Part shown: positions 1 to 64,000 of the stretch, in pieces
Layout: each line of letters starts with the position of its first letter
Position numbering within the stretch: the stretch's first letter is position 1
Source of the DNA: a virus
DNA: 64,000 bases
IMG/VR virus record: IMGVR_UViG_3300007513_000031
Location: 1-64,000 of that record
Strand: one strand, 5' to 3'
Made by a program: the position numbers and the translations under genes
The notes under the pieces: generated by a model
Told to the model about the DNA's origin: nothing
The model's input: the letters and a program-made list of their open reading frames with translations, nothing else
Databases searched by the model: none

Positions 1-960
1 TTCAAAGTTTACAAACAAAAAGAATTATTAGAAGACGCAATTATCATTTACAGGGTTCAAAGAGCACCTGAAAGAAGAGTATTTTATATTGACGTAGGTA
101 ATATGCCAACACACTTGGCTATGCAATTCGTTGAGAGAGTTAAAAACGAAATTAATCAAAGAAGAATTCCAAGCACATCGGGTGGTGTCAACTATATTGA
201 TGCTACATATAATCCAATGTCAATTAATGAGGATTATTTCTTTCCGCAAACAGCAGAAGGAAGAGGATCTAAAGTTGATACACTGCCAGGTGGTACTAAT
301 TTAGGTGAAATAGATGATCTTAAATTCTTTACAAACAAATTGTTTAGAGGATTAAGAATTCCAAGTTCATATTTGCCAACTGGACCCGATGATGGACAAC
401 AACAGTACAATGACGGTAGAGTTGGTACTGCATACATCCAAGAATTAAGATTTAACAAATATTGTATGAGATTACAAAGTATGTTAAATGCAACATTTGA
501 TGAAGAATTTAAATTATGGATTAAATCAAAAGGTTACAACATTGATAATGGAATGTTTGAACTTAAACTTAACCCACCACAAAACTTTGCACAGTATAGA
601 CAGACAGAAATGGATCAAAGTAGAGTACAAACATTTACACAGGTTGCTGAACTTCCTTATATGTCTAAAAGATTTGCATTAAGTAGATATTTAGGATTAA
701 GTGAAGAAGAAATGGCAAGAAATGCTGACTTATGGGCAGAAGAAAATAATATTCCACAAAGAAAACAAAGTAAAAATGCACAACTAAGATCAGGTGGAGT
801 ATCAAAAGCAGGTATTACATCTGATTTAGATCAATTTGAAGAGCCAACTGCAGAGCCAGAAGCACCACAACCAGGACAACCAGGTCAAACTACACCAGGA
901 CAAACACCAGGTGGAGGCGGAACAATACCAGGCGGAACAGGTGGCGGAACAACTATATAG
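1..960 (+). CDS. 20: Portal vertex protein gp20 (C-terminal part; start lies before the window)
   Basis: The frame is open from base 1. The visible 319 residues begin inside the T4 gp20 core, with the family signature RAPERRVFYIDVGN near residue 21. Portal proteins form the dodecameric ring at one capsid vertex that nucleates prohead assembly, docks the terminase and passes DNA. The tail of the protein, roughly the last 40 residues, is a low-complexity Pro/Gly/Gln/Thr stretch, which is probably disordered. Prohead protease, scaffold and capsid genes follow in the T4 late order, which supports the call. The first in-frame ATG in the window (103) is internal, not the start. Confidence 0.95.
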   Translation, partial: FKVYKQKELLEDAIIIYRVQRAPERRVFYIDVGNMPTHLAMQFVERVKNEINQRRIPSTSGGVNYIDATYNPMSINEDYFFPQTAEGRGSKVDTLPGGTNLGEIDDLKFFTNKLFRGLRIPSSYLPTGPDDGQQQYNDGRVGTAYIQELRFNKYCMRLQSMLNATFDEEFKLWIKSKGYNIDNGMFELKLNPPQNFAQYRQTEMDQSRVQTFTQVAELPYMSKRFALSRYLGLSEEEMARNADLWAEENNIPQRKQSKNAQLRSGGVSKAGITSDLDQFEEPTAEPEAPQPGQPGQTTPGQTPGGGGTIPGGTGGGTTI

Positions 961-974
961 GATTAAATACGAGT

Positions 975-1214
975 ATGCAACTACGTGAATTTTTTAATTA
1001 TACGCAAGACGGTTTTGAACAGGATAAAACCTATGATCCTGAACAAGATATTTCAATATTAGATAAAGACGATACTAGAAAAACACGTCTTACACTCAGT
1101 GATATTAATTCAATGCGATTAGCATCTGAAGACCATGACGACCAACAAAAAGAAGAAGCAGAATTTGTTCAAAAAATGTATGCTCAACCACAAGCAGACG
1201 ATTTAGCAATCTAA
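975..1214 (+). CDS. Small acidic protein between portal and prohead genes (gp67 position)
   Basis: A 79-residue acidic protein (many Asp/Glu/Gln) starts 14 bp after the portal stop. It has no membrane segment or known catalytic motif. It carries a central TRLTLSDIN patch and a C-terminal FVQKMYAQPQ patch, which from memory recur in small proteins directly after gp20 in marine T4-like phages. T4 has its small acidic prohead core protein gp67 in this slot, so a prohead core or portal-associated role is plausible. That is inference from position and composition, because the long acidic tail of T4 gp67 is absent. Confidence 0.6.
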   Translation: MQLREFFNYTQDGFEQDKTYDPEQDISILDKDDTRKTRLTLSDINSMRLASEDHDDQQKEEAEFVQKMYAQPQADDLAI

Positions 1215-1256
1215 TTTATTATACCTTTTAGTAAAACAGAATAATTAATATAAATC

Positions 1257-1883
1257 ATGAATGAAGTAGCATTTGTACTAGGTAATGGCGAATCTCGAAA
1301 AGGAATCCAAATAGAAGATTTAAAAAAACACGGCACGGTGTTTGCCTGTAATGGTGTTTATAGAACTGATACTCCAGATTTTTTAATTGCAGTAGATCCT
1401 AAAATGGTTTTAGAACTTGCAGAAACAGATTATATTGTTAAACACGAAGTATGGTCAAACTTCAATGCACAATATAATAAAAATCAAAAAATATTAGATA
1501 ATGTAAAATGGTTTCAACCTAGTTTAGGATGGAGTTCTGGACCAACAGCATTAAGATTGGCATGTGATCGTAAGTTCACTGAGATTTATATGCTTGGATT
1601 TGACTATGCTGGGTACCCTGATCCTAAAAGTTCCAACAGACATAAATTTAATAACCTCTTTAAAGATACTCGTAACTACAAAAAAAGTACAGATGAAGCA
1701 ACTTTTTATGGTAATTGGATGAACCAAACCAAACGTTGCTTACAAGATTTTAAAGATATTAAATTTCATAGAGTAATACCTGAAGGATGGTTCAAACCTA
1801 AAGATTTAGATTGGCATGACAACATGCATCATATGACTACAGAACAACTATTGTCAAAATTTAATTTAGAAATTAAAATATAG
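1257..1883 (+). CDS. DUF115/MptE-like Rossmann-fold protein, probable glycan-related enzyme
   Basis: This 208-residue protein starts with VLGNGESRKG, a Gly-rich nucleotide-binding-like loop. It continues with ACNGVYRTDTPDF and AVDPK, then SGPTALRLAC and YMLGFDY. The same ordered blocks occur in the 249-residue protein at 60985-61734 (IIGNGPSRKG, GCNALY, SVDAK, LLGFDF), so the two are homologous. The blocks fit the DUF115/6-hydroxymethylpterin-pyrophosphokinase-like group, members of which act in surface-glycan and flagellin glycosylation contexts. An enzyme of this kind between the portal and prohead genes is unexpected. There is no clear Shine-Dalgarno, and the start is the ATG after an AT-rich stretch. 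The substrate is unknown. Confidence 0.55.
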   Translation: MNEVAFVLGNGESRKGIQIEDLKKHGTVFACNGVYRTDTPDFLIAVDPKMVLELAETDYIVKHEVWSNFNAQYNKNQKILDNVKWFQPSLGWSSGPTALRLACDRKFTEIYMLGFDYAGYPDPKSSNRHKFNNLFKDTRNYKKSTDEATFYGNWMNQTKRCLQDFKDIKFHRVIPEGWFKPKDLDWHDNMHHMTTEQLLSKFNLEIKI

Positions 1884-1932
1884 TCAAAACCGCCTTTTTA
1901 CATCAGTTATACCCCCGTTTTTGCAACTTTAT

Positions 1933-1940
1933 CTTAAATA
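1933..1940 (+). promoter_or_regulatory. Late promoter-like motif CTTAAATA
   Basis: The sequence matches the T4 late -10 type (TATAAATA) at the TAAATA core. A 42-nt leader with a strong Shine-Dalgarno (gaaggag) leads to the ATG at 1983, so this probably drives the acidic core protein through the capsid genes. Confidence 0.5.
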
Positions 1941-1982
1941 ATAACACTTATAAGTACAAATCATATAGAAGGAGCACGTGTA

Positions 1983-2972
1983 ATGTCGAATAAATTTGAA
2001 TCGTTATTAGAATTACTAATTAACGAAGAAAACGAAAAAGCTGAAGCTCTTTTCCACGAAATAGTAGTAGAAAAATCAAGAGATATCTACGAAAATTTAG
2101 CAGATGGAGAAGTAAAAGCAGAAGCTAAAGAAGAAGCTAAAGACGAAGCTAAAGAAGACAACAAAGAAGAAGTTAAGGAAACTGAAAAAGCTGACGAAAA
2201 AGAAGAAGCTAAAGAAGAAGCTAAAGAAGAAGCAGTTGACGAAACTAAAGAAGACAAATCTGCAGAAGAAAATATTAAAGACGAAGGAGTCTTTACTAAA
2301 CCTGCACCAACACTATCACAAGCACCAGTTGAAAAAACTGACGAAGAATCAATTGAAGAAATCGGTGGCGATGCTACTGACGAATTAATTAAAGATATCT
2401 CAAGTGATGAAGAAGGCGAAGGCGACAAAGCGGCTGACGAATTAGGCCAAGATATGGACGCTGATGCTGAAAACGGTGAAGAAGGATCTGTAGAAGACAG
2501 AGTTGTTGATTTAGAAGACGCTTTAGACGAACTAAAAGCAGAATTTGAAGCAATGATGTCTGGAAAAAACGGTGATGATGAAGAAGCAGAAGAAGCGGCT
2601 ATCGCACCAGTTGTACCAGCACAAGAAACTCAACCAGAGATGTCTAGAGTTGAAGGCAAAGATGCTAAAGTAGAAACAAAAGATGTTGTAAAAGAATACA
2701 AAATCAAAAAATCTGCTGATAATGCTGAACATGCTGACAACAAAAAATCTCCAACAGCGGCTAAAGGTGGTGCAAAACCAGGCGGAACTCCAGTAAAAAC
2801 TGGCAGTGGCGCAGAAGACAAAGGTAGACCGGCACCAACTGCACAAAAAGTTGCAGGAGAATTTGCTAACAGCCCGGGTAAAGATAAATCAACTTCTTAT
2901 AAAAAAGAAGTAAAGGCTGATAAAGCAGATCATTCAGATAAAGCAGGAAAATCTCCAATATCTGGCAAATAA
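1983..2972 (+). CDS. Highly acidic, Lys/Glu/Ala-rich prohead core-type protein
   Basis: This 329-residue protein is of extreme composition. Residues about 38-95 are runs of K-E-E-A and K-D-E-A units, probably helical or coiled coil. The middle is Asp/Glu-rich and the last third is Lys/Ala/Gly/Pro-rich. It has no catalytic motif. It has a canonical Shine-Dalgarno (gaaggag) and lies directly upstream of prohead protease gp21, where T4 encodes core proteins gp67/gp68. The likely role is an internal prohead scaffold component that is degraded or packaged after gp21 cleavage. That is inference from position and composition; sequence similarity is not informative in such a biased protein. Confidence 0.55.
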   Translation: MSNKFESLLELLINEENEKAEALFHEIVVEKSRDIYENLADGEVKAEAKEEAKDEAKEDNKEEVKETEKADEKEEAKEEAKEEAVDETKEDKSAEENIKDEGVFTKPAPTLSQAPVEKTDEESIEEIGGDATDELIKDISSDEEGEGDKAADELGQDMDADAENGEEGSVEDRVVDLEDALDELKAEFEAMMSGKNGDDEEAEEAAIAPVVPAQETQPEMSRVEGKDAKVETKDVVKEYKIKKSADNAEHADNKKSPTAAKGGAKPGGTPVKTGSGAEDKGRPAPTAQKVAGEFANSPGKDKSTSYKKEVKADKADHSDKAGKSPISGK

Positions 2973-3003
2973 GCTAATATTGAGATTTTAAAGGAGAGTT
3001 TGG

Positions 3004-3633
3004 ATGTCATTATATCTTAGAGAACACTTAACCTATGATCAGGCTAGAATGCAGATCTTGCACGAAGGTGAACAAGGCAAAGATTTGTACATGAAAGGAA
3101 TCTGTATTCAAGGAGGCATTAAAAATGCTAACGAAAGAGTTTATCCTGTTAATGAAATAGGAAAAGCAGTAAAAACTCTTAATGACCAGATAGGTTCTGG
3201 TTATTCAGTTCTCGGAGAAGTAGATCATCCAGACGATTTAAAGATTAATTTGGACCGTGTATCTCACATGATTACTGAAATGTGGATGGATGGACCAAAT
3301 GGATACGGCAAAATGAAAATTTTGCCAACACCGATGGGCCAACTTGTCAAAACAATGTTAGAATCAGGTGTGAAATTAGGCGTCAGTTCTCGTGGCTCTG
3401 GTAACATATCAGAGTACGGTAGCGGCGAAGTTTCAGACTTCGAAATCATAACAGTTGATGTTGTGGCCCAACCTTCGGCACCAGGGGCTTATCCTACGCC
3501 AATTTATGAACATCTTTTAAACACAAAAGGTGGATTAAAGGCAAAAGGACTGGCGGCTGAAGTTAGAAATGATGCAAAAGCCCAAAAGTACCTCAAAGAG
3601 GCGTTAACTAACATAATAAAGGACCTAAAATAA
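3004..3633 (+). CDS. 21: Prohead core protease gp21
   Basis: This 209-residue serine protease belongs to the T4 gp21 family, whose fold is shared with herpesvirus assemblins. It sits in the prohead core and cleaves scaffold, portal-associated and capsid proteins during maturation. The conserved catalytic His lies in GEVDHPDD (H75). The nucleophile Ser is in VSSRGSG (residues 127-133), followed by the DFEIITVDVVAQPSAP strand typical of the family. The length matches T4 gp21 (about 210 residues). It has a Shine-Dalgarno aaggagag, and the ATG of gp22 overlaps its stop by one base. Confidence 0.93.
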   Translation: MSLYLREHLTYDQARMQILHEGEQGKDLYMKGICIQGGIKNANERVYPVNEIGKAVKTLNDQIGSGYSVLGEVDHPDDLKINLDRVSHMITEMWMDGPNGYGKMKILPTPMGQLVKTMLESGVKLGVSSRGSGNISEYGSGEVSDFEIITVDVVAQPSAPGAYPTPIYEHLLNTKGGLKAKGLAAEVRNDAKAQKYLKEALTNIIKDLK

Positions 3634-4694
3634 TGTTTGATATATCAAAACTAGTAGAATCAGGAGCAATTTCGGAAGATGTGCAAAAAAGCATCCAAGA
3701 AGCTTGGGATTCTAAAATAAAAGAAAACAAAGAAGTAGTAGGTGCTGAATTAAGAGAAGAATTTGCTAAAAGATACGAGCATGACAAAACAAACATGATC
3801 GAAGCCATCGATAAAATGATGACTGAAAAATTAAGCGAAGAAATCTCTAAATTTATAGAAGATAGAAAAGCACTTGCACAAGAAAAAATTGCTTACAAAG
3901 AAAATGTAGGCGCTCACTCTGCCAAATTACAAGAATTCGTTCTTACTAAATTGTCAGAAGAGTTAAAAGAACTACACAGCGACCGTAAAGGTGTTCATAG
4001 TAACTTTGGTAAAATGGAAGAGTTTGTAGTAAACGCTCTTGCAAAAGAAATCAAAGAATTCCATGAAGACAAAAAAGGCGTTGTGGAAACTAAAGTTAAA
4101 CTAGTAGCAGAAGCGAAAAAACAAATGGCTAAGATGAAAGAAGCTTTCATATCAAAATCTGCTAAAGTTGTAGAATCTGCTGTGAATAAAAAACTTGCTG
4201 AAGAATTAAGCACGTTAAAAGAAGATATCACAAAAGCAAGAGAAGTTAACTTTGGTAAAAAAGTATTCGAAGCGTTTGCGAGCGAGTATCAGAATTCATA
4301 CTTAAATGAGAAATCTGAGACTAGCAAATTAATGAAAGTTGTGGATGAAACTACACTTAAATTAAAAGACGCTGAGAAGGCCGTTGAAGAGAAACAAGCG
4401 GTGATTGAGTCGAAAGAAGCTGAGTCCAAAAGACAAGCTGACTTGATGGAACGCAAGGAAAAGATGGCCGAGATGCTCAAACCATTGGGCAAAGAAAAAA
4501 GTGAAGTTATGGCTCAGTTACTTGAAAGTGTACAAACTAACAAGTTACAATCTTCATTTGACAAGTATCTACCTCACGTAATGGCGGACAAAGCAGTTCC
4601 AGGAAAAACAAAAGTTCTTTCTGAAAGCGGCGGCGACAGAGCGAAAAGGGAAGATGCAGAAATAACAAATATTCGTCATTTGGCGGGTATATAA
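3633..4694 (+). CDS. 22: Prohead scaffold (major core) protein gp22
   Basis: A 353-residue, Lys/Glu-rich, mostly helical coiled-coil protein between gp21 and gp23, which is the invariant place of T4 gp22. Gp22 forms the prohead scaffolding core on which gp23 assembles and is then destroyed by gp21. Several L/I-x-E sites suitable for gp21 cleavage are visible. The protein ends in IRHLAGI; a similar LAG(I/V) motif recurs in the acidic proteins at 37349 and 42217. The start overlaps the gp21 stop (TAATG). Confidence 0.85.
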   Translation: MFDISKLVESGAISEDVQKSIQEAWDSKIKENKEVVGAELREEFAKRYEHDKTNMIEAIDKMMTEKLSEEISKFIEDRKALAQEKIAYKENVGAHSAKLQEFVLTKLSEELKELHSDRKGVHSNFGKMEEFVVNALAKEIKEFHEDKKGVVETKVKLVAEAKKQMAKMKEAFISKSAKVVESAVNKKLAEELSTLKEDITKAREVNFGKKVFEAFASEYQNSYLNEKSETSKLMKVVDETTLKLKDAEKAVEEKQAVIESKEAESKRQADLMERKEKMAEMLKPLGKEKSEVMAQLLESVQTNKLQSSFDKYLPHVMADKAVPGKTKVLSESGGDRAKREDAEITNIRHLAGI

Positions 4695-4718
4695 TAAACT
4701 AAAGGGGAAGATAAAAAT

Positions 4719-5891
4719 ATGTCAGAAATATTTGAATCTAAATGGGCAGAAACTAAAACTGCTCTAACTGAAGGTTTAGCAGGCAACAAGAAAAAAACGA
4801 TGGATGTCATTTTAGAAAACACTAAAAGATATTTGTCAGAACAAGCTACTGCAGGTGCTACATCTGCTGGTAACGTTGCTACGTTAAACCGTGTGATCCT
4901 TCCAGTAATACGTAGGGTTATGCCTACTGTTATAGCGAACGAGATTGTTGGTGTACAACCAATGACTGGTCCGGTTGGACAGATCCACACACTAAGAATA
5001 AGATATGCAGACACAGTAAGTTCTAATACAACTGCTGGTGAAGAAGCATTATCTCCATTCAAAATAGCGAAAGCATACGCTGGTAACCAGAACAACACAA
5101 CTCCTAAAGGAGCATCAACAGCTTCATTAGAGGGTACGGCTGGTAAGAGATTATCAATTCAAATCTTGAAACAACCAGTTGAGGCGAAATCAAGAAAACT
5201 ATCTGCAAGATGGACTTTTGAAGCGGCTCAAGATGCTCAAGCACAACAAGGTATCGATGTAGAAGCAGAGATCATGGCGGCATTAGCTCAAGAAATTACG
5301 GCTGAGATTGACCAAGAGATCATCGGTTCATTAAGAACATTAGCTGGTTCAGCTTCTGAGACTTATGACCAAGCGGCTGTTTCTGGTACTGCAACTTTCG
5401 TTGGTGATGAACACGCGGCATTAGCTGTGTTAATCAACAGAGTAGCAAACCAAATCGCTACAAGAACTAGAAGAGGCGCTGGAAACTACGCAGTAGTATC
5501 TCCAACAGCTTTAACTATTCTTCAATCAGCAACAACTTCAGCATTTGCTAGATCAACTGAAGGTACTTTTGAAGCACCTACTAACACAAAATTTGTTGGT
5601 ACATTGAACGCTTCAATGAGAGTATACGTAGACGCATACGCGGCTGACGGTACTTCAGTACTAGTTGGTTACAAAGGTGCAAGTGAAGCAGACGCTCCGG
5701 CGTTCTACTGTCCTTACATTCCTTTAATGTCAAGTGGCGTTGTTCTTGATCCTGCAACTTTCGAACCAGTTGTTGGTTTCCTAACAAGATACGGTTATGT
5801 TGAATTAACAAACACTGCATCTTCACTAGGTAACGCGGCAGACTACGTTGGATTAGTAGCAGTAACAAGTGCTAACTTAAAATTTAAATAA
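4719..5891 (+). CDS. 23: Major capsid protein gp23
   Basis: This 390-residue protein has the gp23 signature block VIANEIVGVQPMTGPVGQ (around residues 73-90), matching the T4 sequence around IAFDIAGVQPMTGPTGQ. It is shorter than T4 gp23 (521), as in many marine T4-like phages. Gp23 is made as a precursor and its N-terminus is removed by gp21 after L/I-x-E. The best candidate here is L39-S40-E41 before a Gln/Ala/Gly-rich segment, with I31-L32-E33 a second possibility. The Shine-Dalgarno is aggggaag. Codon use is cleaner than in neighbours, fitting very high expression, and a strong terminator follows. Confidence 0.96.
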   Translation: MSEIFESKWAETKTALTEGLAGNKKKTMDVILENTKRYLSEQATAGATSAGNVATLNRVILPVIRRVMPTVIANEIVGVQPMTGPVGQIHTLRIRYADTVSSNTTAGEEALSPFKIAKAYAGNQNNTTPKGASTASLEGTAGKRLSIQILKQPVEAKSRKLSARWTFEAAQDAQAQQGIDVEAEIMAALAQEITAEIDQEIIGSLRTLAGSASETYDQAAVSGTATFVGDEHAALAVLINRVANQIATRTRRGAGNYAVVSPTALTILQSATTSAFARSTEGTFEAPTNTKFVGTLNASMRVYVDAYAADGTSVLVGYKGASEADAPAFYCPYIPLMSSGVVLDPATFEPVVGFLTRYGYVELTNTASSLGNAADYVGLVAVTSANLKFK

Positions 5892-5917
5892 TTTTTTTAT
5901 AGATTATTTTGAATCAT

Positions 5918-5953
5918 AAAGAAAGGCGGCTTCGGTCGCCTTTCTTTTTTTGT
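5918..5953 (+). terminator. Intrinsic terminator after gp23 with UUCG tetraloop
   Basis: An 11-bp perfect stem (aaagaaaggcg / cgcctttcttt, 5918-5928 with 5937-5947) is extended by G-U and C-G pairs around a c(UUCG)g tetraloop. A T-run follows to 5951. It ends the capsid transcript. Confidence 0.92.
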
Positions 5954-5969
5954 GACTATACTTTCGTAC

Positions 5970-5977
5970 TTTAAATA
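5970..5977 (+). promoter_or_regulatory. Late promoter-like motif TTTAAATA
   Basis: It lies right after the gp23 terminator and ends 6 nt before the ATG at 5984. No Shine-Dalgarno is present, so the transcript would be leaderless or nearly so. Confidence 0.5.
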
Positions 5978-5983
5978 ACAATA

Positions 5984-6559
5984 ATGCATCACACATTTCA
6001 TCATATTCCAAAAACAGGTGGTAGCACAATAAGAATAAGACTTGAAGATCGTGCAGATAAAAAACAAATTAGTAAATTGAATTATGCTATTGGACATAAT
6101 ACCACTCACAGAACTCCAGGAATACATTTTACTTGGTTACGTAATCCTTTAGACAGAGATATATCACAGTTCAATTATGATATGTCAAAAGGAGAAGCAG
6201 AGGCAGACACATTTGAAAAACATTGTCAACTATTATCTGGTAATTTTATTACTTTATGGTTGCACAAGAATTATCTTTTACAAGATCCTAATGTAGATAT
6301 AAATTCAAAATATATAAATGTGCAACAATGTTTAAAAAATAATTTTCAAAAAGTTTTTTCTACAGAAAGTATTGAACAAAGCTGGAATGAAATTGCTAAC
6401 TTTTTGAAAATTGATAGAGAACCAAGACTAAACACAAACAGAAGTCATAGTGATTACAAAAAATACAGTGACAAAAAAAATTTAAGTAAAGAATTCCTTG
6501 AATGGCACAGGAATTATAACCACTATGATTATAAACTTTTTGAAGAGTTTTGTACGTAG
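5984..6559 (+). CDS. Sulfotransferase family protein
   Basis: This 191-residue protein opens with HHIPKTGGST (residues 6-15), the PAPS 5'-phosphosulfate-binding loop of the Sulfotransfer_2 type. WLRNPLDRDISQF (51-63) follows, corresponding to the 3'-phosphate-binding Arg/Ser block. It would transfer sulfate from PAPS to a glycan, lipid or protein. It sits alone between gp23 and small membrane-protein genes, with its own late promoter and no Shine-Dalgarno. Two further sulfotransferases lie in the accessory island (55885 and 60411). The acceptor cannot be read from sequence. Confidence 0.8.
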   Translation: MHHTFHHIPKTGGSTIRIRLEDRADKKQISKLNYAIGHNTTHRTPGIHFTWLRNPLDRDISQFNYDMSKGEAEADTFEKHCQLLSGNFITLWLHKNYLLQDPNVDINSKYINVQQCLKNNFQKVFSTESIEQSWNEIANFLKIDREPRLNTNRSHSDYKKYSDKKNLSKEFLEWHRNYNHYDYKLFEEFCT

Positions 6560-6628
6560 ATAAAAAAGTATTTTTACCATCACAAGACGCACAAACCAAA
6601 TAGTATAGTTTTATTCGTAAAACAGACT

Positions 6629-6636
6629 TCTAAATA
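6629..6636 (+). promoter_or_regulatory. Late promoter-like motif TCTAAATA
   Basis: TAAATA-core motif 43 nt upstream of the membrane-protein ATG at 6680. The predicted leader contains the palindrome at 6642-6659 and a strong Shine-Dalgarno (aagggagg). Confidence 0.45.
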
Positions 6637-6641
6637 ATTCT

Positions 6642-6659
6642 AAGTTTCATATGAAACTT
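6642..6659 (+). repeat. Perfect 18-bp palindrome in a gene leader
   Basis: aagttt catatg aaactt is a perfect dyad. As RNA it folds as a 7-bp stem with an ATAT loop, 8 nt before the Shine-Dalgarno of the gene at 6680. It could be a protein operator or an mRNA-stabilising hairpin; the sequence does not decide. Confidence 0.6.
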
Positions 6660-6679
6660 TACATCAAGGGAGGTCCAAC

Positions 6680-6913
6680 ATGGATATCATGATGAAAATA
6701 AAAGGATGGGCGAAAGGATTAGCTGATGTCGGTGTAAGTTTAATCGCATTAGGAATCGTTTTAGAAATTCTTTTCAGCGGTCAAGGTGTTCCGTTCTGGC
6801 CACATATTTCTGTAATAGGAAATGTCCAGGGCGTATTGCAAGGCTTTTCTGATCAAGGTTTGATTGGATTAGTAGCAGTTTGGATTTTATATCATATCTA
6901 CAATAGAAAATAA
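6680..6913 (+). CDS. Small integral membrane protein, two predicted TM segments
   Basis: The protein has 77 residues. A first hydrophobic helix lies at about residues 15-34 (ADVGVSLIALGIVLEILF) and a second at about 58-72 (GLIGLVAVWILYHI). They are joined by a Gly/Pro-containing loop, with basic ends. It has a strong Shine-Dalgarno aagggagg. Small two-TM proteins of this sort occur near the capsid genes of marine T4-like phages. A holin-like or membrane-altering role is possible, but no motif proves it. Confidence 0.6.
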   Translation: MDIMMKIKGWAKGLADVGVSLIALGIVLEILFSGQGVPFWPHISVIGNVQGVLQGFSDQGLIGLVAVWILYHIYNRK

Positions 6914-6947
6914 TATAATAATCTAGAAATACGTTAACCTTAAGATC

Positions 6948-6988
6948 AAAGAGTGGTGTAACTACTTTAAATTTTACACCACTCTTTT
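6948..6988 (+). terminator. Hairpin, probable intrinsic terminator
   Basis: A 14-bp perfect stem (6948-6961 with 6974-6987) has a 12-nt loop, but only four T residues at its 3' side. It separates the two small membrane-protein genes and is followed within 5 nt by a late promoter motif. Confidence 0.7.
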
Positions 6989-6991
6989 CAG

Positions 6992-6999
6992 AATAAATA
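6992..6999 (+). promoter_or_regulatory. Late promoter motif AATAAATA
   Basis: Located 19 nt upstream of the ATG at 7019, with Shine-Dalgarno taggaga between. Confidence 0.6.
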
Positions 7000-7018
7000 T
7001 AGCATAGGAGATAATTTT

Positions 7019-7129
7019 ATGAAAGATTTTATTAAAAACAAGAAAGTCTGGATAGGTATTGCCGTAGTAATCATCGTGATTGGTTGGGTAGTATGGTCTG
7101 GACAACCAGCACCAGAGATTCAAGGTTAA
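7019..7129 (+). CDS. 36-residue single-TM microprotein
   Basis: A short frame with its own late promoter, Shine-Dalgarno (taggaga) and downstream terminator. The N-terminus is basic (MKDFIKNKKVW). One hydrophobic helix follows (about residues 11-26, Ile/Val/Trp-rich), then a short polar tail SGQPAPEIQG. The topology resembles a bitopic membrane peptide with a cytoplasmic basic end. The complete transcription unit built for such a small frame is the main evidence that it is real. It could be a small holin/antiholin-like or host-membrane effector; the function is unknown. Confidence 0.65.
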   Translation: MKDFIKNKKVWIGIAVVIIVIGWVVWSGQPAPEIQG

Positions 7130-7142
7130 TATAAAAACCATT

Positions 7143-7184
7143 AAAAGGTCGATTAGTTTAGGATATTCGAAATTGACCTTTTTT
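7143..7184 (+). terminator. Intrinsic terminator
   Basis: A 12-bp stem with one G-U pair (7143-7154 with 7171-7182), a 16-nt loop and a T-run at 7179-7184. It ends the 36-residue microprotein transcript. Confidence 0.8.
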
Positions 7185-7211
7185 ATGGGTGTTTTATAAA
7201 TCCTATACAAC

Positions 7212-7219
7212 AATAAATA
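7212..7219 (+). promoter_or_regulatory. Late promoter motif AATAAATA
   Basis: Predicted to start a leader of nearly 100 nt that carries several hairpins before the ATG at 7322. Confidence 0.6.
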
Positions 7220-7236
7220 CACATAGTTCAAACGTG

Positions 7237-7314
7237 CTTTGACACAAAGTCAAAGACTTATGCGGATAACCACCGCGTAGCCAGGAGAACTGGCATTGGA
7301 CTCCTAAAAAGGAG
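7237..7314 (+). promoter_or_regulatory. Structured 5' leader with a possible Shine-Dalgarno switch
   Basis: Four stems are visible in order. Stem 1 is ctttgac/gtcaaag (7237-7243 with 7249-7255). Stem 2 is 7260-7265 with 7273-7278, core gcgg/ccgc. Stem 3 is gccag/ctggc (7280-7284 with 7290-7294). Stem 4 is ctcc/ggag (7301-7304 with 7311-7314). Stem 4 occludes the Shine-Dalgarno (aaggag, 7309-7314) of the gene at 7322. An alternative pairing of CTCC 7301-7304 with GGAG 7284-7287 would break stem 3 and free it. It matches no riboswitch class I can recall, so the regulatory role is inference. Confidence 0.5.
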
Positions 7315-7321
7315 AAAACAA

Positions 7322-7756
7322 ATGGGAAGACCTATCAAAAAAAGTAAAATGGCCAACACTTCAAGTGGCGCGGCAGGTAATATAGCTGTAACAGCTTATA
7401 GACCGTACGGTGGAGCAAAAGTTGATTCTACTACGGCTTATATAATATCACAAAGAGGATCTAAACTATTCAAGATTTCGTTAGAAGATTCTTCTAATGC
7501 TGTGTACCAATTGAAAGCAGTTGCACCAGGATCACTAGCTAATGATAACACTAGCTCATATGGTGAGTTCTGTGTACAGGTTATATTAAATGACTCAACA
7601 GTTGCATACGTTGAACGATTTTATAACAACACAATTCATTATGTGACTGCGGCAGGTGCGGCAGGTACTTGCACATATACATTAGGTGATGAAGGTACTG
7701 ATGAAGGACAAGCAGGATCAGGTGCTGGTTCCATTGACGTTATTACTGCACAGTAA
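7322..7756 (+). CDS. Putative virion structural protein (beta-rich, 144 residues)
   Basis: The protein begins MGRPIKKSKM and then runs as Gly/Ser/Thr/Ala-rich predicted beta strands with no catalytic motif. MGRP-type starts are familiar, from memory, in small structural proteins of marine T4-like phages. It heads the block of fibre and decoration genes and is closed by a terminator. Its long, folded leader is unusual among these genes. A decoration or fibre-associated role is inference. Confidence 0.55.
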   Translation: MGRPIKKSKMANTSSGAAGNIAVTAYRPYGGAKVDSTTAYIISQRGSKLFKISLEDSSNAVYQLKAVAPGSLANDNTSSYGEFCVQVILNDSTVAYVERFYNNTIHYVTAAGAAGTCTYTLGDEGTDEGQAGSGAGSIDVITAQ

Positions 7757-7780
7757 TAATATCTAACACGTGCTTATAAT

Positions 7781-7810
7781 AGGGGGAGTTCAACGCTCCC
7801 CCTTTCTTTA
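7781..7810 (+). terminator. Intrinsic terminator
   Basis: An 8-bp GC-rich perfect stem, agggggag/ctccccct (7781-7788 with 7796-7803), has a 7-nt loop and a T-rich tail. A late promoter motif starts immediately after. Confidence 0.85.
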
Positions 7811-7818
7811 CATAAATA
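7811..7818 (+). promoter_or_regulatory. Late promoter motif CATAAATA
   Basis: It abuts the upstream terminator and ends 7 nt before the ATG at 7826. There is no Shine-Dalgarno, so a leaderless start is predicted. Confidence 0.65.
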
Positions 7819-7825
7819 ATAACAA

Positions 7826-8662
7826 ATGGCAAAGACTTTACGTACATCAGGTGATTATACAATAACAACAGGCACAGGTGCGAGTGGTTCAAATACTGTA
7901 TTTTTGGACTCAAAAACAACAAGAGTTCAAGGAGATTTAGTTGTTGACGGAACAAGAACAGAATTAAACACAGCAACAATGTCTATTGAAGACAAATTTA
8001 TAGAAGTTAACAGAGGTAACTCTACTGCAGATTCTGAAGATTCAGGAATATTTTTTAATAGAGGTACTTCAAACCATGGATTATTATATTGGGACGCAGG
8101 AGACGATGAATTCCAACTAGGTACATCAACAAATGCTCCATCAGTTACAGCAATTACAAATATGACATTAGGAAATTTGGCAATTGCAAGTCCTACACAA
8201 TCTGATCATGCCGCAACTAAAAGTTATGTAGATTCCACATCTGCTTCTACAATTAGAATTGCTGGCGATGACTCATCAATTATTACAACAGGTGGTTCAA
8301 CTGATACTCTACAATTATTGGGTGGAACAAATATTTCTAATACTACTGTGGTTGGTGCAGATTCAATTACATTTAATTTAAACAACGATTTAACAGGAAT
8401 AACATCAATAACATCAGATTCATCAAATGGTAATTTAACTTTAGCAACAAATGGTACTGGAGATGTAGTAATTAATGACACATTAACATTTTCGGCCGCG
8501 GCAAGTACTCCAACAGCAACATCAGTAACTAAAATTTACAATAAAACAGTAGGTGGAGGAGGTACTGGATTGTTTTTTATTAACTCAGCAGTTAGCTCAG
8601 GTACGGAAGGTGAACTGATAAGTAAGAGTAAGGCTACGGCTTTAGCGATAGCATTAGGATAA
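7826..8662 (+). CDS. Fibre/virion structural protein carrying the shared V-D-G-T module
   Basis: This 278-residue, Ser/Thr/Gly-rich, beta-strand protein has a module at about residues 35-100. The module runs GDLVVDGTRTELNTATMSIEDKFIEVNRG, then a FFNRG block, then LLYWDAGDDEFQLGT. It recurs in the proteins at 10399, 15366 and 17461, which shows common ancestry. Proteins with this module are typical tail-fibre or neck-fibre components of marine T4-like phages. A KSYVD-type motif follows, as in many fibre proteins. The exact place in the virion is unknown. Confidence 0.7.
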   Translation: MAKTLRTSGDYTITTGTGASGSNTVFLDSKTTRVQGDLVVDGTRTELNTATMSIEDKFIEVNRGNSTADSEDSGIFFNRGTSNHGLLYWDAGDDEFQLGTSTNAPSVTAITNMTLGNLAIASPTQSDHAATKSYVDSTSASTIRIAGDDSSIITTGGSTDTLQLLGGTNISNTTVVGADSITFNLNNDLTGITSITSDSSNGNLTLATNGTGDVVINDTLTFSAAASTPTATSVTKIYNKTVGGGGTGLFFINSAVSSGTEGELISKSKATALAIALG

Positions 8663-8668
8663 AAAAAT

Positions 8669-8992
8669 ATGGCAATAACAAATTATCAAGTAGGTACAGG
8701 ACTAGGAACAGCGGCCTTTACTGCATCTGCAGACACAGCAGTTACAGTAATATACATTACTAATAAGACAGATGGTGATGGTACTGTTGATGTTTATGTC
8801 GTTCCAAGTTATGATGGTAGTACAACACCAACCGCTAATTACTTGGTTTATTCACAATTAACTATTAAAGCCAGAGACACTTATATTATAGACACAGAAA
8901 AAATGATATTAAGCAATACTGATGCAATTTTTATTGCGGCACCAGATTCAGCGGCGCAGTTTAACGCAACAATCTCAACTATAGGATTATAA
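8669..8992 (+). CDS. Small beta-rich putative structural protein
   Basis: A 107-residue protein (MAITNYQVGTGLG start) with alternating hydrophobic/Thr strands and no catalytic motif. It is 6 bp after the preceding gene, so probably co-transcribed. The pattern is close to a single Ig-like or jelly-roll domain, as used for decoration or fibre-tip proteins. No firm homologue is recognised. Confidence 0.5.
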   Translation: MAITNYQVGTGLGTAAFTASADTAVTVIYITNKTDGDGTVDVYVVPSYDGSTTPTANYLVYSQLTIKARDTYIIDTEKMILSNTDAIFIAAPDSAAQFNATISTIGL

Positions 8993-8997
8993 TAGCC

Positions 8998-9465
8998 ATG
9001 GGTAGATTTGTAAAAAACCCAATAATAGGCGACAATGCAGTTGGCGTTACAATTCCAAATGTAACTACTGCTCAAAGACCTTCTGGTTCTAATGGACAAT
9101 TAATTTACAACACAACAACTTCAACATATCAATCTTATATTGGTTCAGCATGGTACAATATAGCAACCGCGGCAGGAGAAAAAACTTTAACTATTGATCG
9201 ATTCCAAGGTGACGGAACAACAACTGTATTTGGTAGTGGTGCAGGAAATACTTTAGATGGTTCAACTGCGGCAAGTTTTAGTGTTACTGTAACCGATGCT
9301 ACAGATATTGTTGTATTTGTTGGTGGCGTTTATCAAGTACCAACAACAAATTATACTATATCAGGAAATCAAATTACTTTTGGTTCTGCTCCACCAGCCA
9401 ATGATGGTGCAACTAGCGGTCACGTCATAACCATTATTCATAACTTACATAAATTAGGCGAATAA
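8998..9465 (+). CDS. Structural protein with shared fibre end module
   Basis: The 155-residue protein has two modules. The N-terminal part carries TTAQRP, GQLIYNTTTSTYQSYIGS and W(Y)N. The C-terminal part carries GDGTTTVF, then IVVFVGGVYQVPTTNYTIS and ITFGSAPP. Both modules recur in the C-terminal parts of the proteins at 13368 and 15366, so this is a free-standing copy of a fibre domain. It is probably a virion component. It ends 3 bp from the stop of a convergent minus-strand gene. Confidence 0.6.
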   Translation: MGRFVKNPIIGDNAVGVTIPNVTTAQRPSGSNGQLIYNTTTSTYQSYIGSAWYNIATAAGEKTLTIDRFQGDGTTTVFGSGAGNTLDGSTAASFSVTVTDATDIVVFVGGVYQVPTTNYTISGNQITFGSAPPANDGATSGHVITIIHNLHKLGE

Positions 9466-9468
9466 TTT

Positions 9469-10335
9469 TTATTGAATTAATCCAAAAGGACGCCAGGAAC
9501 CTGGTTTTCCACCTTTAATACAAACCCAACCAACAGGATGATTAATACTAGGTTTTTCATTCCACACAATTGAACCTGTATTCCATCTTCCATCAGATGG
9601 TTCTTTTTCACCAGACGTAAAAGTTCTTTCTGCAAATTTAATATTGCCGTCAACTTCTAAACTTTCATGCGGATATTTTACACCAATACCTAACTGACCA
9701 TATACATTTAACTTAACCGGTTTTCCTGACTCATTTCCAACAACAACATCTCCATTGGCTTTACAAGTTAACCTAGGTGTTGCATCTGTTCCAATAGCAA
9801 AAGCAACGTGTGTATGTGTTCCAACATATGCATTTGATTCTTGCATTGTTGTTATAATTTCGTACCCACCAGAATTAACTGAAAAGTCTGCTGACGGTGC
9901 TGTTGTATTAACGCCAACCCTACCATCTCCTACATAAAAAGTATTTCTAACTTGTAAATTTTTTAATATACCTAACTCTTGTAAAGAACTTTTTGTAACA
10001 GATTTTCCTAATCTATCTTTCCAAATAACTTCATTATGGTTAACCATAATTGCTTCTCGTACATTTAATTTTGGAACCTGTGCTTGAACGTATTCTAAAT
10101 TTTCAACTTTAACTGTACCTTTAATATGTAAATCATTTGCTATTTCTATGTGATCATTATTAATAGTAAGTTGTTGACTAGATGACTGATCTTTTATTCC
10201 TGAACTGTTAAAATTTGTAATCGTTCCACCATCAATTACGTCTCCACTAATGGCATTCTTTTTTAAATCTATTTGCTCTACTGCAATACGACTTTTAGAA
10301 ACTTTTTCAATTTTATTAAGGGGTAATAGTGCCAT
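9469..10335 (-). CDS. Fibre/virion structural protein on the minus strand
   Basis: This 288-residue protein begins MALLPLNKIEKV. It contains DGRVGVNTTAPSADFSV and GIGVKYPHESLEVDGNIKF, the (G)-R-V-G-V-x-T-x-x-P type motif of phage fibre proteins also seen in its plus-strand neighbours. It ends in a compact Trp/Gly-rich part (GWVCIKGGKPGSWRPFG) that resembles a fibre-tip or receptor-contact domain. The coding strand is opposite to both flanking genes. It has no Shine-Dalgarno, and a minus-strand late motif ends 8 nt before the ATG. Confidence 0.65.
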   Translation of the reverse strand: MALLPLNKIEKVSKSRIAVEQIDLKKNAISGDVIDGGTITNFNSSGIKDQSSSQQLTINNDHIEIANDLHIKGTVKVENLEYVQAQVPKLNVREAIMVNHNEVIWKDRLGKSVTKSSLQELGILKNLQVRNTFYVGDGRVGVNTTAPSADFSVNSGGYEIITTMQESNAYVGTHTHVAFAIGTDATPRLTCKANGDVVVGNESGKPVKLNVYGQLGIGVKYPHESLEVDGNIKFAERTFTSGEKEPSDGRWNTGSIVWNEKPSINHPVGWVCIKGGKPGSWRPFGLIQ

Positions 10336-10343
10336 ATAATGAT

Positions 10344-10351
10344 TATTTAGT
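10344..10351 (-). promoter_or_regulatory. Late promoter-like motif ACTAAATA (minus)
   Basis: Read on the minus strand it ends 8 nt upstream of the ATG at 10335. It lies divergent to the plus motif at 10378. Confidence 0.45.
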
Positions 10352-10377
10352 GCTAGATTGTAACCGTATGAATAATT

Positions 10378-10385
10378 GGTAAATA
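10378..10385 (+). promoter_or_regulatory. Late promoter-like motif GGTAAATA
   Basis: Ends 13 nt before the ATG at 10399. Half of a compact divergent promoter pair in a 63-bp intergenic gap. Confidence 0.4.
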
Positions 10386-10398
10386 TTGAAGTAGTATT

Positions 10399-13368
10399 AT
10401 GGCAATAACAAAGATAGCAGGAGATTTATTAGAATCCAATCTGATTCGTACAACGGATCTAGCGTTCAATACGAACGTATTAGTAGTAGATGTTGATAAC
10501 GGAAGGATTGGTGTTGGTACAGCTACTCCTGGTAATTTTAAATTAGATGTTGTCGGTGATACAAGAATTACAGGTGACCTTACAGTTACTGGTACAACAA
10601 CCACAGTAGACTCACAAAATTTAACAGTTGAAGACAACATGATTGTCTTGAACAGCTCGGGTTCAATAGGACATAATTCAGGAGTAATGATTCAAAGAGG
10701 TGCGGCAGGCAACAATGCTGTAATGTATTGGGATGAATCTATAGACAAATTTAAATTTGGAACAACAACAGCAGATGGTTCTACGACAGCTGACTTTGCA
10801 TCAACATTATCAAAAGTACAAGTAGGTGCACCAGCGGCAGATGATGATGCATCAACTAAAAAATATGTTGATGATTCAATTACAACAGTAACATCCTCAG
10901 GTGGAGTAACAGGCACAAACGTAACATTAGGACTTCCAACAGATTCATCAGTTAGTGATGGAGCAGTTGTACTAAACACTGCCGGTTCAGTTACAGATGC
11001 AATTGACGATTTAAATGAAACACAAGAAAATATTCGATCAAGTTATTATGTAAAAAGTGTAACTTATACAAGAACCCCAGCGGCCGGTTCATTAGGAATG
11101 ACAGTAACTTTAGCCATTACAGCAGTTGGCGGAGGTGCAACTAGATATACAGTTAACTGGGGTGACGGCACAACTGAAACTGTATCTGCTACAAATCCAA
11201 CTCACGACTATGATGAAAATTCTGGTACACCTTATACAATATCAGTAAAAGCATATAACCATAATGCAGTAACAGACTCAGCAGGATCTTTTGCAAATTC
11301 TGGTGACTCAATGACAAATCTACAAGTAACAGTTTACACAGCAACACCTGTTCCAGCTTTTGAAATATACACAGCAAGTTCTGGTGGTTCTGCGTTAACT
11401 GGAAATGATTTATGGGTAACAGAAGGACAAACAAGATATTTACGAAATACTACAACAAATACATCCGGTGCCACAGTGGCATACACAATGAGTTGGGGAG
11501 ATGGTAGTAGTACCGACAATATTGCAAACGATAGTGCGTCGGGTGGTGTAAGTGGATCAAGATTATCACATACTTGGGGAGGAGGTACAGAAAGCGGTAC
11601 CGGCCGAGATACGTTAACACTTACATTAACAACTCACTCAACTTGTAATCCAGCACTTTTACCTATAACAGCAACAGCATCATTAAAAGTTTATGATAGT
11701 TCAGTAGCGGCTCCTAATCATTTAGGTTCAAAAACAATTGCAATTCATTCAGAAGATTTAGTTGGAACTAGTCCAAAACTTTGTTCAGGATTTCAAGAAC
11801 AAGTTTCAGGTTCTCCAACATATTCAGCAGGAGATACAGTAAACAGAATTGTGTCAGATGGATCATCTCGTTTAAGAACTGCTCCTCAATCAACTATTGC
11901 ATATAACGCTGATAGTGGAACATTAACAGCATACGTAAATGGAAGTGCTAATGGAGCAATTTCATTATCGGGTAGTGACAATAGTGGTACAGCAACAAGT
12001 TTGATATTACATTCTGAACACGATTATCAATTATATAATGCATCAGGAACAGTTGTTGCTTTTGCATCAAGCATTTATCCACCATCAACATATAAAGGAT
12101 TTAAAGCGGCTATTGATAGTGTTACTGATTCAAATGGATTATTAAACACAGGCGTAAACAGTTTTCAATTACAACACACTTTAGGTAATTCAAATACTTT
12201 AGAATTTGTTTTAGATCCTGTAACAGCAACACCAACTATTTCAGGTGTAGGAACATTGTCAGAAGGCACAGCAGGAACTTATAGATATATTTCAGGAATA
12301 CCTTATTACTCTGAAATAGGCTCAGCACCAAGTTTAAATTTAGCTGGAGTTACAGTAACTAATTTAACTGGACAATGTTATTCTAATGTATCTAATCCAG
12401 TTGAAGTTGATTACGATACTAGAGTAGAAGGCAGTAGTGACAATGCTATTTCAAATTTAGATTTTACATATGCAACTATTACTGATGGATCAACTACTGT
12501 TCCAGCGGCAAATCTTGGAGTAGCCAGTGCATTAACACTTGCCACTCTTACTATTCCTGTTACTACAACAAATTCAGCAGTATGCGTTAACGAAATTAAA
12601 ATAATGGCAAGAAATTGTAATGGTACAGGTAGTTACAATACTTCTAGCACAACAAAAATTCAAGTTTACAATGATACCACACCTAATGGTTTAGATAATG
12701 AAGCAGGTGGTATTGCAGTAGCAGATGCTTTAGGGGCAACGTACGATGATGATGCTGTTAGAGTTTCAGGGTTTGGTGCCCTGTCAAGTAACAACCCAGA
12801 CATTGATGATTCAGCTAATGCCAACTACTACACAGATTCAGCTTGGTCTGGGGCAGTTACGGTGGCAGGCACCAGCGAAGCAATTTGTAGATTTGGAACA
12901 ATATCTCACTACACAACAAATTTAAGTAGTGGTTATCTTCCAGTTGGTCCTGATTTAAATACTGGTAGGTCAGGAGCTCAGTATTATACTTTTGCTTTTA
13001 GAAGAGCAACAGTATCACAATTTTCAATTACAATGACTGGTACTGTATCGGGTATGTGGATTAAATTACCTGGAGCTGGTACAGACACAACTTCGTCTGC
13101 AACTAATGGATGGTTAGATTGCTCAACACAATACGCTGGTTCTGGAAAACCAGGAGCAAATACAGGTGCAGGCGGAAATGGAAGTGCTGGAGTAGCAAAA
13201 ACATCAGGAGACAGAGTGATTGACGGTACAAGTTATTCTTCAGAACAATTTACATTTACATTAGGAACTGAAAGTATGTCAAACTCTAGAGGTAACAATT
13301 GTTTAGTAAGAATTTTATTAAATTCTGGTGATAGCATAACAGCATTATCAGTAGGAGTAGCAGAATAA
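10399..13368 (+). CDS. Large tail-fibre protein with PKD-like domains
   Basis: The protein has 989 residues. Residues 1-50 (MAITKIAGDLLESNL, then NGRIGVGTATP) form an N-terminal attachment module shared with the proteins at 15366 and 18631. Next comes the shared GDLTVTGTTTTVD, VMYWDESIDKFKFGT module. Two PKD/Ig-like repeats with the diagnostic WGDG turn follow (NWGDGTTETV, SWGDGSSTDN, roughly residues 255-400), and such domains often contact polysaccharide. The rest is Ser/Thr/Gly-rich beta structure. The role is host-surface recognition or virion fibre. The stop overlaps the next ATG (TAATG). Confidence 0.75.
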   Translation: MAITKIAGDLLESNLIRTTDLAFNTNVLVVDVDNGRIGVGTATPGNFKLDVVGDTRITGDLTVTGTTTTVDSQNLTVEDNMIVLNSSGSIGHNSGVMIQRGAAGNNAVMYWDESIDKFKFGTTTADGSTTADFASTLSKVQVGAPAADDDASTKKYVDDSITTVTSSGGVTGTNVTLGLPTDSSVSDGAVVLNTAGSVTDAIDDLNETQENIRSSYYVKSVTYTRTPAAGSLGMTVTLAITAVGGGATRYTVNWGDGTTETVSATNPTHDYDENSGTPYTISVKAYNHNAVTDSAGSFANSGDSMTNLQVTVYTATPVPAFEIYTASSGGSALTGNDLWVTEGQTRYLRNTTTNTSGATVAYTMSWGDGSSTDNIANDSASGGVSGSRLSHTWGGGTESGTGRDTLTLTLTTHSTCNPALLPITATASLKVYDSSVAAPNHLGSKTIAIHSEDLVGTSPKLCSGFQEQVSGSPTYSAGDTVNRIVSDGSSRLRTAPQSTIAYNADSGTLTAYVNGSANGAISLSGSDNSGTATSLILHSEHDYQLYNASGTVVAFASSIYPPSTYKGFKAAIDSVTDSNGLLNTGVNSFQLQHTLGNSNTLEFVLDPVTATPTISGVGTLSEGTAGTYRYISGIPYYSEIGSAPSLNLAGVTVTNLTGQCYSNVSNPVEVDYDTRVEGSSDNAISNLDFTYATITDGSTTVPAANLGVASALTLATLTIPVTTTNSAVCVNEIKIMARNCNGTGSYNTSSTTKIQVYNDTTPNGLDNEAGGIAVADALGATYDDDAVRVSGFGALSSNNPDIDDSANANYYTDSAWSGAVTVAGTSEAICRFGTISHYTTNLSSGYLPVGPDLNTGRSGAQYYTFAFRRATVSQFSITMTGTVSGMWIKLPGAGTDTTSSATNGWLDCSTQYAGSGKPGANTGAGGNGSAGVAKTSGDRVIDGTSYSSEQFTFTLGTESMSNSRGNNCLVRILLNSGDSITALSVGVAE

Positions 13369-14387
13369 TGGCAATAACAGACGCAAAAAAAGTAGATTAT
13401 CTTTGGAAAAAATTAGGTTATGGTGCAACCAAAACTGACACCAATGCGGCTAAGGCGGCACCCAACGAAGCCATTGCATCTCCATTATTATTAAGAGGTG
13501 ATAAAGTTTGGAACCAAGCAAACGGAATTCCAGCAACAATGCCAAGTTCTAATACAGATGTTGTAACAGTTTATCTTACAACTGCTCCAGATGAGTGTAC
13601 AGAAGATAATACAGCAACAGCAAGTAGATCATGGAAAACAGGATTAACAGATTGGATTCCACCAGAGTTTGGTTCAACATATGGAGTAAAAGTTTATATT
13701 CATACATCGGGTAATGCTGGTACTGCCGCGGCAAGCGGAACTAGAGTTTATGCGGCAGGTTCAGGTAACAATGATGAATTTTTCTTTGATTATCAATCTG
13801 GTGTATTACACTTTATTGGTACTAACTTACCCAATGGAGTTAGCTTTTCAGGTAAGTCATGTTATGTTTCGGGTGCAAGATACACAGGAACAATTGGTGT
13901 TACAAGTTTAACAGCAGATACAGGTAACTTTACAATTAGTGGGTCTGAAATAAATCAAGATGTTACAAATGCTGACTTTACATTAGGTACGTCAGGTACA
14001 GGACAATACATATTCAGTTCTAATACAGGTATTGTTGTACCAACAGGTACTACTGCTGAACGACCAACAGCACAAGAAGGTGTAATAAGATTTAATACTC
14101 AAACTGGCAAATATGAAGTATCGGAAGATGGCTCTACTTGGGCAAACCTAAGTACTGGAGCTTCTGCTAGTTCTATTACTAAAGATATTTTTACAGGAGA
14201 TGGATCAACGACAGCATTTACAATGAGTACAACTCCTGCCAATGTTAAAAATGTAATACTCTATATAGATGGAGTAATGCAAGAACCGACAACAAATTAT
14301 ACAATGAGTGGTGATACTGTTACTACTGCTGGAGAAGCCGCACACGCAGGCGCACGAATAGTAGTAATGCACGGATTTGCAGATTAA
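13368..14387 (+). CDS. Fibre/structural protein, partner of the upstream large fibre
   Basis: The protein has 339 residues. The N-terminal region (MAITDAKKVDYLWKKLGYG) looks like a short attachment segment. The middle is beta-rich. The last 110 residues carry the shared GTTAERPTAQEGVIRFNTQ and GDGSTTAFTM, then ILYIDGVMQEPTTNYTMSGD modules. Translation is coupled to the 989-residue fibre by a one-base stop/start overlap, so the two are likely made together. Its 3' end overlaps a convergent minus gene by 4 bp. Confidence 0.65.
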   Translation: MAITDAKKVDYLWKKLGYGATKTDTNAAKAAPNEAIASPLLLRGDKVWNQANGIPATMPSSNTDVVTVYLTTAPDECTEDNTATASRSWKTGLTDWIPPEFGSTYGVKVYIHTSGNAGTAAASGTRVYAAGSGNNDEFFFDYQSGVLHFIGTNLPNGVSFSGKSCYVSGARYTGTIGVTSLTADTGNFTISGSEINQDVTNADFTLGTSGTGQYIFSSNTGIVVPTGTTAERPTAQEGVIRFNTQTGKYEVSEDGSTWANLSTGASASSITKDIFTGDGSTTAFTMSTTPANVKNVILYIDGVMQEPTTNYTMSGDTVTTAGEAAHAGARIVVMHGFAD

Positions 14388-14746
14388 TCTACTACTATTC
14401 CTGTTGGAGTATAAACAATATCAAAAGTTTGTAACTGACTAGTAACTATATTCAATACATCTAATGTTGGAACAACTTCCCAATCAAATTCTGGTTGACG
14501 TATAATAAAATCATACACGTCTTGTCCCGATTCAAACCAAAGTCTAATACCGGTCATGGAATGATTATTATCAATATAAGAAGCTTTTCTACAAACAATT
14601 TTTAACACATTTGAAACTTTTTCTCTATAACGATTCATTTGTTCTACAAGATCTGGACGTTCTTTTAAAATTTCTACTGAACGATTACGACATATAGATG
14701 GCCATCTTAATTTTAAACTGTATTTGTAAAATTTATTTTCTGGCAT
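14384..14746 (-). CDS. Uncharacterised protein (120 residues)
   Basis: A mixed alpha/beta protein with a basic N-terminal half (KYSLKLRWPSICRNRSVE). It contains RLWFESGQDVYDFIIRQPEFDWEV and no recognisable catalytic motif. Its start overlaps the end of the next minus-strand gene by 14 bp, indicating a two-gene minus-strand operon embedded in the plus-strand fibre block. I do not recognise the family. Confidence 0.55.
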   Translation of the reverse strand: MPENKFYKYSLKLRWPSICRNRSVEILKERPDLVEQMNRYREKVSNVLKIVCRKASYIDNNHSMTGIRLWFESGQDVYDFIIRQPEFDWEVVPTLDVLNIVTSQLQTFDIVYTPTGIVVD

Positions 14747-15269
14747 CTATTACTTCTTGATATTTTATATAAGTGTCACAAAAACAATTATCTAAATCAT
14801 CTAATTTTTTTGTTTGTGCATTAGAAATATATGCAAATCGTACATCTGGATTAGATATTATAATACTTTTTAATCTTGTAAATTCTATTGGATTATTCAA
14901 ATCATAACCTAATAAAAATATAATTTTTGGTTGCAGATATACTGCTAACATTAAAGATAAACATTGTGGAGTACAATTATTAGGATCAATTTCTAATGTT
15001 TTTAATCCAGGAAAATCAGGCAAACAAGTTGTTTCATTAAAGAACACATACCTCTTAAACAGCTCTTCTGGAACAAGTATGTTAGTACCTTGAAAATTGG
15101 TTGAATTTAACATATCTTGAAGAATTGTCTCTGAATTACACGTAGCATAAGCAAAATTAATGCTTTTATTACTATTTGCTGACGCTATCACAGGACCAAT
15201 ATGCATAGATTCATGCAAATCAAATCTTATAGATAAGTTACCTACTATTGTTATATACGCATTTTTCAT
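14733..15269 (-). CDS. Uncharacterised protein, weak resemblance to DUF115-like enzymes
   Basis: The protein has 178 residues. YITIVGN near the start and IIFLLGYDLNN in the second half resemble the nucleotide-loop and LLGFD blocks of the DUF115-like proteins at 1257 and 60985. The middle blocks are missing, so homology is uncertain. It is the first gene of a minus-strand pair and is transcribed divergently from the 656-residue fibre gene through a region with an 11-bp inverted repeat holding promoter-like motifs. The function is unknown; glycan-related activity would be a guess. Confidence 0.5.
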   Translation of the reverse strand: MKNAYITIVGNLSIRFDLHESMHIGPVIASANSNKSINFAYATCNSETILQDMLNSTNFQGTNILVPEELFKRYVFFNETTCLPDFPGLKTLEIDPNNCTPQCLSLMLAVYLQPKIIFLLGYDLNNPIEFTRLKSIIISNPDVRFAYISNAQTKKLDDLDNCFCDTYIKYQEVIDARK

Positions 15270-15275
15270 AATATT

Positions 15276-15322
15276 ATTGATATTTAACGAGCAAATTATA
15301 ACATAGTTAGGTAAATATCAAT
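15276..15322. promoter_or_regulatory. Divergent promoter region with inverted repeat
   Basis: attgatattta (15276-15286) and taaatatcaat (15312-15322) are perfect inverted repeats. Each arm holds a TAAATA late-type core facing outward: GTTAAATA on minus (15281-15288) and GGTAAATA on plus (15310-15317). The minus gene starts at 15269. The plus gene starts at 15366 behind an aagggg Shine-Dalgarno. Confidence 0.5.
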
Positions 15323-15365
15323 AGTTTTAAGATATTAAAATTATCGCAATAAGGGGAAAAACAGA

Positions 15366-17336
15366 ATGGCAATAGGACGTATAACAGGACAGATGTTATC
15401 AGCCAACTTGGCTAGATCAGGAACTGATTTAACATTCGAAACAAATTTATTAGCCCTAGACGTGTCAAACAGCAGAGTTGGAGTTGGCACAGCCTCTCCT
15501 GCAACTACATTACACGTTTCGGCAACAGATGCAGTTAGAATAGCATCTGGAACAACAGGACAGAGACCAGGCTCACCAGCAAATGGTGATTTAAGATATA
15601 ACTCAACACTTTCAACAATTGAAGGTTATTCTAATAGTTCTTGGGCTAACTTGGCATCAGGTGATCAAATTAAAGACGCAGATAACGATACATTTGTTAA
15701 AGTAGAGGCACAAACAGACCCCGGCGATCAAGATAGAATTCATATGAATTGCGGCGGAACTGAAGTTATGGTTCTTGCGGCGGGAACTACTGAGTTTGGT
15801 AGTGCAACATCAATTTCAAATAGTGCATCAACAATTACAGGATTAGTAACAAACGGTAACATAGCAATAACACCAAATGGAACAGGTGAAGTTGACATTT
15901 CAAAAGTTGACATTGACGCAGGTGCTATTGATGGTACTAACATTGGTGCGTCAAGTGCAGGTACTGGTGCTTTCACAACATTAACAGCATCAGGAAATTG
16001 TACAATCACAGGTAACTTAACAGTTAATGGTACAACATCAACAGTTGCTACTACTAACACAGTTATCTCAGATAACATTTTAGAATTAAACAACGGTATT
16101 TCAGCTAGTACAAATGACGCAGGTATTATTGTAGAAAGAGGTTCTACAGGAAATAATTCTTGTATGATTTGGGACGAATCAGCAGATGCTTGGGTAGTTG
16201 GAACAACAACTGCCACAGGTGCAGACAAATCAGGTGGAGTATCAATTACAAAAGGTGAGTTTCAAGCGGCAACAGGTACATTTACTAACGTAGATGGTAT
16301 TGTTGGAGCCAATACAGCGGCGGCAGGTACATTTACATCTTTAACAGTAACAACAGCAGTTAACATTGATGACGGTGGTGATGGTGCTATTGACGGTTGT
16401 ATAATTGGTGGCAGTTCGGCGGCGGCTGGAACATTTACAACTTTAAATGCTTCAGGTGCAGTTTCACTAGACGGTGGAGCATTTACTTTTAATGATGCAA
16501 GTGCAGATCTTGACTTTAGATGCGAAACTAATGGCAATGCTAATACATTCTTCCTTGATGGTGGAAATGACAGAGTTGGTATTAAAACAGCATCTCCATC
16601 TTATGATTTAGATATAGCTTCATCTACTGACGCAGTTAGACTACCGGTTGGTACTACAGCACAAAGACCAAGTGCGGCGACTGGTATAATTAGATTTAAC
16701 TCAACAACTGGAAAATATGAAGGTTGTCAAGATGGATCTACTTTTGTTAACCTAGCAACAGCAGGTGATACACCAACAATTTCAAAAGTTTCAGCAACAG
16801 GTGATGGATCAACAACAACATTCGCACTTTTTAGTACGGCACCAAGTGCAGTAGCTAACGTGCTAGTGTTTATTGATAACGTTTATCAAGAGCCAACTGA
16901 AAACTATACAGTAAGTTCAACTAACATTACATTTACTTCTGCTCCGCACAGTGCGGCTAGAATATTTGCTATTACTGGATTTGATAATACAGCGTTAGCA
17001 TCAGGTGGAGTTGCAAGAACAGAAACAAGTTCAACTAACTTTACATCAAGTGCTACAACTATCATGAGTTTCAACGCTTCAACTTACAGAGCGGCAGAAC
17101 TGTTTATAGTATTACAAGATTCAGCAAATACTGAATATGCTTGTATGAAAGCAACTGTAACGCATAATGGTTCAACAGCATTTGGTAACATCTACGGTGT
17201 AACAAATACAGGTGGTGAAACAAGTGATTTAGGAACTATTACGTTCGTACACGATGGTTCTAATACTGTAAATGTTAAAGCAGTAAGTTCGGGTGGACAG
17301 ACAGCGGCAACTGTACAATACTCACTAGCATCGTAA
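15366..17336 (+). CDS. Tail-fibre protein of mosaic domain structure
   Basis: The protein has 656 residues. The N-terminal attachment module (MAIGRITGQMLSANL, NSRVGVGTASP) is shared with 10399 and 18631. The GNLTVNGTTSTV, MIWDESADAWVVGT module and the GTTAQRPSAATGIIRFNS, FIDNVYQEPTENYTVS module come next. One C-terminal copy of the roughly 105-residue repeat that is tandemly repeated in the protein at 18631 closes it (SATTIMSFNASTYRAAELF, VTHNGSTAF). Ala-rich linkers join the blocks. It has a Shine-Dalgarno aagggg and a downstream terminator. Probable fibre or receptor-contact protein. Confidence 0.72.
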   Translation: MAIGRITGQMLSANLARSGTDLTFETNLLALDVSNSRVGVGTASPATTLHVSATDAVRIASGTTGQRPGSPANGDLRYNSTLSTIEGYSNSSWANLASGDQIKDADNDTFVKVEAQTDPGDQDRIHMNCGGTEVMVLAAGTTEFGSATSISNSASTITGLVTNGNIAITPNGTGEVDISKVDIDAGAIDGTNIGASSAGTGAFTTLTASGNCTITGNLTVNGTTSTVATTNTVISDNILELNNGISASTNDAGIIVERGSTGNNSCMIWDESADAWVVGTTTATGADKSGGVSITKGEFQAATGTFTNVDGIVGANTAAAGTFTSLTVTTAVNIDDGGDGAIDGCIIGGSSAAAGTFTTLNASGAVSLDGGAFTFNDASADLDFRCETNGNANTFFLDGGNDRVGIKTASPSYDLDIASSTDAVRLPVGTTAQRPSAATGIIRFNSTTGKYEGCQDGSTFVNLATAGDTPTISKVSATGDGSTTTFALFSTAPSAVANVLVFIDNVYQEPTENYTVSSTNITFTSAPHSAARIFAITGFDNTALASGGVARTETSSTNFTSSATTIMSFNASTYRAAELFIVLQDSANTEYACMKATVTHNGSTAFGNIYGVTNTGGETSDLGTITFVHDGSNTVNVKAVSSGGQTAATVQYSLAS

Positions 17337-17370
17337 TAATAGAGAGTAATATAACCTTATAGATAATTTT

Positions 17371-17412
17371 AAACGCTCTAACGATAAATACTATTGTTAG
17401 AGCGTTTTTTTT
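17371..17412 (+). terminator. Terminator whose loop carries a late promoter motif
   Basis: A 12-bp perfect stem (aaacgctctaac/gttagagcgttt, 17371-17382 with 17396-17407) is followed by T residues to 17412. The 13-nt loop begins with GATAAATA (17383-17390), a late promoter motif for the gene at 17461. Its predicted start point falls in the right arm of the stem, so the new transcript would not contain the full hairpin. Confidence 0.85.
17383..17390 (+). promoter_or_regulatory. Late promoter motif GATAAATA inside terminator loop
   Basis: See the enclosing terminator. The downstream leader is about 65 nt and contains gggagaaatagg before the ATG at 17461. Confidence 0.6.
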
Positions 17413-17460
17413 ACGACCTAACATAACATAAACAATAATCATGCGGGAGAAATAGGAACC

Positions 17461-18477
17461 ATGACAACAAGAAACTTTAGAGTTAATACAGGTCTTTCAG
17501 TTGGTGATATAGCGGTAACAGCATCTACAAATGCAGTTACTGGAGTTAGTTCAATTACATTGGACAACAGTACAGCACCAAGTGGAAATGCGGTATTATC
17601 TAATAAAAAATATGTCGACGATCAAATTGCGGCAATTTCGACGACGGCTATAACATCAGGCACAACGAACGCAACAGTAAGCGGAACAACATTGACTGTA
17701 ACATGCTCAGGTAACACAGAAATGACAGTTACAGATGCAGGTGTGAGGATACACGGTGACTTGACAGTTGACGGAACAAACACAATCATCAATACATCCA
17801 CATTAAGTGTAGAGGACAATATAATCGAGTGTAACAGAAACGTTTCTGCAAACAGTGGTATGCCAACTGTTTCAGGGTTGAAAATCAACAGAGGTGAAAC
17901 ATCAACAGCAACAGAAAACGATCTTTTCTGGTGTTGGGATGAGTCTTTTGCAGATGACGGTACAACTACTTACGGTAACGCAGGTGGTGCTTTCACAGCA
18001 TTTAGATCTGCAAACGATGACGTAGATGCTTTAGTAGATATTAGAGCAAACGTTGTACACGCAACGTCCACTTCGGCGCAGTACGCGGACGTGGCGGAGC
18101 GTTTTGAAGCAGACGCTCCTATGGCAGAAGGTGCAGTAGTAGAAATCGGTGGTACAGATGAAATCACTGAAGCAACAGCTGAACTTTCAGATAATGTATT
18201 TGGTGTTATTTCTAAAAACCCAGCATATGCTATGAACGCAGGTGCAGGTAATAGCGATTCACACCCATTTGTTGCAATGACAGGAAGAACTCCAGTTAGA
18301 GTAACAGGACTAGTTGAAAAAGGACAAAGACTTGTTTCTAGCACAGTTAAAGGAACTGCAAGAGCAGTTGCTACTGGTGAAACAATTACTCCATTCCATG
18401 TAATTGGTAGAGCTTTAGAAAGCAAAACTGATGAGGGTATTGGTTTAATAAATTGTGCAGTGAGAACTAACAACTAA
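17461..18477 (+). CDS. Fibre/structural protein with peptidase G2-like C-terminal region
   Basis: The protein has 338 residues. The N-terminus begins MTTRNFRVNTGLSVGDI, and a KKYVDDQI motif follows. The shared GDLTVDGTNTIINTSTLSVEDN, FWCWDESF module occupies about residues 100-170. The C-terminal 140 residues (SAQYADVAERFEAD, then VFGVISKNPAYAMNA, GRTPVRVTGLVEKGQRLV) resemble the autoproteolytic or chaperone-like end domains of phage fibres (Peptidase_G2 type). The family call is tentative. Cleavage, if any, cannot be judged from sequence. A terminator follows. Confidence 0.6.
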   Translation: MTTRNFRVNTGLSVGDIAVTASTNAVTGVSSITLDNSTAPSGNAVLSNKKYVDDQIAAISTTAITSGTTNATVSGTTLTVTCSGNTEMTVTDAGVRIHGDLTVDGTNTIINTSTLSVEDNIIECNRNVSANSGMPTVSGLKINRGETSTATENDLFWCWDESFADDGTTTYGNAGGAFTAFRSANDDVDALVDIRANVVHATSTSAQYADVAERFEADAPMAEGAVVEIGGTDEITEATAELSDNVFGVISKNPAYAMNAGAGNSDSHPFVAMTGRTPVRVTGLVEKGQRLVSSTVKGTARAVATGETITPFHVIGRALESKTDEGIGLINCAVRTNN

Positions 18478-18504
18478 TAAATATTAATACTTTTTAGTAG
18501 AATT

Positions 18505-18533
18505 AAAGGCGGTCTCCGGATCGCCTTTTTTTT
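18505..18533 (+). terminator. Intrinsic terminator
   Basis: A 10-bp stem with one G-U pair (18505-18514 with 18519-18528) closes a TCCG tetraloop and is followed by a T-run to 18533. A consensus late promoter starts 7 nt later. Confidence 0.92.
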
Positions 18534-18539
18534 GTGGCG

Positions 18540-18547
18540 TATAAATA
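18540..18547 (+). promoter_or_regulatory. Consensus late promoter TATAAATA
   Basis: Exact T4 late -10 element, giving a leader of about 78 nt for the 1316-residue fibre gene at 18631. Confidence 0.8.
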
Positions 18548-18560
18548 CGTATACTGCTGT

Positions 18561-18604
18561 CAGTCGGCAAAGATAAAGAGACTGCGTGTAATGTATTGTT
18601 ACAC
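18561..18604 (+). promoter_or_regulatory. Two small hairpins in the leader of the largest fibre gene
   Basis: cagtc/gactg (18561-18565 with 18580-18584) and gtgtaa/ttacac (18586-18591 with 18599-18604). The Shine-Dalgarno (aaggag) stays free, so these look like stabilising structures rather than a switch. Confidence 0.35.
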
Positions 18605-18630
18605 TAACATATTAAAGGAGACCTAGAGTT

Positions 18631-21600
18631 ATGGCTATAGGCCGTATATCTGGATCGGTATTAAAGTCCAATTTGACTAGGAATGGTGTCGATCTTGCAT
18701 TTGAAACAAACCTACTTTATCTTGACGTTACGAATTCTCGTATAGGTATAGGTACTTCTTCCCCAAGCACAACATTAGATGTAGACGGAACAATCACAGG
18801 AACAACAGTAACAGCAGGCACATTAACAGCTTCTGGTACAGGTACGAGTGCTCTATTAACATTAACTACTACAGAAGCAAGTGCATCAGCAAGTCCAATT
18901 ATAGCATTAAAAAGAAATAGCGGAAGTCCAGCAGACTCAGACAAACTAGGTCAACTATCATTTTTAGGTGAAAACGATAACGATCAAGAAGTTGAATATG
19001 CAAGAATATACTCTTCTATCTTTGATGCATCTGACGGAACTGAAGATGGAAAAATACAAGTTCAGGTAATGAAAGCTGGAACTCTTTCAAATTCTATGCG
19101 TTTTGAACAAGATGGAATATTTTTAAACACATCAAACACTATTATTTTTGAAGGTGCAACTGCTGACAATTACGAAACTACATTAACAGTTGTAGACCCA
19201 ACAGCAGATAGAACAGTATCTTTACCCAATGCTACAACAACGTTAGTAGGTACAGATACTACAGATACACTTACAAATAAAACATTAACATCTCCTTCAA
19301 TAAATGGTGCGTATACACTTCCAACATCAGACGGTAGTAACGGACAAGTAATACAAACCGACGGAAGTGGAACATTATCATTTGCAGACTCTTCAGGTGG
19401 TGGTGGTGGAAATAACACAGCAGTAAAACAATTTAATTATTATAAACTAGGAACAACATCAGCAGTTATAGATGAATTTGATTTAGACGAATTTAGAGGT
19501 GCTGTTTATAATGTTACAATGGAAGATCATGACAATTCATTAATTGGTTATGTAAAAATTTCTGTTGTACACAATGATTCTACTCCTTTTATTTCTGTAT
19601 ACGATGTAAATGAAGATAGTACAAACATAGTTAATTTTACTGCGGCAATATCTGGAGATATGTTGCAATTGTCTGGTTCAACACAAAGCTCCACACATAC
19701 AAATTTAAGAATTTATAGAGTTGCATTAGGTGATCATCATGAAACAGTTACAAATACAAACTCAAAAATTATAAAAGCATCAACAGCGATTACTACTGCT
19801 GGAGTAACAATAGATTCATTTACAAAAACAGAAATACAAGGTGCAAAATATGTTGTTTTATTTAAAGATTCAACACAATCTGAATATCAAATTTCAGAAG
19901 TAAGTTTAACTCATGACGGTACAACTGTATATTTTAACGATTATGCTAAAGTATCAACTAGAAGTGATTATGCTTTTACCATGACATCAACAATTTCATC
20001 ATCAACATTAACATTAACAGCGGCATCAACTGGTGGTACATCTGCCACAGCAATATTATATAGACAAGATTTGGGTTCTAAAACAAAATTAGGTGAAGTT
20101 GACAATACATTTTACGGTAAGAAAAGTGATATAGACTCTTCAGCCGAAACTATTGATTCATTTGACGTATTCAAATACAGGTCTGCAAGATACTTTATTA
20201 ATATAGGACACTCTGGAGATACTGCATATCAAAATTCTGAAATAACGTTGACTGTTAATTCAGCTGGTACAGATGCAACTATAAGTGAAAGTGTTGTAAG
20301 AACTGGGTCAACAGATTTAGCAACATTTACAGCAGATGTATCTGGTGGAAAAGCAAGATTAAGAATGCAGGGTACATCAGCAAATAATGTAATTTATTTT
20401 GCAAGATTGGCAATGGAGGCCAATAACATTTATAGAGCAAACGCACAAACATCAGACGATTTATATATTACACATAATAATTTCACACTAAAAGCGGAAA
20501 TGCTTGATTTATCCGGTGCTACTGGATCATTAAAACTACCTTCAGGAACTACTGCACAAAGATCATCAGGTGAAGTTGGTATGTTAAGATATAATTCAAC
20601 AACAAGTACGTATGAAAGATATGACTCTTCGGGTTGGACAGCAATTACAACAACTGCTTCAACAACAGATTTAGATGACACAACAACTGGAGTAAAAACT
20701 TCTATTGGAACTTCCGCAACAAACATTGATACTTTTACTTCAAGTTCTTATGATTCTGCATTTTATCTTGTGGTAACAAGAGACGAAATTAATGAAGAAA
20801 CTGCCACAGATCAAATAAGTTTAGTACATAATAACACAACGGCATTTGTTGCATCAGGTGGTGGTATTAGATCAGGAGATAATGATCACCTAACATATAC
20901 AGCAGATATTAGCACTGGTACAGTAAGATTAAGAGGTACAGGTACAAGTGATGTAAACTCAATTAAATTCTTTAGAATTGCAATGGGCGATGATACAAGT
21001 GCTACGTCTTCAGGTGCAACTGCAATTGTATTAAACACAGATGTTGATAGTGCTGTAGAAAATATAGATACCTGGGCTCATGCTTCTTATAGAGGTGCAA
21101 AATATTATATTAGTGCAAACAATTCATCAAAAACAGAATTACAAAACATAGAATGTTCAGTTGTTCACAACGGAACAACCGCCTTTATTACAACATACAA
21201 CGACGTATACACTGGTAATAATGCTTTAATAACATTGACAGCAGACATCGATGGTGATAACGTAAGATTACGTGCAACAGGTAATGAAGCAAATACTGCG
21301 GTTAAGATGTATAGAATTTTATTAGGAGATTCAGAATCAGACACAACTGGAACCAACACAAAAGTTGTTGGTGCAGTAACAGTATCATCATCTGCAACAG
21401 CAATAGACACTTTTTCAAGTGACTCATACACAGGTTCTCACTATGTTGTAGTTGGTTACAACTCAAGTGAGTCTGGTACACCAGCATCTGTTTCAGAAGT
21501 ATTTGTAGTACATGACGGGTCAACTGCTTACGTAAGTTCAGGACCAATTGTATCATCAAAAGGTACAGATCAATTAACATTTACAGCGGCATTATCAGGT

Positions 21601-22581
21601 ACAACAGTAACATTATCCGCGGCAAGTACTAGTGGAGGATCTACAACTGTTAATGCTTTTAGAACACATATAAAAAGAGAAACGGCAGGTGCCTCAACAT
21701 CATTACAAGTTTTAACAAGTAATGATCAAACAATCACAGGTGATAAAACTTTTGCGGATAATGCCAAACTTATTATGGGTACTGGTGAAGATTTAAAAAT
21801 ATATCACTCAGGTAGCCATAGTATTATTCAAGACGCTGGTGCAGGTAACTTAAGAATTAGAGGTAGTATTACACAAATAATGGGTAATAGTAATGACGAA
21901 AGCCATGCAGTCTTTACTGAGGATGGTTCAGCAGAACTTTATTATGATGGTACAAAGATGTTTGAAACAACAACTTCTGGTGCACAAATTACAACTACAT
22001 CAACTAGTGACGCATTATTAATTGATATGACTGAAGCAAGTTCAACAGCGGGACCTGTATTGTCATTAAAAAGAAATAGTGCAAGTCCAGCAGACTCAGA
22101 TTATCTTGGACAGATTAACTTTAAAGGTGAGAACGACGCTGACCAAGAAGTAAACTACGCTAACATTACTGGAAAAATACTAGATGCTTCAGACGGATCT
22201 GAAGACGGTATTTTAGAAATGGCACACCTAAAAAATGGAACAAGCACAACAACAATGAGATTTAGATCTGATAGTTTACAACTATTAAATGACACTAACC
22301 TAAGGGTTACTGGTCACGTAGAACTAGGCGTGTTGGATAGTGATCCATCTACAACTGCCAACTTTGCACACATATACGCCAAAGACGATACGTCAAGTGC
22401 TGAAGTATATGTAAGAGACGAAGCAGGTAACGTTACAAAACTTTCACCGCACAACGAAAAAGGAAATTGGGAATACTTCTCAAGAAATACAATAACAGGT
22501 AAAACTGTTAGAGTTGATATGGAAGAAATGATTAAAGATATTGAAAAATTAACAGGTAAAAAATATATCAAGGAGGAATAA
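18631..22581 (+). CDS. Giant fibre protein with six tandem ~105-residue repeats
   Basis: The 1316-residue protein has the N-terminal attachment module (MAIGRISGSVLKSNL, NSRIGIGTSSP). A KRNSGSPADSDKLGQLSF, EYARI block follows, with a second copy near the C-terminus (KRNSASPADSDYLGQINF). Between them are six tandem beta-rich repeats (about residues 270-1010). Each repeat has an I-D-(S/T)-F/W segment, an R-(G/S)-A-x-Y strand, VxHN(G/D)(S/T)T, and a closing YR(I/V)xLGD or similar. An insert between repeats 3 and 4 carries TTAQRSSGEVGMLRYNSTTS. The end (SAEVYVRDEAGNVTKLSPHNE, WEYFSRN) is a conserved terminal domain. Very likely a long fibre or receptor-binding protein. Confidence 0.75.
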   Translation: MAIGRISGSVLKSNLTRNGVDLAFETNLLYLDVTNSRIGIGTSSPSTTLDVDGTITGTTVTAGTLTASGTGTSALLTLTTTEASASASPIIALKRNSGSPADSDKLGQLSFLGENDNDQEVEYARIYSSIFDASDGTEDGKIQVQVMKAGTLSNSMRFEQDGIFLNTSNTIIFEGATADNYETTLTVVDPTADRTVSLPNATTTLVGTDTTDTLTNKTLTSPSINGAYTLPTSDGSNGQVIQTDGSGTLSFADSSGGGGGNNTAVKQFNYYKLGTTSAVIDEFDLDEFRGAVYNVTMEDHDNSLIGYVKISVVHNDSTPFISVYDVNEDSTNIVNFTAAISGDMLQLSGSTQSSTHTNLRIYRVALGDHHETVTNTNSKIIKASTAITTAGVTIDSFTKTEIQGAKYVVLFKDSTQSEYQISEVSLTHDGTTVYFNDYAKVSTRSDYAFTMTSTISSSTLTLTAASTGGTSATAILYRQDLGSKTKLGEVDNTFYGKKSDIDSSAETIDSFDVFKYRSARYFINIGHSGDTAYQNSEITLTVNSAGTDATISESVVRTGSTDLATFTADVSGGKARLRMQGTSANNVIYFARLAMEANNIYRANAQTSDDLYITHNNFTLKAEMLDLSGATGSLKLPSGTTAQRSSGEVGMLRYNSTTSTYERYDSSGWTAITTTASTTDLDDTTTGVKTSIGTSATNIDTFTSSSYDSAFYLVVTRDEINEETATDQISLVHNNTTAFVASGGGIRSGDNDHLTYTADISTGTVRLRGTGTSDVNSIKFFRIAMGDDTSATSSGATAIVLNTDVDSAVENIDTWAHASYRGAKYYISANNSSKTELQNIECSVVHNGTTAFITTYNDVYTGNNALITLTADIDGDNVRLRATGNEANTAVKMYRILLGDSESDTTGTNTKVVGAVTVSSSATAIDTFSSDSYTGSHYVVVGYNSSESGTPASVSEVFVVHDGSTAYVSSGPIVSSKGTDQLTFTAALSGTTVTLSAASTSGGSTTVNAFRTHIKRETAGASTSLQVLTSNDQTITGDKTFADNAKLIMGTGEDLKIYHSGSHSIIQDAGAGNLRIRGSITQIMGNSNDESHAVFTEDGSAELYYDGTKMFETTTSGAQITTTSTSDALLIDMTEASSTAGPVLSLKRNSASPADSDYLGQINFKGENDADQEVNYANITGKILDASDGSEDGILEMAHLKNGTSTTTMRFRSDSLQLLNDTNLRVTGHVELGVLDSDPSTTANFAHIYAKDDTSSAEVYVRDEAGNVTKLSPHNEKGNWEYFSRNTITGKTVRVDMEEMIKDIEKLTGKKYIKEE

Positions 22582-23216
22582 TGCCAAAACGATATAGTTT
22601 AATGAAAGTAGAAGACGACGATACTGATAATAAACCAGTAACGGATAAAGACGGCGACTTTCACAAAAAACAAGTATTAGAAAAACTTGTTGTAAGAAAT
22701 ACATCCACTAGTGAAAATAATATATTAATGATCACTAGAGCAGATTCTTCTGCGGGTGGTCCTCATATGACCATGGAAAGAATTTCCGACAGTCCAGCAA
22801 AAGGCGATATATTAGGAAAAATACAATGGAAAGGTAGAAACGATGCTGGCGAAACTATACGTTATGCAAGTATTGATACTAAAATTAGAGATGCAAAAAA
22901 AGGAACAGATGATGCTGGTTTAGTTTTTACTACAAGAGTTGGCGGACAACACAAATCAATGTTAATCGTACAAAACGATGGCGTAATTGTTCACGTAGAT
23001 AAACCTTTAATGTTGCAGGCACAAGGTTATAAAAAAACTAGATTATTTGGTACCAATGCAACAGCAAGAAGAGATATATATTTTCCTGATCAAGCCGGAA
23101 CTGTAATGGTTAATGAATCAGGAAAAGTTATGGCAACCGACTTACCAACAAGCGATCCTAACAACGAAGGTCAACTTTGGAACGATAGCGGTACTATAAA
23201 AATTAGTGCTGGTTAA
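22581..23216 (+). CDS. Fibre-associated structural protein
   Basis: The 211-residue protein starts on the last base of the preceding stop (TAATG) behind aaggagga, so it is translationally coupled to the giant fibre. It contains a third copy of the block found twice there: ERISDSPAKGDILGKIQW, then ETIRYASIDTKI, then an MLIVQNDGVIV ending. It closes with DIYFPDQAGTVMVNE and LWNDSGTIKISAG, short strands typical of fibre ends. Probably a small fibre component or cap assembled with the giant fibre. Confidence 0.65.
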   Translation: MPKRYSLMKVEDDDTDNKPVTDKDGDFHKKQVLEKLVVRNTSTSENNILMITRADSSAGGPHMTMERISDSPAKGDILGKIQWKGRNDAGETIRYASIDTKIRDAKKGTDDAGLVFTTRVGGQHKSMLIVQNDGVIVHVDKPLMLQAQGYKKTRLFGTNATARRDIYFPDQAGTVMVNESGKVMATDLPTSDPNNEGQLWNDSGTIKISAG

Positions 23217-23222
23217 AATAAG

Positions 23223-23333
23223 TTAAATCACAACATCGCAATAACAATGTTCGCAAGGACATATTCCGTATTCGTCTGCGTGAAGTTCCTCATCACAGTG
23301 ACAAGGGTGATAACATTTATTACATTCGATCAT
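23223..23333 (-). CDS. 36-residue Cys-rich microprotein, probable zinc-binding
   Basis: A short minus-strand frame with nine Cys and three His in 36 residues. There is an N-terminal cluster C-N-K-C-Y-H-P-C-H-C (residues 4-13) and a C-terminal cluster C-P-C-E-H-C-Y-C (25-32). The pattern fits a small zinc knuckle or metallothionein-like fold. It has a good Shine-Dalgarno (aggagaag) with normal spacing, directly after a 13-bp hairpin in its leader. It was probably missed by simple gene callers because of its length. The function is unknown; metal binding, redox or protein-protein contact are possible. Confidence 0.6.
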   Translation of the reverse strand: MIECNKCYHPCHCDEELHADEYGICPCEHCYCDVVI

Positions 23334-23358
23334 ATGGTCATTCTTCTCCTCTACGATA

Positions 23359-23404
23359 TGTGTTAACGTGGCACCTGGTTATAGGTCTGATCCACGTTAA
23401 CACA
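23359..23404 (-). repeat. 13-bp perfect inverted repeat in leader of the Cys-rich microprotein
   Basis: Arms are 23359-23371 and 23392-23404 (tgtgttaacgtgg and its complement) around a 20-nt loop that contains a further acct/aggt pairing. On the minus strand it ends 10-15 nt before the Shine-Dalgarno, so it may be a cis-regulatory hairpin. It lacks a T-run in that direction. Confidence 0.7.
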
Positions 23405-23411
23405 AGTTAAA

Positions 23412-23466
23412 AACGATGCTTAATGATCGGTGTCAACTCGAGCGAGAGTGTAAAAGTTGCATCGTT
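23412..23466. repeat. Second inverted repeat with nested pairing; possible small structured RNA
   Basis: aacgatgc (23412-23419) pairs with gcatcgtt (23459-23466). Nested caact/agttg (23434-23438 with 23455-23459) and actc/gagt options exist. On the minus strand the last stem arm is followed by TTTTT. The 23334-23574 stretch (about 240 nt) has no convincing gene apart from these structures. Confidence 0.45.
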
Positions 23467-23574
23467 ATATTAGTATCTATATAAAATATATTAAATTTGA
23501 ATATTATTTGAGTTTGTTAATTCTGCATATATGAGTCATATGGTGGTTCAAAAATTGAGATAAAACAATTCTGA

Positions 23575-24003
23575 TCACACAATTAAGTCTAAAATAGTTT
23601 GTAACTTACCTTTTATACTTTTATTATTAACAGTATTTTTTAATCCTGCGTGTAAATTTTTTGGCCAACATTCAAACGCAGTCCAACAATATCCTGAATG
23701 TTCCTTATTTAATTTTGGTATAAATTCTGATTCAACAGCAATAAGATATGTATGAAAGAAAAACTTTTGATCATTTGATGTAAACAATTCTAAAGGTATT
23801 ACTTTTTTAAATTTTGGTGTATAGCCCACTTCTTCTTGTATTTCTCTTTTTAAACCTTCAAATGCAGATTCAGTAAAACGTGCTTGTCCACCAACTAACC
23901 CCCACATTCCACGTGTTTTAGCATCGGTTCTTTGTACAAACAAAAAACGTTTTGTTGATGTACAATAAAACAAGGCACCAGAACAAATTATATTTTCTTT
24001 CAT
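23575..24003 (-). CDS. Nudix hydrolase
   Basis: The 142-residue protein carries a complete Nudix box, G-x5-E-x7-RE-I-Q-EE-V-G-Y, at residues 39-61. All metal-binding Glu and the Arg are present. Nudix enzymes hydrolyse nucleoside diphosphates linked to another group, such as oxidised dNTPs, NDP-sugars, NAD or RNA caps. The length is that of a single-domain enzyme. It is transcribed on its own from a sigma70-type promoter lying inside the end of gp15. The substrate is unpredictable from sequence; T4 also has a Nudix gene (nudE), but orthology is not shown. Confidence 0.85.
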   Translation of the reverse strand: MKENIICSGALFYCTSTKRFLFVQRTDAKTRGMWGLVGGQARFTESAFEGLKREIQEEVGYTPKFKKVIPLELFTSNDQKFFFHTYLIAVESEFIPKLNKEHSGYCWTAFECWPKNLHAGLKNTVNNKSIKGKLQTILDLIV

Positions 24004-24008
24004 ATGTT

Positions 24009-24037
24009 AGTATAACAATTTATTATGATTTTATCAA
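24009..24037 (-). promoter_or_regulatory. Sigma70-type promoter TTGATA-N17-TATACT
   Basis: On the minus strand, -35 TTGATA occupies 24037-24032 and -10 TATACT occupies 24014-24009, with a 17-nt spacer. The -10 ends 5 nt before the Nudix ATG at 24003, which predicts a leaderless transcript. Confidence 0.7.
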
Positions 24038-25512
24038 GGAGTTGTTGCGTCAGTTGATGCATCATAACCAGCACTAGCACCACCATCTAATACTATTGAC
24101 CAATTACCAGCAGTATAAATGCCTTCATATGATTTAACCCATTCCGTACCATTAAATCTATACTGTATTCCTGTATGTGAATTTGTAACATAATGTTGCG
24201 TAGAATCTGGATGTGATGCATCAAATACTTTTAACCATCGACTGCCAGCACTAAGACCAGCATTATATTCAATAATATCACCTACACTAGCAACCAATGT
24301 TCCCCAAGTATCGCTTGTATATGTGGAAGTGGAATCTCCAACATCATTTATAATCAAATATCTAGTATTGGGAGTTGGTGTTGCTCCTGGGTCAAATGTT
24401 GCAGGATTAATAATTTTTGTTACCGCTGTTAAAGTATTTGCCGGAATAGTATCTTGATCAATATTGAATAATAAAATTGTTTCTTCTAAAGCATTAACAG
24501 CAATTGTTCCAATAATTTCATTTCCGTTTGGTTGCTTTAATCTTATTTGTGATGTATCGTTTCTTACTTTACCATATTGATCTAAAAGGGTTTTCCAATT
24601 AATTGCAGGTCCAAATGTTTCATATGGGTCAAAGTTTGATGGTTCATTAGCACCTGTATAATATCCAGAACCCCCTGTTCCTATTCCTGGTTCTGTACTT
24701 GTTGTGGTTGTACCAGTACTTCCTAATAATCTTAATTGATTTCCTGTAACTAATAAACCATAATTGTTCGGCGTGATATAACTTCTTGTTAACAATGTTC
24801 CGTCAATTAATCCCGATGTAATTCCGCCATCGTCGTCATATATGCTCATTATAATTTTTTGTATAACACCTAATTTTGATACTTTAACAGGTGGTGATAG
24901 CCATATTGGCATAGAAAAATTTATTGTTGCAATATCAATTTCTGTATCTGCACCAATAGGTATTGTTCTAGAACTAAATGTTGTGCTTGTTAATTCAACA
25001 TAACTTAAACTAGTCCAATCAATATAATTGTCTGTTTTTTGTATTTCAAAATCAGGATTAAACAAATATAAAATTTGTTCCATTATTTGTAATTTTTGAT
25101 CTGTATTTGTTGTCCATATATCTGCTGTAACTTCTAACCTAAAAGGAGAAGGCATAACTTTTTCAATAGTATATCCTGCACCTAATTTATTATCTGCATA
25201 TGTTCCATCAGCTAAAACATCACGTTCTTTTAAATGTTGTTTTTCAATATGATAAGGATTTTGCATTCTTTCTCTATCATAATTTAATTCTCTAACATAA
25301 GCGGCAATTCTTGGAGCATATTGTAATGCGTTTTCACTATTATTTCTAATAATGTTTGCAACTTGTCTTGTTGGGTCTCCATAAACAACCGGAACTGCTC
25401 TTAAAGTTACGGCATCATCTTTACCTTTTCCTGTTTCCACAGAAAAATTACTCAAAACTCTTATAAATTGAGTTAGAAATTTTCTAATTTGCCCGTCGTA
25501 AAAATGTAACAT
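24034..25512 (-). CDS. 15: Tail completion and sheath stabiliser gp15, C-terminally extended
   Basis: The first 240 residues match the T4 gp15 pattern. They include HFYDGQIRKFLTQFIRVLSNFSV at the start, MPSPFRLEVTADIWTTNTDQKLQIMEQILYLFNPDF in the middle, and an NFSMPIWLSPPV segment. Gp15 forms the hexameric ring that caps the tail tube and sheath and joins tail to neck. The protein is 492 residues against about 270 in T4. The extra C-terminal half is Thr/Gly/Asn-rich, fibre-like beta sequence. It starts one base from the gp14 stop in a minus-strand pair opposite in strand to gp13. Confidence 0.85.
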   Translation of the reverse strand: MLHFYDGQIRKFLTQFIRVLSNFSVETGKGKDDAVTLRAVPVVYGDPTRQVANIIRNNSENALQYAPRIAAYVRELNYDRERMQNPYHIEKQHLKERDVLADGTYADNKLGAGYTIEKVMPSPFRLEVTADIWTTNTDQKLQIMEQILYLFNPDFEIQKTDNYIDWTSLSYVELTSTTFSSRTIPIGADTEIDIATINFSMPIWLSPPVKVSKLGVIQKIIMSIYDDDGGITSGLIDGTLLTRSYITPNNYGLLVTGNQLRLLGSTGTTTTSTEPGIGTGGSGYYTGANEPSNFDPYETFGPAINWKTLLDQYGKVRNDTSQIRLKQPNGNEIIGTIAVNALEETILLFNIDQDTIPANTLTAVTKIINPATFDPGATPTPNTRYLIINDVGDSTSTYTSDTWGTLVASVGDIIEYNAGLSAGSRWLKVFDASHPDSTQHYVTNSHTGIQYRFNGTEWVKSYEGIYTAGNWSIVLDGGASAGYDASTDATTP

Positions 25513-26678
25513 TAATTGTCAGCCTTCGGTTTTAATGCATTTGATAATGACTGTCTTTGATCTACTGTTAAACCATTAATATTAGTTGTGCCTGATGCAT
25601 TAACAAATTTAGTTTTCCAATTTTCTTTTGTATCCGTATTACTCATAGTTATTCTAACTGAATCTTCTATTTTAACCCATCTGGTTCCATCAAAACGGAA
25701 CAATCTATTTGGTAGATAATCTGTTCTTAAGAAGTAATCACCTGTGTCAACATTAGAAGTTGGAAATGTTATACCAAATCCTGCAGGATTTCCGTTTGGT
25801 GCAACACCGTCACCGTCTAAATAGAAACCATAATGTGATGCCGCTGGTGTATCTATTGTTGCATTTATTGTTTTATTTGTACTAATTCTATCAGTAGTAT
25901 TAACATTATCGGTTCTAATATTTCCTCTTTCATCAATTGGTGCAACATAATATTGTTTATAATTAAATCCTGCTTTTGGTGAATCTGCTTCTGCCTGTGC
26001 AACAACTTGATCATTAATAGTTTTTTCTCTATTATAAGTTGACATATAATTAGCAACCGATCCTTCTGTTGTAGCGTCGCCTATAATATCTCTAAATTCT
26101 TGTGCATCAACTAGTGTTTTTAATTTCAATCTTAACAAGTGTGGCCACCAAGTTTGTGAAAATCCCTCTGCCGCTCTGTTAACATCTTCTATAACATAAT
26201 ATCTTTTAAGTGCAATTGGTATACTTTCATCTAAAGAATAGTCTTCTTTCATATGTGGAAATTCAATAACATCTCCAGACATAGGTTTTCTACCTAATCT
26301 TTCAACTATATCATTCATATGTACAGTTAAAAATATTGTATCATTTTGTAAAAACATACCAAATTGTGATAGATTAAAATCTATATCTTGTACGTTGTAT
26401 ATTCCTCTTATAACATAAACATCTGGTGAGTATTTTCTATCTCTATTTTCTAAAAATAGTAAATCTTGTATCGTTCTTTCGTTAAGACTATCGCCCGAAT
26501 ACTGTGGTAGTGTAGGTGATGCTTCACCGTCTTTGTTAGTATCTCCCTGGTCATAGGGGCCTAAATATTTGTGGAAATGTAGATCGGTTCCCCCAACCGT
26601 AAACATCTCTTTAATGTTACGATCAAAGAATTTATAGTCGTTGCCTTTTTCTGGCTTAAAAATGGATAATCTTGGCAT
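25512..26678 (-). CDS. 14: Neck protein gp14
   Basis: 388 residues from the chosen ATG (protein start MPRLSIFKPEKG). Family features are SPDVYVIRGIYNVQDIDFN, LTVHMNDIVERLGRKPMSGDVIEFPHM, and VIEDVNRAAEGFSQTWWPHLLRLK. The head-closure role follows from T4, where gp13 and gp14 complete the neck. The C-terminal part is extended with fibre-like sequence (YFLRTDYLPNRLFRFDGTRWVK). I chose 26678 because a longer frame from 26702 would run through the minus-strand late motif at 26687-26694, which ends 8 nt before this ATG. Confidence 0.85.
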   Translation of the reverse strand: MPRLSIFKPEKGNDYKFFDRNIKEMFTVGGTDLHFHKYLGPYDQGDTNKDGEASPTLPQYSGDSLNERTIQDLLFLENRDRKYSPDVYVIRGIYNVQDIDFNLSQFGMFLQNDTIFLTVHMNDIVERLGRKPMSGDVIEFPHMKEDYSLDESIPIALKRYYVIEDVNRAAEGFSQTWWPHLLRLKLKTLVDAQEFRDIIGDATTEGSVANYMSTYNREKTINDQVVAQAEADSPKAGFNYKQYYVAPIDERGNIRTDNVNTTDRISTNKTINATIDTPAASHYGFYLDGDGVAPNGNPAGFGITFPTSNVDTGDYFLRTDYLPNRLFRFDGTRWVKIEDSVRITMSNTDTKENWKTKFVNASGTTNINGLTVDQRQSLSNALKPKADN

Positions 26679-26681
26679 ATC

Positions 26682-26721
26682 ACACATATTTATTGATTGC
26701 ACAACTACTATAAATATGTGT
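26682..26721. promoter_or_regulatory. Back-to-back late promoters of gp14 and gp13 in a 12-bp inverted repeat
   Basis: acacatatttat (26682-26693) and ataaatatgtgt (26710-26721) are perfect inverted repeats. The minus arm reads AATAAATA (26694-26687) ahead of the gp14 ATG (8-nt gap). The plus arm reads TATAAATA (26709-26716) ahead of the gp13 ATG (5-nt gap). Neither gene has a Shine-Dalgarno. Confidence 0.75.
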
Positions 26722-27483
26722 ATGTCAGAACTTCAAACAGGCCAACAAGAGATATTTGATTACGTAAAAAATAATCTAGGTGAGGGTATGATAGATGTTG
26801 AATTAGACCCAAAACACTATCAAACAGCACTAGAAAGAGCAATCAATAGATACAGACAGCGTTCTTCAAATGCTGTTGAAGAGTCATATGCTTTTCTTGA
26901 ATTACAAGAGAATCAAAACACATATATTTTACCAGATGAAGTTATTAATGTGAGAAAATTATTCAGAAGAACAGTAGGTTCACGTACAGAAGGTGGCGAA
27001 GGTGGTACATTATTTGAACCATTCAATTTAGCATACACAAATACGTACTTGTTAAGAGCAGGAGCAACAGGTGGATTAGCCACGTATTTTGCTTTTGCTT
27101 CTTATCAAGAATTAATAGGTAAATTGTTTGGCTCATTTATACAATTTCATTTTGACGTTGCAACTAAAAAACTTACAATAACACAAAGACCAAGAGCAGA
27201 TAAAGAAACTGTTTTAATGCATACTGACAATTTTAGGCCAGATATTACATTATTCAAAGACATTTATGCAAAACCGTGGATTAGAGATTACACACTAGCA
27301 GTATCAAAAACTATGCTAGGAGAAGCAAGAGGCAAATTTAATACTATTGCTGGTCCACAGGGTGGTACAACTCTTAATGGTGCTGAACTTAAACAGCAAG
27401 GCCTTACTGAAATGGAAAGATTAGACCAAGAAATTGGCGATTTTGCAGAAGGTGGAACACCTCACAGTTTTGTTATTGGTTAA
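26722..27483 (+). CDS. 13: Neck protein gp13
   Basis: This 253-residue protein has the gp13 hallmarks: GEGMIDVELDPKHYQTALERAINRYRQRSSNAVEES near the start, then QNTYILPDEVINVRKLFRR, and later KPWIRDYTLAVSKTMLGEARGKF. In T4 it joins the portal connector and acts with gp14 to complete heads for tail attachment. I chose the ATG at 26722 because it sits 5 nt after the late promoter. An ATG 6 bp upstream is possible, and the longer frame from 26641 would overlap gp14. No Shine-Dalgarno. Confidence 0.88.
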   Translation: MSELQTGQQEIFDYVKNNLGEGMIDVELDPKHYQTALERAINRYRQRSSNAVEESYAFLELQENQNTYILPDEVINVRKLFRRTVGSRTEGGEGGTLFEPFNLAYTNTYLLRAGATGGLATYFAFASYQELIGKLFGSFIQFHFDVATKKLTITQRPRADKETVLMHTDNFRPDITLFKDIYAKPWIRDYTLAVSKTMLGEARGKFNTIAGPQGGTTLNGAELKQQGLTEMERLDQEIGDFAEGGTPHSFVIG

Positions 27484-27499
27484 TTCATAACCATATAAT

Positions 27500-27507
27500 T
27501 TTAAATA
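27500..27507 (+). promoter_or_regulatory. Late promoter-like motif TTTAAATA
   Basis: Ends 7 nt before the ATG at 27515; no Shine-Dalgarno. Confidence 0.45.
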
Positions 27508-27514
27508 AAAGCGA

Positions 27515-27697
27515 ATGAAAGACTCTCGTTATAAAAGATATTGTGATTGTGACATAGATGAATTGGAAGAGATTGTAACTGATTTAGAAAATATGTCTAT
27601 TAGTGCGTTAAAAAATAAAAAGTTAAACCTAAGAAAAACCATCCTAGGTGCAGTAAAAGAAGCAAAATTAGAGATTGAAAAAAGACTAAAAAAATAG
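27515..27697 (+). CDS. Small charged helical protein (60 residues)
   Basis: The protein is rich in Lys, Glu and Asp (MKDSRYKRYCDCDIDELEEIV, ending KLEIEKRLKK) and looks like a short coiled coil. It has no motif I recognise. It sits between gp13 and the dNMP kinase, and the kinase promoter lies inside its 3' end. A short late promoter-like element precedes it. Function unknown. Confidence 0.55.
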   Translation: MKDSRYKRYCDCDIDELEEIVTDLENMSISALKNKKLNLRKTILGAVKEAKLEIEKRLKK

Positions 27698-27703
27698 TAT
27701 AAT
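27675..27703 (+). promoter_or_regulatory. Sigma70-type promoter TTGAAA-N17-TATAAT
   Basis: -35 at 27675-27680 and a perfect -10 at 27698-27703, with an optimal 17-nt spacer. It lies over the end of the preceding small gene. The predicted start point falls on or next to the ATG at 27710. Confidence 0.75.
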
Positions 27704-27709
27704 CAATTA

Positions 27710-28315
27710 ATGTTAATAGGATTAGTAGGATTAATGGGGTCTGGTAAAGATACTGTCGCTGAACATCTTGTAGAATATCATGGATTTAAACGTGATAGTT
27801 TTGCAAAAAGTTTAAAAGATGCAGTAGCATCAATGTTTAATTGGGATAGAAAACTTCTAGAAGGTAGTACTAAAAAAAGTAGAGAATGGCGTGAACAGCC
27901 CGATGCTTTTTGGAGTGAACGTTTTGGTAAAGAAGTTACACCTAGGTGGGTATTACAATACTTTGGTACTGAAGTAATGCGTGGTCAAATGTATGATGCT
28001 ATTTGGATAGATAGTTGTATAGGCAGATATAAAGGTGAACCAACTGTTATTTCAGATACAAGATTTGTAAACGAAATTAAAACTATTAAAGCACAAGGTG
28101 GCAAAATTATGTGTGTAAAAAGAGGTGAACTACCTACACAAAAAGAAATGCAAGAAAAGGGTGCTCATCAATCTGAATGGGATTGGTTGAATAGTGACTT
28201 TGATTTTGTTATTGAAAATAACGGAACTAAAGAAGAACTATTTGAAAAAGTTGACGAATTATTCATCAGCAATAAGATCACCAACACGCCAACCAAGTCT
28301 ACGCACACTGCTTAA
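27710..28315 (+). CDS. 1: Deoxynucleoside monophosphate kinase gp1
   Basis: The 201-residue P-loop kinase has Walker A GLMGSGKDT at residues 7-15 and the RDSFAKSLKDAV segment that follows in the T4 gp1 family. DTRFVNEIKTIKAQGGKIMCVKR occupies the second half. The enzyme phosphorylates dNMPs for phage DNA synthesis. It has an early-type sigma70 promoter and no Shine-Dalgarno, probably a leaderless transcript. The last 19 codons overlap the convergent HNH-like gene by 57 bp. Confidence 0.85.
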   Translation: MLIGLVGLMGSGKDTVAEHLVEYHGFKRDSFAKSLKDAVASMFNWDRKLLEGSTKKSREWREQPDAFWSERFGKEVTPRWVLQYFGTEVMRGQMYDAIWIDSCIGRYKGEPTVISDTRFVNEIKTIKAQGGKIMCVKRGELPTQKEMQEKGAHQSEWDWLNSDFDFVIENNGTKEELFEKVDELFISNKITNTPTKSTHTA

Positions 28316-28618
28316 TCTTTGACAATTAGCACATACAGTTTTTAAATTAGCATTATTTGTATTCCTTAAATTTCCGTCTACAAAAAGTACATCTAATTGC
28401 AACTGATCTTGTGCTTTAAAACCACATAATTCACATTTAGATTTTTTATGATATCCTGATCTTTGTAATGCTGTAACACCACCTATTTTTAACTTTTTCT
28501 TTTTACGATTACAAGTATCACATAATTTACGCCAATAAATTTTCGTACCTTTTTTATATCCATAAGCTCTTGGCTTAGATTTACATTGTGTACATAACGG
28601 CCTTATACCTATAATCAT
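28259..28618 (-). CDS. Zinc-ribbon/HNH-like protein lacking the usual catalytic histidines
   Basis: 119 residues from the chosen ATG (start MIIGIRP). It has four CxxC pairs: C-TQ-C, C-DT-C, C-EL-C and C-AN-C. The segment LQLDVLFVDGNLRNTNNANLKTVCANC follows the HNH endonuclease layout (D-x-H-H-I-D-G-N, then N, then L-x-x-L-C-x-x-C-H). Here the catalytic His pair is replaced by Leu-Phe and the final His by Gln. It may therefore be a zinc-dependent DNA- or protein-binding remnant of an HNH nuclease. A minus-strand late motif precedes it. A longer frame to 28732 would run into the sheath promoter. Confidence 0.65.
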   Translation of the reverse strand: MIIGIRPLCTQCKSKPRAYGYKKGTKIYWRKLCDTCNRKKKKLKIGGVTALQRSGYHKKSKCELCGFKAQDQLQLDVLFVDGNLRNTNNANLKTVCANCQRLSSVRRLGWRVGDLIADE

Positions 28619-28626
28619 TACAATCG

Positions 28627-28634
28627 TATTTACG
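28627..28634 (-). promoter_or_regulatory. Late promoter-like motif CGTAAATA (minus)
   Basis: Ends 8 nt before the ATG at 28618 on the minus strand. Confidence 0.4.
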
Positions 28635-28689
28635 TCGCCTATATAGGTACCAAATTTTGTAGAATAATGTCGTAAAATGCATTTGATTA

Positions 28690-28697
28690 CATAAATA
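28690..28697 (+). promoter_or_regulatory. Late promoter motif CATAAATA
   Basis: Drives the sheath gene. A 38-nt leader with Shine-Dalgarno aaggaga reaches the ATG at 28736. Confidence 0.65.
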
Positions 28698-28735
28698 GTT
28701 CTAGTATACGTATAATTGCAAGGAGAATACAAAAC

Positions 28736-31700
28736 ATGGCATTAACATCACCAGGAGTAGAAGTAAGTGTAATAAATGAGAGTTTTTATGTACCATCAGA
28801 TGCAGGTACTACACCTCTTTTTATAGTAACATCATCAACAGATAAAACACCAGGATCAGGTTCGGGTACAGCATCAGGAACAACAGCGGCTAATGCTGAT
28901 ACTGCTTACTTAATTTCATCACAAAGAGAATTAACAGAAACTTTTGGAGATCCAAAATTTTATACAGACACTTCAGGAAATCCATTACATGGTTACGAAT
29001 TAAATGAATGGGGATTACAAGCGGCTTACAGTTTCTTAGGTATTGCTAATAGAGCATATGTACTAAGAGTAAATGTAGATACTTCTGAATTAATTGGTAG
29101 TGCAACAGCTCCAACAGCAGATCCATCAGATGGAACATACTGGTTTGACCTTGCATCAAGCAGTTTTGGACTATTCGAATGGTCACAAACAGATCAAAAA
29201 TTTACAGCAAAAACACCAACGTTGATTACATCAGTTTCAGACCTAGTAGGAAACGCATCAACAGGTGCACCTAAAACATCAATAGGTTCACAAGGTGATT
29301 ATGCAGTTAACACAACTCACGTTTCAAACAAAATTTACAAAAAATCATCAAGCAATACTTGGGTACAAGTAGGGTCAAGTGCTTGGCACTTAACACTACC
29401 AGTTATATCAGTTGCATCAGGCACTACTGTAACTAGTGGACAAACAATGCACATTAATGGTACTGCGGTAACACCAGGTGGAACAGCATTATCAGATGTT
29501 GCAACAGCAATAAACATTTCAAGCGATGGTGGTGATGGCGCGGCTTTGGCCGGCATTACTGCATCAGTTCATGCAACAACTGGAAACTTAGAAATATTCC
29601 ACAATGGTTTAGGATTTGGAGATTCAACAGCTGGATACAATACAATTAGATTTGAAGAAGGTACTGGAGTATTAGCTTCTTTAGGAATTACAGCAGGTAC
29701 ATATAAAGGTACTAAATTTTTACAAGACAAACACACTAACAGACCAACTTGGAAAACTGCAGATGAAAACAGACCTAATGGTTCTGTTTGGCATAAAACA
29801 ACATCAGCAAATAGTGGATCAAACATTGTTGTAAAACTTTACAGTACATCAGATGGATCTTTTGGAAGTGTGAGTGCACCATTATATGCAACAAACAATC
29901 AAGCAATTTACAATATAGATCCAACAACAGGTGGAACTGGTATTACAGTAGGTACATTATATACACAATATAATATTACTGAACAAACAGTTGACGGACA
30001 AAGTGATAATACACCAAACGTTGGTGACTTACAATTATTTAGATATGAAGGTGGAGTAACAACAATTTCATCTAAAACAACATATCCAAGTACAACAGCA
30101 GGTGAAACATTTACAGTCAGAGAATCATTAAAAAATCAAGATGCACTAGACACTGCAAAAACAGTTACTATGGTATCGGGAGATGGTTCAACACTAGGTG
30201 ATGCAGAAGATTTTGTAACAGCATTTACGGCGGCTGGTTTTACAAACTTAACAGCATCAATTATTTCTTCAGGCACATACAAAGGTGCAATTGAAATTAA
30301 ACACAGTCTAGGTGGTGAGTTCAGAATGAATAATTTAAGTGGTACACCATTAGATGATGTTGGATTTGGTACAAGTGTGGCACATAGTTATGGTGGATAC
30401 ACAGCAAATTCGACTACATTAATTGACAACTTATATGTTACTCCAACAGGTGACTCAGAAGATTCAACTGTAGGTAACGAAGTAATGGCTAGTAACTGGA
30501 AACGTTTAAGTTACACAGCAAGTACAAGTGCACCAACCAATGAACCAACAGATGGTACATTATGGTATGACACATCGATTGATGTAGCAGACATCATGGA
30601 ACATAATGGAACAACTTGGAGAGGTTATTTAGGTGTTAATGCAACTACATCTCCAAAAGGTCCACAGTTTTCAGCAACAGCACCAACTACACAATGTGAT
30701 GGTACTCCACTTGTTAACAAAGACTTATGGGTTGATACAAGTGATTTAGAAAACTATCCAAAACTTTACAAATATAATACTTCAGCAACATTAAGTTCAA
30801 CTAACACAGCAAACCAAGTTGCAGTTACAACAACTGGTGCGGCTTGGGAATTAGTTGACAAAACAGACCAAACAACTGAAGACGGTATTTTATTTGCAGA
30901 TGCTAGATGGCATACTTCAACTGAAAAAGGAGCTGACGGAAATACACAGGCTGGTACAGCAAGTTCAATTGTTGATTTATTAAGTGATCACTTCTTAGAT
31001 CCAGATGCCCCAGATCCAACAAACTATCCACAAGGTATGTTGTTATGGAATACTAGACGTTCTGGATACAATGTAAAAGAATACAAAAACACTTATATTA
31101 CAACAGCAAAATATCCAAGTTCAGGATCAAGCGGATTAGGTAACATTAGATACAGCAACGAATCAGTTGCAGGTTACTACCCAGACAGATGGGTTACTAA
31201 ATCAGGTAACAATGCTGATGGTTCAGGAACTTTTGGAAGAAAAGCACAAAGAAAAGTTGTTGTACAACAATTAAAATCAGAAATTGACACTAACCAAGCA
31301 ATTAGAGAAGACCAAAGAGGTTTTAACGTAATAGCTTGTCCAGGTTATCCAGAAGCAATTGCTAATATGATTAGCTTAAACACTGATAGAAATCAGACAG
31401 CATTTGTAGTTGGTGATTCACCACTTAGATTAGCTGGTACAGCAACAGCAATTCAGGATTGGGCAAATAACACAGCGGCGGCAACTGACAACGGTGACGA
31501 CGGATTAGTAAGTGCAAGTGATTACTTGGGCGTATTTTATCCATCAGGACAAACAACAGACAATTCAGGTAACACAATTGTTGTTCCATCAAGTCACATG
31601 ATGCTAAGAACACTAGCAAATAATGACAATGTTGCATATCCATGGTTTGCACCAGCAGGTACAAGACGTGGTGTTGTAGACAATGCAACATCAGTTGGAT

Positions 31701-32182
31701 ATATTGATGCAAGTGAAGGTGAATTTAAAACAATATCTGTAACAGAGTCAATAAGAGATACGATGCATTCAGTTAAAATTAATCCAATTACTTTCTTTTC
31801 GGGAGCAGGAATTGTTAACTTTGGTAATTTAACTAAAGTATCAGGAACTTCGGCATTAGATAGAATCAATGTTTCAAGACTAGCAGTCTACTTAAGAACA
31901 CAATTAGATGCAGTTGCTAAACCGTTTATATTCGAACCAAACGATGAATTAACAAGAAACGAAATTAAACAAGCAATTGAATCATTTATGTTAGAATTAG
32001 TTGGACAAAGAGCATTGTACGACTTCTTAGTAGTTTGTGATGATACAAACAACACACCTACTAGAATAGACAGAAACGAACTGTATGTAGATATAGCAAT
32101 TGAACCAGTTAAATCGGTTGAATTTATTTACATACCATTGAGAATTAAAAACACAGGAGAAATTGCAAAATTAGGGAACTAA
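28736..32182 (+). CDS. 18: Contractile tail sheath protein gp18 with large internal insertion
   Basis: The protein has 1148 residues. The N-terminus (MALTSPGVEVSVINES, then YLISSQRELTETFGDPKF, AYSFLGIANRAYVLRV) and the C-terminus (FNVIACPGYPEAIANMI, YPWFAPAGTRRGVVDNA, then RTQLDAVAKPFIFEPND, GQRALYDFLVVCDDTNNTP) are classic sheath. T4 gp18 has 659 residues. Here about 450-500 extra residues lie in the centre, with fibre-like units (SDGTYWFDLASSSFGLFEW, PTDGTLWYDTSIDVADIMEHNG, LWVDTSDLENYPKLYKYN). The insertion probably decorates the outer sheath surface. It contracts to drive the tube through the envelope. Confidence 0.93.
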   Translation: MALTSPGVEVSVINESFYVPSDAGTTPLFIVTSSTDKTPGSGSGTASGTTAANADTAYLISSQRELTETFGDPKFYTDTSGNPLHGYELNEWGLQAAYSFLGIANRAYVLRVNVDTSELIGSATAPTADPSDGTYWFDLASSSFGLFEWSQTDQKFTAKTPTLITSVSDLVGNASTGAPKTSIGSQGDYAVNTTHVSNKIYKKSSSNTWVQVGSSAWHLTLPVISVASGTTVTSGQTMHINGTAVTPGGTALSDVATAINISSDGGDGAALAGITASVHATTGNLEIFHNGLGFGDSTAGYNTIRFEEGTGVLASLGITAGTYKGTKFLQDKHTNRPTWKTADENRPNGSVWHKTTSANSGSNIVVKLYSTSDGSFGSVSAPLYATNNQAIYNIDPTTGGTGITVGTLYTQYNITEQTVDGQSDNTPNVGDLQLFRYEGGVTTISSKTTYPSTTAGETFTVRESLKNQDALDTAKTVTMVSGDGSTLGDAEDFVTAFTAAGFTNLTASIISSGTYKGAIEIKHSLGGEFRMNNLSGTPLDDVGFGTSVAHSYGGYTANSTTLIDNLYVTPTGDSEDSTVGNEVMASNWKRLSYTASTSAPTNEPTDGTLWYDTSIDVADIMEHNGTTWRGYLGVNATTSPKGPQFSATAPTTQCDGTPLVNKDLWVDTSDLENYPKLYKYNTSATLSSTNTANQVAVTTTGAAWELVDKTDQTTEDGILFADARWHTSTEKGADGNTQAGTASSIVDLLSDHFLDPDAPDPTNYPQGMLLWNTRRSGYNVKEYKNTYITTAKYPSSGSSGLGNIRYSNESVAGYYPDRWVTKSGNNADGSGTFGRKAQRKVVVQQLKSEIDTNQAIREDQRGFNVIACPGYPEAIANMISLNTDRNQTAFVVGDSPLRLAGTATAIQDWANNTAAATDNGDDGLVSASDYLGVFYPSGQTTDNSGNTIVVPSSHMMLRTLANNDNVAYPWFAPAGTRRGVVDNATSVGYIDASEGEFKTISVTESIRDTMHSVKINPITFFSGAGIVNFGNLTKVSGTSALDRINVSRLAVYLRTQLDAVAKPFIFEPNDELTRNEIKQAIESFMLELVGQRALYDFLVVCDDTNNTPTRIDRNELYVDIAIEPVKSVEFIYIPLRIKNTGEIAKLGN

Positions 32183-32188
32183 TTTTTG

Positions 32189-32196
32189 GATAAATA
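32189..32196 (+). promoter_or_regulatory. Late promoter motif GATAAATA
   Basis: Between gp18 and gp19; the Shine-Dalgarno (ggagaa) overlaps its downstream side, 10 nt before the ATG at 32207. Together with read-through it may boost tube production. Confidence 0.55.
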
Positions 32197-32206
32197 GGAG
32201 AAACAC

Positions 32207-32830
32207 ATGGCAATATCAACATTATCAAAATTTACAGTACCTTTAGCAAACGACCAAAGTTCAGCATCACAAGGCTTGTTGATGCCAAAACTACAATATC
32301 GTTTTAGAGCTATCCTGGAAGGTTTTGGAGTATCAACACCGAGATCAGAATTAACAAAACAAGTAATGGATATTACAAGACCAAATTTAACATTTGATCA
32401 AGTAACACTAGATGTATACAACTCAAGAGTATATGTTGCAGGTAAACATACTTGGGAACCAATTACAATTACTTTAAGAGACGACGTTAATAACTCAGTC
32501 ACTAAACTAGTTGGTGAACAAATTCAAAAACAATTTGATTTCTTCGAACAAGCAAGTGCGGCATCTGGTATTGATTACAAATTTACAGGCAGAATTGAAA
32601 TGCTTGACGGTGGTAACGGAGCAAGTGCACCAAATGTATTAGAAACATTTGAATTATATGGTGCATATGTTGAAAACGTTAACTACAACACACTAGCATA
32701 CAACGTATCAGAACCATCAACTATCACTATGTTAGTAAGATATGACAACTGTATACAAACACCACAAGGTACAGGAATTGGTACAGCAGTAGCAAGAACA
32801 GTTGGTACATTAAGTACAGGCGGCGGTTAA
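32207..32830 (+). CDS. 19: Tail tube protein gp19
   Basis: The 207-residue protein has LMPKLQYRFRAILEGFG near the start, the RVYVAGKHTWEPITITLRDDVNN block (around 65-90), and an ETFELYGAYVENVNYN block, which are typical for T4 gp19. It is slightly longer than T4 gp19 (163). It forms the inner tube inside the sheath, and the gene follows gp18 as in T4. A terminator follows. Confidence 0.92.
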   Translation: MAISTLSKFTVPLANDQSSASQGLLMPKLQYRFRAILEGFGVSTPRSELTKQVMDITRPNLTFDQVTLDVYNSRVYVAGKHTWEPITITLRDDVNNSVTKLVGEQIQKQFDFFEQASAASGIDYKFTGRIEMLDGGNGASAPNVLETFELYGAYVENVNYNTLAYNVSEPSTITMLVRYDNCIQTPQGTGIGTAVARTVGTLSTGGG

Positions 32831-32860
32831 ACAAATTTAGAGTAGCATTTATAATACAGG

Positions 32861-32887
32861 AAAAGCGTCTTTATAGGCGCTTTTTTT
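32861..32887 (+). terminator. Intrinsic terminator after gp19
   Basis: A 9-bp stem with one G-U pair (32861-32869 with 32876-32884), a 6-nt loop and a T-run at 32881-32887. It is followed 5 nt later by a consensus late promoter. Confidence 0.9.
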
Positions 32888-32892
32888 GTGGC

Positions 32893-32900
32893 TATAAATA
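32893..32900 (+). promoter_or_regulatory. Consensus late promoter TATAAATA
   Basis: Ends 5 nt before the ATG at 32906, with no Shine-Dalgarno. In T4 geometry this puts the transcript start at the A of the ATG. Confidence 0.8.
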
Positions 32901-32905
32901 ACAGT

Positions 32906-34297
32906 ATGCCAAAGATTAATGATTACTTAAAAGGCTTCCAAAATAGTCTTCCAGGAATGAAAGACTTCCGACACGCATCACGATTGTATATAGATGACAA
33001 TTATAAGTTGATGCCAAAACAGAAATTTCTGTTTCATGTAATATTTCAAACAGACGAAACTTTGTTCTTTAAAGGATTTAATCGTCATGAAAGTCTTGAC
33101 TTTAATATGCTTGTTAAGGCTTGTGACTTACCCAAGTATAATATGAATATAGAAGAAAAATTTCAATACAATAAAAAAATGTATTGTGCTACACGTATTC
33201 AATACGATCCTGTAAACATTACTTTCCACGATGACCATGCTGATACTGTAAATGCATTTTGGAAAAAATATTATGAATACCACATAGCAGATTCTGTAAA
33301 TCTAGGTGTGGATGATACCGTACTTAATAAAACTAAAGATGATTATTATGATGCAATTGATAATAGAACAACTAATAAATGGGGGATGGATACTCCAATA
33401 GAAAGAAAAAAACCTTATCTTCAAAAAATTATAATTTTTGTTTTACATAAACAAAGATTTACTTCTATGCAATTAGTAAATCCTAAAATTGCTTCTTTTT
33501 CTCATGATAATTTAGATGCGGCAGATGGTACAGGAGTTATGGCAAATACAATGCAAGTGATGTATGAAACAGTTTTATATGATAGTGGAACTATAAACAA
33601 AAACGATGTACCTGGCTTTGCAACAATACATTATGATCACGAACCGTCACCGTTAACTGTATTGGGGGGTGGAACAAATAGTATATTTGGACCAGGGGGT
33701 GTTGTTGATGGTATTGGATCAGTAATGAAAAATGTACAAAGTGGAAATATTTTAGGTGCAATATTAAGTGCATCAAACACATATAACAATGCTAAAAAAA
33801 TGAAGAAAAAAGATGTTAAAGAAGAATTAAAAGGTATTGCAAAAAAAGGTGTATTAGAAGTTGGAAAACAAGCAGGTACAATATCAAATCCTATTAGTTC
33901 ATTTTCAATTGGTGCGGCAGTAGCAGGTGGTGTTGCAATAGCAACTGCTAAAGGTATTGCTGATAATAAAAACAGAGCAAATAGTACTGTCATAACAAAT
34001 CCTAGCATTAATACAACTGATTTTCTTTCTGCAGACGAATCATATAATCTTGTTACAACAGATTCTAATGTTAAAGACGAAATAGCATCTGGAATATATT
34101 ACAAAGACATTGGTTCTAGAAAAGGATTAACAATAGCTGAATCTGATGTTGAATATACTGCTTCAGACGACACAATTAAAAATGTTTATAGAAGTAAAGC
34201 AATTACTAATATACGAAAACTTGTTACTGAAGGATATACAAAAATAAACAGAACAACACAAGACGTTAGTATAGCAACCGAGAAAGCAGGATTATAA
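32906..34297 (+). CDS. Tail-tube-fold baseplate protein, possibly tube initiator gp54
   Basis: 463 residues from the chosen ATG (start MPKINDYLKGF). The first 250 residues contain PKQKFLFHVIFQTDET, then RIQYDPVNITFHDDHADTVNAFWKKYYEYH, a tube-like two-sheet pattern resembling the T4 gp54/gp19 fold (gp54 has FRMDHQASNYRAMQDW at the matching place). The C-terminal half is helical and Ala/Lys-rich with a hydrophobic stretch (GAAVAGGVAIATAKGI). An in-frame ATG at 32888 lies in the terminator T-run and is upstream of the promoter, so it is unlikely to be used. Confidence 0.5.
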   Translation: MPKINDYLKGFQNSLPGMKDFRHASRLYIDDNYKLMPKQKFLFHVIFQTDETLFFKGFNRHESLDFNMLVKACDLPKYNMNIEEKFQYNKKMYCATRIQYDPVNITFHDDHADTVNAFWKKYYEYHIADSVNLGVDDTVLNKTKDDYYDAIDNRTTNKWGMDTPIERKKPYLQKIIIFVLHKQRFTSMQLVNPKIASFSHDNLDAADGTGVMANTMQVMYETVLYDSGTINKNDVPGFATIHYDHEPSPLTVLGGGTNSIFGPGGVVDGIGSVMKNVQSGNILGAILSASNTYNNAKKMKKKDVKEELKGIAKKGVLEVGKQAGTISNPISSFSIGAAVAGGVAIATAKGIADNKNRANSTVITNPSINTTDFLSADESYNLVTTDSNVKDEIASGIYYKDIGSRKGLTIAESDVEYTASDDTIKNVYRSKAITNIRKLVTEGYTKINRTTQDVSIATEKAGL

Positions 34298-34674
34298 TGG
34301 CAGAATTTTATACAAACTTACCACCAAAAGAAAAAGATAATTTAGACAAAACAATTGACAAATTAACAAAAACACAATATGAAGAAGAGTATCAATTCAA
34401 TGTTGGGGAGTATGATGCAACTATAGCTTTTTTTGTTAAAAGAGGCTTTCAACGAACTGCGGCAGAATCAACTGCTTACGTAATTTTATCTCAAGCAAAA
34501 ATTGATAGCATAAAACCACAAGTAATACTTGACAAATTAACTTATGCATCAGAGGCTCAACTTTCTGAATTAATAACCATTGTACTAAACGCAAATAGAT
34601 ACAAATCCAGTAGGTTAGGTGTGAGGCAAACGCTTGTTACAAAGGAAACTGTGTCTAGAAATATAATAGACTAA
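34297..34674 (+). CDS. Conserved-looking helical protein upstream of gp4
   Basis: The 125-residue, charged, mainly helical protein contains NVGEYDATIAFFVKRGFQRTAAESTAYVILSQAK, which looks like a structured core. It is tightly coupled on both sides: its ATG overlaps the previous stop (TAATG), and its stop overlaps the gp4 ATG. Position suggests a baseplate or head-completion accessory. I do not recognise the family with certainty. Confidence 0.6.
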   Translation: MAEFYTNLPPKEKDNLDKTIDKLTKTQYEEEYQFNVGEYDATIAFFVKRGFQRTAAESTAYVILSQAKIDSIKPQVILDKLTYASEAQLSELITIVLNANRYKSSRLGVRQTLVTKETVSRNIID

Positions 34675-35114
34675 TGTTACCAAGATTCGCTAAAGGAAAA
34701 TTTCACCCCAAAAACCAAGAAAAATATGTAGGTTTAAAAACACCAACTTATAGATCAAGTTGGGAACAAGCATTTATGAGATTATGCGATGAACATCCTA
34801 ACGTTGCAAAATGGGCAAGTGAAAGTATTAAAATTCCTTACAGACATCCTTTCACTGGCAAGTATACTATATACGTTCCTGATTTTTTTGTTGTTTATAA
34901 CGATAAAAATGGACGTAAACACGCCGAAATGATTGAGGTTAAGCCAATGTCCCAGACAATATTAGAACGTGCTGGTAAAAGTATGGGAAAGAAAAAACAA
35001 GTTGTAATAAACATGGCTAAATGGGAGGCGGCAAACGCCTATGCCAAACAAAATAGAATGCGGTTTAGAGTTGTATCAGAAGACCAGTTATTTCATCAAG
35101 GCACACGTAAATAA
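34674..35114 (+). CDS. 4: Head completion protein gp4
   Basis: The 146-residue protein matches T4 gp4 along its length: PKNQEKYVGLKTPTYRSSWEQAFMRLCDEHP, then WASESIKIPYRHP, YVPDFFVVY, MIEVKPMSQT, and KWEAANAYAKQNRMRFRVVSED. The D and E-x-K residues (PDFFV, IEVKP) form a TnsA/restriction-endonuclease-like core. In T4 it acts in head completion and protects packaged DNA ends with gp2. The start overlaps the preceding stop. Confidence 0.9.
   Translation: MLPRFAKGKFHPKNQEKYVGLKTPTYRSSWEQAFMRLCDEHPNVAKWASESIKIPYRHPFTGKYTIYVPDFFVVYNDKNGRKHAEMIEVKPMSQTILERAGKSMGKKKQVVINMAKWEAANAYAKQNRMRFRVVSEDQLFHQGTRK
35106..35113 (+). promoter_or_regulatory. Late promoter motif CGTAAATA overlapping the gp4 stop
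   Basis: The motif includes the last codons of gp4 and ends 7 nt before the ATG at 35121. No Shine-Dalgarno. Confidence 0.5.
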
Positions 35115-35120
35115 TTTTTA

Positions 35121-36161
35121 ATGTACCAAATTGATACTATAGAAAGTATTACAATTGAAGCCACGAATTTTTGTAATGCTAAATGTCCACAATGTGCTAG
35201 ATATAATTATTATGGAGAACTACAAAAAGATCTACCTTTAATGCACATTAACACAAACAATTTACTAAATTTACCTTTACAAAAAATGAAAAGTTTAAAA
35301 AAAATTAAGTTTAATGGCAATTATGGAGACCCATTAATGCATCCACAAATTGACAAAATATTTGAAACTTTTCAAAACTATGCAATGACTGTTAGTACTA
35401 ATGCGTCTTTAAGATCAATTGCTTGGTGGGGAAAACTTGCCAAATATAATATGAAAGTCAAATTTGCAATCGATGGGCTAGAGGATACGCATTCATTATA
35501 TCGTAGAAATACAGACTACAAAAAAATTATGGACAATGCAAAAGCATTTATAAATGCTGGTGGTAATGCAGAATGGCAATATATAATTTTTAAACATAAC
35601 GAACATCAAGTAGATGAAGCAAAACTATTAAGTGAAAAATTAGGTTTTAAAGGTATTGTTTTTCAATACAGTGACAGATTTTTAGCGACAAACAAAACTC
35701 CTGTATATGAAAATAAAAAAATTGCATACTATTTAGAATCTGCTACTAAACAAAAAACCATGCATGAATTAAGTGGAGCAAAAGAAGGAACATTTTACAC
35801 AAAAAACTTTTTAAATAACGAAAACATGACTAGTGAAATACAATGCCCATGGGCAGAAACAAAACGTTTACAGATAAGTGCAGATAGTCTTGTTTTTCCT
35901 TGTTGTTATATGTTGAATGTTTTGGTGAATAAACCAATTCATAAAAGCCTTTGGGAAAAAATAATCAAGTCATATTCTGGAGTAAACTTAAATTATCACA
36001 CATTTGAAGATATTCTAACAAGTGAAATTTTTCAAAAACTTATCCCAGCTAGTTTAAAAAACAAACCTCATATTACTTGTATAGAACATTGTGCAAATAA
36101 CTTTAGTAAAGGTAAACTGTTTGGCCAAGAACAGACAGTCTTAAATAGTGCATATGACTAA
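35121..36161 (+). CDS. Radical SAM enzyme with SPASM-like C-terminal cysteines
   Basis: The 346-residue protein has the radical SAM cluster motif C-N-A-K-C-P-Q-C (CX3CX2C) at residues 18-25, after IEATNFCN. It has a partial-barrel pattern (KFNGNYGDPLMHP, TVSTNAS, KFAIDG). The C-terminal third has C-P-W, FPCCY and CIEHC, which looks like a SPASM/twitch auxiliary Fe-S site. Such enzymes often modify peptides or proteins by SAM radical chemistry. It lies between gp4 and terminase gp16, an unusual place. The substrate is unknown. Confidence 0.85.
   Translation: MYQIDTIESITIEATNFCNAKCPQCARYNYYGELQKDLPLMHINTNNLLNLPLQKMKSLKKIKFNGNYGDPLMHPQIDKIFETFQNYAMTVSTNASLRSIAWWGKLAKYNMKVKFAIDGLEDTHSLYRRNTDYKKIMDNAKAFINAGGNAEWQYIIFKHNEHQVDEAKLLSEKLGFKGIVFQYSDRFLATNKTPVYENKKIAYYLESATKQKTMHELSGAKEGTFYTKNFLNNENMTSEIQCPWAETKRLQISADSLVFPCCYMLNVLVNKPIHKSLWEKIIKSYSGVNLNYHTFEDILTSEIFQKLIPASLKNKPHITCIEHCANNFSKGKLFGQEQTVLNSAYD
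36140..36147 (+). promoter_or_regulatory. Late promoter-like motif CTTAAATA
   Basis: Inside the end of the radical SAM gene. It ends 6 nt (gtgcat) before the gp16 ATG at 36154. Confidence 0.5.
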
Positions 36162-36672
36162 AAAGTTAGAAGATATATTAAATTTACCAAATGTTAAAGA
36201 AGAGTTTAAAAAGGTAGATAAAAAAGAAAAAGAAAATGCTAATAACACAATTGGTAAATCAAAAAATTTAGATCCCGAAACACATAAAAATTTACAAAAA
36301 AGTTATGCTGAATTTGACAAAATTGCGGCCTCATTACCCCAAGTAAAAGGACTAGGAGATTTATCAGATTTAGAATTAGATAAACTGGCTGTTGAAGCTG
36401 AAGAAAGTTATAAGAATTTAATGGACTTAGGAATGAATGTGGACTCACGTTATTCAGGGCGTATTTTTGAAGTTGCAAGTACTATGTTACGTAACGCCAT
36501 AGATGCAAAGGGTTCTAAAATAGACAAAAAACTTAAAATGGTTGAACTACAACTTAAGAAGCTCAAGATAGACAAAACAGGTGGAGACGACGTGGGTTCT
36601 GTTGAAGAAAGCGACGGTTTTGTAATATCAGACCGTAACGAGTTAATGAAGAAGTTACTTAAAAAAGACTAA
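36154..36672 (+). CDS. 16: Terminase small subunit gp16
   Basis: The 172-residue helical protein has EESYKNLMDLGMNVDSRYSGRIFEVASTMLRNAIDAK in the centre, the gp16-type block seen in T4-like phages. A C-terminal SDGFVISDRNELMKKLLK tail follows. Gp16 forms a ring that recognises concatemeric DNA and stimulates gp17. I chose the ATG at 36154, 6 nt after the late motif; a GTG 6 bp earlier is less likely. The gene begins inside the radical SAM gene. Confidence 0.82.
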   Translation: MTKKLEDILNLPNVKEEFKKVDKKEKENANNTIGKSKNLDPETHKNLQKSYAEFDKIAASLPQVKGLGDLSDLELDKLAVEAEESYKNLMDLGMNVDSRYSGRIFEVASTMLRNAIDAKGSKIDKKLKMVELQLKKLKIDKTGGDDVGSVEESDGFVISDRNELMKKLLKKD

Positions 36673-36675
36673 ATA
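36668..36675 (+). promoter_or_regulatory. Late promoter-like motif ACTAAATA
   Basis: Ends 6 nt (ttgcat) before the ATG at 36682, almost the same arrangement as at gp16. Confidence 0.5.
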
Positions 36676-36681
36676 TTGCAT

Positions 36682-37275
36682 ATGAGCACATTTACAAAGT
36701 ATCTTACAGAAGCGGCTAAATCATATGACTATAAAATTAAGGTAGCAGGTGATATCGACAAGGATTTTGCAACACGCATGGAAACTTGCCTTCAAAAATT
36801 TGAAGTTGCTAAAATGTCAGCAGGAAAGAAAACTCCAATACAATCACTTCCATTAGATTTTCCAGCATTAACAAATGAGGCTGTAACAATTTTTGATGTA
36901 ACAACAAATTATCCAACAGCAGTTAGAGAAATGCATGAATATCTAGCAGATTATATGAATATTTCTCCGGCAATGATTGTTGTAAGAAAACCGGATGAAC
37001 CAACAGAAGAATATCAAGAGCAAATGGCAGTTGCAGGCAAATCAGAATACAAAAACAAACTACAAGATATTGAAATGTCAGATGCACCTAAAGTAAATGC
37101 AGAAGAGTTTCATTCTTCAAAAGCAAATATGAGCTTATTAAAAGAATTATTAAAAGATAGAAAACAAAACGATAATCCAAAAGAGAAAGAAAATGCTACA
37201 ACTAAAGAAGATTCACCAGCAGATTCTCCTTTAACAAAAGCAACTAACCCACATCCAGATCCAAAAAGGAAATAA
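36682..37275 (+). CDS. Uncharacterised protein with capsid-targeting-like N-terminus
   Basis: The protein has 197 residues. The first residues MSTFTKYLTEA resemble the T4 internal-protein capsid-targeting peptide (pattern M-x-T-(F/Y)-x-x-(F/Y)-(I/L)-x-E-A). A mixed core follows (residues 20-115), and then a low-complexity Lys/Asn/Pro/Ser tail. A packaged internal protein or a virion assembly factor is possible. It is between gp16 and a Cys-rich micropeptide. Function unknown. The start was chosen as the ATG 6 nt behind a late motif. Confidence 0.6.
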   Translation: MSTFTKYLTEAAKSYDYKIKVAGDIDKDFATRMETCLQKFEVAKMSAGKKTPIQSLPLDFPALTNEAVTIFDVTTNYPTAVREMHEYLADYMNISPAMIVVRKPDEPTEEYQEQMAVAGKSEYKNKLQDIEMSDAPKVNAEEFHSSKANMSLLKELLKDRKQNDNPKEKENATTKEDSPADSPLTKATNPHPDPKRK

Positions 37276-37276
37276 T

Positions 37277-37345
37277 ATGCCTTGTAATAATCCAAATTGT
37301 CAGTGTGAAAATTGTACTTGTGAAAATTGTACTTGTGGAGAATAA
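37277..37345 (+). CDS. 22-residue Cys-repeat peptide
   Basis: A short frame starts one base after the preceding stop codon, behind aagga at 37266-37270. It encodes seven Cys in 22 residues, arranged C-N-N-P-N-C-Q-C and then two copies of E-N-C-T-C. At DNA level this is a perfect 15-bp tandem repeat, gaaaattgtacttgt, at 37307-37321 and 37322-37336. Its last codons supply the Shine-Dalgarno (ggag) for the next gene, so translation is coupled. It could be a metal-binding peptide, or a precursor for one of the two radical SAM enzymes nearby. Too short for normal gene calling. Confidence 0.6.
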   Translation: MPCNNPNCQCENCTCENCTCGE

Positions 37346-37348
37346 ATT

Positions 37349-38770
37349 ATGGAAATGATAGACGTTTTAAATAAATTACAAGAAATCGCAGAAACAAAAC
37401 CCGAACTAGTTAAAGATGCTGTTGAAAGCGTTGAAAAAACTAATCCAAAAAATGTTACAGAATTTCGAAACGTTGTTACTCCACGTGATGAATCACATTA
37501 TAGAGAAATGATGAAGCATCTTCAAGACATGGAAATAGATCCTGTGAATAGAAGAGATCCTTCATTAATGAAGGAAATACAACAAAGAAGAATGGAATTA
37601 AGAAACTGGGCAGAAAAAAATATAAAAAAAGAAGATGGTTTGGAAGAAAGAAAGCCTGGTGGAATGTCAGATATACACATTGGTGCAGATGAATACATAG
37701 GAAATTATACACGTGATGATGCACCTGATACTTTAAAAATGCCAAAAGCAGATGTATTAAGAGCAATGGACGCAGAAGCCAAAAGATCACCTTTTCCAAA
37801 ATCATATGAAATTGAAACAGCAATGAAAATGGTTGATGAAAAATTTGAAGATGACGGCTCACCTAAAGACGAAATGCCAGAACCAGATGAAGTAATGGCA
37901 AGTGCTGAGCCTCAAACAACTGAAACACCGGTGCAGGAAAAAACAATTGGTCAAGGACTACCTATAGGAACCGAAGCATTTTTAAATATGGGTTCAAAAT
38001 TAGATATTAATTTTAGTAGAGACCAAGCATATATGGTGTCTGGTGTTTTAAACAGATTAGACCAAGATGCTTTATTAAAAGCAGTAGATGAATATAAATC
38101 ACAAGAATTAGATCCTGATCAAGCAGAGAGTAAAGAACTAAATACAAATACAATGACAACAGAAGGTAAAAAACAAGTAAACGAAGCAAAAAAAGTAGAC
38201 GAAGCAATAACAATGACTGCTGATTCACCAGAAGAAGCAGGTATGTTAATGCAAATGTTAAAATTAGCAGGTGTACAGCAAGTAACACCTGATATGATTG
38301 GTGCAGAAGAACCAGCAGAAAATCCACCACACGGTGAACCGGGTCATGTATGTGGTACAGACGATGATGCTATTGGATCAAACGACATGGGTAAAATGAG
38401 AGATGTTGTTACTGCTCCAGATGAAGAAAAAGCAGAAGAAAATTTTGCAAATTCTGAAAAAGAAGCAGAAAGAGATTTACCAAAAACTTCAGATGTTGAC
38501 ACACTAGTTAATGTTCATTCTGGTGGTTTAAACAAACAAAAACAACAAGTAAGAAAAGAATATCCAGGAGATAATCCACTTGCAGTTGAAGATACAATTA
38601 CTGAAGAAGATTTGGCAAATAGTTTTAGAGCACAATACGAAGACTTTAAAGCATCATATCAAGAAGCGGCAAAAGTTACTGAAAAAAAAGCAAAACCAGA
38701 CTTTTTAGATATGGATAAAGACGGCAATAAAAAAGAGCCGATGAAAAAAGCAATTTCTGATAAAAAATAA
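37349..38770 (+). CDS. Acidic virion- or prohead-associated protein with an EF-hand-like C-terminal loop
   Basis: The 473-residue protein is strongly acidic, with helical N- and C-terminal regions and a low-complexity middle. The end has FLDMDKDGNKKEPMKK, which looks like a single Ca2+-binding loop (D-x-D-x-D-G-N). A TADSPEEAGMLMQMLKLAGV segment (around residues 290-310) resembles the LAG(I/V) motifs in gp22 and the protein at 42217. It is coupled to the Cys peptide upstream. Likely packaged or prohead-associated, but this is inference. Confidence 0.55.
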   Translation: MEMIDVLNKLQEIAETKPELVKDAVESVEKTNPKNVTEFRNVVTPRDESHYREMMKHLQDMEIDPVNRRDPSLMKEIQQRRMELRNWAEKNIKKEDGLEERKPGGMSDIHIGADEYIGNYTRDDAPDTLKMPKADVLRAMDAEAKRSPFPKSYEIETAMKMVDEKFEDDGSPKDEMPEPDEVMASAEPQTTETPVQEKTIGQGLPIGTEAFLNMGSKLDINFSRDQAYMVSGVLNRLDQDALLKAVDEYKSQELDPDQAESKELNTNTMTTEGKKQVNEAKKVDEAITMTADSPEEAGMLMQMLKLAGVQQVTPDMIGAEEPAENPPHGEPGHVCGTDDDAIGSNDMGKMRDVVTAPDEEKAEENFANSEKEAERDLPKTSDVDTLVNVHSGGLNKQKQQVRKEYPGDNPLAVEDTITEEDLANSFRAQYEDFKASYQEAAKVTEKKAKPDFLDMDKDGNKKEPMKKAISDKK

Positions 38771-38785
38771 AAACAATCAAAAAAT

Positions 38786-39004
38786 ATGAGTGTAAGCGGA
38801 AAAGTAAAATGGTTTAACGAAACTAAAGGGTTTGGTTTTATCGCTCGAGACGACAAGGAAAAAGATGTATTCGTTCATGTATCAGCAGTTAGAAACTCTG
38901 GTATGAGTGGCCTAAAAGAAGGTCAAAAGATAACATTTGATGTTGATCTAGCGGCAAAAGGCCCTTGTGCAGTTAACCTAGCAGAACCAAACATAAACAG
39001 TTAG
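38786..39004 (+). CDS. Cold-shock-domain protein (CspA-like)
   Basis: The 72-residue protein has an OB fold, with RNP1 KGFGFI at residues 14-19 and RNP2 VFVHVS at 28-33. Its length is typical of bacterial CspA. It binds single-stranded RNA/DNA and could act as an RNA chaperone for phage transcripts, many of which look leaderless. It is probably of host origin. No clear Shine-Dalgarno; an A-rich leader precedes the ATG. Confidence 0.92.
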   Translation: MSVSGKVKWFNETKGFGFIARDDKEKDVFVHVSAVRNSGMSGLKEGQKITFDVDLAAKGPCAVNLAEPNINS

Positions 39005-39025
39005 TTTTCTTAACATATTAATAGT

Positions 39026-39033
39026 ATTAAATA
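39026..39033 (+). promoter_or_regulatory. Late promoter-like motif ATTAAATA
   Basis: Ends 8 nt before the gp17 ATG at 39042; no Shine-Dalgarno. Confidence 0.45.
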
Positions 39034-39041
39034 GTGTTACT

Positions 39042-40637
39042 ATGGCGTATGTATCATTAGACTCTGAGCAAATTAAAAAAGCTCATAAGAAACACAAATA
39101 TAATAAAACTCAAGTTGATCAACTTGAGAAGTGTATGGATCCTAAAACAGGACCGTTGTTTTTCATGGAAACATTCATGAGAATACAACATCCTACTAAA
39201 GGAGAAATGGCTTTTCAACCATATCCATATCAAAAAAGATTAATAGAAGCATACAACAATCACAGATTTTCGGTGTCAATGCTACCAAGACAAACAGGAA
39301 AAACAACCTGTGCATCAGGATACATTATTTGGTATGCTATGTTTCATCCAGATTCACAAATATTAATTGCCGCACACAAATACGCAGGTGCATCAGACAT
39401 TATGTCTAGGGTGCGTTATGCTTATGAGATGTTACCTAGTTGGATTAAAGCAGGTGTAACACAGTACAACAGAAACTCAATAGAATTTGATAATGGTTCC
39501 AAAATAATGGCAACTACTACAACTGAAAATACTGGACGGGGTTTGTCCTTAACAATGATATATTGTGATGAGTTTGCGTTCGTGCAACCACCAGAGAAAG
39601 CAAAAGAATTTTGGACTTCACTATCTCCTACATTGTCAACTGGAGGTAAATGTATGATTACTTCAACTCCAAACAGTGATGAAGATCAGTTTGCATTAAT
39701 TTGGAAAGAGGCAAATAAAAAATTTGACGAATATGGCAATGATCAAATTGTAGGAACTAACGGTTTCTATGCCATGAAAGCACACTGGTCTGAACATCCT
39801 GATAGAGATGACGAATGGGCAAATACAGAAAAAGCTAGAATAGGTGAAGAAAGATTTAGAAGGGAACACGAATGTGAATTCTTAATCTTTGATGAAACTT
39901 TAATTAACAGTATAACCTTAGCAGAAATGGAAAGTACAGCACCAATAGAAAAAACAGGACAAGTACGTTGGTTTAAAAGGCCAACACCTGGAATGACTTA
40001 CATGGTATCACTTGATCCAGCTATGGGAACAGGCGGTGACTATGCGGCTATACAAGTATTTGAATTGCCTACATTTGAACAAGTTGCTGAATGGCATCAT
40101 AATACAACACCAATGAATCAACAAATAAGAATTTTACAAGGAATTAACAAGTACATTCACGATACTATAATAGAAAAAGATTCAACAGCAACACCACAAA
40201 TTTTTTATTCAATGGAAAACAATACTATTGGTGAAGCGGCATTAATGAGAGTAATGGACATAGGTGAAGAAAACATTATGGGTATGTTTTTATCAGAACC
40301 TATAAGAAAAGGACATAGAAGAAAATTTAGAAGAGGGTTCAATACTACTGCTAAATTTAAAATAGACGCTTGTACTAAATTTAAAGAACTTGTAGAAAGT
40401 GGTAAAATGAAAATTTGTTCTAACTTGCTTATATCTGAATTAAAAGACTTTGTTGCAACAGGTATGAGTTATAAAGGAAAGCCTGGACAGCACGACGACT
40501 TGGTTAGTGCTTGTTTATTAATGACACGTATGATGAAAGTACTAGCAGATTTTGATCCTAAAATATTTGAAAAATGGACTGATAGAACTTCTGAATGGAC
40601 AGCTCCAATGCCTATATTTGCAAACCTGTACGGTTAA
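39042..40637 (+). CDS. 17: Terminase large subunit gp17
   Basis: The 531-residue protein is a two-domain packaging motor. The ATPase domain has Walker A LPRQTGKTT (residues 81-89), Walker B IYCDEFAF (about 175), and the coupling motif STPN. The nuclease domain starts with VSLDPAMGTGGDYAA (catalytic Asp) and ends with a GQHDDLVSACLL motif. It packages DNA into the prohead through the portal and cuts concatemers. The length is near T4 gp17 (610) without its C-terminal extension. It is downstream of gp16 but separated by four genes. Confidence 0.96.
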   Translation: MAYVSLDSEQIKKAHKKHKYNKTQVDQLEKCMDPKTGPLFFMETFMRIQHPTKGEMAFQPYPYQKRLIEAYNNHRFSVSMLPRQTGKTTCASGYIIWYAMFHPDSQILIAAHKYAGASDIMSRVRYAYEMLPSWIKAGVTQYNRNSIEFDNGSKIMATTTTENTGRGLSLTMIYCDEFAFVQPPEKAKEFWTSLSPTLSTGGKCMITSTPNSDEDQFALIWKEANKKFDEYGNDQIVGTNGFYAMKAHWSEHPDRDDEWANTEKARIGEERFRREHECEFLIFDETLINSITLAEMESTAPIEKTGQVRWFKRPTPGMTYMVSLDPAMGTGGDYAAIQVFELPTFEQVAEWHHNTTPMNQQIRILQGINKYIHDTIIEKDSTATPQIFYSMENNTIGEAALMRVMDIGEENIMGMFLSEPIRKGHRRKFRRGFNTTAKFKIDACTKFKELVESGKMKICSNLLISELKDFVATGMSYKGKPGQHDDLVSACLLMTRMMKVLADFDPKIFEKWTDRTSEWTAPMPIFANLYG

Positions 40638-40679
40638 TTTAAAATATTTTTTCCATATTTTTTACCAATAAGTATCAAT

Positions 40680-42248
40680 ATGAAAGTACTTTGTTTTGGC
40701 GATAATACATCAAAAGAAGCATGGGCACATAAATTATCAAAAAATTTTGCAGAAAAAAATAAACTAACTTTTCGTGGTATGTTTAATAATAATACTAAAG
40801 AAATTTTAGACGGTTGCTATCATACAAGCACTCATGAATTATCTACTAAAAAAATAATAGAATCAAAAAAGAACTTTAATCAATTTATAATTTTAGATCA
40901 ACCACAAGAAAGATATTCGCACCATAGTTTATTTCAAAGAATGTTTCAACTAATACAGTTTTTTCGAGAAAAAAATATTGAATTTACAATGTTAAATCCA
41001 AAAAATTTTGAAATAATCGAATATTGGACAAATTTGTTGACTACTAATAGAAGTTTTTGTTTAAGACCGTGGATCACATATGCAAGTTTTAATGGATACC
41101 GTAGATCTTGTGAAAGGGGTGAATCTGCTTTAAAGCCATTAATCAAAAGCACAGACAAAATAGATTGGCAGAATAATGAAGCCTTTAATAATTTAAGAAG
41201 TAGAATGTTAAAAGGATTACCAAACGAAGAGAACTGTGGGTGGTGCATTATGCACGAAAAATTCGGGTCTCACCTAACTACAAGATGGCACGATACTTTA
41301 CAATGGGCGACAAAATTAAAATTAAAAAATATAAATGATTTAAAAAAATTTACAAGTCCGGTTTATTATGAGATTAGACCTGGAAACAAATGCAACATAA
41401 TGTGCAGATCATGTACTCCCGGATTTAGTTCATTAATCGAAGAAGAATATAAAAATATAGATCATCCATATTTTAAAAAATATTATGAAAAACAAAAACG
41501 TGGTTATGATTCTTTTGACGTTGTGGATTTAGATACAGCAAAAACAATATATGTTACTGGAGGTGAGCCAACAATAAATGCTGAATTTTATGCCTTTTTA
41601 AGAAAATGTATTAAAGAAAATAAAACAAATTTTAATTTAAGAATAAATTCAAACTTTATGAAAATAAGCAATCCTATAAGAGAATTATTCAAACATTTTA
41701 ATGATATTGGATTTACAGTAAGTATTGATGGTACACCAAAAGTGACTGAATATATTAGATGGAAAACGGTTCAAGAACAAGTAGAAAAAAATATTTACTT
41801 ACTAAAAAATGATGGACATGAAATGGCCTGCATTAGTGTCGTAAGCATATACAATATTACCACTATAGGTGAGACTCTTGAATATTTAGAAACAAAGTTT
41901 CCATTTTTTACAGTGCAATTAAATTATGGTGGACATCGTGGCGATATATTAAACTGTTTTAATCATCCAAACAAAGATATGGTAATTGCAAGTTTGGAAA
42001 AAGCACGTAAATCTAAAATTTATTATGACAACGAAAGAGATACAAAATCTTTACTAGATTCTTTATACAAGCACTATACTAGTGATTATAAAGTTGATTA
42101 CGACAAACTAAAGAAATTTTTTGAATATAACGATATATTAGACAAAAGTAGAGGTTCAAAATTAGGCGATTATATACCCGAATTAGAAGCCTGTAGAAAA
42201 CTTATAAATACACAATATGAACCCAAAAACGTCACAAGACCTTTTTAA
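40680..42248 (+). CDS. Radical SAM protein with twitch-type domain
   Basis: The 522-residue protein has an N-terminal region (residues 1-110) unlike known domains. Cys residues follow in RRSC and NCGWC. The radical SAM motif C-N-I-M-C-R-S-C is near residue 240, and the GGEP motif is in VTGGEPTINAEFYAF. TVSIDGT and NYGGHRGDILNCF lie further on. This is the twitch/SPASM-related architecture. The protein is long for a radical SAM enzyme, so the N-terminal part may bind substrate. The 3' end overlaps the next gene by 32 bp. The substrate is unknown; a peptide, protein or glycan are all possible. Confidence 0.85.
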   Translation: MKVLCFGDNTSKEAWAHKLSKNFAEKNKLTFRGMFNNNTKEILDGCYHTSTHELSTKKIIESKKNFNQFIILDQPQERYSHHSLFQRMFQLIQFFREKNIEFTMLNPKNFEIIEYWTNLLTTNRSFCLRPWITYASFNGYRRSCERGESALKPLIKSTDKIDWQNNEAFNNLRSRMLKGLPNEENCGWCIMHEKFGSHLTTRWHDTLQWATKLKLKNINDLKKFTSPVYYEIRPGNKCNIMCRSCTPGFSSLIEEEYKNIDHPYFKKYYEKQKRGYDSFDVVDLDTAKTIYVTGGEPTINAEFYAFLRKCIKENKTNFNLRINSNFMKISNPIRELFKHFNDIGFTVSIDGTPKVTEYIRWKTVQEQVEKNIYLLKNDGHEMACISVVSIYNITTIGETLEYLETKFPFFTVQLNYGGHRGDILNCFNHPNKDMVIASLEKARKSKIYYDNERDTKSLLDSLYKHYTSDYKVDYDKLKKFFEYNDILDKSRGSKLGDYIPELEACRKLINTQYEPKNVTRPF

Positions 42249-44580
42249 TAAAATTAGATCACAATTCTCAAACATACAAGTAGGAGATGAAAATGGTGTT
42301 CCTACAGCTGATCCAAGCAGTGCAGTATTTTTTGAATTTGAATTTAAAGAAGATGCTGACACATTTGGAGCCGTAAGTGTTAGTTTAGCTGACGGTGAGA
42401 ACATGAAAGTATTTTACAACCGTAATTTAATAGACAAAATAGACGAAGATAGCAAGGACGAATGGTATGCATTTTTAAAAGAACTAAAAGACTTTGCAGT
42501 AGAGCATCAATTAGCATTTGATGTAAGGGATATTACTAAATCAAACCTAACAAAACAGGATTATAAGAACCTAGCAGATACGAACACAACGGTAAATACT
42601 GATGAGATGTCAGAAGAACTAAACAGAATTACAAATTTAGCAGGCGTGAAAGAAGAACCAGTGGATCGAGGAGCACCAGCCGACAAAGGAAGACCAGCCG
42701 AGCCAGAAGCAGGATTAACTGGGGGCGTGGCACCAACAACTATTGCAAAACAGTTTCCTGGCGTAGATGACAAATCATCATTAGTACGAGCAGTTACAAA
42801 AATGAAATCAGGAGAATCTAATTACACTCGTGATGAAATAACTGCGGCCGCTGATGCTTTTAAAGAAATACTTGCTAAAGATCCAAAAGAAACTTCAAGA
42901 TTAATGACAATGCTTAAAGGGGTAGCACAAAAAGCAAATCCTTTTAATCATCCAGATGATTGGGTAGGACATGGAATGATGAAAAACAAAGCCGCAAATG
43001 CCAAGGGTAAAGGAAGAGGAACTCCCGATAGTAGAAGAGGAACTATATGGGGAACTGAATCAGCTAATGAACTAGACAAAATTACTAAACTAGCAGGTGT
43101 TTCAGAAGGCCTAACAGGCACAGCAAGAAGATCATACGAAGACTTAGAAAAAACAAGATTAATAGTTAGACACTCAGGCAAAGTAGATGAAGAAATTCCT
43201 GGCTCTAGATCAAGACATATTGAATCATTATACATTGAAAACGAAGATGGTGAAAGATTTAAGTATCCATTAACACACCTAGCAGGTGCAAGAGCTATGC
43301 AAAGACACGTTGCTAACGGTGGAAGACCACATGATGAATTTGGCGAACACATTGTTAAAACATCAGAAGATATTGCAAAATTAAATTCATTTTCAAGATA
43401 CGTTTCTCATAAAGATCAATTAAACGATAATGCAGGTGATATTATAGAAAAAACAAAATTACAATTAGAAAATTTAAGAGAATATATAAGAAATATATCA
43501 AAACAACCTCATTACGAAGCGGCATCTAAAGACTTTAAAACATCAGAAGAAATTGTTTTAGACGACGAAACTATTGCTAAATTAAGAGAAAAATTTACAC
43601 TTAAAAATTTAGACAACAGAGTAGAAGATGCACTTCCACTTATTAACAAAATTATGAGTGAGTTAGAAGCACCAAAAGAGGAACAACCAGTAACAGAATT
43701 AGACCCAGGTGAAGAACCAATTGATGCTCCAGTTGAGCCAGCAGTTGACCACGCAATGATTGTTAAACAGTTTTTAGCAAACCCAGACAGCAAAATATTG
43801 CTTAATAAAAATATGCCTGATGAGAAAAAATTTGATGTTCCAAAAGCGTCACCAGAAGATGCAAGAATTATGACAACACTTTCAGATATTGCGTCTAGAA
43901 TGCTAACAAAAACTCCTGATGAGGACAGAGTGGCAAACTTTGCTTCTAGAGTAGCAGATCAAATGAGCAAAACTGGAATGCCTTTTGATCCTGAAGATCC
44001 AGATGCTAATAAAAATAGAGATATTGCAAAAGCATTAGTAGCAAAATACGACAAAGCATCTCAAGAAATTGATCCAGGAGATTTTAATCCTAAAAAACAT
44101 CCTAAACTAGACAAAAGAGCAAGAGGCGAAACAGCAGAATTTGAAGATTGGGTTAACAATACAGTTAATCCTAAAGAAAGTATGCCAGATATGGAAGATG
44201 GCCGAGCACAAGTAGCTCAAGATATGTGGAATAAAAATAAAGATTTACAAGCACAATATAAAACTTGGCAAGACTTTTTGAATTCAGAAGACTTCGAAGA
44301 ATATGTAGGTCATATAATGAGCAAATATGATTGGGAAGCCGCTGAAGGAATAAAATTTGAAGATATTAAACCTTTTATTGAACAACATTTAAAAGAAGGC
44401 GGTGACAAAACTACTGCAATTAAAACTGCAATTGAAAATTTTAATGCAGATAAATTAAAAGAATCTAGAGGTAAAATAGTAGAATCAATTAAAGCCAAAG
44501 CAGACGGCCATGCACAAGACATCGCAGGCATTGAAGGCGAAGTTGAAAGAATATCTCAACTAGCAAATTACCAACAATAA
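42217..44580 (+). CDS. Large acidic conserved protein of unknown function
   Basis: The protein has 787 residues. N-terminal domain (1-115): FEFEFKEDADTFGAVSVSLADGENMKVFYN, a compact alpha/beta fold. Two LAG motifs lie in the linker regions (LNRITNLAGV, LDKITKLAGV). The central domain has GSRSRHIESLYIENEDGERFKYPLTHLAGARAMQRHVANGG, which I recall from unannotated marine T4-like phage proteins. The second half is acidic and helical. It is between a radical SAM gene and gp32. A virion-internal or DNA-associated role is guesswork. Confidence 0.6.
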   Translation: MNPKTSQDLFNKIRSQFSNIQVGDENGVPTADPSSAVFFEFEFKEDADTFGAVSVSLADGENMKVFYNRNLIDKIDEDSKDEWYAFLKELKDFAVEHQLAFDVRDITKSNLTKQDYKNLADTNTTVNTDEMSEELNRITNLAGVKEEPVDRGAPADKGRPAEPEAGLTGGVAPTTIAKQFPGVDDKSSLVRAVTKMKSGESNYTRDEITAAADAFKEILAKDPKETSRLMTMLKGVAQKANPFNHPDDWVGHGMMKNKAANAKGKGRGTPDSRRGTIWGTESANELDKITKLAGVSEGLTGTARRSYEDLEKTRLIVRHSGKVDEEIPGSRSRHIESLYIENEDGERFKYPLTHLAGARAMQRHVANGGRPHDEFGEHIVKTSEDIAKLNSFSRYVSHKDQLNDNAGDIIEKTKLQLENLREYIRNISKQPHYEAASKDFKTSEEIVLDDETIAKLREKFTLKNLDNRVEDALPLINKIMSELEAPKEEQPVTELDPGEEPIDAPVEPAVDHAMIVKQFLANPDSKILLNKNMPDEKKFDVPKASPEDARIMTTLSDIASRMLTKTPDEDRVANFASRVADQMSKTGMPFDPEDPDANKNRDIAKALVAKYDKASQEIDPGDFNPKKHPKLDKRARGETAEFEDWVNNTVNPKESMPDMEDGRAQVAQDMWNKNKDLQAQYKTWQDFLNSEDFEEYVGHIMSKYDWEAAEGIKFEDIKPFIEQHLKEGGDKTTAIKTAIENFNADKLKESRGKIVESIKAKADGHAQDIAGIEGEVERISQLANYQQ

Positions 44581-44610
44581 CACTTTTTCCAATAATAGTA
44601 GTAGACAATA

Positions 44611-44618
44611 GATAAATA
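44611..44618 (+). promoter_or_regulatory. Late promoter-like motif GATAAATA ahead of gp32
   Basis: Gives a leader of about 73 nt. A late-type motif at gp32 fits the expression of T4 gp32 through late infection. Confidence 0.5.
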
Positions 44619-44622
44619 TAGT

Positions 44623-44653
44623 TGTATATTATGTACTATATGTCTAATATACA
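44623..44653 (+). promoter_or_regulatory. Leader hairpin of gp32, possible autogenous operator
   Basis: tgtatatta (44623-44631) pairs with taatataca (44645-44653), a 9-bp AU-only stem with a 13-nt loop. An unstructured A/C-rich stretch follows to the Shine-Dalgarno aaggagg. T4 gp32 represses its own translation through a leader pseudoknot and a single-stranded tract; this arrangement is reminiscent, but no pseudoknot is evident. Confidence 0.4.
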
Positions 44654-44696
44654 TTTAGGCAAACAACAAACATAGGCACACAAGGAGGCTTACATT

Positions 44697-45680
44697 ATGG
44701 CTACATTGGCTGAAATAAGAGCGAAGTTAAAATCTCAAGAAGTGAATCGCTCCACTTCATCAACAGGCGGAGACAACGCCATCTATCCACACTGGAATAT
44801 AAACGAAGGCTCAGAAGCAGTCGTTAGATTCTTACCTGACAAAGATCAAGGTAATACTTTTTTCTGGACAGAGAGAAACATGATCAAACTACCTTTTGCA
44901 GGTATTAAAGGTCAAAGTGATTCTAGACCAATCCAGGTACAAGTACCATGTATGGAGATGTACGGAAAAACTTGTCCAGTTCTAACAGAAGTTAGACCAT
45001 GGTTTAAAGATAAAAGTATGGAAGACATGGGCAGAAAATATTGGAAAAAGAAAAGTTATATTTTCCAAGGTTTTGTTGTAACTAATCCGTTAAACGAAGA
45101 TACAGTACCAGAGAATCCAATTAGAAGATTTATTATTGGACCTCAAATTTTTAACATTATTAGATCGGCGTTACTTGATCCGGAAATGGAAGAGTTACCA
45201 ACTGATTATGTAAAAGGTGTTGACTTTAGAATTAATAAAACAACTAAAGGTGGATACGCTGACTACTCAACGTCAAAATGGTCAAGAAGAGAACGTGCTC
45301 TAGACGAAACAGAAAGAGCAAATATTGATAAATTTGGATTACATAATTTATCAGACTATAGACCAAAAGAACCATCAGATGCAGAAGTTAAAATAATTAA
45401 GGAATTATTTGAAAAATCTGTTGAAGGTGAATCTTATGATCTTGAGAAGTATGGGCAATACTTTAGACCTGCAGGCATAGGTGCTAGACAAGTGTCTGTA
45501 CCAACAGCAAGTAGACCTGCACCAGTTGAGAAGACTGCTGATCCGGTAAATGCTGAAGTAAAAGCTGAAGCACAACCAACACCAGCGGCTCAACCAACAC
45601 CAGCGGCTCAGCCTGCAGGTGATAGTGCCAAAAGAGCAGAGGATATTTTGAAATTAATTAGATCAAGACAAGCAAAATAA
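44697..45680 (+). CDS. 32: Single-stranded DNA-binding protein gp32
   Basis: The 327-residue protein has a basic N-terminal B-domain (MATLAEIRAKLKSQEVNRS) for cooperativity. An OB-fold core follows, containing AVVRFLPDKDQGNTFFWTERNMIKLPF and the zinc-region PCMEMYGKTCPVLTEVRPW. The C-terminus is Ala/Pro-rich (TPAAQPTPAAQP repeats) before a helical end. It coats ssDNA in replication, recombination and repair and interacts with UvsX. The length is near T4 gp32 (301). Strong Shine-Dalgarno. Confidence 0.93.
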   Translation: MATLAEIRAKLKSQEVNRSTSSTGGDNAIYPHWNINEGSEAVVRFLPDKDQGNTFFWTERNMIKLPFAGIKGQSDSRPIQVQVPCMEMYGKTCPVLTEVRPWFKDKSMEDMGRKYWKKKSYIFQGFVVTNPLNEDTVPENPIRRFIIGPQIFNIIRSALLDPEMEELPTDYVKGVDFRINKTTKGGYADYSTSKWSRRERALDETERANIDKFGLHNLSDYRPKEPSDAEVKIIKELFEKSVEGESYDLEKYGQYFRPAGIGARQVSVPTASRPAPVEKTADPVNAEVKAEAQPTPAAQPTPAAQPAGDSAKRAEDILKLIRSRQAK

Positions 45681-45692
45681 TCTGACATTTAC

Positions 45693-45724
45693 CAAGGCCT
45701 TAATTGTTGACAGTTAAGGCCTTG
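45693..45724 (+). terminator. Hairpin after gp32 (weak terminator) overlapping a promoter
   Basis: An 11-bp perfect stem, caaggccttaa with ttaaggccttg (45693-45703 with 45714-45724), has a 10-nt loop but no real T-run. The loop contains the -35 box TTGACA of the next promoter. Confidence 0.55.
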
Positions 45725-45735
45725 TGTATTATAAT
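45707..45735 (+). promoter_or_regulatory. Perfect sigma70 consensus promoter TTGACA-N17-TATAAT
   Basis: -35 TTGACA at 45707-45712 and -10 TATAAT at 45730-45735, with a 17-nt spacer. Both boxes match consensus fully. It would serve the small membrane protein and uvsX early in infection using unmodified host RNA polymerase. Confidence 0.85.
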
Positions 45736-45744
45736 AAGGATATT

Positions 45745-45843
45745 ATGAAAACAGAAATTAAAAAAATTATAGATTGGGTATTATACAAACAAGTACCTGC
45801 TTGGGTATTAATTGTATTAGTTATCCTTTGGATTTTGTTATAA
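45745..45843 (+). CDS. 32-residue single-TM microprotein upstream of uvsX
   Basis: The frame starts 9 nt after a consensus -10 box, with aagga immediately upstream of the ATG. It has a basic amphipathic start (MKTEIKKIIDW) and a hydrophobic helix at the C-terminus (VPAWVLIVLVILWILL). Its stop is 3 bp before the uvsX ATG, so the two are co-transcribed. A membrane-anchored or membrane-active peptide expressed early with UvsX; the function is unknown. Confidence 0.6.
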   Translation: MKTEIKKIIDWVLYKQVPAWVLIVLVILWILL

Positions 45844-45846
45844 AAA

Positions 45847-46902
45847 ATGACAAAACCATTTGACGTAACAAAATTTAGAAAAAATATAACAAAGTCTATA
45901 TCAGGACTTGGCATAGGATTCAACGATCCAACTGATTGGATTTCTACAGGAAACTATGCATTAAATTATTTAATAAGTGGTGACTTTAACAAAGGTGTTC
46001 CATTAGGCAAAGTAACAGTATTAGCAGGTGAATCGGGATCGGGTAAATCTTTTGTAGCATCTGGCAATTTGGTACGTAATGCACAAAAGCAAGGCATTTA
46101 TGTAATACTAATTGACACTGAAAATGCACTAGACCAATCGTGGTTAGAAGCACTTGGCGTAGATACTGACGAAAAGAAACTATTAAGATTAAGTTTATCC
46201 ATGGTAGACGATGTTGCAAGAACAGTTTCAGATTTCATGAAGGGTTACAAAGATGAACATGGCGAAGATAAAGAGAACGCACCTAAAGTACTAATTGTAA
46301 TTGATAGTTTAGGTATGTTACTAACACCAACTGACGTAGATCAATTTGAAAAAGGCGAAATGAAAGGTGACTTAGGTAGAAAACCTAAAGCCTTAACAGC
46401 ACTTGTAAGGAACTGTGTTAATATGTTTGGTAGTTGGAACGTAGGACTTATAGCAACTAATCACACATACGCATCACAAGATATGTTTGATCCTGATGAT
46501 AAAATATCGGGCGGACAAGGATTTATATATGCAAGTTCAATTGTGATTGCAATGAAAAAATTAAAACTTAAAGAAGACGAAAAAGGTAATAAAGTTACAG
46601 ACATAAGAGGAATTAGAGCGGCTTGTAAAGTAATGAAAACACGTTTTTCAAAACCATTTGAATCAGTACAAGTAAAAATTCCATACGAGACAGGAATGGA
46701 TCCTTATAGTGGATTAGTAGACTTATTTGAGAAAAAAGGTGTACTAACACAACAAGGAAATAGGTTAAAATACGTAGATAGTGCTAAGAAGGAGCATATT
46801 GAGTTCAGAAAAGCCTGGGTCGGAGATAAATTAATGATGTTGATGAAAGATTTTGATAAATTATCAACAACAACCGAACCTAAGGAAAACAATAATGTCT
46901 GA
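45847..46902 (+). CDS. uvsX: UvsX, RecA-like recombinase
   Basis: The 351-residue protein has Walker A GESGSGKS at residues 61-68 and the TENALDQSWLEALGVD segment after it. Walker B is VLIVIDSLGML, followed by LIATNHTYASQDMFDPDD and SGGQGFIYASSIVI. It forms filaments on ssDNA with gp32 and a mediator and drives strand exchange and recombination-dependent replication. Its end overlaps the next small gene. It is driven by the consensus promoter at 45707. Confidence 0.95.
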   Translation: MTKPFDVTKFRKNITKSISGLGIGFNDPTDWISTGNYALNYLISGDFNKGVPLGKVTVLAGESGSGKSFVASGNLVRNAQKQGIYVILIDTENALDQSWLEALGVDTDEKKLLRLSLSMVDDVARTVSDFMKGYKDEHGEDKENAPKVLIVIDSLGMLLTPTDVDQFEKGEMKGDLGRKPKALTALVRNCVNMFGSWNVGLIATNHTYASQDMFDPDDKISGGQGFIYASSIVIAMKKLKLKEDEKGNKVTDIRGIRAACKVMKTRFSKPFESVQVKIPYETGMDPYSGLVDLFEKKGVLTQQGNRLKYVDSAKKEHIEFRKAWVGDKLMMLMKDFDKLSTTTEPKENNNV

Positions 46903-47128
46903 CATGACCCATGAAAATATCGAACGCATATGGAACTCACTACTACATTATCTACCAGAAAGAACTAAATCAGACGCGGCAATTGACTTTGTAAAAAGTT
47001 TAGAAGATATAGGTGTTGATGAAGATGAAATTAAAGCATCTGCAGAATATGACCCTAAACTAGAACAAGCAATTAATTCTGTGTTTGAGGACCAAGAAGA
47101 AGATGATGATTATGATAGTGAGGAATAA
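46895..47128 (+). CDS. Small acidic protein co-transcribed with uvsX
   Basis: The 77-residue protein contains LLHYLPERTKSDAAIDFVKSLEDIGVDEDEIKA and ends in an acidic tail (EDQEEDDDYDSEE). Small proteins of this pattern next to uvsX are familiar, from memory, in marine T4-like phages. It overlaps the uvsX stop and shares a stop/start with the next gene, which implies coupled translation. The acidic tail suggests a DNA-mimicking or protein-binding role in recombination; this is inference. Confidence 0.65.
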   Translation: MSDMTHENIERIWNSLLHYLPERTKSDAAIDFVKSLEDIGVDEDEIKASAEYDPKLEQAINSVFEDQEEDDDYDSEE

Positions 47129-47586
47129 TGAATTGGTATAACGAAGTAAGTAGAAATTTAGATAAAATTCCCGATTGTATCAATTATTTTGATACAGAAT
47201 TATTACAAGCAAAAAAAGAAATTAAAATATTTGGTAGTCTTGAGAAAGCAAGTGCTTCTTTACCAGGTATTGTTGAGCAAAGATTTTCACAATTACAACA
47301 ACTAGAAGCAATATTAGAGTATCTTAATATAGAATTAAGACGTATAAGATCAAAAGCATTTATAAAATACTTTGAACATTACAATAGAGCATTGAATAGT
47401 AGAGAAGCAGAAAAATATGTTGACGGTGAAACAGAAGTAATTGATTATCAAAAACTTATAAATGACTTTGCTTTAGTAAGAAACCAATGGCTAGGCATTA
47501 CCAAAGGGCTCGACCAAAAACAGTGGCAAATAACAAACATTGTTAAACTACGAGTAGCAGGTATGGAAGATGCCACAATCAAATAG
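47128..47586 (+). CDS. Helical protein in the UvsY position (possible recombination mediator)
   Basis: The 152-residue, mostly helical protein has LEAILEYLNIELRRIRSKAFIKYFEHYNRALNSREAEKYVDGE in the centre and ITKGLDQKQWQITNIVKLRVAGMEDA at the end. The last block loosely recalls the W-x-I-K-N segment of UvsY-type mediators. Position directly after uvsX supports a recombination or repair partner. Sequence similarity to UvsY is too weak for a firm name. Coupled to its upstream and downstream genes by overlaps. Confidence 0.55.
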   Translation: MNWYNEVSRNLDKIPDCINYFDTELLQAKKEIKIFGSLEKASASLPGIVEQRFSQLQQLEAILEYLNIELRRIRSKAFIKYFEHYNRALNSREAEKYVDGETEVIDYQKLINDFALVRNQWLGITKGLDQKQWQITNIVKLRVAGMEDATIK

Positions 47587-48196
47587 AATAATCCTTACTG
47601 ACGTAGACGGCGTATTACTAGAATGGGAACACCATTTTACTAAATGGATGTTACAGCGAACACTCTTTGATAAAAAAGGAAATAGATATCACCCATATAG
47701 ATTGTTAGAAGACAAAAAAAACACTTACGAAATGGCAGAGCGTTTTGGTGTTACTATTCCAGAAATTAGAAAAGAGATTAGAGAATTTAACAGAAGTGCT
47801 TGGATGGGAACACAACGGCCTATGACAGATTCACAAACTTGGGTTAAACTACTACATGCAGAAGGTTGGACATTTATACCAATTACTTCACAAACATCTG
47901 ACAAGCCAGCACAAGAATTACGTAAAAGACGACTTGGAGAATTGTTTGGGGATCATGTTTTTTCAAACTACCACATATTAGGTACAGGAGCAGACAAAGA
48001 TTCAGCATTAGCAGAGTTTCACAACACCGGACTGTATTGGGTCGAGGACAAGCCTAAGAACGCTTTAGCCGGGCTCAATTACGGTTTAAAGGTGTTATTA
48101 TACGACCGTCCATATAACCGAGACTTCAACCACCCTGAGATTACCAGAGTAAATAACTGGAAAGACATACACCAAATTTTATCAGGAAGAAAATGA
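47570..48196 (+). CDS. HAD-superfamily phosphatase-like protein
   Basis: The 208-residue protein has motif I ILTDVDGVLLEW (residues 8-19, D-x-D-G-V), motif II in IPITSQTSD, and motif IV in GLYWVEDKPKNALAG. These suit a 5'(3')-nucleotidase or sugar-phosphatase of the HAD family. In T4-like phages such enzymes act on nucleotides or, near glycosyltransferases, on sugar phosphates. It overlaps the preceding gene by 17 bp and the next by 4 bp, linking the recombination operon to the glycan island. Confidence 0.75.
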   Translation: MPQSNRIILTDVDGVLLEWEHHFTKWMLQRTLFDKKGNRYHPYRLLEDKKNTYEMAERFGVTIPEIRKEIREFNRSAWMGTQRPMTDSQTWVKLLHAEGWTFIPITSQTSDKPAQELRKRRLGELFGDHVFSNYHILGTGADKDSALAEFHNTGLYWVEDKPKNALAGLNYGLKVLLYDRPYNRDFNHPEITRVNNWKDIHQILSGRK

Positions 48197-48912
48197 AAAT
48201 ATACATAGGTTGGGATTCAAGAGAAGACATAGCATTTCAGGTTGCTAGACACTCAATATTAAAAAGAACAAAAAGCGATGTTGAAGTTGTTCCAATTAAA
48301 CAATACGAATTAAGAACTGCAGGAATTTATAATCGTCCTATTGATAAAAAAGCATCAACAGAGTTTAGTCTTACACGTTTTGCTGTTCCTATATTAAATG
48401 ATTATAAAGGTTGGGCAATATTTGTTGACTGTGACTTTTTATGGTTAAGTGATGTAAAGGAAATATTTGATATGGCTGATGACAAATATGCTGTAATGTG
48501 CGTTCATCACGATTATAAACCAAAAGAAGAAGTTAAAATGGACGGCAAACAACAATTTGCTTATCCAAGAAAAAACTGGAGTTCAATGATGTTATGGAAT
48601 TGTGGACATCCGTCCAATAAAAAACTTACTAAAGAAGTTTTAAACAACGAAACTACACCGTTCTTACACAGATTCCGCTGGCTTAAAGATGAGGAAATTG
48701 GTGAAATACCTTATCAATACAACTACCTAGAAGGTTGGTATAAAACTAATGATGCTAAAGTGGTTCACTATACACGTGGTGGGCCGTGGTTTGAAAATGG
48801 TTACATACCAGAAGACATTGGACTTAAATCATGGAATGACGTTGACTACGGTAAAGAATGGAGACAAGAAGAACAAGAATATATTAAAACTAAATTCCTT
48901 GCGAGGAATTAG
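48193..48912 (+). CDS. Glycosyltransferase, GT8-like
   Basis: The 239-residue protein begins MKIYIGWDSREDIAFQVARHSIL, which is typical for GT8-like/galactosyltransferase relatives. The metal-binding D-x-D lies in WAIFVDCDFLWLSD (about residue 78), and STEFSLTRF precedes it. A C-terminal HYTRGGPWF block probably binds the donor. It transfers a sugar from an NDP donor, with unknown acceptor. ATG overlaps the stop of the HAD gene. First clear glycan enzyme of the island. Confidence 0.8.
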   Translation: MKIYIGWDSREDIAFQVARHSILKRTKSDVEVVPIKQYELRTAGIYNRPIDKKASTEFSLTRFAVPILNDYKGWAIFVDCDFLWLSDVKEIFDMADDKYAVMCVHHDYKPKEEVKMDGKQQFAYPRKNWSSMMLWNCGHPSNKKLTKEVLNNETTPFLHRFRWLKDEEIGEIPYQYNYLEGWYKTNDAKVVHYTRGGPWFENGYIPEDIGLKSWNDVDYGKEWRQEEQEYIKTKFLARN

Positions 48913-48921
48913 TTATGTTTA

Positions 48922-49353
48922 ATGAACTGGGAAAAATTAAGAAAACCTCATTATCACAAAGAACCGGTTGAATACATTTACGCAACTGGCATTTTTAATC
49001 TTAAAGAATACGATAAACTTTACGAAAACCAAAACAACCTTTCTCACCAAATTTGGCAAGACTTTGATACCAAATATAAAATTGGTTTTGAATTTTTTAA
49101 AGACTTACGTGAGTTTAATAAAAATAAAGAAGTAATTTGTTTATGGTTTTTTAAAGAAAGATCTGATAGGGAAGCCGGTAACGATATAGATCTAAAAGGA
49201 AAAATTATAAAATATCAACCTAATACATTTTTAATAACAAGATCTAAAAACATAAAAATAATTAAAAGGAAATCAGTTTTACCTAACAGACCGGTTTTAC
49301 AATTAGATTTAAGCATAAACAAATACAATAAAATTATAAAAATAGTAAGATAA
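48922..49353 (+). CDS. Uncharacterised protein (143 residues)
   Basis: A basic protein with aromatic residues (EYIYATGIFNLKEYDKLYENQ, VICLWFFKERSD) and a Lys/Ile-rich second half. No motif is recognised. It lies 9 bp after the GT8-like gene on the same strand, so it is probably in the same transcript. Possibly a partner of the glycan enzymes. Confidence 0.5.
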   Translation: MNWEKLRKPHYHKEPVEYIYATGIFNLKEYDKLYENQNNLSHQIWQDFDTKYKIGFEFFKDLREFNKNKEVICLWFFKERSDREAGNDIDLKGKIIKYQPNTFLITRSKNIKIIKRKSVLPNRPVLQLDLSINKYNKIIKIVR

Positions 49354-49363
49354 CTAATAGTAT

Positions 49364-49618
49364 ATGAACCACAAAGAAAGAATGTTACAGAAAATAGAAC
49401 AATTAGGCTTAATTGTTATTCATACAGAAATTGCACCATATGGTTCTGGAACTCGTAGATATATGGTTGGACGGAATATAGAAGCACCTGAAAAATCTCA
49501 TCAAATGGGCAGTGGTAAATGGCAAATGACTAAAGGTGTACAGGAATGGCTTACACCCGAACCACTTAATGGACCAGACTTAGAAGCTTGGTTAAAAGAT
49601 TACGAAAACTTTCATTAA
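49364..49618 (+). CDS. Uncharacterised small protein (84 residues)
   Basis: An alpha/beta protein with MLQKIEQLGLIVIHTEIAPYGSGTRRYMVGRN and a Trp-rich acidic end. No known motif. Its stop overlaps the next ATG (TAATG), so it is coupled to the 2OG-oxygenase-like gene. Function unknown. Confidence 0.5.
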   Translation: MNHKERMLQKIEQLGLIVIHTEIAPYGSGTRRYMVGRNIEAPEKSHQMGSGKWQMTKGVQEWLTPEPLNGPDLEAWLKDYENFH

Positions 49619-50226
49619 TGATTGGGCAAAATTTTGTTGATAAATGCATTAGCACAGATGTAATTACTACTCCATGGCCTCATCAAATTATTGAAAACAC
49701 ATTTGATGAATCTGTATTTGAAAAATTAAAAACACAATGTATTGAAAAATTAAATTTTCCAACAACAGAATTAGTACAAATTCATCCAAAAGATTATAAA
49801 GAATATGGAATAGATTTTTATAACGAAACTTTGAATATATGTGAAAGTTTATATGAAAATATAAAAGTGTTATGTGGCAAGTATCCAAAGCATAGATGGT
49901 ATGAAAACCTAGGAGTCAATGTACATATATCTGTTACTCCACCATTACCATGGCAGTTTCACATACACCAGGAAGGTCTTGAAAAAATTTGGAGTGCTGT
50001 AACATATGTCTCGCCAGAAAATAATGTTGGGACTAAATTTTATACAGCACAAACTAAAGATGCCTACGTAGGCGAAGCAAAATGGAAACCTAATAATACA
50101 TTTATTTTTTGTGGACAAGAAGGACATACTTGGCACTCATATGAAAGTAATAAAAATACTAACCGTATTACATTTAATACTTTTATTATGAAGTATAGAA
50201 AAAGAGTAACTTTTTATACCAATTAA
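49618..50226 (+). CDS. 2-oxoglutarate/Fe(II)-oxygenase-like protein
   Basis: The 202-residue protein's C-terminal half follows a 2OG-oxygenase jelly-roll pattern. It reads WQFHIHQEGLEKIWSAVTYVSPENNVGTKFY (first His and possible acid), then KPNNTFIFCGQEGHTWHSYESNKNTNRITFN (distal His and Arg). The His/acid dyad is not in the strict H-x-D form, so activity needs checking. Family members hydroxylate proteins, sugars or small molecules. The N-terminal frame extends further, but the ATG at 49618 overlaps the previous stop and gives the natural start. Confidence 0.6.
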   Translation: MIGQNFVDKCISTDVITTPWPHQIIENTFDESVFEKLKTQCIEKLNFPTTELVQIHPKDYKEYGIDFYNETLNICESLYENIKVLCGKYPKHRWYENLGVNVHISVTPPLPWQFHIHQEGLEKIWSAVTYVSPENNVGTKFYTAQTKDAYVGEAKWKPNNTFIFCGQEGHTWHSYESNKNTNRITFNTFIMKYRKRVTFYTN

Positions 50227-50825
50227 TTTTTCCAGTACAATTTATCTATTTGATTAACTTTTCCATGATCCCCTATAATGGCACTACTGTTAAATCCTAA
50301 ACTTTGCATAAATAGGTCCATCTCATCTACATCAGGTATAAGAGGTTGTTTAGGGTCTTTATATAAATTTACCTCGTTTAAAACATAAGTTGCTCTTTTA
50401 AAAATCTCCGGCGAGCCTTTCATTACTAAAAGTTCTGCACCTTGTACATCTTGTTTAATAAAATCATAAGTTGCATCGTTGCCAACAATAGATTTAAGTG
50501 TTTGCATTTTTCTTTTTTCTACTGCTTGTGAAGGAAATGTGTCAATTCCAAATATGTTTGATCCTTTAGTATAAGTTATTTTATGGCCTTTAATCTGTCT
50601 TAAGTGCATATCTACTTCTTTATTTTCGTTTCCTAATACAGCAATAAAAACTTCATTTGCACATTTTAATAATCTTCCTTCGTGTTTTTTTCCTGCTTCT
50701 ATGCAAGTATAATGTGCATCAGGCCAAAATTCTTTCACATCTCTAGTCCAACTTCCGTTCCATGCACCTAAATCTAAAATTTTTTTTGGTTTAAAATCTA
50801 AATTTTCTAAATATTCGTACATCAT
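50223..50825 (-). CDS. FkbM-family methyltransferase
   Basis: The 200-residue SAM methyltransferase has motif I ILDLGAWNGSWT (residues 16-27), an acidic loop in CIEAGKKHE, and the FkbM signature FIKQDVQGAELLVMKG. VLNEVNLY is downstream. FkbM enzymes O-methylate sugars or other hydroxyls. The next minus gene is a second FkbM enzyme and overlaps it by 4 bp, so the pair may come from duplication or act in series. Confidence 0.82.
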   Translation of the reverse strand: MMYEYLENLDFKPKKILDLGAWNGSWTRDVKEFWPDAHYTCIEAGKKHEGRLLKCANEVFIAVLGNENKEVDMHLRQIKGHKITYTKGSNIFGIDTFPSQAVEKRKMQTLKSIVGNDATYDFIKQDVQGAELLVMKGSPEIFKRATYVLNEVNLYKDPKQPLIPDVDEMDLFMQSLGFNSSAIIGDHGKVNQIDKLYWKN

Positions 50826-51490
50826 GCTCTATAAAATACTATGTCTGGCCAGATTTTTATAAGAATTTTAAATCCTAAATTTTTTATATACTTTTCAACC
50901 TCTAAATTACTTGAGCCATATTTTTTTGTATTATTATTAAGCTCTACCATAATATACTGTACATTAGATTGGTTCTCATCGTTGAATGTTAAAGTCTTAT
51001 AGGCACCTTCAAGCACACGCATTTCATACCCTTCGACATCTATTTTTATCATATCTACGTCATCATAATTCCAATAATCAATATTAAACATTTGAACATC
51101 TTGAATATTGCTAGATTCTTTTCCTACTCTAGTATTTTGTGTTGCACTTTCTTGTGTTAAAGACACATTACAAAGTTTATCTCCTATTGCAAGTTTATTG
51201 CAAGTAACATGATTAAATGGTCCCATATTTTTTTGCAAACATTCAAAATTTGTTTTATTTGGTTCAAAAGCAATCACACGTTTACAATAAGGTTGCATTG
51301 TCTTGCTCCAAGTACCACACCAAGCACCTACATCTAAAACAGTTTTAAATTTTTTATTTTGTGAATTACAATATTGTACAAAACTTTTTAAACATTTATC
51401 TTGCATATGTGGAGCACCTTTTTTCCTCCATTGTTCTATTTGAGCATCATCTGATGGTAGCCAAAGATCGTTTATTTTTTCTATGTTCAT
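50822..51490 (-). CDS. FkbM-family methyltransferase (second copy)
   Basis: The 222-residue protein has motif I VLDVGAWCGTWS, FEPNKTNFECLQKN, and the FkbM block MIKIDVEGYEMRVLEGAYKTL, followed by YIMVELNNN. It is closer to the canonical FkbM sequence (D-V-E-G-x-E) than its neighbour. The overlapping gene order with the adjacent minus-strand genes indicates an operon of four: SGNH hydrolase, glycosyltransferase-like protein, and two methyltransferases. Confidence 0.85.
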   Translation of the reverse strand: MNIEKINDLWLPSDDAQIEQWRKKGAPHMQDKCLKSFVQYCNSQNKKFKTVLDVGAWCGTWSKTMQPYCKRVIAFEPNKTNFECLQKNMGPFNHVTCNKLAIGDKLCNVSLTQESATQNTRVGKESSNIQDVQMFNIDYWNYDDVDMIKIDVEGYEMRVLEGAYKTLTFNDENQSNVQYIMVELNNNTKKYGSSNLEVEKYIKNLGFKILIKIWPDIVFYRA

Positions 51491-52299
51491 AAAATACCTT
51501 TATCCATTAAAATTTCTATAGCAGTTCCGTTTGTAAATTCTTCAGGTGTAAATTGTTGATAGGCTAAACTATTTAACCATGGTTCTGGGTCAGCATAAAA
51601 AGGTTCTTCTATATCTGCTAAATGTAAATTACCCATTGCCTTAGCAAAACTTTTTTCATCACAAAATACAGGTTTACCCATACACACTGCTTCAATGGCA
51701 CTAATTGAACAACTTGTTACACACGCCCAAGCATCTTTTAAATCTTCAGAAAGTGGAACTGTTGCCTCACTTGGTCCTGATGTTCCTCTACCTCTGGGTT
51801 TTTCTCTAACCTTGATTGGCCTGTCTGTATATCTTTTAATTTCTTCTACTGTTTCTTGTATCCAGTTTGGCCTATCTAAATAATTGTGTATTCCTGTTGA
51901 ACTAGGACAAACTAATATATGAGATCCTGTTAAGGTTGGTGCTTTTATTGTGATATTAAACTTGTCAAATCTATCAGACTTACAATCTTTTATAAAAGGA
52001 ACGTGTATTCTACTTTTACAAATACGCCAATAATGGTTGTCTGGTTTTAAATTATTATTATCAAATCTTCCAAAATATGGTGTATCAGTAAACCAAAATT
52101 GCTGTTTACGTGCTTCTAATTTTTTAATTAGTTGTAAGTTATTATTAACAAATCCCCAAAACATTGAATTAGCTAAAGGCTCTGTTGCAACACTATTATC
52201 ATTTACTATAACTTGTTCAGGCCAAGACTTTTCAACTCCATTAAACACTTCCCATGCCTTGCTATTTGGATTATTAAATGGTGCGTAAATTGTTAGCAT
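51487..52299 (-). CDS. Glycosyltransferase-like protein, island family member A
   Basis: The 270-residue protein has a second half with ETVEEIKRYTDRPIKVREKPRGR, then DAWACVTSCSISAIEAVCMGKPVFCDE, then LADIEEPFYADPEPWLNSLAYQQFTPEEFTNGTAIEI. The same ordered blocks are in the genes at 54083, 54888 and 59542. The S-x-x-x-A-x-E/x-x-x-x-x-G-x-P-V-F arrangement recalls the C-terminal donor-binding domain of capsule transferases (KpsC/LpsZ or CDP-glycerol transferase type). Expected activity is sugar or polyol-phosphate transfer, but it is only family-level inference. Confidence 0.6.
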   Translation of the reverse strand: MLTIYAPFNNPNSKAWEVFNGVEKSWPEQVIVNDNSVATEPLANSMFWGFVNNNLQLIKKLEARKQQFWFTDTPYFGRFDNNNLKPDNHYWRICKSRIHVPFIKDCKSDRFDKFNITIKAPTLTGSHILVCPSSTGIHNYLDRPNWIQETVEEIKRYTDRPIKVREKPRGRGTSGPSEATVPLSEDLKDAWACVTSCSISAIEAVCMGKPVFCDEKSFAKAMGNLHLADIEEPFYADPEPWLNSLAYQQFTPEEFTNGTAIEILMDKGIL

Positions 52300-52939
52300 C
52301 TATAAATTCTTTCAGTTCGTTTGCCCATTGTGTATGTCCTTTAACTGATGGGTGTGGGTCGTTTGGACTTACAATCATGTTTTCTTTCATTACAAAATCA
52401 TAATGATTACTATTAAATTTAAAAAACCTTTTTTCATCTATGCTTTCAACTATTTTATTAAAGTCAGCATTATTTAAATTAACTGCATTAGGTAAAGCAT
52501 TGTACATTACATATGGAATTTTGTTTAATTTAAAATACGTTTGTAAGTCAAAAACATGATCTAAAAAATTCATTGTAGCAGTATCATCAATATCCCAGCC
52601 GAGATTTGAATTAACAAATCTAAGTTGATCTGCAACTTTCCAAGTACGCCAAGTTAACTCCATATTAGGTATTCTACCTTTTTTCCAACCATCGTTAGTA
52701 ACATAATCATTTCTAAATAAACTAGACCAACCTATAACTGCAAATGTATCTTTGTATCCGTTTTGTTCAAACCATAATTTTGTAGTAAAGCTGATCCGAT
52801 CATTGCCTCTGCCTCCCATAGCTAGATTAAATAATTGTAAATTATATTGTTCAGCAAGTATTTTTGTTACAAATGTATTAACATCATCTTTAGGACGAGG
52901 ACCTAAAAAACTACAACCATTTGAAAACAATTTAGACAT
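52274..52939 (-). CDS. SGNH/GDSL-type hydrolase
   Basis: The 221-residue protein has block I SNGCSFLGP (nucleophile Ser in the G-x-S context, residues 6-14), block II NLAMGGRGND (oxyanion Gly), and block V SPNDPHPSVKGHTQWANEL (D-x-x-H dyad). Members remove or transfer acyl groups on glycans. It is the first gene of the minus-strand operon. Its start overlaps a promoter region serving the divergent GT61 gene. Confidence 0.78.
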   Translation of the reverse strand: MSKLFSNGCSFLGPRPKDDVNTFVTKILAEQYNLQLFNLAMGGRGNDRISFTTKLWFEQNGYKDTFAVIGWSSLFRNDYVTNDGWKKGRIPNMELTWRTWKVADQLRFVNSNLGWDIDDTATMNFLDHVFDLQTYFKLNKIPYVMYNALPNAVNLNNADFNKIVESIDEKRFFKFNSNHYDFVMKENMIVSPNDPHPSVKGHTQWANELKEFIDANNLRTI

Positions 52940-52960
52940 ACTGCTATTTTATAGTATAAT
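52933..52960 (+). promoter_or_regulatory. Sigma70-like promoter TAGACA-N16-TATAAT
   Basis: -35 TAGACA at 52933-52938 and perfect -10 TATAAT at 52955-52960. It lies 8 nt upstream of the GT61 ATG at 52969; no Shine-Dalgarno. Confidence 0.6.
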
Positions 52961-52968
52961 TATTTAAA

Positions 52969-54063
52969 ATGCAAACAGTGAAAAATATTACCAGCATAAA
53001 ATACTTCTTAGATCGTTTTGAAACAGTGGATAATGAGTACTCTTTTGACGTGAAATATCACGAGAAGGCACCTAAAACACATTTTCATAGTTTGCCAACT
53101 TTTGTTGCTGAGTTTAGGAACTGTTCAGTTAATACTTTGCCTTGTTTAATTACTGAGGATAGACATCTTATAACTGAAAATGTTTGGCCTTTATTACACA
53201 AATACAAATACAAACCCCAAAAAATCCACGGTTTATGGAATGAATGGACTAACCCTACTATTGATATTGAAATACCTACAATTAAAAAACAACTTGACGG
53301 TGCAGGTAGATTTGTTTGGTTGCCTATAGACAAAGAGAGTGCAAACAATCCGTGGCATATATGGATTGATGTTATATCAAAATTTAGATTAATAGAAAAA
53401 AGAGGTGTATTAAATTTTTCAAGATTCATTTATGTATTAAGCAATCCTAGTGCTTACTTTGATAAAGTTGCTAAAGAAATGTTTCCAGATTTAAAATATT
53501 ATGTTATGCCTGAAGGAGAAACTTGGCGTTTCCAACATTTAATTGTTCCGTCAATGAGCAATCATGATGATGGTATAACAACACCACATCTTCCAGCTTG
53601 GCTAAGACATTTTAAAGGACTGTTTGGTTTAAAAGGTTTAGAACCACATAGAAAAATAATTGTATTAAGACCTGGTGCAAAAACAAGAAAACTAGTTAAC
53701 TCAGCCGAACTAGTACTAGCATTAAAAGGTTGGGAAACAGTTGCATTAGAAAATATGACTATAAAAGAACAATTTAAAACTTTTGCAGAAGCAACTCATA
53801 TACTAGCGGCCCATGGTGCAGGACTAATAAATTTACTTTGGTGCAAACCAGATACAAAAGTAATTGAAATACAAGATAGAAGAATGCTACATAAAAAAGT
53901 TTATCCTTTATTATCTCATCATTTAGGATTAAAACACGAATTACACCTAGCAACAACAATACCAATTGGATATCAAAATAAAAAACCTAAAGGGGTCAAA
54001 AGAATCAATGACTTAATAAATTTTGAGGTTAATATACCAGATTTAATTAGGCTTTTGGATTGA
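52969..54063 (+). CDS. GT61-family glycosyltransferase
   Basis: The 364-residue protein carries the GT61 (DUF563) hallmarks: KIIVLRPGAKTRKLVNSAELVLALKGWETV, then EQFKTFAEATHILAAHGAGLINLLWCKPDTKVIEIQ near residue 280. These enzymes transfer xylose, GlcNAc or related sugars in capsule and glycoprotein pathways. The N-terminal half is variable and would bind acceptor. It is transcribed divergently from the minus-strand operon by a sigma70-like promoter. Confidence 0.82.
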   Translation: MQTVKNITSIKYFLDRFETVDNEYSFDVKYHEKAPKTHFHSLPTFVAEFRNCSVNTLPCLITEDRHLITENVWPLLHKYKYKPQKIHGLWNEWTNPTIDIEIPTIKKQLDGAGRFVWLPIDKESANNPWHIWIDVISKFRLIEKRGVLNFSRFIYVLSNPSAYFDKVAKEMFPDLKYYVMPEGETWRFQHLIVPSMSNHDDGITTPHLPAWLRHFKGLFGLKGLEPHRKIIVLRPGAKTRKLVNSAELVLALKGWETVALENMTIKEQFKTFAEATHILAAHGAGLINLLWCKPDTKVIEIQDRRMLHKKVYPLLSHHLGLKHELHLATTIPIGYQNKKPKGVKRINDLINFEVNIPDLIRLLD

Positions 54064-54082
54064 TATCGTTTAAAATTATAAT

Positions 54083-54898
54083 ATGATTTATTGTGTAAAA
54101 ACTGAAAGACATAACACAGAAAAGTACATTGAAAATATAGCTAGAGGTTTACCAAACTCTAAACTTGTATCATATAAAGAAACAATTAATTCAACCGATG
54201 CTAAAAAAGTTGCGTTTATGGGATTTTTGCGAGGAAGTAATTTGGTATATAGATGGGCCGAAACAAAAGGAATAGACTTCTATTATCTTGATAGGCCTTA
54301 TTGGGGAGAAAGTAGAGGTACACCTTACTGGATGAGATGTACTAAAAATCAACACGTTAAAACAATCGTTGATAACAAACCCGATGATAGATTTAAACAA
54401 ACATTTAAAAATGAAATACTGCCTTATCATAAAAACGGAAAATATATTTTAGTCGTTCCACCTAGTCATTCAATTGCATTAATGTTTAATGGTGGTTCAT
54501 GGTTAGAAGATACACTAAAAATATTGAAGGAGAATACAGATAGAGAAATAGTTATTAGAGAAAAACCTTATAATCCTAAATCATTTTTTGATGGTGAAGG
54601 AAAGTTAATGCCTGGACCAAGTGCAAATAAACAACCACAAAAACCATTTGAATGGGATCAAGTTCATGCAGTTGTAACATTTAATAGTTCAATTACAATT
54701 AAAGCATTAACAAACGGTGTACCTTGCTTTGCTAACTTTGAAAACCCTTGTTTGCCTATATGTGAGCAAGACTTTAGTAAAATAGAAACACCTATATACG
54801 AAGATCCTAGACCAGTGTTTCATTCACTTGCTTATGGTCAATTTACACAAGAAGAATTTAGAAGCGGATACGCTATGGAGATATTAGATGGACGTTGA
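54083..54898 (+). CDS. Glycosyltransferase-like protein, island family member B
   Basis: The 271-residue protein shares ordered blocks with members A, C and D. They are YILVVPPSHSIALMFNG, KILKENTDREIVIREKP, VHAVVTFNSSITIKALTNGVPCFANFE, and IYEDPRPVFHSLAYGQFTQEEFRSGYAMEIL. N-terminal GFLRGSNLVYRW replaces the NNNLQLIKKLE segment of A. The end overlaps the next gene by 11 bp. Presumably it transfers a sugar or polyol-phosphate on the same glycan as its paralogues. Confidence 0.6.
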   Translation: MIYCVKTERHNTEKYIENIARGLPNSKLVSYKETINSTDAKKVAFMGFLRGSNLVYRWAETKGIDFYYLDRPYWGESRGTPYWMRCTKNQHVKTIVDNKPDDRFKQTFKNEILPYHKNGKYILVVPPSHSIALMFNGGSWLEDTLKILKENTDREIVIREKPYNPKSFFDGEGKLMPGPSANKQPQKPFEWDQVHAVVTFNSSITIKALTNGVPCFANFENPCLPICEQDFSKIETPIYEDPRPVFHSLAYGQFTQEEFRSGYAMEILDGR

Positions 54899-55895
54899 GA
54901 TATTTAGACGTACAGTAAAAGATCGTAGACGTGGCGCTAGTTGGGATCTTTTAAAATATATGGCAGAAGGAATTAAAGCTGTTGGAGATAATCCTATTAT
55001 GGTTAATGAAAATAAAACAGGTTCATGGACTGAAAACGAAATGGAGCCTACTGCTAAAATAGGTTGTATGTTTGGCTACGGTGGTTCAAAACAAATGCAT
55101 CATACTAAAGGTAGACGAAGGGATTTAGTTGAACGTGCAAAGAAAAAAGGCATTTACATTATTACTTTTGATGGCGGTATACTATCAAGTTTTGGCAATA
55201 CAATAACAGATCCTAATCATCATTGGCGTGTAGCATTATATTCTCCAATGAATAATGGAAACTTTTTAAGTGATAATAGTCCACCAGATAGGTGGGAAAA
55301 AATGAGAGCATTGTGGAAAATAAAATACGAACCATGGCGGAAATCCAATCCAGAAGATCCAATATTATTTGTACTACAACCAAAAGATAATTGGAGTATG
55401 AACGAATTAGATCCTATTGATTGGTTTAATGATGTACATAAAAAACTAAGACCATTAACAAAAAGAAAATTTTTAATACGTCCACACCCAAATCACATGG
55501 CCGCAATGGAAAATAGAAAAAACGAATTTCCTAAAGATTGTGAACTTATAATAGGACAAAAGTTTTTTAGTGGTGATGAGAAAAAGCATTATAGATTCAA
55601 CTTCCAAGACGCATTAAATAATTGTCATGCTGTTATTACTCACAATTCTACTGCCAGTATCGACTCTTGCGTTCGTGGAATTCCTACCTTTGTTACCTCA
55701 GATCTTGCAATTTGTTGGCCTGTAGCAAACACTGTTTTAGAAGATATAGAAAATCCAAAATATCCTGATAGAACACAGTGGGTTCATGACTTGGGTTATA
55801 AACAATGGACAGAAAAAGAAATTAGAGACGGCACAGTGTTTAAACGTTTTAAAGAGAAATTATTTCCATTATATAAGGCAAACAATGAAAAGTAA
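54888..55895 (+). CDS. Glycosyltransferase-like protein, island family member C
   Basis: The 335-residue protein's C-terminal half has RKFLIRPHPNHMAAMENR (the R-P-H-P pattern of KpsC/LpsZ-type enzymes), then NNCHAVITHNSTASIDSCVRGIPTFVTSDLA, then IENPKYPDRTQWVHDLGYKQWTEKEIRDG. It is longer than A and B because of an N-terminal extension (residues 1-70). It overlaps the preceding and following genes by 11 bp each, a tight operon. Confidence 0.65.
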   Translation: MDVEIFRRTVKDRRRGASWDLLKYMAEGIKAVGDNPIMVNENKTGSWTENEMEPTAKIGCMFGYGGSKQMHHTKGRRRDLVERAKKKGIYIITFDGGILSSFGNTITDPNHHWRVALYSPMNNGNFLSDNSPPDRWEKMRALWKIKYEPWRKSNPEDPILFVLQPKDNWSMNELDPIDWFNDVHKKLRPLTKRKFLIRPHPNHMAAMENRKNEFPKDCELIIGQKFFSGDEKKHYRFNFQDALNNCHAVITHNSTASIDSCVRGIPTFVTSDLAICWPVANTVLEDIENPKYPDRTQWVHDLGYKQWTEKEIRDGTVFKRFKEKLFPLYKANNEK

Positions 55896-56700
55896 AAGAA
55901 TATCGAATCCTGAGAAATATCCGCGGAGGATCATTTTACTAAGATATCAATATAAGTTTTGTCATTACTTAATATCAAGTTTTCCTCGTTGTGGGCGTAC
56001 TTGGGTAAAATATTTTTTAGGTTATTATATTTCAAAAAATTACAATGTTGCTTATAAAAAACAATTAGATAAAAATAGATTGTCGGAACCAAATCTTGGC
56101 ATACCTCTAATATTGTTTAGACACGACTATCTAAGTCTGCCGGGATTTATCCCATGGGAAGATTATTTTAATATAGTAAAAGAAAATAAATTTTTATTTG
56201 AAGAAGCGATGGAACGACAAAAAATAATATATTTGTTTAGAGATCCAATAGATGTATTGTTTAGTTTTTGGCCATACCTACAAGATATTCCTTATAAAAA
56301 TTTTGAATGCCCAAAGCATGAAAATATTATAAGTTTTGCTGGAGAAAAATATTGGGGCATGGACAGCATTATTAATTTTATGAATTTACAATTAGATCAT
56401 CATGACAAACACAAAAAGAAAAAACTAATTATAAAATATGAAACCCTTAAACAAGAGGACAAGGAATGGAAAAAAATAATAAACTTTATATTTGGGCAGT
56501 TTAATGAAGAAGCATTTGAATATGCTAAAGAACAAACTACTTGGAATAAACTGCAACCTACTAACCCAGCTTTTTTTAGAAAAGGCAGATCAAATTATAT
56601 AACTGAATTACAAAAGGAGCAACAAAAAATATTATTAAACTGGCCAGGATTAGCAAAATTAAATGAAAGAATAAAAAAAAATTATGACTTATATTGTTAA
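55885..56700 (+). CDS. Sulfotransferase
   Basis: 271 residues from the chosen ATG ([13 protein letters not shown]). The 5'-phosphosulfate loop is [18 protein letters not shown] near residue 30, and the 3'-phosphate block is [18 protein letters not shown]. The form is closer to Sulfotransfer_1 (S-x-P-R-S/C-G-x-T-W) than the protein at 5984. The start overlaps the C gene by 11 bp and is preceded by aagg. It would sulfate a glycan made or modified by the adjacent transferases. Confidence 0.8.
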
Positions 56701-57019
56701 CGACAAATGTATTAAATGTAAACTAATGGACTGTATTGAAGTTTGTCCTGTTGATTGTTTTTATGAAGGGGAGAATATGCTAGTCATAAAACCAGATGAA
56801 TGTATAGACTGCGGAGTATGTGAACCGGAATGTCCTGTAGATGCAATCGAACCTGATACTAACGAAACGGCAAATAATTGGATTGATCATAATACAAAGT
56901 ACAGCGAATTATGGCCTGTAATTACAAAAAAAGGAACTCCACCAGAAGACGAAGCAAAGTGGAGAGGTGTTCCAGATAAGTTTAAACACTTTAGTGAAAA
57001 GCCTGGAGGACAGGGTTAA
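56684..57019 (+). CDS. fdxA: Seven-iron ferredoxin FdxA
   Basis: The 111-residue protein has Cys 9, 17 and 50 placed as the 3Fe-4S ligands and Cys 21, 40, 43 and 46 as the 4Fe-4S ligands of FdxA (offset by one from Azotobacter FdI). It keeps the [25 protein letters not shown] core and the usual C-terminal W-P-V-I-T-x-K-x-x-P-P-E-D region. It is a low-potential electron carrier of typical alphaproteobacterial type. In a phage it may supply electrons to the radical SAM or 2OG-oxygenase-like enzymes encoded here, or keep a host pathway running. Confidence 0.95.
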
Positions 57020-57020
57020 T

Positions 57021-58685
57021 ATGTGTGGCATATATGGAATAACAGCAAGAGATCCTGAATTTATAAATCAATATATTAACAAGTGTAAACATAGAGGACC
57101 CGATGGGCAAGGTGTTTGGCACGACGATACTGTTACATTAGGACATAATCTTTTAAGCATCATGGCTGATCCCGGTGTATCTAAACAACCATGGCGTACA
57201 CCTAAAGGAAACAGATTAACTTACAACGGTGAGATATTCAACTACTATAAACTTAAACAAAAATATAAAAACTTTAAAGACACAACAGGTTGTGATACAG
57301 AACTATTAGCATGGGGTCTAGATACATATGGGTTAAACTTTATAGACGAAATAGATTCAATGCATGGCTTTGCATACTATGACATGGCAAAAAAAGAAAT
57401 TATATTAAGCAGAGACCATGCAGGTATAAAACCTGTGTACTATGCAGAAACAAAAGAAGGGTTAGTGTTTGGTTCTGAAATAAAAGGTATGTTAGATAAA
57501 GTCCCTAATTCACGTTCCATAGATAATTTAGCAATGAGTTGTTTGGCACATACAGGTATTAATGCTACACGTAATACTGTGTTTAGTGGAATTAAAAAAT
57601 TATTAGCAGGTGAAACAATAGTTTATAACATATCAAATAAAAAAATAAAATCACATAAAAGAATTTTTATAAAACCAAACAGTAATCTGGATTTTGATCC
57701 CGAAGGGTTCAGAAACATGGCACGTAAAACAGTAAAAATGTGTAGTATTGGGAGAAGAAAAATTGGAGTATTTTTAAGTGGTGGGTTGGATTCAAGTTTA
57801 ATTGCATACGAACTTAAAAATATAATGGGAGAAGCAAACACTTTTACTAACCAGATGAACCCAAATATAATTAGTGGTGGTGAAAACTATAACGAAGATG
57901 CCATCTGTGCTCAAGTATTAGCTGATCAAGAAAACTTTAATCATAAAGAAGTAATAATTACACCTAAAATAATAGAAGACTACTGGGATGATTCGATTTA
58001 TTTTATGGAACAACCTGCATATAATCCAAGTCTTGCCATGTATTGTTATACTAATAAAGTATTACATGACAATGGTATAGTAGTAACAATGGCTGGTGAT
58101 ATGGGTGATGAAATACTAGGTGGGTATCCAAAATATTGGAAAATGAAAAAACTTAAATTTAAAAGCTGGGCCGCTATTATTGATCATTGGACTCGCAGAA
58201 TAAAACGTCCAATAACACATATTAGGGCAACTGTTAGTGGATTGAAGACATGGTTGCTTGTGGATACGAATAATGTGCGTAAGGAACTACTCAAATGCTA
58301 TCCAGACGATTTATGGAATCCCGAAGACCCAATTGGTTCTTATATGGCATTAGATTGTATTACTCAAGTACCAGAAGAATTTTTTAATAGAAATGACAAG
58401 TATGGTATGGCATATGGTATGGAAGGACGTTTTCCGTTAGCAACTAAAATGTTTATGCAATATTGTATGAACATACCTAGTCATTTTAAAATTGGGTCTG
58501 CAAAAGGTGATACAAAAATGTTATCAAAAATTGCTTATAGCGAAAGACTACCTGATAAAATTATTACAAAAATGAAAACGGGTTGGACTGTACCATTACG
58601 AGAATGGTGGAATAAAAATACCAAAGCAGATATACCAGCAATGATAGTAAAAGATTGGATTAAAACTTATAAAATAAAAACGTGA
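57021..58685 (+). CDS. asnB: Glutamine-dependent asparagine synthetase (AsnB-like)
   Basis: The 554-residue protein starts MCGIYG, so Cys2 is the N-terminal nucleophile of the glutaminase half (with HRGPDGQG and YNGEIFNY). The synthetase half has the PP-loop SGGLDSS near residue 255 and the EGRFPLATK, KTGWTVPLREWW blocks. The enzyme adds ammonia from glutamine to an acyl-adenylate. It may make asparagine or amidate a uronic acid of a glycan, as related enzymes in polysaccharide loci do. I chose ATG 57021 because a longer frame would remove Cys2 from the terminus. Shine-Dalgarno ggagga. Confidence 0.9.
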   Translation: MCGIYGITARDPEFINQYINKCKHRGPDGQGVWHDDTVTLGHNLLSIMADPGVSKQPWRTPKGNRLTYNGEIFNYYKLKQKYKNFKDTTGCDTELLAWGLDTYGLNFIDEIDSMHGFAYYDMAKKEIILSRDHAGIKPVYYAETKEGLVFGSEIKGMLDKVPNSRSIDNLAMSCLAHTGINATRNTVFSGIKKLLAGETIVYNISNKKIKSHKRIFIKPNSNLDFDPEGFRNMARKTVKMCSIGRRKIGVFLSGGLDSSLIAYELKNIMGEANTFTNQMNPNIISGGENYNEDAICAQVLADQENFNHKEVIITPKIIEDYWDDSIYFMEQPAYNPSLAMYCYTNKVLHDNGIVVTMAGDMGDEILGGYPKYWKMKKLKFKSWAAIIDHWTRRIKRPITHIRATVSGLKTWLLVDTNNVRKELLKCYPDDLWNPEDPIGSYMALDCITQVPEEFFNRNDKYGMAYGMEGRFPLATKMFMQYCMNIPSHFKIGSAKGDTKMLSKIAYSERLPDKIITKMKTGWTVPLREWWNKNTKADIPAMIVKDWIKTYKIKT

Positions 58686-59545
58686 AATATAAAATCATAA
58701 CAACATTTAAACCTGGTGATTGGGACAAGTACGCAAAACGTATGGTACAATCTGTACTTGACAAATGGCCTAATGCTGATATAACTGTTTACTATCAAGA
58801 TCAAAAACCTGATTTTAATCAAAACGTTACTTGGGTTGATATAGATAAAGCAAATTCAGACTTACATAAATTTAGAGAAAAATATAAAAGCGATCCAGTT
58901 GCTATAGGAAAACTTAATGAGATTCCTGGTGGGGTTAGACGTTCTCTACGTTTAGCAACAGAAGGCGGACTTGATGCAAAGAAAGAATCATACTTATGGA
59001 ACGCAGTTAAGTTTAGTTACAAGGTATCTTGTGTTACACACGCAGTAAAAACATATAATGATTATGATTACGTAATTTGGATTGACGACGACACATACAC
59101 ATTTAGAGATATACCAATAGAATTTATAGAAAGTATATGCCCTGATGATACATTGGTTACGTACCTTGGTCGAGAACGTAATATAAAAGATAACAAATAT
59201 CCCGAGTGTGGACTTGTTTGTTATAATATTAACCATCCGCTTATACAAAACTTTGTTACAGATTGGGAAAACCTTTATACATCAGCAAATATATTTGACT
59301 TATTAGAATGGCATGACTCGTATGTGTTCTGGCACATGACTAAGGAGTACAGACAAAAACACAATGCAAAAGTAAATGATATAGGTTATGCTAAAGGTGT
59401 AAGAGGACATCACGTATTTGTAAATAGTGAACTTGGGCTTTATATTGATCATTTTAAAGGAGATAGAAAAGATACTAAAAGTTCACGTGCAGAGGACATT
59501 AAAAAAAGTTCCATTGCAACGGTTGATTATTGGAAAAACAAATGA
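58682..59545 (+). CDS. Glycosyltransferase with D-D-D motif
   Basis: The 287-residue protein starts at a GTG that overlaps the AsnB stop (GTGA). The N-terminal MKYKIITTFKPGDWDKYAKRMVQSV is a GT-A-like beginning, and the metal-binding motif is VIWIDDDTYTF near residue 128. ECGLVCYNINHPLIQNFVTDW is a donor/acceptor loop, and GHHVFVNSELGLYIDHFKGDR follows. The fold is a GT-A-type enzyme. Sugar and acceptor are unknown. Confidence 0.72.
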   Translation: MKYKIITTFKPGDWDKYAKRMVQSVLDKWPNADITVYYQDQKPDFNQNVTWVDIDKANSDLHKFREKYKSDPVAIGKLNEIPGGVRRSLRLATEGGLDAKKESYLWNAVKFSYKVSCVTHAVKTYNDYDYVIWIDDDTYTFRDIPIEFIESICPDDTLVTYLGRERNIKDNKYPECGLVCYNINHPLIQNFVTDWENLYTSANIFDLLEWHDSYVFWHMTKEYRQKHNAKVNDIGYAKGVRGHHVFVNSELGLYIDHFKGDRKDTKSSRAEDIKKSSIATVDYWKNK

Positions 59546-60411
59546 AAATAAGTGTTTATACCAAATTTGGTCCTATTAATTCTAAAAACGTTTTTGAAGC
59601 GTTTATAGAGAGTTTAAAAAAAGCTGGAGATGAAATACAACTAAACGAAGATAAAAATAGTGATGTTGCTGTAATATGGTCAGTATTATGGCAAGGACGA
59701 ATGCTTGGATACCAAAAAACTTGGAACGAATGCCAAAATAAAAATAAACCAGTTGTAGTTCTTGAAGTTGGGGGTATTAAAAGAAATGAAACATTTAAAG
59801 TTGGAATTAATGGCGTTAATAGAGAAGCAGATTTTGCTAATGAAAACGTTGCTGAAGAACGTTGGAAAAAATTTAATATAGAAATGAAACCATGGAAGTC
59901 AACTGGCGATACAATTATAATATGCGGACAACACCACAAAAGCCACCAATGGAGAAACAATCCTTCTATGAATGTGTGGTTTGAACAACAAATAAACGAG
60001 ATAAGAAAGTATACTGATCGTAAAATTTTAGTAAGACCTCATCCAAGAAACCCTATAGGATTAGATACAACAAAATGGAAAAATGTTTCTTATAACCAAC
60101 CACAAAGAGATCACACAACAATTGACGATACTGATTTTAATAAAAAACTAAAAAACGCTTGGGCAGTAGTTAATTATTCAAGTAACCCTGCTATGCAATC
60201 TGTGTTTAATGGGGTACCTGTGTTTGTATCTGAAGCTAGTTTAAGTTATGACGTTGGTAATACTACACTTGCTAATATTAATAATCCAAACAAACCAGAT
60301 AGACAAACTTGGGCAAATCGTTTAGCATATACTGAATGGACAACAGAGGAAATAAAACAAGGATTGCCATGGACAAGAATTAAAAAAAGATTAAAGGAGA
60401 AGTATCTATAA
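59542..60411 (+). CDS. Glycosyltransferase-like protein, island family member D
   Basis: The 289-residue protein is closest to members A and C in the C-terminal domain: EIRKYTDRKILVRPHPRNP (R-P-H-P), then LKNAWAVVNYSSNPAMQSVFNGVPVFVSEAS, then NINNPNKPDRQTWANRLAYTEWTTEEIKQG. N-terminal MKISVYTKFGPINS differs. The start overlaps the previous stop by 4 bp (ATGA) and its stop overlaps the next ATG. Together with A-C it forms a four-member paralogous set. Confidence 0.62.
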   Translation: MKISVYTKFGPINSKNVFEAFIESLKKAGDEIQLNEDKNSDVAVIWSVLWQGRMLGYQKTWNECQNKNKPVVVLEVGGIKRNETFKVGINGVNREADFANENVAEERWKKFNIEMKPWKSTGDTIIICGQHHKSHQWRNNPSMNVWFEQQINEIRKYTDRKILVRPHPRNPIGLDTTKWKNVSYNQPQRDHTTIDDTDFNKKLKNAWAVVNYSSNPAMQSVFNGVPVFVSEASLSYDVGNTTLANINNPNKPDRQTWANRLAYTEWTTEEIKQGLPWTRIKKRLKEKYL

Positions 60412-61004
60412 TGATGCTAGATTCGGATGCAAAAATAATTTATGTACATATACCACGTACAGGAGGAATCTGGTTTTCGTGTCAGTGGCCAGCACATCAT
60501 ACTATACAAACTTTTTTAAAAATCCACGGGTTTGGAAAACACGGAAAACTTTCAGGTATATTAAATAAACTTGATGCTATTGACTATGATTATTCTAATT
60601 ACAAAATAATAACAATAATACGAGAACCAATGGATAGAATTGCTAGTAGTTGGGTGTGGTTTTCTAAAGTAAAAGGCACAGCAGAAAAGCACGGATGGAA
60701 AAGTATTGATGACATGATAGATGAGTATGAAGGAGGAGCAATTAGAGTAAATTATTTGCCACAGACATATTGGTTATGTGAACCAGGAGCAAAGTTTGAT
60801 ATAATTTATAGATTTGAAGATTTATTAGAAAATTCATTTTTACCACAAAAAGATTTCCCAACTTTCAATACAAGCGAAACTAGCTCAAAAAAATTATTAA
60901 GACAAGGTCAAAACCGAGTCACACTATTAACACCAACACAAAAAGAAAGGATTAAAAAAGTTTATAAAGACGATTTTGATTATTATGAACGAAGCAGACA
61001 TTAA
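60411..61004 (+). CDS. Sulfotransferase family protein
   Basis: The 197-residue protein has the PAPS loop IIYVHIPRTGGIWF (residues 8-21, H-I-P-R-T-G-G) and the 3'-phosphate block ITIIREPMDRIASSWVWF. Length and motifs match the sulfotransferase at 5984 rather than that at 55885. It is the last but one plus-strand gene of the island and overlaps both neighbours. Confidence 0.8.
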   Translation: MMLDSDAKIIYVHIPRTGGIWFSCQWPAHHTIQTFLKIHGFGKHGKLSGILNKLDAIDYDYSNYKIITIIREPMDRIASSWVWFSKVKGTAEKHGWKSIDDMIDEYEGGAIRVNYLPQTYWLCEPGAKFDIIYRFEDLLENSFLPQKDFPTFNTSETSSKKLLRQGQNRVTLLTPTQKERIKKVYKDDFDYYERSRH

Positions 61005-61734
61005 ACCCATTGAATGGAAACAATATACTGGCGAGACAGTTAACACCAATCTTATAATTCGAGGTGGAAAAAAATATCAAGAAACTCAATACTACGAAGA
61101 CAAAGTTAAAGCAGTACCTAGAGGTAATGCATATATTATCGGAAACGGTCCTTCGCGTAAAGGATTTGACTTAAACAGTTTAAAAGCATCAGGACAAACA
61201 TATGGTTGTAATGCTTTGTATAGAGATTTTGTTCCAGACTTTATTTTTAGTGTTGACGCTAAAATGACTAATACCATGGTAAAAGACAAAGTATATGAAA
61301 AATGTATTCACTATGCTCCTGCACTAGAAGTTAATAGACACCCTCATAAAAATATTAGTAACTCATATCTACATTTGGTTCCAAACAATCCACACTGGAT
61401 ATCAGGTAATCAAGCATTTTGGACTGCCTGTGTACATGGACATAAAAACATTTATTTGCTTGGGTTTGATTTCCGTGAGTTCGGAAAAGATCAATTAAAC
61501 AACATATATCAAGATACTGAAAATTATGGGCCAAGACATAACGATGTTATTTTTGAAACTTGGCTGAGTCAATTTAGACAAATACAAAAAATGAGACCAT
61601 ATTGTAATTGGACTGTTGTACATAATGACCCACCAGACTATTTGAAAGTGTCTAATCCGAGTGCTAATTTTGGAAAATTTAAAATATTAAATTATAAAGA
61701 ATTTAACGATACAGTTTTAAACCAACCCTCTTAA
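60985..61734 (+). CDS. DUF115/MptE-like protein (homologue of the gene at 1257)
   Basis: The 249-residue protein has AYIIGNGPSRKGFDLNSLK, then YGCNALYRDFVPDFIFSVDAKM, then SGNQAFWTACVHGHKNIYLLGFDFREFG. Every block has a counterpart in the protein at 1257. An N-terminal 45 residues are extra. The family includes enzymes in glycosylation of flagella and cell surfaces. Starting at 60985 avoids a longer TTG start. The end overlaps a convergent protease gene by 32 bp. Confidence 0.6.
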   Translation: MNEADIKPIEWKQYTGETVNTNLIIRGGKKYQETQYYEDKVKAVPRGNAYIIGNGPSRKGFDLNSLKASGQTYGCNALYRDFVPDFIFSVDAKMTNTMVKDKVYEKCIHYAPALEVNRHPHKNISNSYLHLVPNNPHWISGNQAFWTACVHGHKNIYLLGFDFREFGKDQLNNIYQDTENYGPRHNDVIFETWLSQFRQIQKMRPYCNWTVVHNDPPDYLKVSNPSANFGKFKILNYKEFNDTVLNQPS

Positions 61735-62167
61735 AACTTTCTTTAAAAGAATAAAAACTATTGTTATGATTTGAATAAGGATCTTTAATTACAGTCATTT
61801 GATATAAGTGCACCATTTCGTGTGCTAACGTCTCAATAAAGTCTTGCCATGTTGGAAATTTACAATGCAATTGAATACAATAATCAATTGGTATATGATA
61901 AGGAATTATACGTTGATTAAATTTACCTTTGGGGGTTTTTCTATTATCCCAATTAGCAATACATCTACCCCAGTCATGTTGTAATTTATTAACTTGAATT
62001 TGTACACCACCTAATCTATTACCAAACAATATTGCGTTCAGTTTTCTAAACCAATGAGCGGCTACTATACTAGTTGGCTTATATTGTTGAATATTTGCCT
62101 TTACTAATAGCGTCTTTTTTAGTTGTTTTTTCAACGACTTTCGTGTGTTTTTTAAACTCTTTTTCAT
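61703..62167 (-). CDS. SprT-like metalloprotease
   Basis: The 154-residue protein has the zinc-protease motif H-E-M-V-H in DFIETLAHEMVHLYQM (about residue 118) and a downstream HNNSFYSF that supplies a third ligand region. The N-terminus is basic (MKKSLKNTRKSLKKQLKKT), probably for nucleic-acid contact. SprT/Spartan-type enzymes degrade proteins on DNA. Start chosen at the ATG; a TTG 9 bp upstream is possible. It is divergent from the UvsW operon and shares its promoter region. Confidence 0.8.
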   Translation of the reverse strand: MKKSLKNTRKSLKKQLKKTLLVKANIQQYKPTSIVAAHWFRKLNAILFGNRLGGVQIQVNKLQHDWGRCIANWDNRKTPKGKFNQRIIPYHIPIDYCIQLHCKFPTWQDFIETLAHEMVHLYQMTVIKDPYSNHNNSFYSFKESFKRVGLKLYR

Positions 62168-62169
62168 AG

Positions 62170-62197
62170 TTGACAATATTACCGTTTATGTTATAAT
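62170..62197 (+). promoter_or_regulatory. Sigma70 consensus promoter TTGACA-N16-TATAAT
   Basis: -35 at 62170-62175 and -10 at 62192-62197, both perfect boxes with a 16-nt spacer; a second TATAAT overlaps at 62197-62202. It drives the 438-residue gene and uvsW. Confidence 0.8.
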
Positions 62198-62230
62198 ATA
62201 ATAGTAATTATCAAAAATTAAGGTCGAGAA

Positions 62231-63547
62231 ATGCAAACAGTTTTACCAAAAACCATTAATGAAGCACTTAAAATACTAGCATATAATGATTATTTTTATG
62301 CTGATCGTCATAAGAGCCATATTAACCCCCACTATAAAGATAAGGAAACTGTAACATCACTGGCTGAGGCTCAATATCCGTGGACTGAGAAGCAGGCTAA
62401 ACTTGCAGTTGTAATACTAAAAAGGTACCTATCTAAATTCCAAAAACACAAAATGGACATAAAACCTTTACTAGATAAACCTGTTTATGACGAACCTTTC
62501 CGGGTGATTGATTTTGCTAAAAGCATAGAAAAATACAAAGACGAAGAAGAAGAATCGTTAATTGATTTAAAATTTCCTTACAACAAAAAAGTTGTCACAC
62601 TTATAAGACATATTAAGAAAAAATTTTCCCTTCCGACTAGATACGCAAAATACAACGGAGAATCTAAGGTATGGACATTCAAACAAACAGATGTTCTGAC
62701 ATATTATCTTACACTAATTGCAATAAGATATGATTTTAAATTTGTTGACGTAACATTACTTGACGATTATTACGAAGTAAGAAACGAAAAAAGAGATTAT
62801 AAAATTCCTACTGCAAAATTAATTGGTGGAGAAATTATATTAGAAAATGCTCCAGAGTCCATGATGGAATATTGGAATAAAAATTTAAAAGATAAAAAAC
62901 CGTTATTGCAACTTGATGCTTTAAAAAATTTAGGAATTAAAGCAACAAACATTAATGTTGAAGCCAAAACATACACAGCTAAAAAAATTGCAGAACAACA
63001 CCACCAAAAACTTTGGATAGATAAACATGAATACAGCCAAGATGAGATTGTAGCAGGACTTAAAGAACTAGATTGTTTCCCTATCTTAATGCCAATTACT
63101 GGAGATGAGACTGATAAAAAAGACATAGACGAACTTTGGACATGGATTAAAACATTTGAACGTAATGGTATTAACATATTAAAAGAACTATCTTGGGGTT
63201 TTGATTTAAAAGAACCTAACGAAGATACCTTGGGTGGGTGGTCAATTAAACGACAATTTGACAAAGAGACTCATGACAAAATGTTTGAGTTACACCAAAT
63301 GAGTAAACAATTTAAATTTATAGACCAAACAACTAAAGTTATATTTGTACGTAACAGAATACCTCGATCATTAATAAAATCAAAAATAAAACCACGTGCC
63401 TCGTTAATTACATTAGGTGGTGGTTATTATTCTGCAGGCACAGAGAACCTTAAAAGATTACTTGAAAACTTACCTAAAAAGTTGTATTATAGTGATAGTC
63501 AGCCAAGCTCTTGGGATTGGAATGACGACATTGTAATAAAACTATGA
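62231..63547 (+). CDS. Uncharacterised protein upstream of uvsW
   Basis: The 438-residue protein has an N-terminal helical region (MQTVLPKTINEALKILAYNDYFYADRHKSH) and a central YAKYNGESKVWTFKQTDVLTYYL that recalls a HARP- or helicase-accessory-like beta unit. The C-terminal part (TKVIFVRNRIPRSLIKSKIKPRASLITLGGGYYSAGTENLKRLL) looks like an alpha/beta, Rossmann-like block. No catalytic motif is certain. The ATG of uvsW overlaps its stop (ATGA), so it probably works with UvsW in replication or recombination. Confidence 0.55.
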   Translation: MQTVLPKTINEALKILAYNDYFYADRHKSHINPHYKDKETVTSLAEAQYPWTEKQAKLAVVILKRYLSKFQKHKMDIKPLLDKPVYDEPFRVIDFAKSIEKYKDEEEESLIDLKFPYNKKVVTLIRHIKKKFSLPTRYAKYNGESKVWTFKQTDVLTYYLTLIAIRYDFKFVDVTLLDDYYEVRNEKRDYKIPTAKLIGGEIILENAPESMMEYWNKNLKDKKPLLQLDALKNLGIKATNINVEAKTYTAKKIAEQHHQKLWIDKHEYSQDEIVAGLKELDCFPILMPITGDETDKKDIDELWTWIKTFERNGINILKELSWGFDLKEPNEDTLGGWSIKRQFDKETHDKMFELHQMSKQFKFIDQTTKVIFVRNRIPRSLIKSKIKPRASLITLGGGYYSAGTENLKRLLENLPKKLYYSDSQPSSWDWNDDIVIKL

Positions 63548-64000
63548 GTTCATGTAAACTAGTAATAAAAGACGAAGTAAACGTTAAATTTGAAAACTTA
63601 GATTTAAAATGGCGACAAAAACTCGCCAACAAATTTAAATATCAAGTTCCTTATGCTTATCATTTACCGGCAGTTAAACTAGGTAGATGGGATGGCAAAA
63701 TTAGTTTTTTTGGGCTTGGTGGTACAACATATCTTAATCTAGTTGATCAAATTCTTCCAATACTTGAAGCTGGAGGAGTATATGTTGAGCTTGATGACAA
63801 AAGAATAAAACATAATTTTGAATTTAAATTAATAGATAAAAATTATCTATCAGATATAACATGGCCAGACAATCATCCTTGTGCTGGGCAACCAATTGTT
63901 TTACGTGACTACCAAGTAGAAACAATTAATAAATTTTTAGAAGCACCACAAAGCCTACAAGAAATTGCCACTGGTGCAGGTAAAACAATTATTACTGCCG
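63544..64000 (+). CDS. uvsW: UvsW-like DNA/RNA helicase (N-terminal part; runs off the window)
   Basis: The 152 visible residues have an N-terminal domain with LPAVKLGRWDGKISFFGLGG, matching the YGNWDGRI motif of T4 UvsW. Walker A is IATGAGKTI near residue 145, preceded by LRDYQVETINKFL (Q-motif). UvsW is a superfamily 2 helicase that remodels branched DNA and R-loops and switches replication from origin to recombination mode. The end of the gene lies outside the window. Confidence 0.88.
   Translation, partial: MSSCKLVIKDEVNVKFENLDLKWRQKLANKFKYQVPYAYHLPAVKLGRWDGKISFFGLGGTTYLNLVDQILPILEAGGVYVELDDKRIKHNFEFKLIDKNYLSDITWPDNHPCAGQPIVLRDYQVETINKFLEAPQSLQEIATGAGKTIITA

Follow-up and report, generated by a model that had tools for sequence, protein, structure and literature searches.

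A freshwater-2 RNA at the predicted start of a single late mRNA in uncultured T4-like phages

In an uncultured T4-like phage, the leader of a late gene is a genuine freshwater-2 RNA, a family without an assigned function that Rfam already lists (RF02980). The leader scored 80.6 bits against a gathering cut-off of 49.9 (E 9e-11), and it is the sole Rfam match at the curated cut-off in the window, by which we mean the whole 64-kb stretch of DNA that was analysed. An earlier note on this DNA had recognised no known riboswitch here, which is literally right, but the leader does belong to a known family. The motif is attributed to Weinberg et al. 2017 (NAR 45:10811). RF02980 is typed as Cis-reg in Rfam, and its model ends on the ATG at 7322-7324, as it does in relatives. 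The placement argues strongly that the leader acts in cis on its one downstream late gene. We favour, with a probability of about 0.5, a reading in which the second and third stems (P2 and P3) form a core that would be read by a macromolecule and would thereby control that gene. As far as checked, four points are new: which phages carry the RNA, which gene it precedes, that it begins exactly at the predicted +1, and how the fourth stem (P4) varies; the source paper may already state some of them.

Relatives were collected through the proteins as well as through the RNA. With the 144-aa product of the downstream gene as query we obtained 18 viral loci, one of which (L001) shares the window's exact sequence here, and the leader is present in all 18 of these loci picked solely by the protein. 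A scan for the P2 core returned 93 stretches, nearly all of them true leaders (the clear exceptions were six chance pattern matches), and revealed a second group with a different, longer downstream protein (MGRALKIQK..., about 256-280 aa). This second protein gave 80 loci, likewise picked by protein only, and the leader was found in 80 of 80. The compared set comprised 96 distinct promoter-to-ATG leaders from uncultured T4-like phages. Groups were named from the start of the protein, MGRP for the window's group and MGRAL for the other, the largest. When 14 diverse relatives were scanned, 13 of them also had an RF02980 match. Cultured phages gave no nucleotide match to the leader and no match to either downstream protein. 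Among the cultured phages closest by capsid protein, nine were searched as whole genomes (Phosso, 2.275.O, PA5oct, GAP32, Atu_ph07, RaK2, 121Q, SCTP-2 and XaC1); none had RF02980 above cut-off, and the weak scores there were at the level of control genomes. All 57 pattern matches from bacterial and archaeal genomes lacked the extended leader and are thus regarded as chance.

The 64-kb record derives from an uncultured T4-like phage, and the features used below are as follows.

3004-3633: prohead protease
4719-5891: major capsid protein (gp23), PHROG 138, E 6e-99
7144-7184, plus strand: terminator-like hairpin (AAAGGTC...GACCTTT and a T run) just 5' of the late promoter, read directly
7212-7219, plus strand: T4-type late promoter AATAAATA, positions -13 to -6, read directly and conserved in relatives
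7225-7231, plus strand: 5' arm of long-range helix P0, AGUUCAA, including the predicted +1, from information content and pairing counts
7237-7255, plus strand: hairpin P1, CUUUGAC/GUCAAAG, 7 bp, covarying
7238-7324, plus strand: RF02980 freshwater-2 match, model positions 1-84 of 84
7259-7279, plus strand: hairpin P2, UAUGCGG/CCGCGUA, 7 bp, with an invariant U-G wobble as third pair
7280-7294, plus strand: hairpin P3, GCCAG/CUGGC with loop GAGAA, 5 bp, covarying at 3-4 pairs
7296-7302, plus strand: 3' arm of P0, UUGGACU, from the minimum free energy (MFE) fold and pairing counts
7301-7314, plus strand: hairpin P4, CUCCU-AAAA-AGGAG, with arms at 7301-7305 and 7310-7314 and the Shine-Dalgarno at 7311-7314
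7322-7756, plus strand: the controlled gene, 144 aa (MGRPIKKSKM...), a probable virion protein by position and late promoter
7781-7803, plus strand: intrinsic terminator 3' of the 144-aa gene, from the terminator scan, conserved in relatives

Among the matches listed, the leader's gene lies mostly 1-3 kb 3' of the gp23 capsid gene, on the same strand, in contigs that reach that far. Exactly one copy of the leader was found in each of 14 contigs of 54-343 kb. Two further genes occupy the interval between capsid gene and leader. A sulfotransferase-like ORF at 5984-6559 (PHROG 3347, E 2e-4; IPKTGGST motif) occurs in many, not all, relatives with 33-84% identity among the matches listed. Just 5' of the leader unit, a small membrane-like protein of 77 aa (6680-6913), which matches no PHROG family, is strongly conserved at 50-90% identity among the matches listed.

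T4 late promoters occupy -13 to -6 (PMC1524935), and that of phage S-PM2 reads NATAAATA (PMC2984593). With the T4 spacing, the promoter predicts a +1 at 7225 and hence a leader of 97 nt before the ATG at 7322. The earlier note had described this promoter as directly followed by four hairpins in 78 nt; they lie exactly at 7237-7314. Across 36 MGRP-group leaders, information content was 2 bits over TAAATA, 0.1-1.1 bits from -5 to -1, and 1.8-2.0 bits from +1 to +7. Conservation thus resumes precisely with the first base predicted to be transcribed, a pattern that selection on the RNA rather than on the DNA would produce. By its position relative to the promoter the leader should be part of the late mRNA, as the note had presumed. 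GC-rich counterparts of the upstream hairpin (for example GGGCGGTGT..CATCGCCCTTTT) stand at the same place in most relatives; the window's own hairpin was not picked up by the consensus terminator scan, whose loop limit is 8. Most relatives have terminator-like hairpins both 5' of the promoter and 3' of the gene, which suggests a late unit of a single gene.

The gene that follows (7826-8662) has a late promoter of its own, CATAAATA within 7811-7828, with a predicted +1 at 7824. Its 5' UTR would be just 2 nt and has no Shine-Dalgarno, which predicts a leaderless late mRNA, and about 30 distinct relatives retain the spacing of TAAATA, 6 to 10 nt and ATG. Directly 3' of the MGRAL gene in L031, L047, L025 and others, a terminator-like hairpin (for example ATCCTCCTTG..CAAGGAGGATTTTTT) reaches almost to the next ATG, so that its 3' arm also supplies the Shine-Dalgarno for the gene that begins there.

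The transcript start also bears on a known T4 arrangement. In genes e, soc, 49 and I-TevI, a hairpin over the start site forms in early read-through transcripts and hides the start, and the late transcript is made without its 5' strand (PMC3014915). The window resembles these genes in phage type, in the place of its late promoter and in having its Shine-Dalgarno within a hairpin over the start site of a gene with a late promoter (PMC3014915). However, no strand of P0 to P4 lies before the predicted +1 at 7225; in contrast to the T4 cases, late transcripts would thus carry the complete structure, and the upstream terminators limit read-through. We regard a block of this type as very improbable.

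The leader as a whole is strongly structured. Its MFE was -36.6 kcal/mol against a mean of -20.2 for shuffled sequences (z = -4.95), and none of 200 shuffles was as low, which bears out the four-stem leader that the note had drawn. P1 occurs as 38 distinct stems. In the window's subgroup its helix averaged 7.1 bp, against 4.5 when the arms were permuted; the MGRAL-group values were 5.1 and 2.9. P2 hardly varies: its third pair is a U-G wobble in every sequence, and only two inner pairs covary (GC/AU/UA and CG/GU). In P3, 3.89 of 4 pairs were formed versus 2.48 after permutation; its loop is UAGAA in most relatives and (U/G)AGAA-C almost throughout. Among 20 diverse MGRAL-group leaders, 400 of 400 cells paired, with 29 two-sided changes versus 6.8 in shuffles, and slid controls collapsed. 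Two-sided changes were seen at 9 of 20 predicted pairs in 31 MGRP-group leaders. The three-stem consensus of RF02980 is thus supported by compensatory changes. Covariation in stems 1-4, whose absence the note would have taken as a refutation, holds for stems 1-3 and is almost wanting in stem 4.

The window's leader shares with the freshwater-2 consensus the three stems, the conserved P2, the AGAAC loop and the AAGGAG...ATG, and differs from it in a 5' extension with helix P0 and in a stronger P4, both missing from the Rfam consensus. P0 is likely to form in the MGRP group, judging from pairing in the aligned sequences: 95.8% of cells are paired in the window's group. Alignment counts in that group gave no P0 covariation beyond shuffles, and the helix is absent from the MGRAL group, where P1 begins at +1 to +4 in most leaders; P0 was accordingly rejected as a conserved helix. 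In six MGRP-group members it is swapped for another long-range pairing, CAGAGC/GCUCUG, which would pull the anti-Shine-Dalgarno strand away. P0 and the three hairpins together have a cloverleaf look, and a tRNA-like element was considered and rejected, ARAGORN finding none in the window. A divergent member of the family (L008:3906-4003) scores below the Rfam cut-off and is useful for widening the model; it has no stem 4, and its Shine-Dalgarno follows directly after P3.

The note had P4 hide the Shine-Dalgarno, and this holds in the window, where CUCCU faces AGGAG, but not as a property of the family. P4 is formable with at least 4 bp in 93 of the 96 leaders, through CUCCU, CUUCU or CUCUG, and its anti-Shine-Dalgarno strand is missing in the other three (L008, L138 and L144). 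Taken in isolation, P4 has an energy of -4.8 kcal/mol in the window but -1.1 in the MGRAL group. On the CUYCU strand most substitutions replace C by U and preserve the pairing; two-sided changes are nearly absent and none is convincing, the Shine-Dalgarno side being held by another constraint. The mean predicted probability that the Shine-Dalgarno is unpaired was 0.11 and 0.03 in two MGRP subgroups and 0.51 in the third, and mean predicted exposure was 0.42 for MGRAL-group leaders and 0.65 for those that lack stem 4. Since exposure varies among groups and P4 is weak or missing in some, covering of the Shine-Dalgarno is not the conserved property.

The central proposal of the note was an expression platform in which the CTCC at 7301-7304 would have two alternative partners, the Shine-Dalgarno (off) and the GGAG at 7284-7287 within P3 (on). 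The two segments are complementary as claimed, and both pairings exist in the window. The Rfam model is unpaired from the third stem to the Shine-Dalgarno, which places stem 4 and the proposed switch outside the described consensus. GGAG is present in P3 in only 17 of the 96 leaders. Of 31 close relatives, 16 cannot form the second of the four pairs in the GGAG/CTCC helix (63-81) and show no compensatory change, and the 31-sequence alignment holds no two-sided change anywhere in this helix. Forcing the pairing cost 6.6 kcal/mol in the window and 7.6 on average (range 5.2-9.2) in the 17 leaders that have it. A pseudoknot-like pairing of the P3 loop UAGAA with UUCUA on the same strand is possible in 41 MGRAL-group leaders and would speak for a switch; it stands in a different register, however, which makes it another helix. 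Where the UUCUA partner is absent or different, the P3 loop is unchanged, and it stays conserved in the three leaders that have no anti-Shine-Dalgarno strand. By these comparisons the CTCC/GGAG switch is not conserved, and we consider it improbable as the mechanism of the leader.

A ligand-binding riboswitch would fit the compact conserved core adjoining the Shine-Dalgarno and the Cis-reg typing of RF02980. No conserved, mutually exclusive expression platform was found across the leaders, however, and in the loci collected the RNA occurs only in phages, in one copy per contig, before one type of late structural-block gene. A metabolite sensor would be expected before varied genes, and no metabolic gene lies downstream. 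A ligand riboswitch is thus rated as slightly less probable still than the CTCC/GGAG switch.

The 144-aa product is probably a virion protein, as its late promoter and position suggest. Searches against PHROG, Pfam and PDB gave it no match above cut-offs. Its AlphaFold2 model is good and all-beta (pLDDT 83), and a fold search of the PDB gave nothing significant. In Foldseek its best viral match (E 9.5e-6) was to an uncharacterised protein from the Agrobacterium jumbo phage Atu_ph07; the capsid proteins of this phage and the window share 61% identity. The model of the MGRAL-type protein was poor (pLDDT 54). Homology of the two product types was considered and set aside: they do not align, profile comparison gave a probability of 4%, and since their shared Foldseek match, A0A6J5NZ42, is weak (E 0.11 and 1e-14), homology is not claimed. 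The N-terminus MGR(P/A)(I/L)K is common to both, so autoregulation through that end is conceivable. The nearby capsid gene is 72-96% identical among the matches listed while the downstream products diverge. Conservation of the RNA across products that do not align suggests that whatever reads it is unlikely to be the part of the product that diverges.

We weighed the macromolecule-read core against a constitutive role, in which hairpins at +1 would block 5'-end-dependent decay and favour the start region of a highly made late protein with no regulator. The leader of T7 gene 10, with a 5'-end hairpin on a late structural mRNA, works much like such a stabiliser and enhancer; it has no family relation to the window's leader, and far less sequence conservation is needed there. 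P1 at +1 to +4 in most MGRAL-group leaders and burial of the 5' end by P0 in the window's group would suit this role, as would a one-gene late unit. Yet a generic hairpin needs no near-invariant P2, invariant U-G pair or conserved P3 loop, and in the window's group P4 would mostly cover the Shine-Dalgarno (mean unpaired probability 0.03-0.11). Because macromolecular recognition is argued from sequence conservation, a role in stability or translation enhancement would leave much the same trace. We rank the macromolecule-read core ahead of the constitutive role, which we hold to be rather unlikely though the most serious of the alternatives.

According to the preferred reading, the 97-nt freshwater-2 leader would begin at the +1 of the T4-type late promoter and control its one late gene in cis. 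The RNA would fold while leaving the polymerase, with its 5' end buried in P0 in the window's group or directly in P1 in the other. The P2-P3 core, with its invariant U-G wobble and UAGAA or GAGAA loop, would then be recognised by a trans-acting macromolecule; a phage protein or the ribosome is the most likely reader, and it would set the translation or the lifetime of this late mRNA. P4 would be the output, tuned lineage by lineage: in the window's group it is strong, and elsewhere weak or absent. The operators of T4 genes 32 and 43, a model for protein-read control, are likewise structured leaders with a conserved core 5' of the start site (PMC3014915). The window's leader is not homologous to them by Rfam, and its gene belongs to the late structural block. 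A more specific version, in which a phage or assembly protein binds the core and a lineage-specific pairing (P0, CAGAGC/GCUCUG or UAGAA/UUCUA) competes with P4, seems unlikely, though less so than either switch. If true, such pairings would compete with the Shine-Dalgarno hairpin and tune the output of one virion gene to assembly.

The comparison also shows that a plausible switch read from a single sequence can fail across its family. Freshwater-2, hitherto an orphan motif, is now placed where one late mRNA of widespread uncultured T4-like phages is predicted to begin, and this raises the testable question of what reads a leader that is more conserved than the protein encoded downstream of it.

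Follow-up and report, generated by a model that had tools for sequence, protein, structure and literature searches.

A T4-type late promoter core within a terminator-like hairpin of a marine T4-like virus

Can a hairpin that appears to end the RNA of one late gene also carry the promoter of the next? The question is raised by positions 17371–17412 (plus strand) of the window, a stretch of 64,000 bases from a virus record of 64,007 bases, where a first-pass annotation had placed a late promoter inside a terminator loop. T4-type gene families are represented in the window by portal, major head, tail sheath, terminase, gp32-type and UvsX-type proteins, and the best isolate matches of the major capsid protein are to Sinorhizobium phage Phosso (73%), a Vibrio phage and Pseudomonas PA5oct-type phages (69%); the virus is a marine T4-like virus. 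The hairpin lies between two ORFs on the plus strand. Upstream is a tail-fibre-like ORF of 656 aa (15366–17336) with matches to virion, tail-fibre and unknown PHROG families and no match in a Pfam search, and downstream is an ORF of 338 aa (17461–18477) with weak matches to tail and virion PHROGs, for which Peptidase_G2 was the sole Pfam match and fell below the cut-off. No Rfam family was matched by the hairpin-promoter element at gathering scores. Elsewhere in the window an Rfam freshwater-2 RNA (7238–7324, 80.6 bits) ends at the start of the ORF at 7322–7756, and two radical-SAM-type ORFs (35121–36161 and 40680–42248) lie among the structural and packaging genes.

Anatomy of the hairpin and its promoter core

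The element is a terminator-like hairpin of 12 Watson–Crick pairs followed by a run of eight T residues (17405–17412). Its left arm (L, AAACGCTCTAAC, 17371–17382) and right arm (R, GTTAGAGCGTTT, 17396–17407), delimited by pairing, folding and covariation, enclose a 13-nt apex (17383–17395, GATAAATACTATT) that begins with the late-promoter core GATAAATA (17383–17390). Folding gave a minimum free energy (MFE) of -20.7 kcal/mol (z -7.2), and none of 200 shuffled sequences was as stable. The hairpin thus combines the stable stem and T-run expected of an intrinsic terminator with a T4-type late-promoter core. The 13-nt loop originally described is accurate as the apex of a 12-bp stem, although folding adds four inner pairs that had not been counted (GATA with TATT) and leaves an RNA loop of 5 nt.

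According to the available text of PMC1524935, T4 late promoters carry TATAAATA at -13 to -6, with the base at -13 variable in relatives. This published spacing places GATAAATA at -13 to -6 and the predicted +1 at 17396, the first base of R, so that the T-run would occupy +10 to +17 of the new RNA. Initiation at 17396 is predicted from the T4 spacing, and termination would be expected at the T-run.

A gp55-type late sigma factor (phrog_234) was matched in five of nine records (G001, G002, G005, G006 and G008), two of which, G002 and G008, also have a nested copy of the promoter. There was no gp55 match in the 64-kb record of the window or in G003, a 91-kb contig with a nested locus (L005), both of which are fragments. 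For the gp45 clamp, phrog_223 matched none of the nine records in a search run without a positive control, and PF09116 matched one of seven, T4 itself. As neither clamp model matched any relative, the full T4 machinery is unproven, and use of T4-type late transcription is suggested by the sigma factor and the motif. In the five records with a gp55-type gene, where both gp45 models were blank, the clamp may be highly diverged.

Conservation of the core at homologous junctions

TAAATA was held by 23 of 430 unique terminator-like hairpins collected from 266 sources (2.78 Mb, window and T4 included), its reverse complement by none, and nine other A/T hexamers by zero to four each. Twenty of the 23, including that of the window, represent a single homologous junction with a relative of the 656-aa protein upstream and of the 338-aa protein downstream, and the argument therefore rests on conservation and not on count. 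A relative of the last ~220 residues of the 656-aa ORF was found by tblastn ahead of the nested hairpin in all 20 distinct copies, a set that omits the three remaining loci (L103, L232 and L239). While TAAATA is present in 20 of 20 by selection, G at -13 and G at +1 were also found in 20 of 20 and neither had been selected for. For covariation 19 of the 20 copies were used (L002 being omitted as well). Across the 16-pair structure 95.3% of cells were paired, 13 of the 16 pairs varied, and 24 cells and six pairs had changed on both sides. The covariation score was 0.334 compared with 0.157 for shuffled alignments, none of 500 being as high, and slid versions reached at most 0.069, bearing in mind that related rows may exceed shuffles even where there is no structure. 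Two of the five measures, changed pairs and pair types, were less decisive, being equalled or exceeded by 17 and 14 of the 500 shuffles.

A stem pattern that did not ask for T residues returned 24 matches, and a run of at least seven T was kept in 21 of these, comprising all 21 matches at the junction. The three matches lacking the T-run (L295, L308 and L314) are off-junction chance matches with no 656-aa relative upstream. More than 200 nt of downstream DNA was available for 22 of the 24, and 20 of these 22 precede a 338-aa relative, L308 and L314 being the exceptions; at L295 and L299 the downstream DNA is too short to judge. No GTTAG-type nested unit was seen at any other junction among the 24 matches, the pattern describing one stem type. 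These matches bear on whether the hairpin terminates at all, since it might act as a 3'-end protector or processing site on read-through RNA, with the promoter merely overlapping it. The stem has just five G-C pairs out of 12, as might suit such a role, yet the constant T-run at 21 of 21 junction matches and the stability of the fold (z -7.2) speak for termination, and we regard a non-terminating hairpin as unlikely.

Junctions upstream of the 338-aa gene were also compared without reference to TAAATA. Relatives were drawn from 80 of 153 matches plus later loci, tblastn matches were used only if they had residues 1–3, a start codon and 170 nt of DNA upstream, and collapse at 92% identity reduced 61 unique upstream regions to 57. 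TAAATA was present within -150..-15 in all 57 of these non-redundant junctions, with 14 permuted hexamers present in 6 to 27 of the 57. This constancy, together with the stem, the T-run, the apex GATAAATA and the stability of the hairpin, confirms that a late promoter core is nested in a terminator-like hairpin, as first proposed. The layouts comprised 17 junctions with the core nested in a terminator, seven with the core beside a separate terminator and 33 with TAAATA and no terminator-like hairpin. In every one of the 24 junctions with a terminator TAAATA lay inside or after the hairpin, and a terminator without TAAATA was found in none, indicating that the core is kept in its own right and that nesting is one of several placements. 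Each of the 17 nested junctions contains a single exact TAAATA in the interval, and ahead of the 338-aa ORF of the window the nested copy is likewise the sole one. On a protein tree of 56 of the 57 relatives, built by a quick method, the nested state requires nine gains or losses, of which at least five are forced by well-supported branches, the tree giving these changes without direction.

An ordinary terminator whose apex TAAATA has been kept by shared ancestry only, the downstream gene being expressed by read-through or from some other promoter, would agree with the derivation of 20 of the 23 nested hairpins from one homologous junction. Against this, the stem has diverged with compensating changes while terminator junctions lacking TAAATA number none out of 24, the core is kept un-nested in 40 of the 57 junctions, and the 17 nested junctions offer no second exact TAAATA within -150..-15 (exact cores only). 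Shared ancestry alone is accordingly a quite improbable explanation, and chance nesting at the 656-aa/338-aa junction was rejected on the conservation of TAAATA and the covariation of the stem.

In the available text of PMC2988022 and PMC3014915, T4 late promoters are placed such that the late RNA escapes a hairpin of the longer RNA, with consequences for translation. The junction described here resembles the examples given (e, soc, 49, I-TevI, segB and Aeh1 mobE) in that the late RNA would lack the 5' part of the longer RNA's hairpin. The late promoter and split hairpin are arranged alike in the two cases (PMC2988022, PMC3014915), which could suggest a translational switch of the e/soc/I-TevI type, with the ribosome site sequestered by the hairpin in read-through transcripts and the late RNA free of that hairpin. 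The hairpins of those genes hide the ribosome site, however, whereas that of the window is terminator-like, ends at 17407 and stands 53 nt before the AUG at 17461; when the read-through RNA was folded, no pairing formed between the hairpin and the start region. With the ribosome site out of the hairpin's reach, a translational switch is very unlikely and was rejected. Least probable of all is that the conserved apex is recognised in the RNA by a regulatory protein and is not a DNA promoter. T4 proteins such as gp43 do bind RNA hairpin loops (PMC3014915, in its available text), but among the 57 junctions the motif persists in 33 that have no terminator hairpin and in seven where the terminator is separate.

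Most probably the element is a fused, compact operon boundary of the late region, with a late promoter within a terminator hairpin. Behind this reading lie features of the sequence itself: how the element is built, its covarying stem, a core that persists whether or not a terminator is present, and the gp55-type gene of two relatives that carry nested copies. At such a fused boundary, polymerase finishing the 656-aa gene would copy both arms, the apex and the T-run into RNA; in that RNA L would pair with R, and transcription would end. The late holoenzyme would use the apex TAAATA and start the RNA of the 338-aa gene at the first base of R, and this new RNA, being without L, could not rebuild the terminator. 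The annotation had held that the same bases terminate one RNA and start the next; comparison upholds the shared hairpin and promoter core, and the ending and starting are predicted from sequence.

Pairing of the right arm in the new RNA

It had also been proposed that the new RNA would be left with only the right arm. The T4 spacing does put the start at that arm, but when the new RNA was folded from 17396, R paired with sequence just past the T-run. This candidate second partner (L', 17413–17422, plus strand), identified from the fold and from pairing tests across the family, pairs in the window through ACG with CGT at 17403–17405 and CTAAC with GTTAG at 17396–17400, a pairing of five plus three base pairs that is weaker than in many relatives. 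Median MFE across the 20 nested copies was -20.5 for the hairpin versus -8.7 for the first 60 nt of the new RNA.

With a score cut of 11 and a leader limit of 55 nt, both fixed after seeing the data, a stem anchored at +1 and scoring at least 11 was found in seven of seven junctions with a separate terminator, eight of nine promoter-only junctions with a long leader and 12 of 17 nested junctions, R–L' pairing thus falling under the cut in five of the nested copies. Such stems were found in none of 24 promoter-only junctions with a short leader. Partial shuffles (100) of the first three classes gave means of 0.5, 0.7 and 3.8 and maxima of 2, 3 and 8, respectively, and the mean score of the +1-anchored stem peaked 4–5 nt after TAAATA. 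When own pairing was compared with swapped pairing, P was 0.004 for junctions with a separate terminator, and 0 of 2000 swaps did as well for promoter-only junctions with a long leader. At nested junctions (n = 26) the scores were 13.7 and 12.2 (P = 0.012), with 69% of own and 57% of swapped pairings passing the cut. Support for a predicted 5'-terminal hairpin is thus good at junctions with a separate terminator or a long leader and only moderate at nested ones, where the first arm of that hairpin would also be the second arm of the terminator. In many copies the freed R could fold onto the short L' after the T-run, so that the new RNA would begin with a hairpin, whose role would probably be protection of the mRNA.

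An extended form of the fused boundary would have the order L-promoter-R-T-L', with the upstream RNA pairing R with L and terminating, and the RNA from the nested promoter pairing R with L' and capping its own 5' end; the T-run would then become a harmless loop and the terminating polymerase would be released on the next promoter. Taken together these steps are possible though somewhat less likely than not, and the swapped-pairing result lowers their odds slightly.

As a general rule for late promoters the 5'-terminal hairpin is unsupported. At a score cut of 13 no peak of such stems was seen in T4 (23 sites), at gp23 loci (144) or in the window alone (10), and small peaks were present only in G001, G002 and G008. 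At uvsX loci, many of them homologous, a peak occurred at 5 nt (30 of 66). A hairpin beginning 4–5 nt after TAAATA may nevertheless mark some late starts, those of certain long-leader genes in uncultured phages. Similar stems were observed at 15312, before the 656-aa gene, and at 44613, before gp32, where a TAAATA is followed by a long 5'-terminal stem (44613–44660); in G001, G002 and G008 such stems lie approximately 1 kb upstream of the uvsX-type promoter.

Comparison with other hairpins and known systems

Our best reading is that the element is a variant of the known hairpin-overlapping late promoters of T4, in which the output is termination instead of translation. Unlike the ribosome-site hairpins of T4, as these are described in the available text, the freed arm of the window type often has a second possible partner. 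The terminator and late promoter before T4 genes 9 and 36 are alike in coupling the end of one operon to the next late start, and differ from the window in that the core lies 28–30 nt after the first base of the hairpin and outside it. Recycling after intrinsic termination is described in PMC6978380: once its RNA is released, a polymerase that retains a sigma factor is able to initiate again at a promoter close by. This was shown on bacterial templates, and such recycling is here a suggested benefit of nesting. The nested, separate and promoter-only versions of the junction form a natural comparison for asking whether polymerase released at a terminator favours the underlying promoter when it initiates again. 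If the reading is true, a dense phage genome has compressed 'end' and 'start' into one 40-bp unit. No account of a natural promoter lying inside a terminator hairpin was found in the open-access literature searched, which was mostly judged by title-level listings. Synthetic terminator-promoter bifunctional elements, in which one element ends one gene and starts the next, have reportedly been built for yeast (PMC10298055), and one report is said to describe an aptamer embedded in a terminator (PMC6478431). The yeast elements are built eukaryotic fusions, unlike the shared-arm RNA hairpin here. Late-promoter prediction failed in pelagimyophage genomes according to their authors (PMC7029224, in its available text).

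The gp32/uvsX junction, both gene names being supported by family matches, had been put forward as an analogous case. A hairpin at 45693–45724 (plus strand; arms 45693–45703 and 45714–45724; MFE -23.2, z -6.9) does hold the TTGACA (45707–45712) of a sigma70-type promoter, TTGACA-17-TATAAT (45707–45735, plus strand; TATAAT at 45730–45735), and the layout is conserved. The likeness is only a loose one, as the hairpin is without a T-run and the predicted start is beyond both arms, so that initiation would not occur inside the stem. TTGAC was in a hairpin in 17 of 69 non-redundant regions upstream of uvsX, of which 44 have a hairpin, with permuted pentamers averaging 1.3; the stems of those 17 differ widely, and all 17 have TAnnAT at a spacing of exactly 17 nt. 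Hairpin-embedded -35 boxes are unsupported as a general feature, being limited to one site per genome (1 of 8 candidate sites in the window, 1 of 21 in G001, 1 of 8 in G002 and 1 of 7 in G008). This hairpin may act as a weak terminator, an RNA protector or an operator.

Coupling of terminators to late promoters is common, and nesting is not. When 254 terminator hairpins were collapsed to 211 (12 from T4 and 199 others), TAAATA was found 0–40 nt downstream in 93 of the 199 from outside T4, a non-redundant set that includes many homologous junctions, compared with a mean of 19 and a highest value of 67 for 14 other permutations. TAAATA was inside 16 of the 199 (permutations mean 1.7), 13 of these being at the 656-aa/338-aa junction. 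Nesting outside that junction, at 3 of 199 versus the permutation mean of 1.7, was not above background, the three matches being L103, L232 and L239. In T4 TAAATA was inside none of 28 terminator-like hairpins, and none of 12 at a stricter cut. The six strong plus-strand hairpins of the window comprise four with TAAATA no more than 25 nt after them, the nested one and that of gp32/uvsX, and in a terminator scan five of seven window hairpins had TAAATA inside or within 80 nt downstream. One of the background matches, an unrelated nested case, has the full TATAAATA in a terminator hairpin after a major capsid gene (L103:3725–3756). In the window a recurring adjacent layout was seen, in which the terminators at 18505–18549 and 32855–32900 are followed directly by TTTTTGTGGC and then by TATAAATA.
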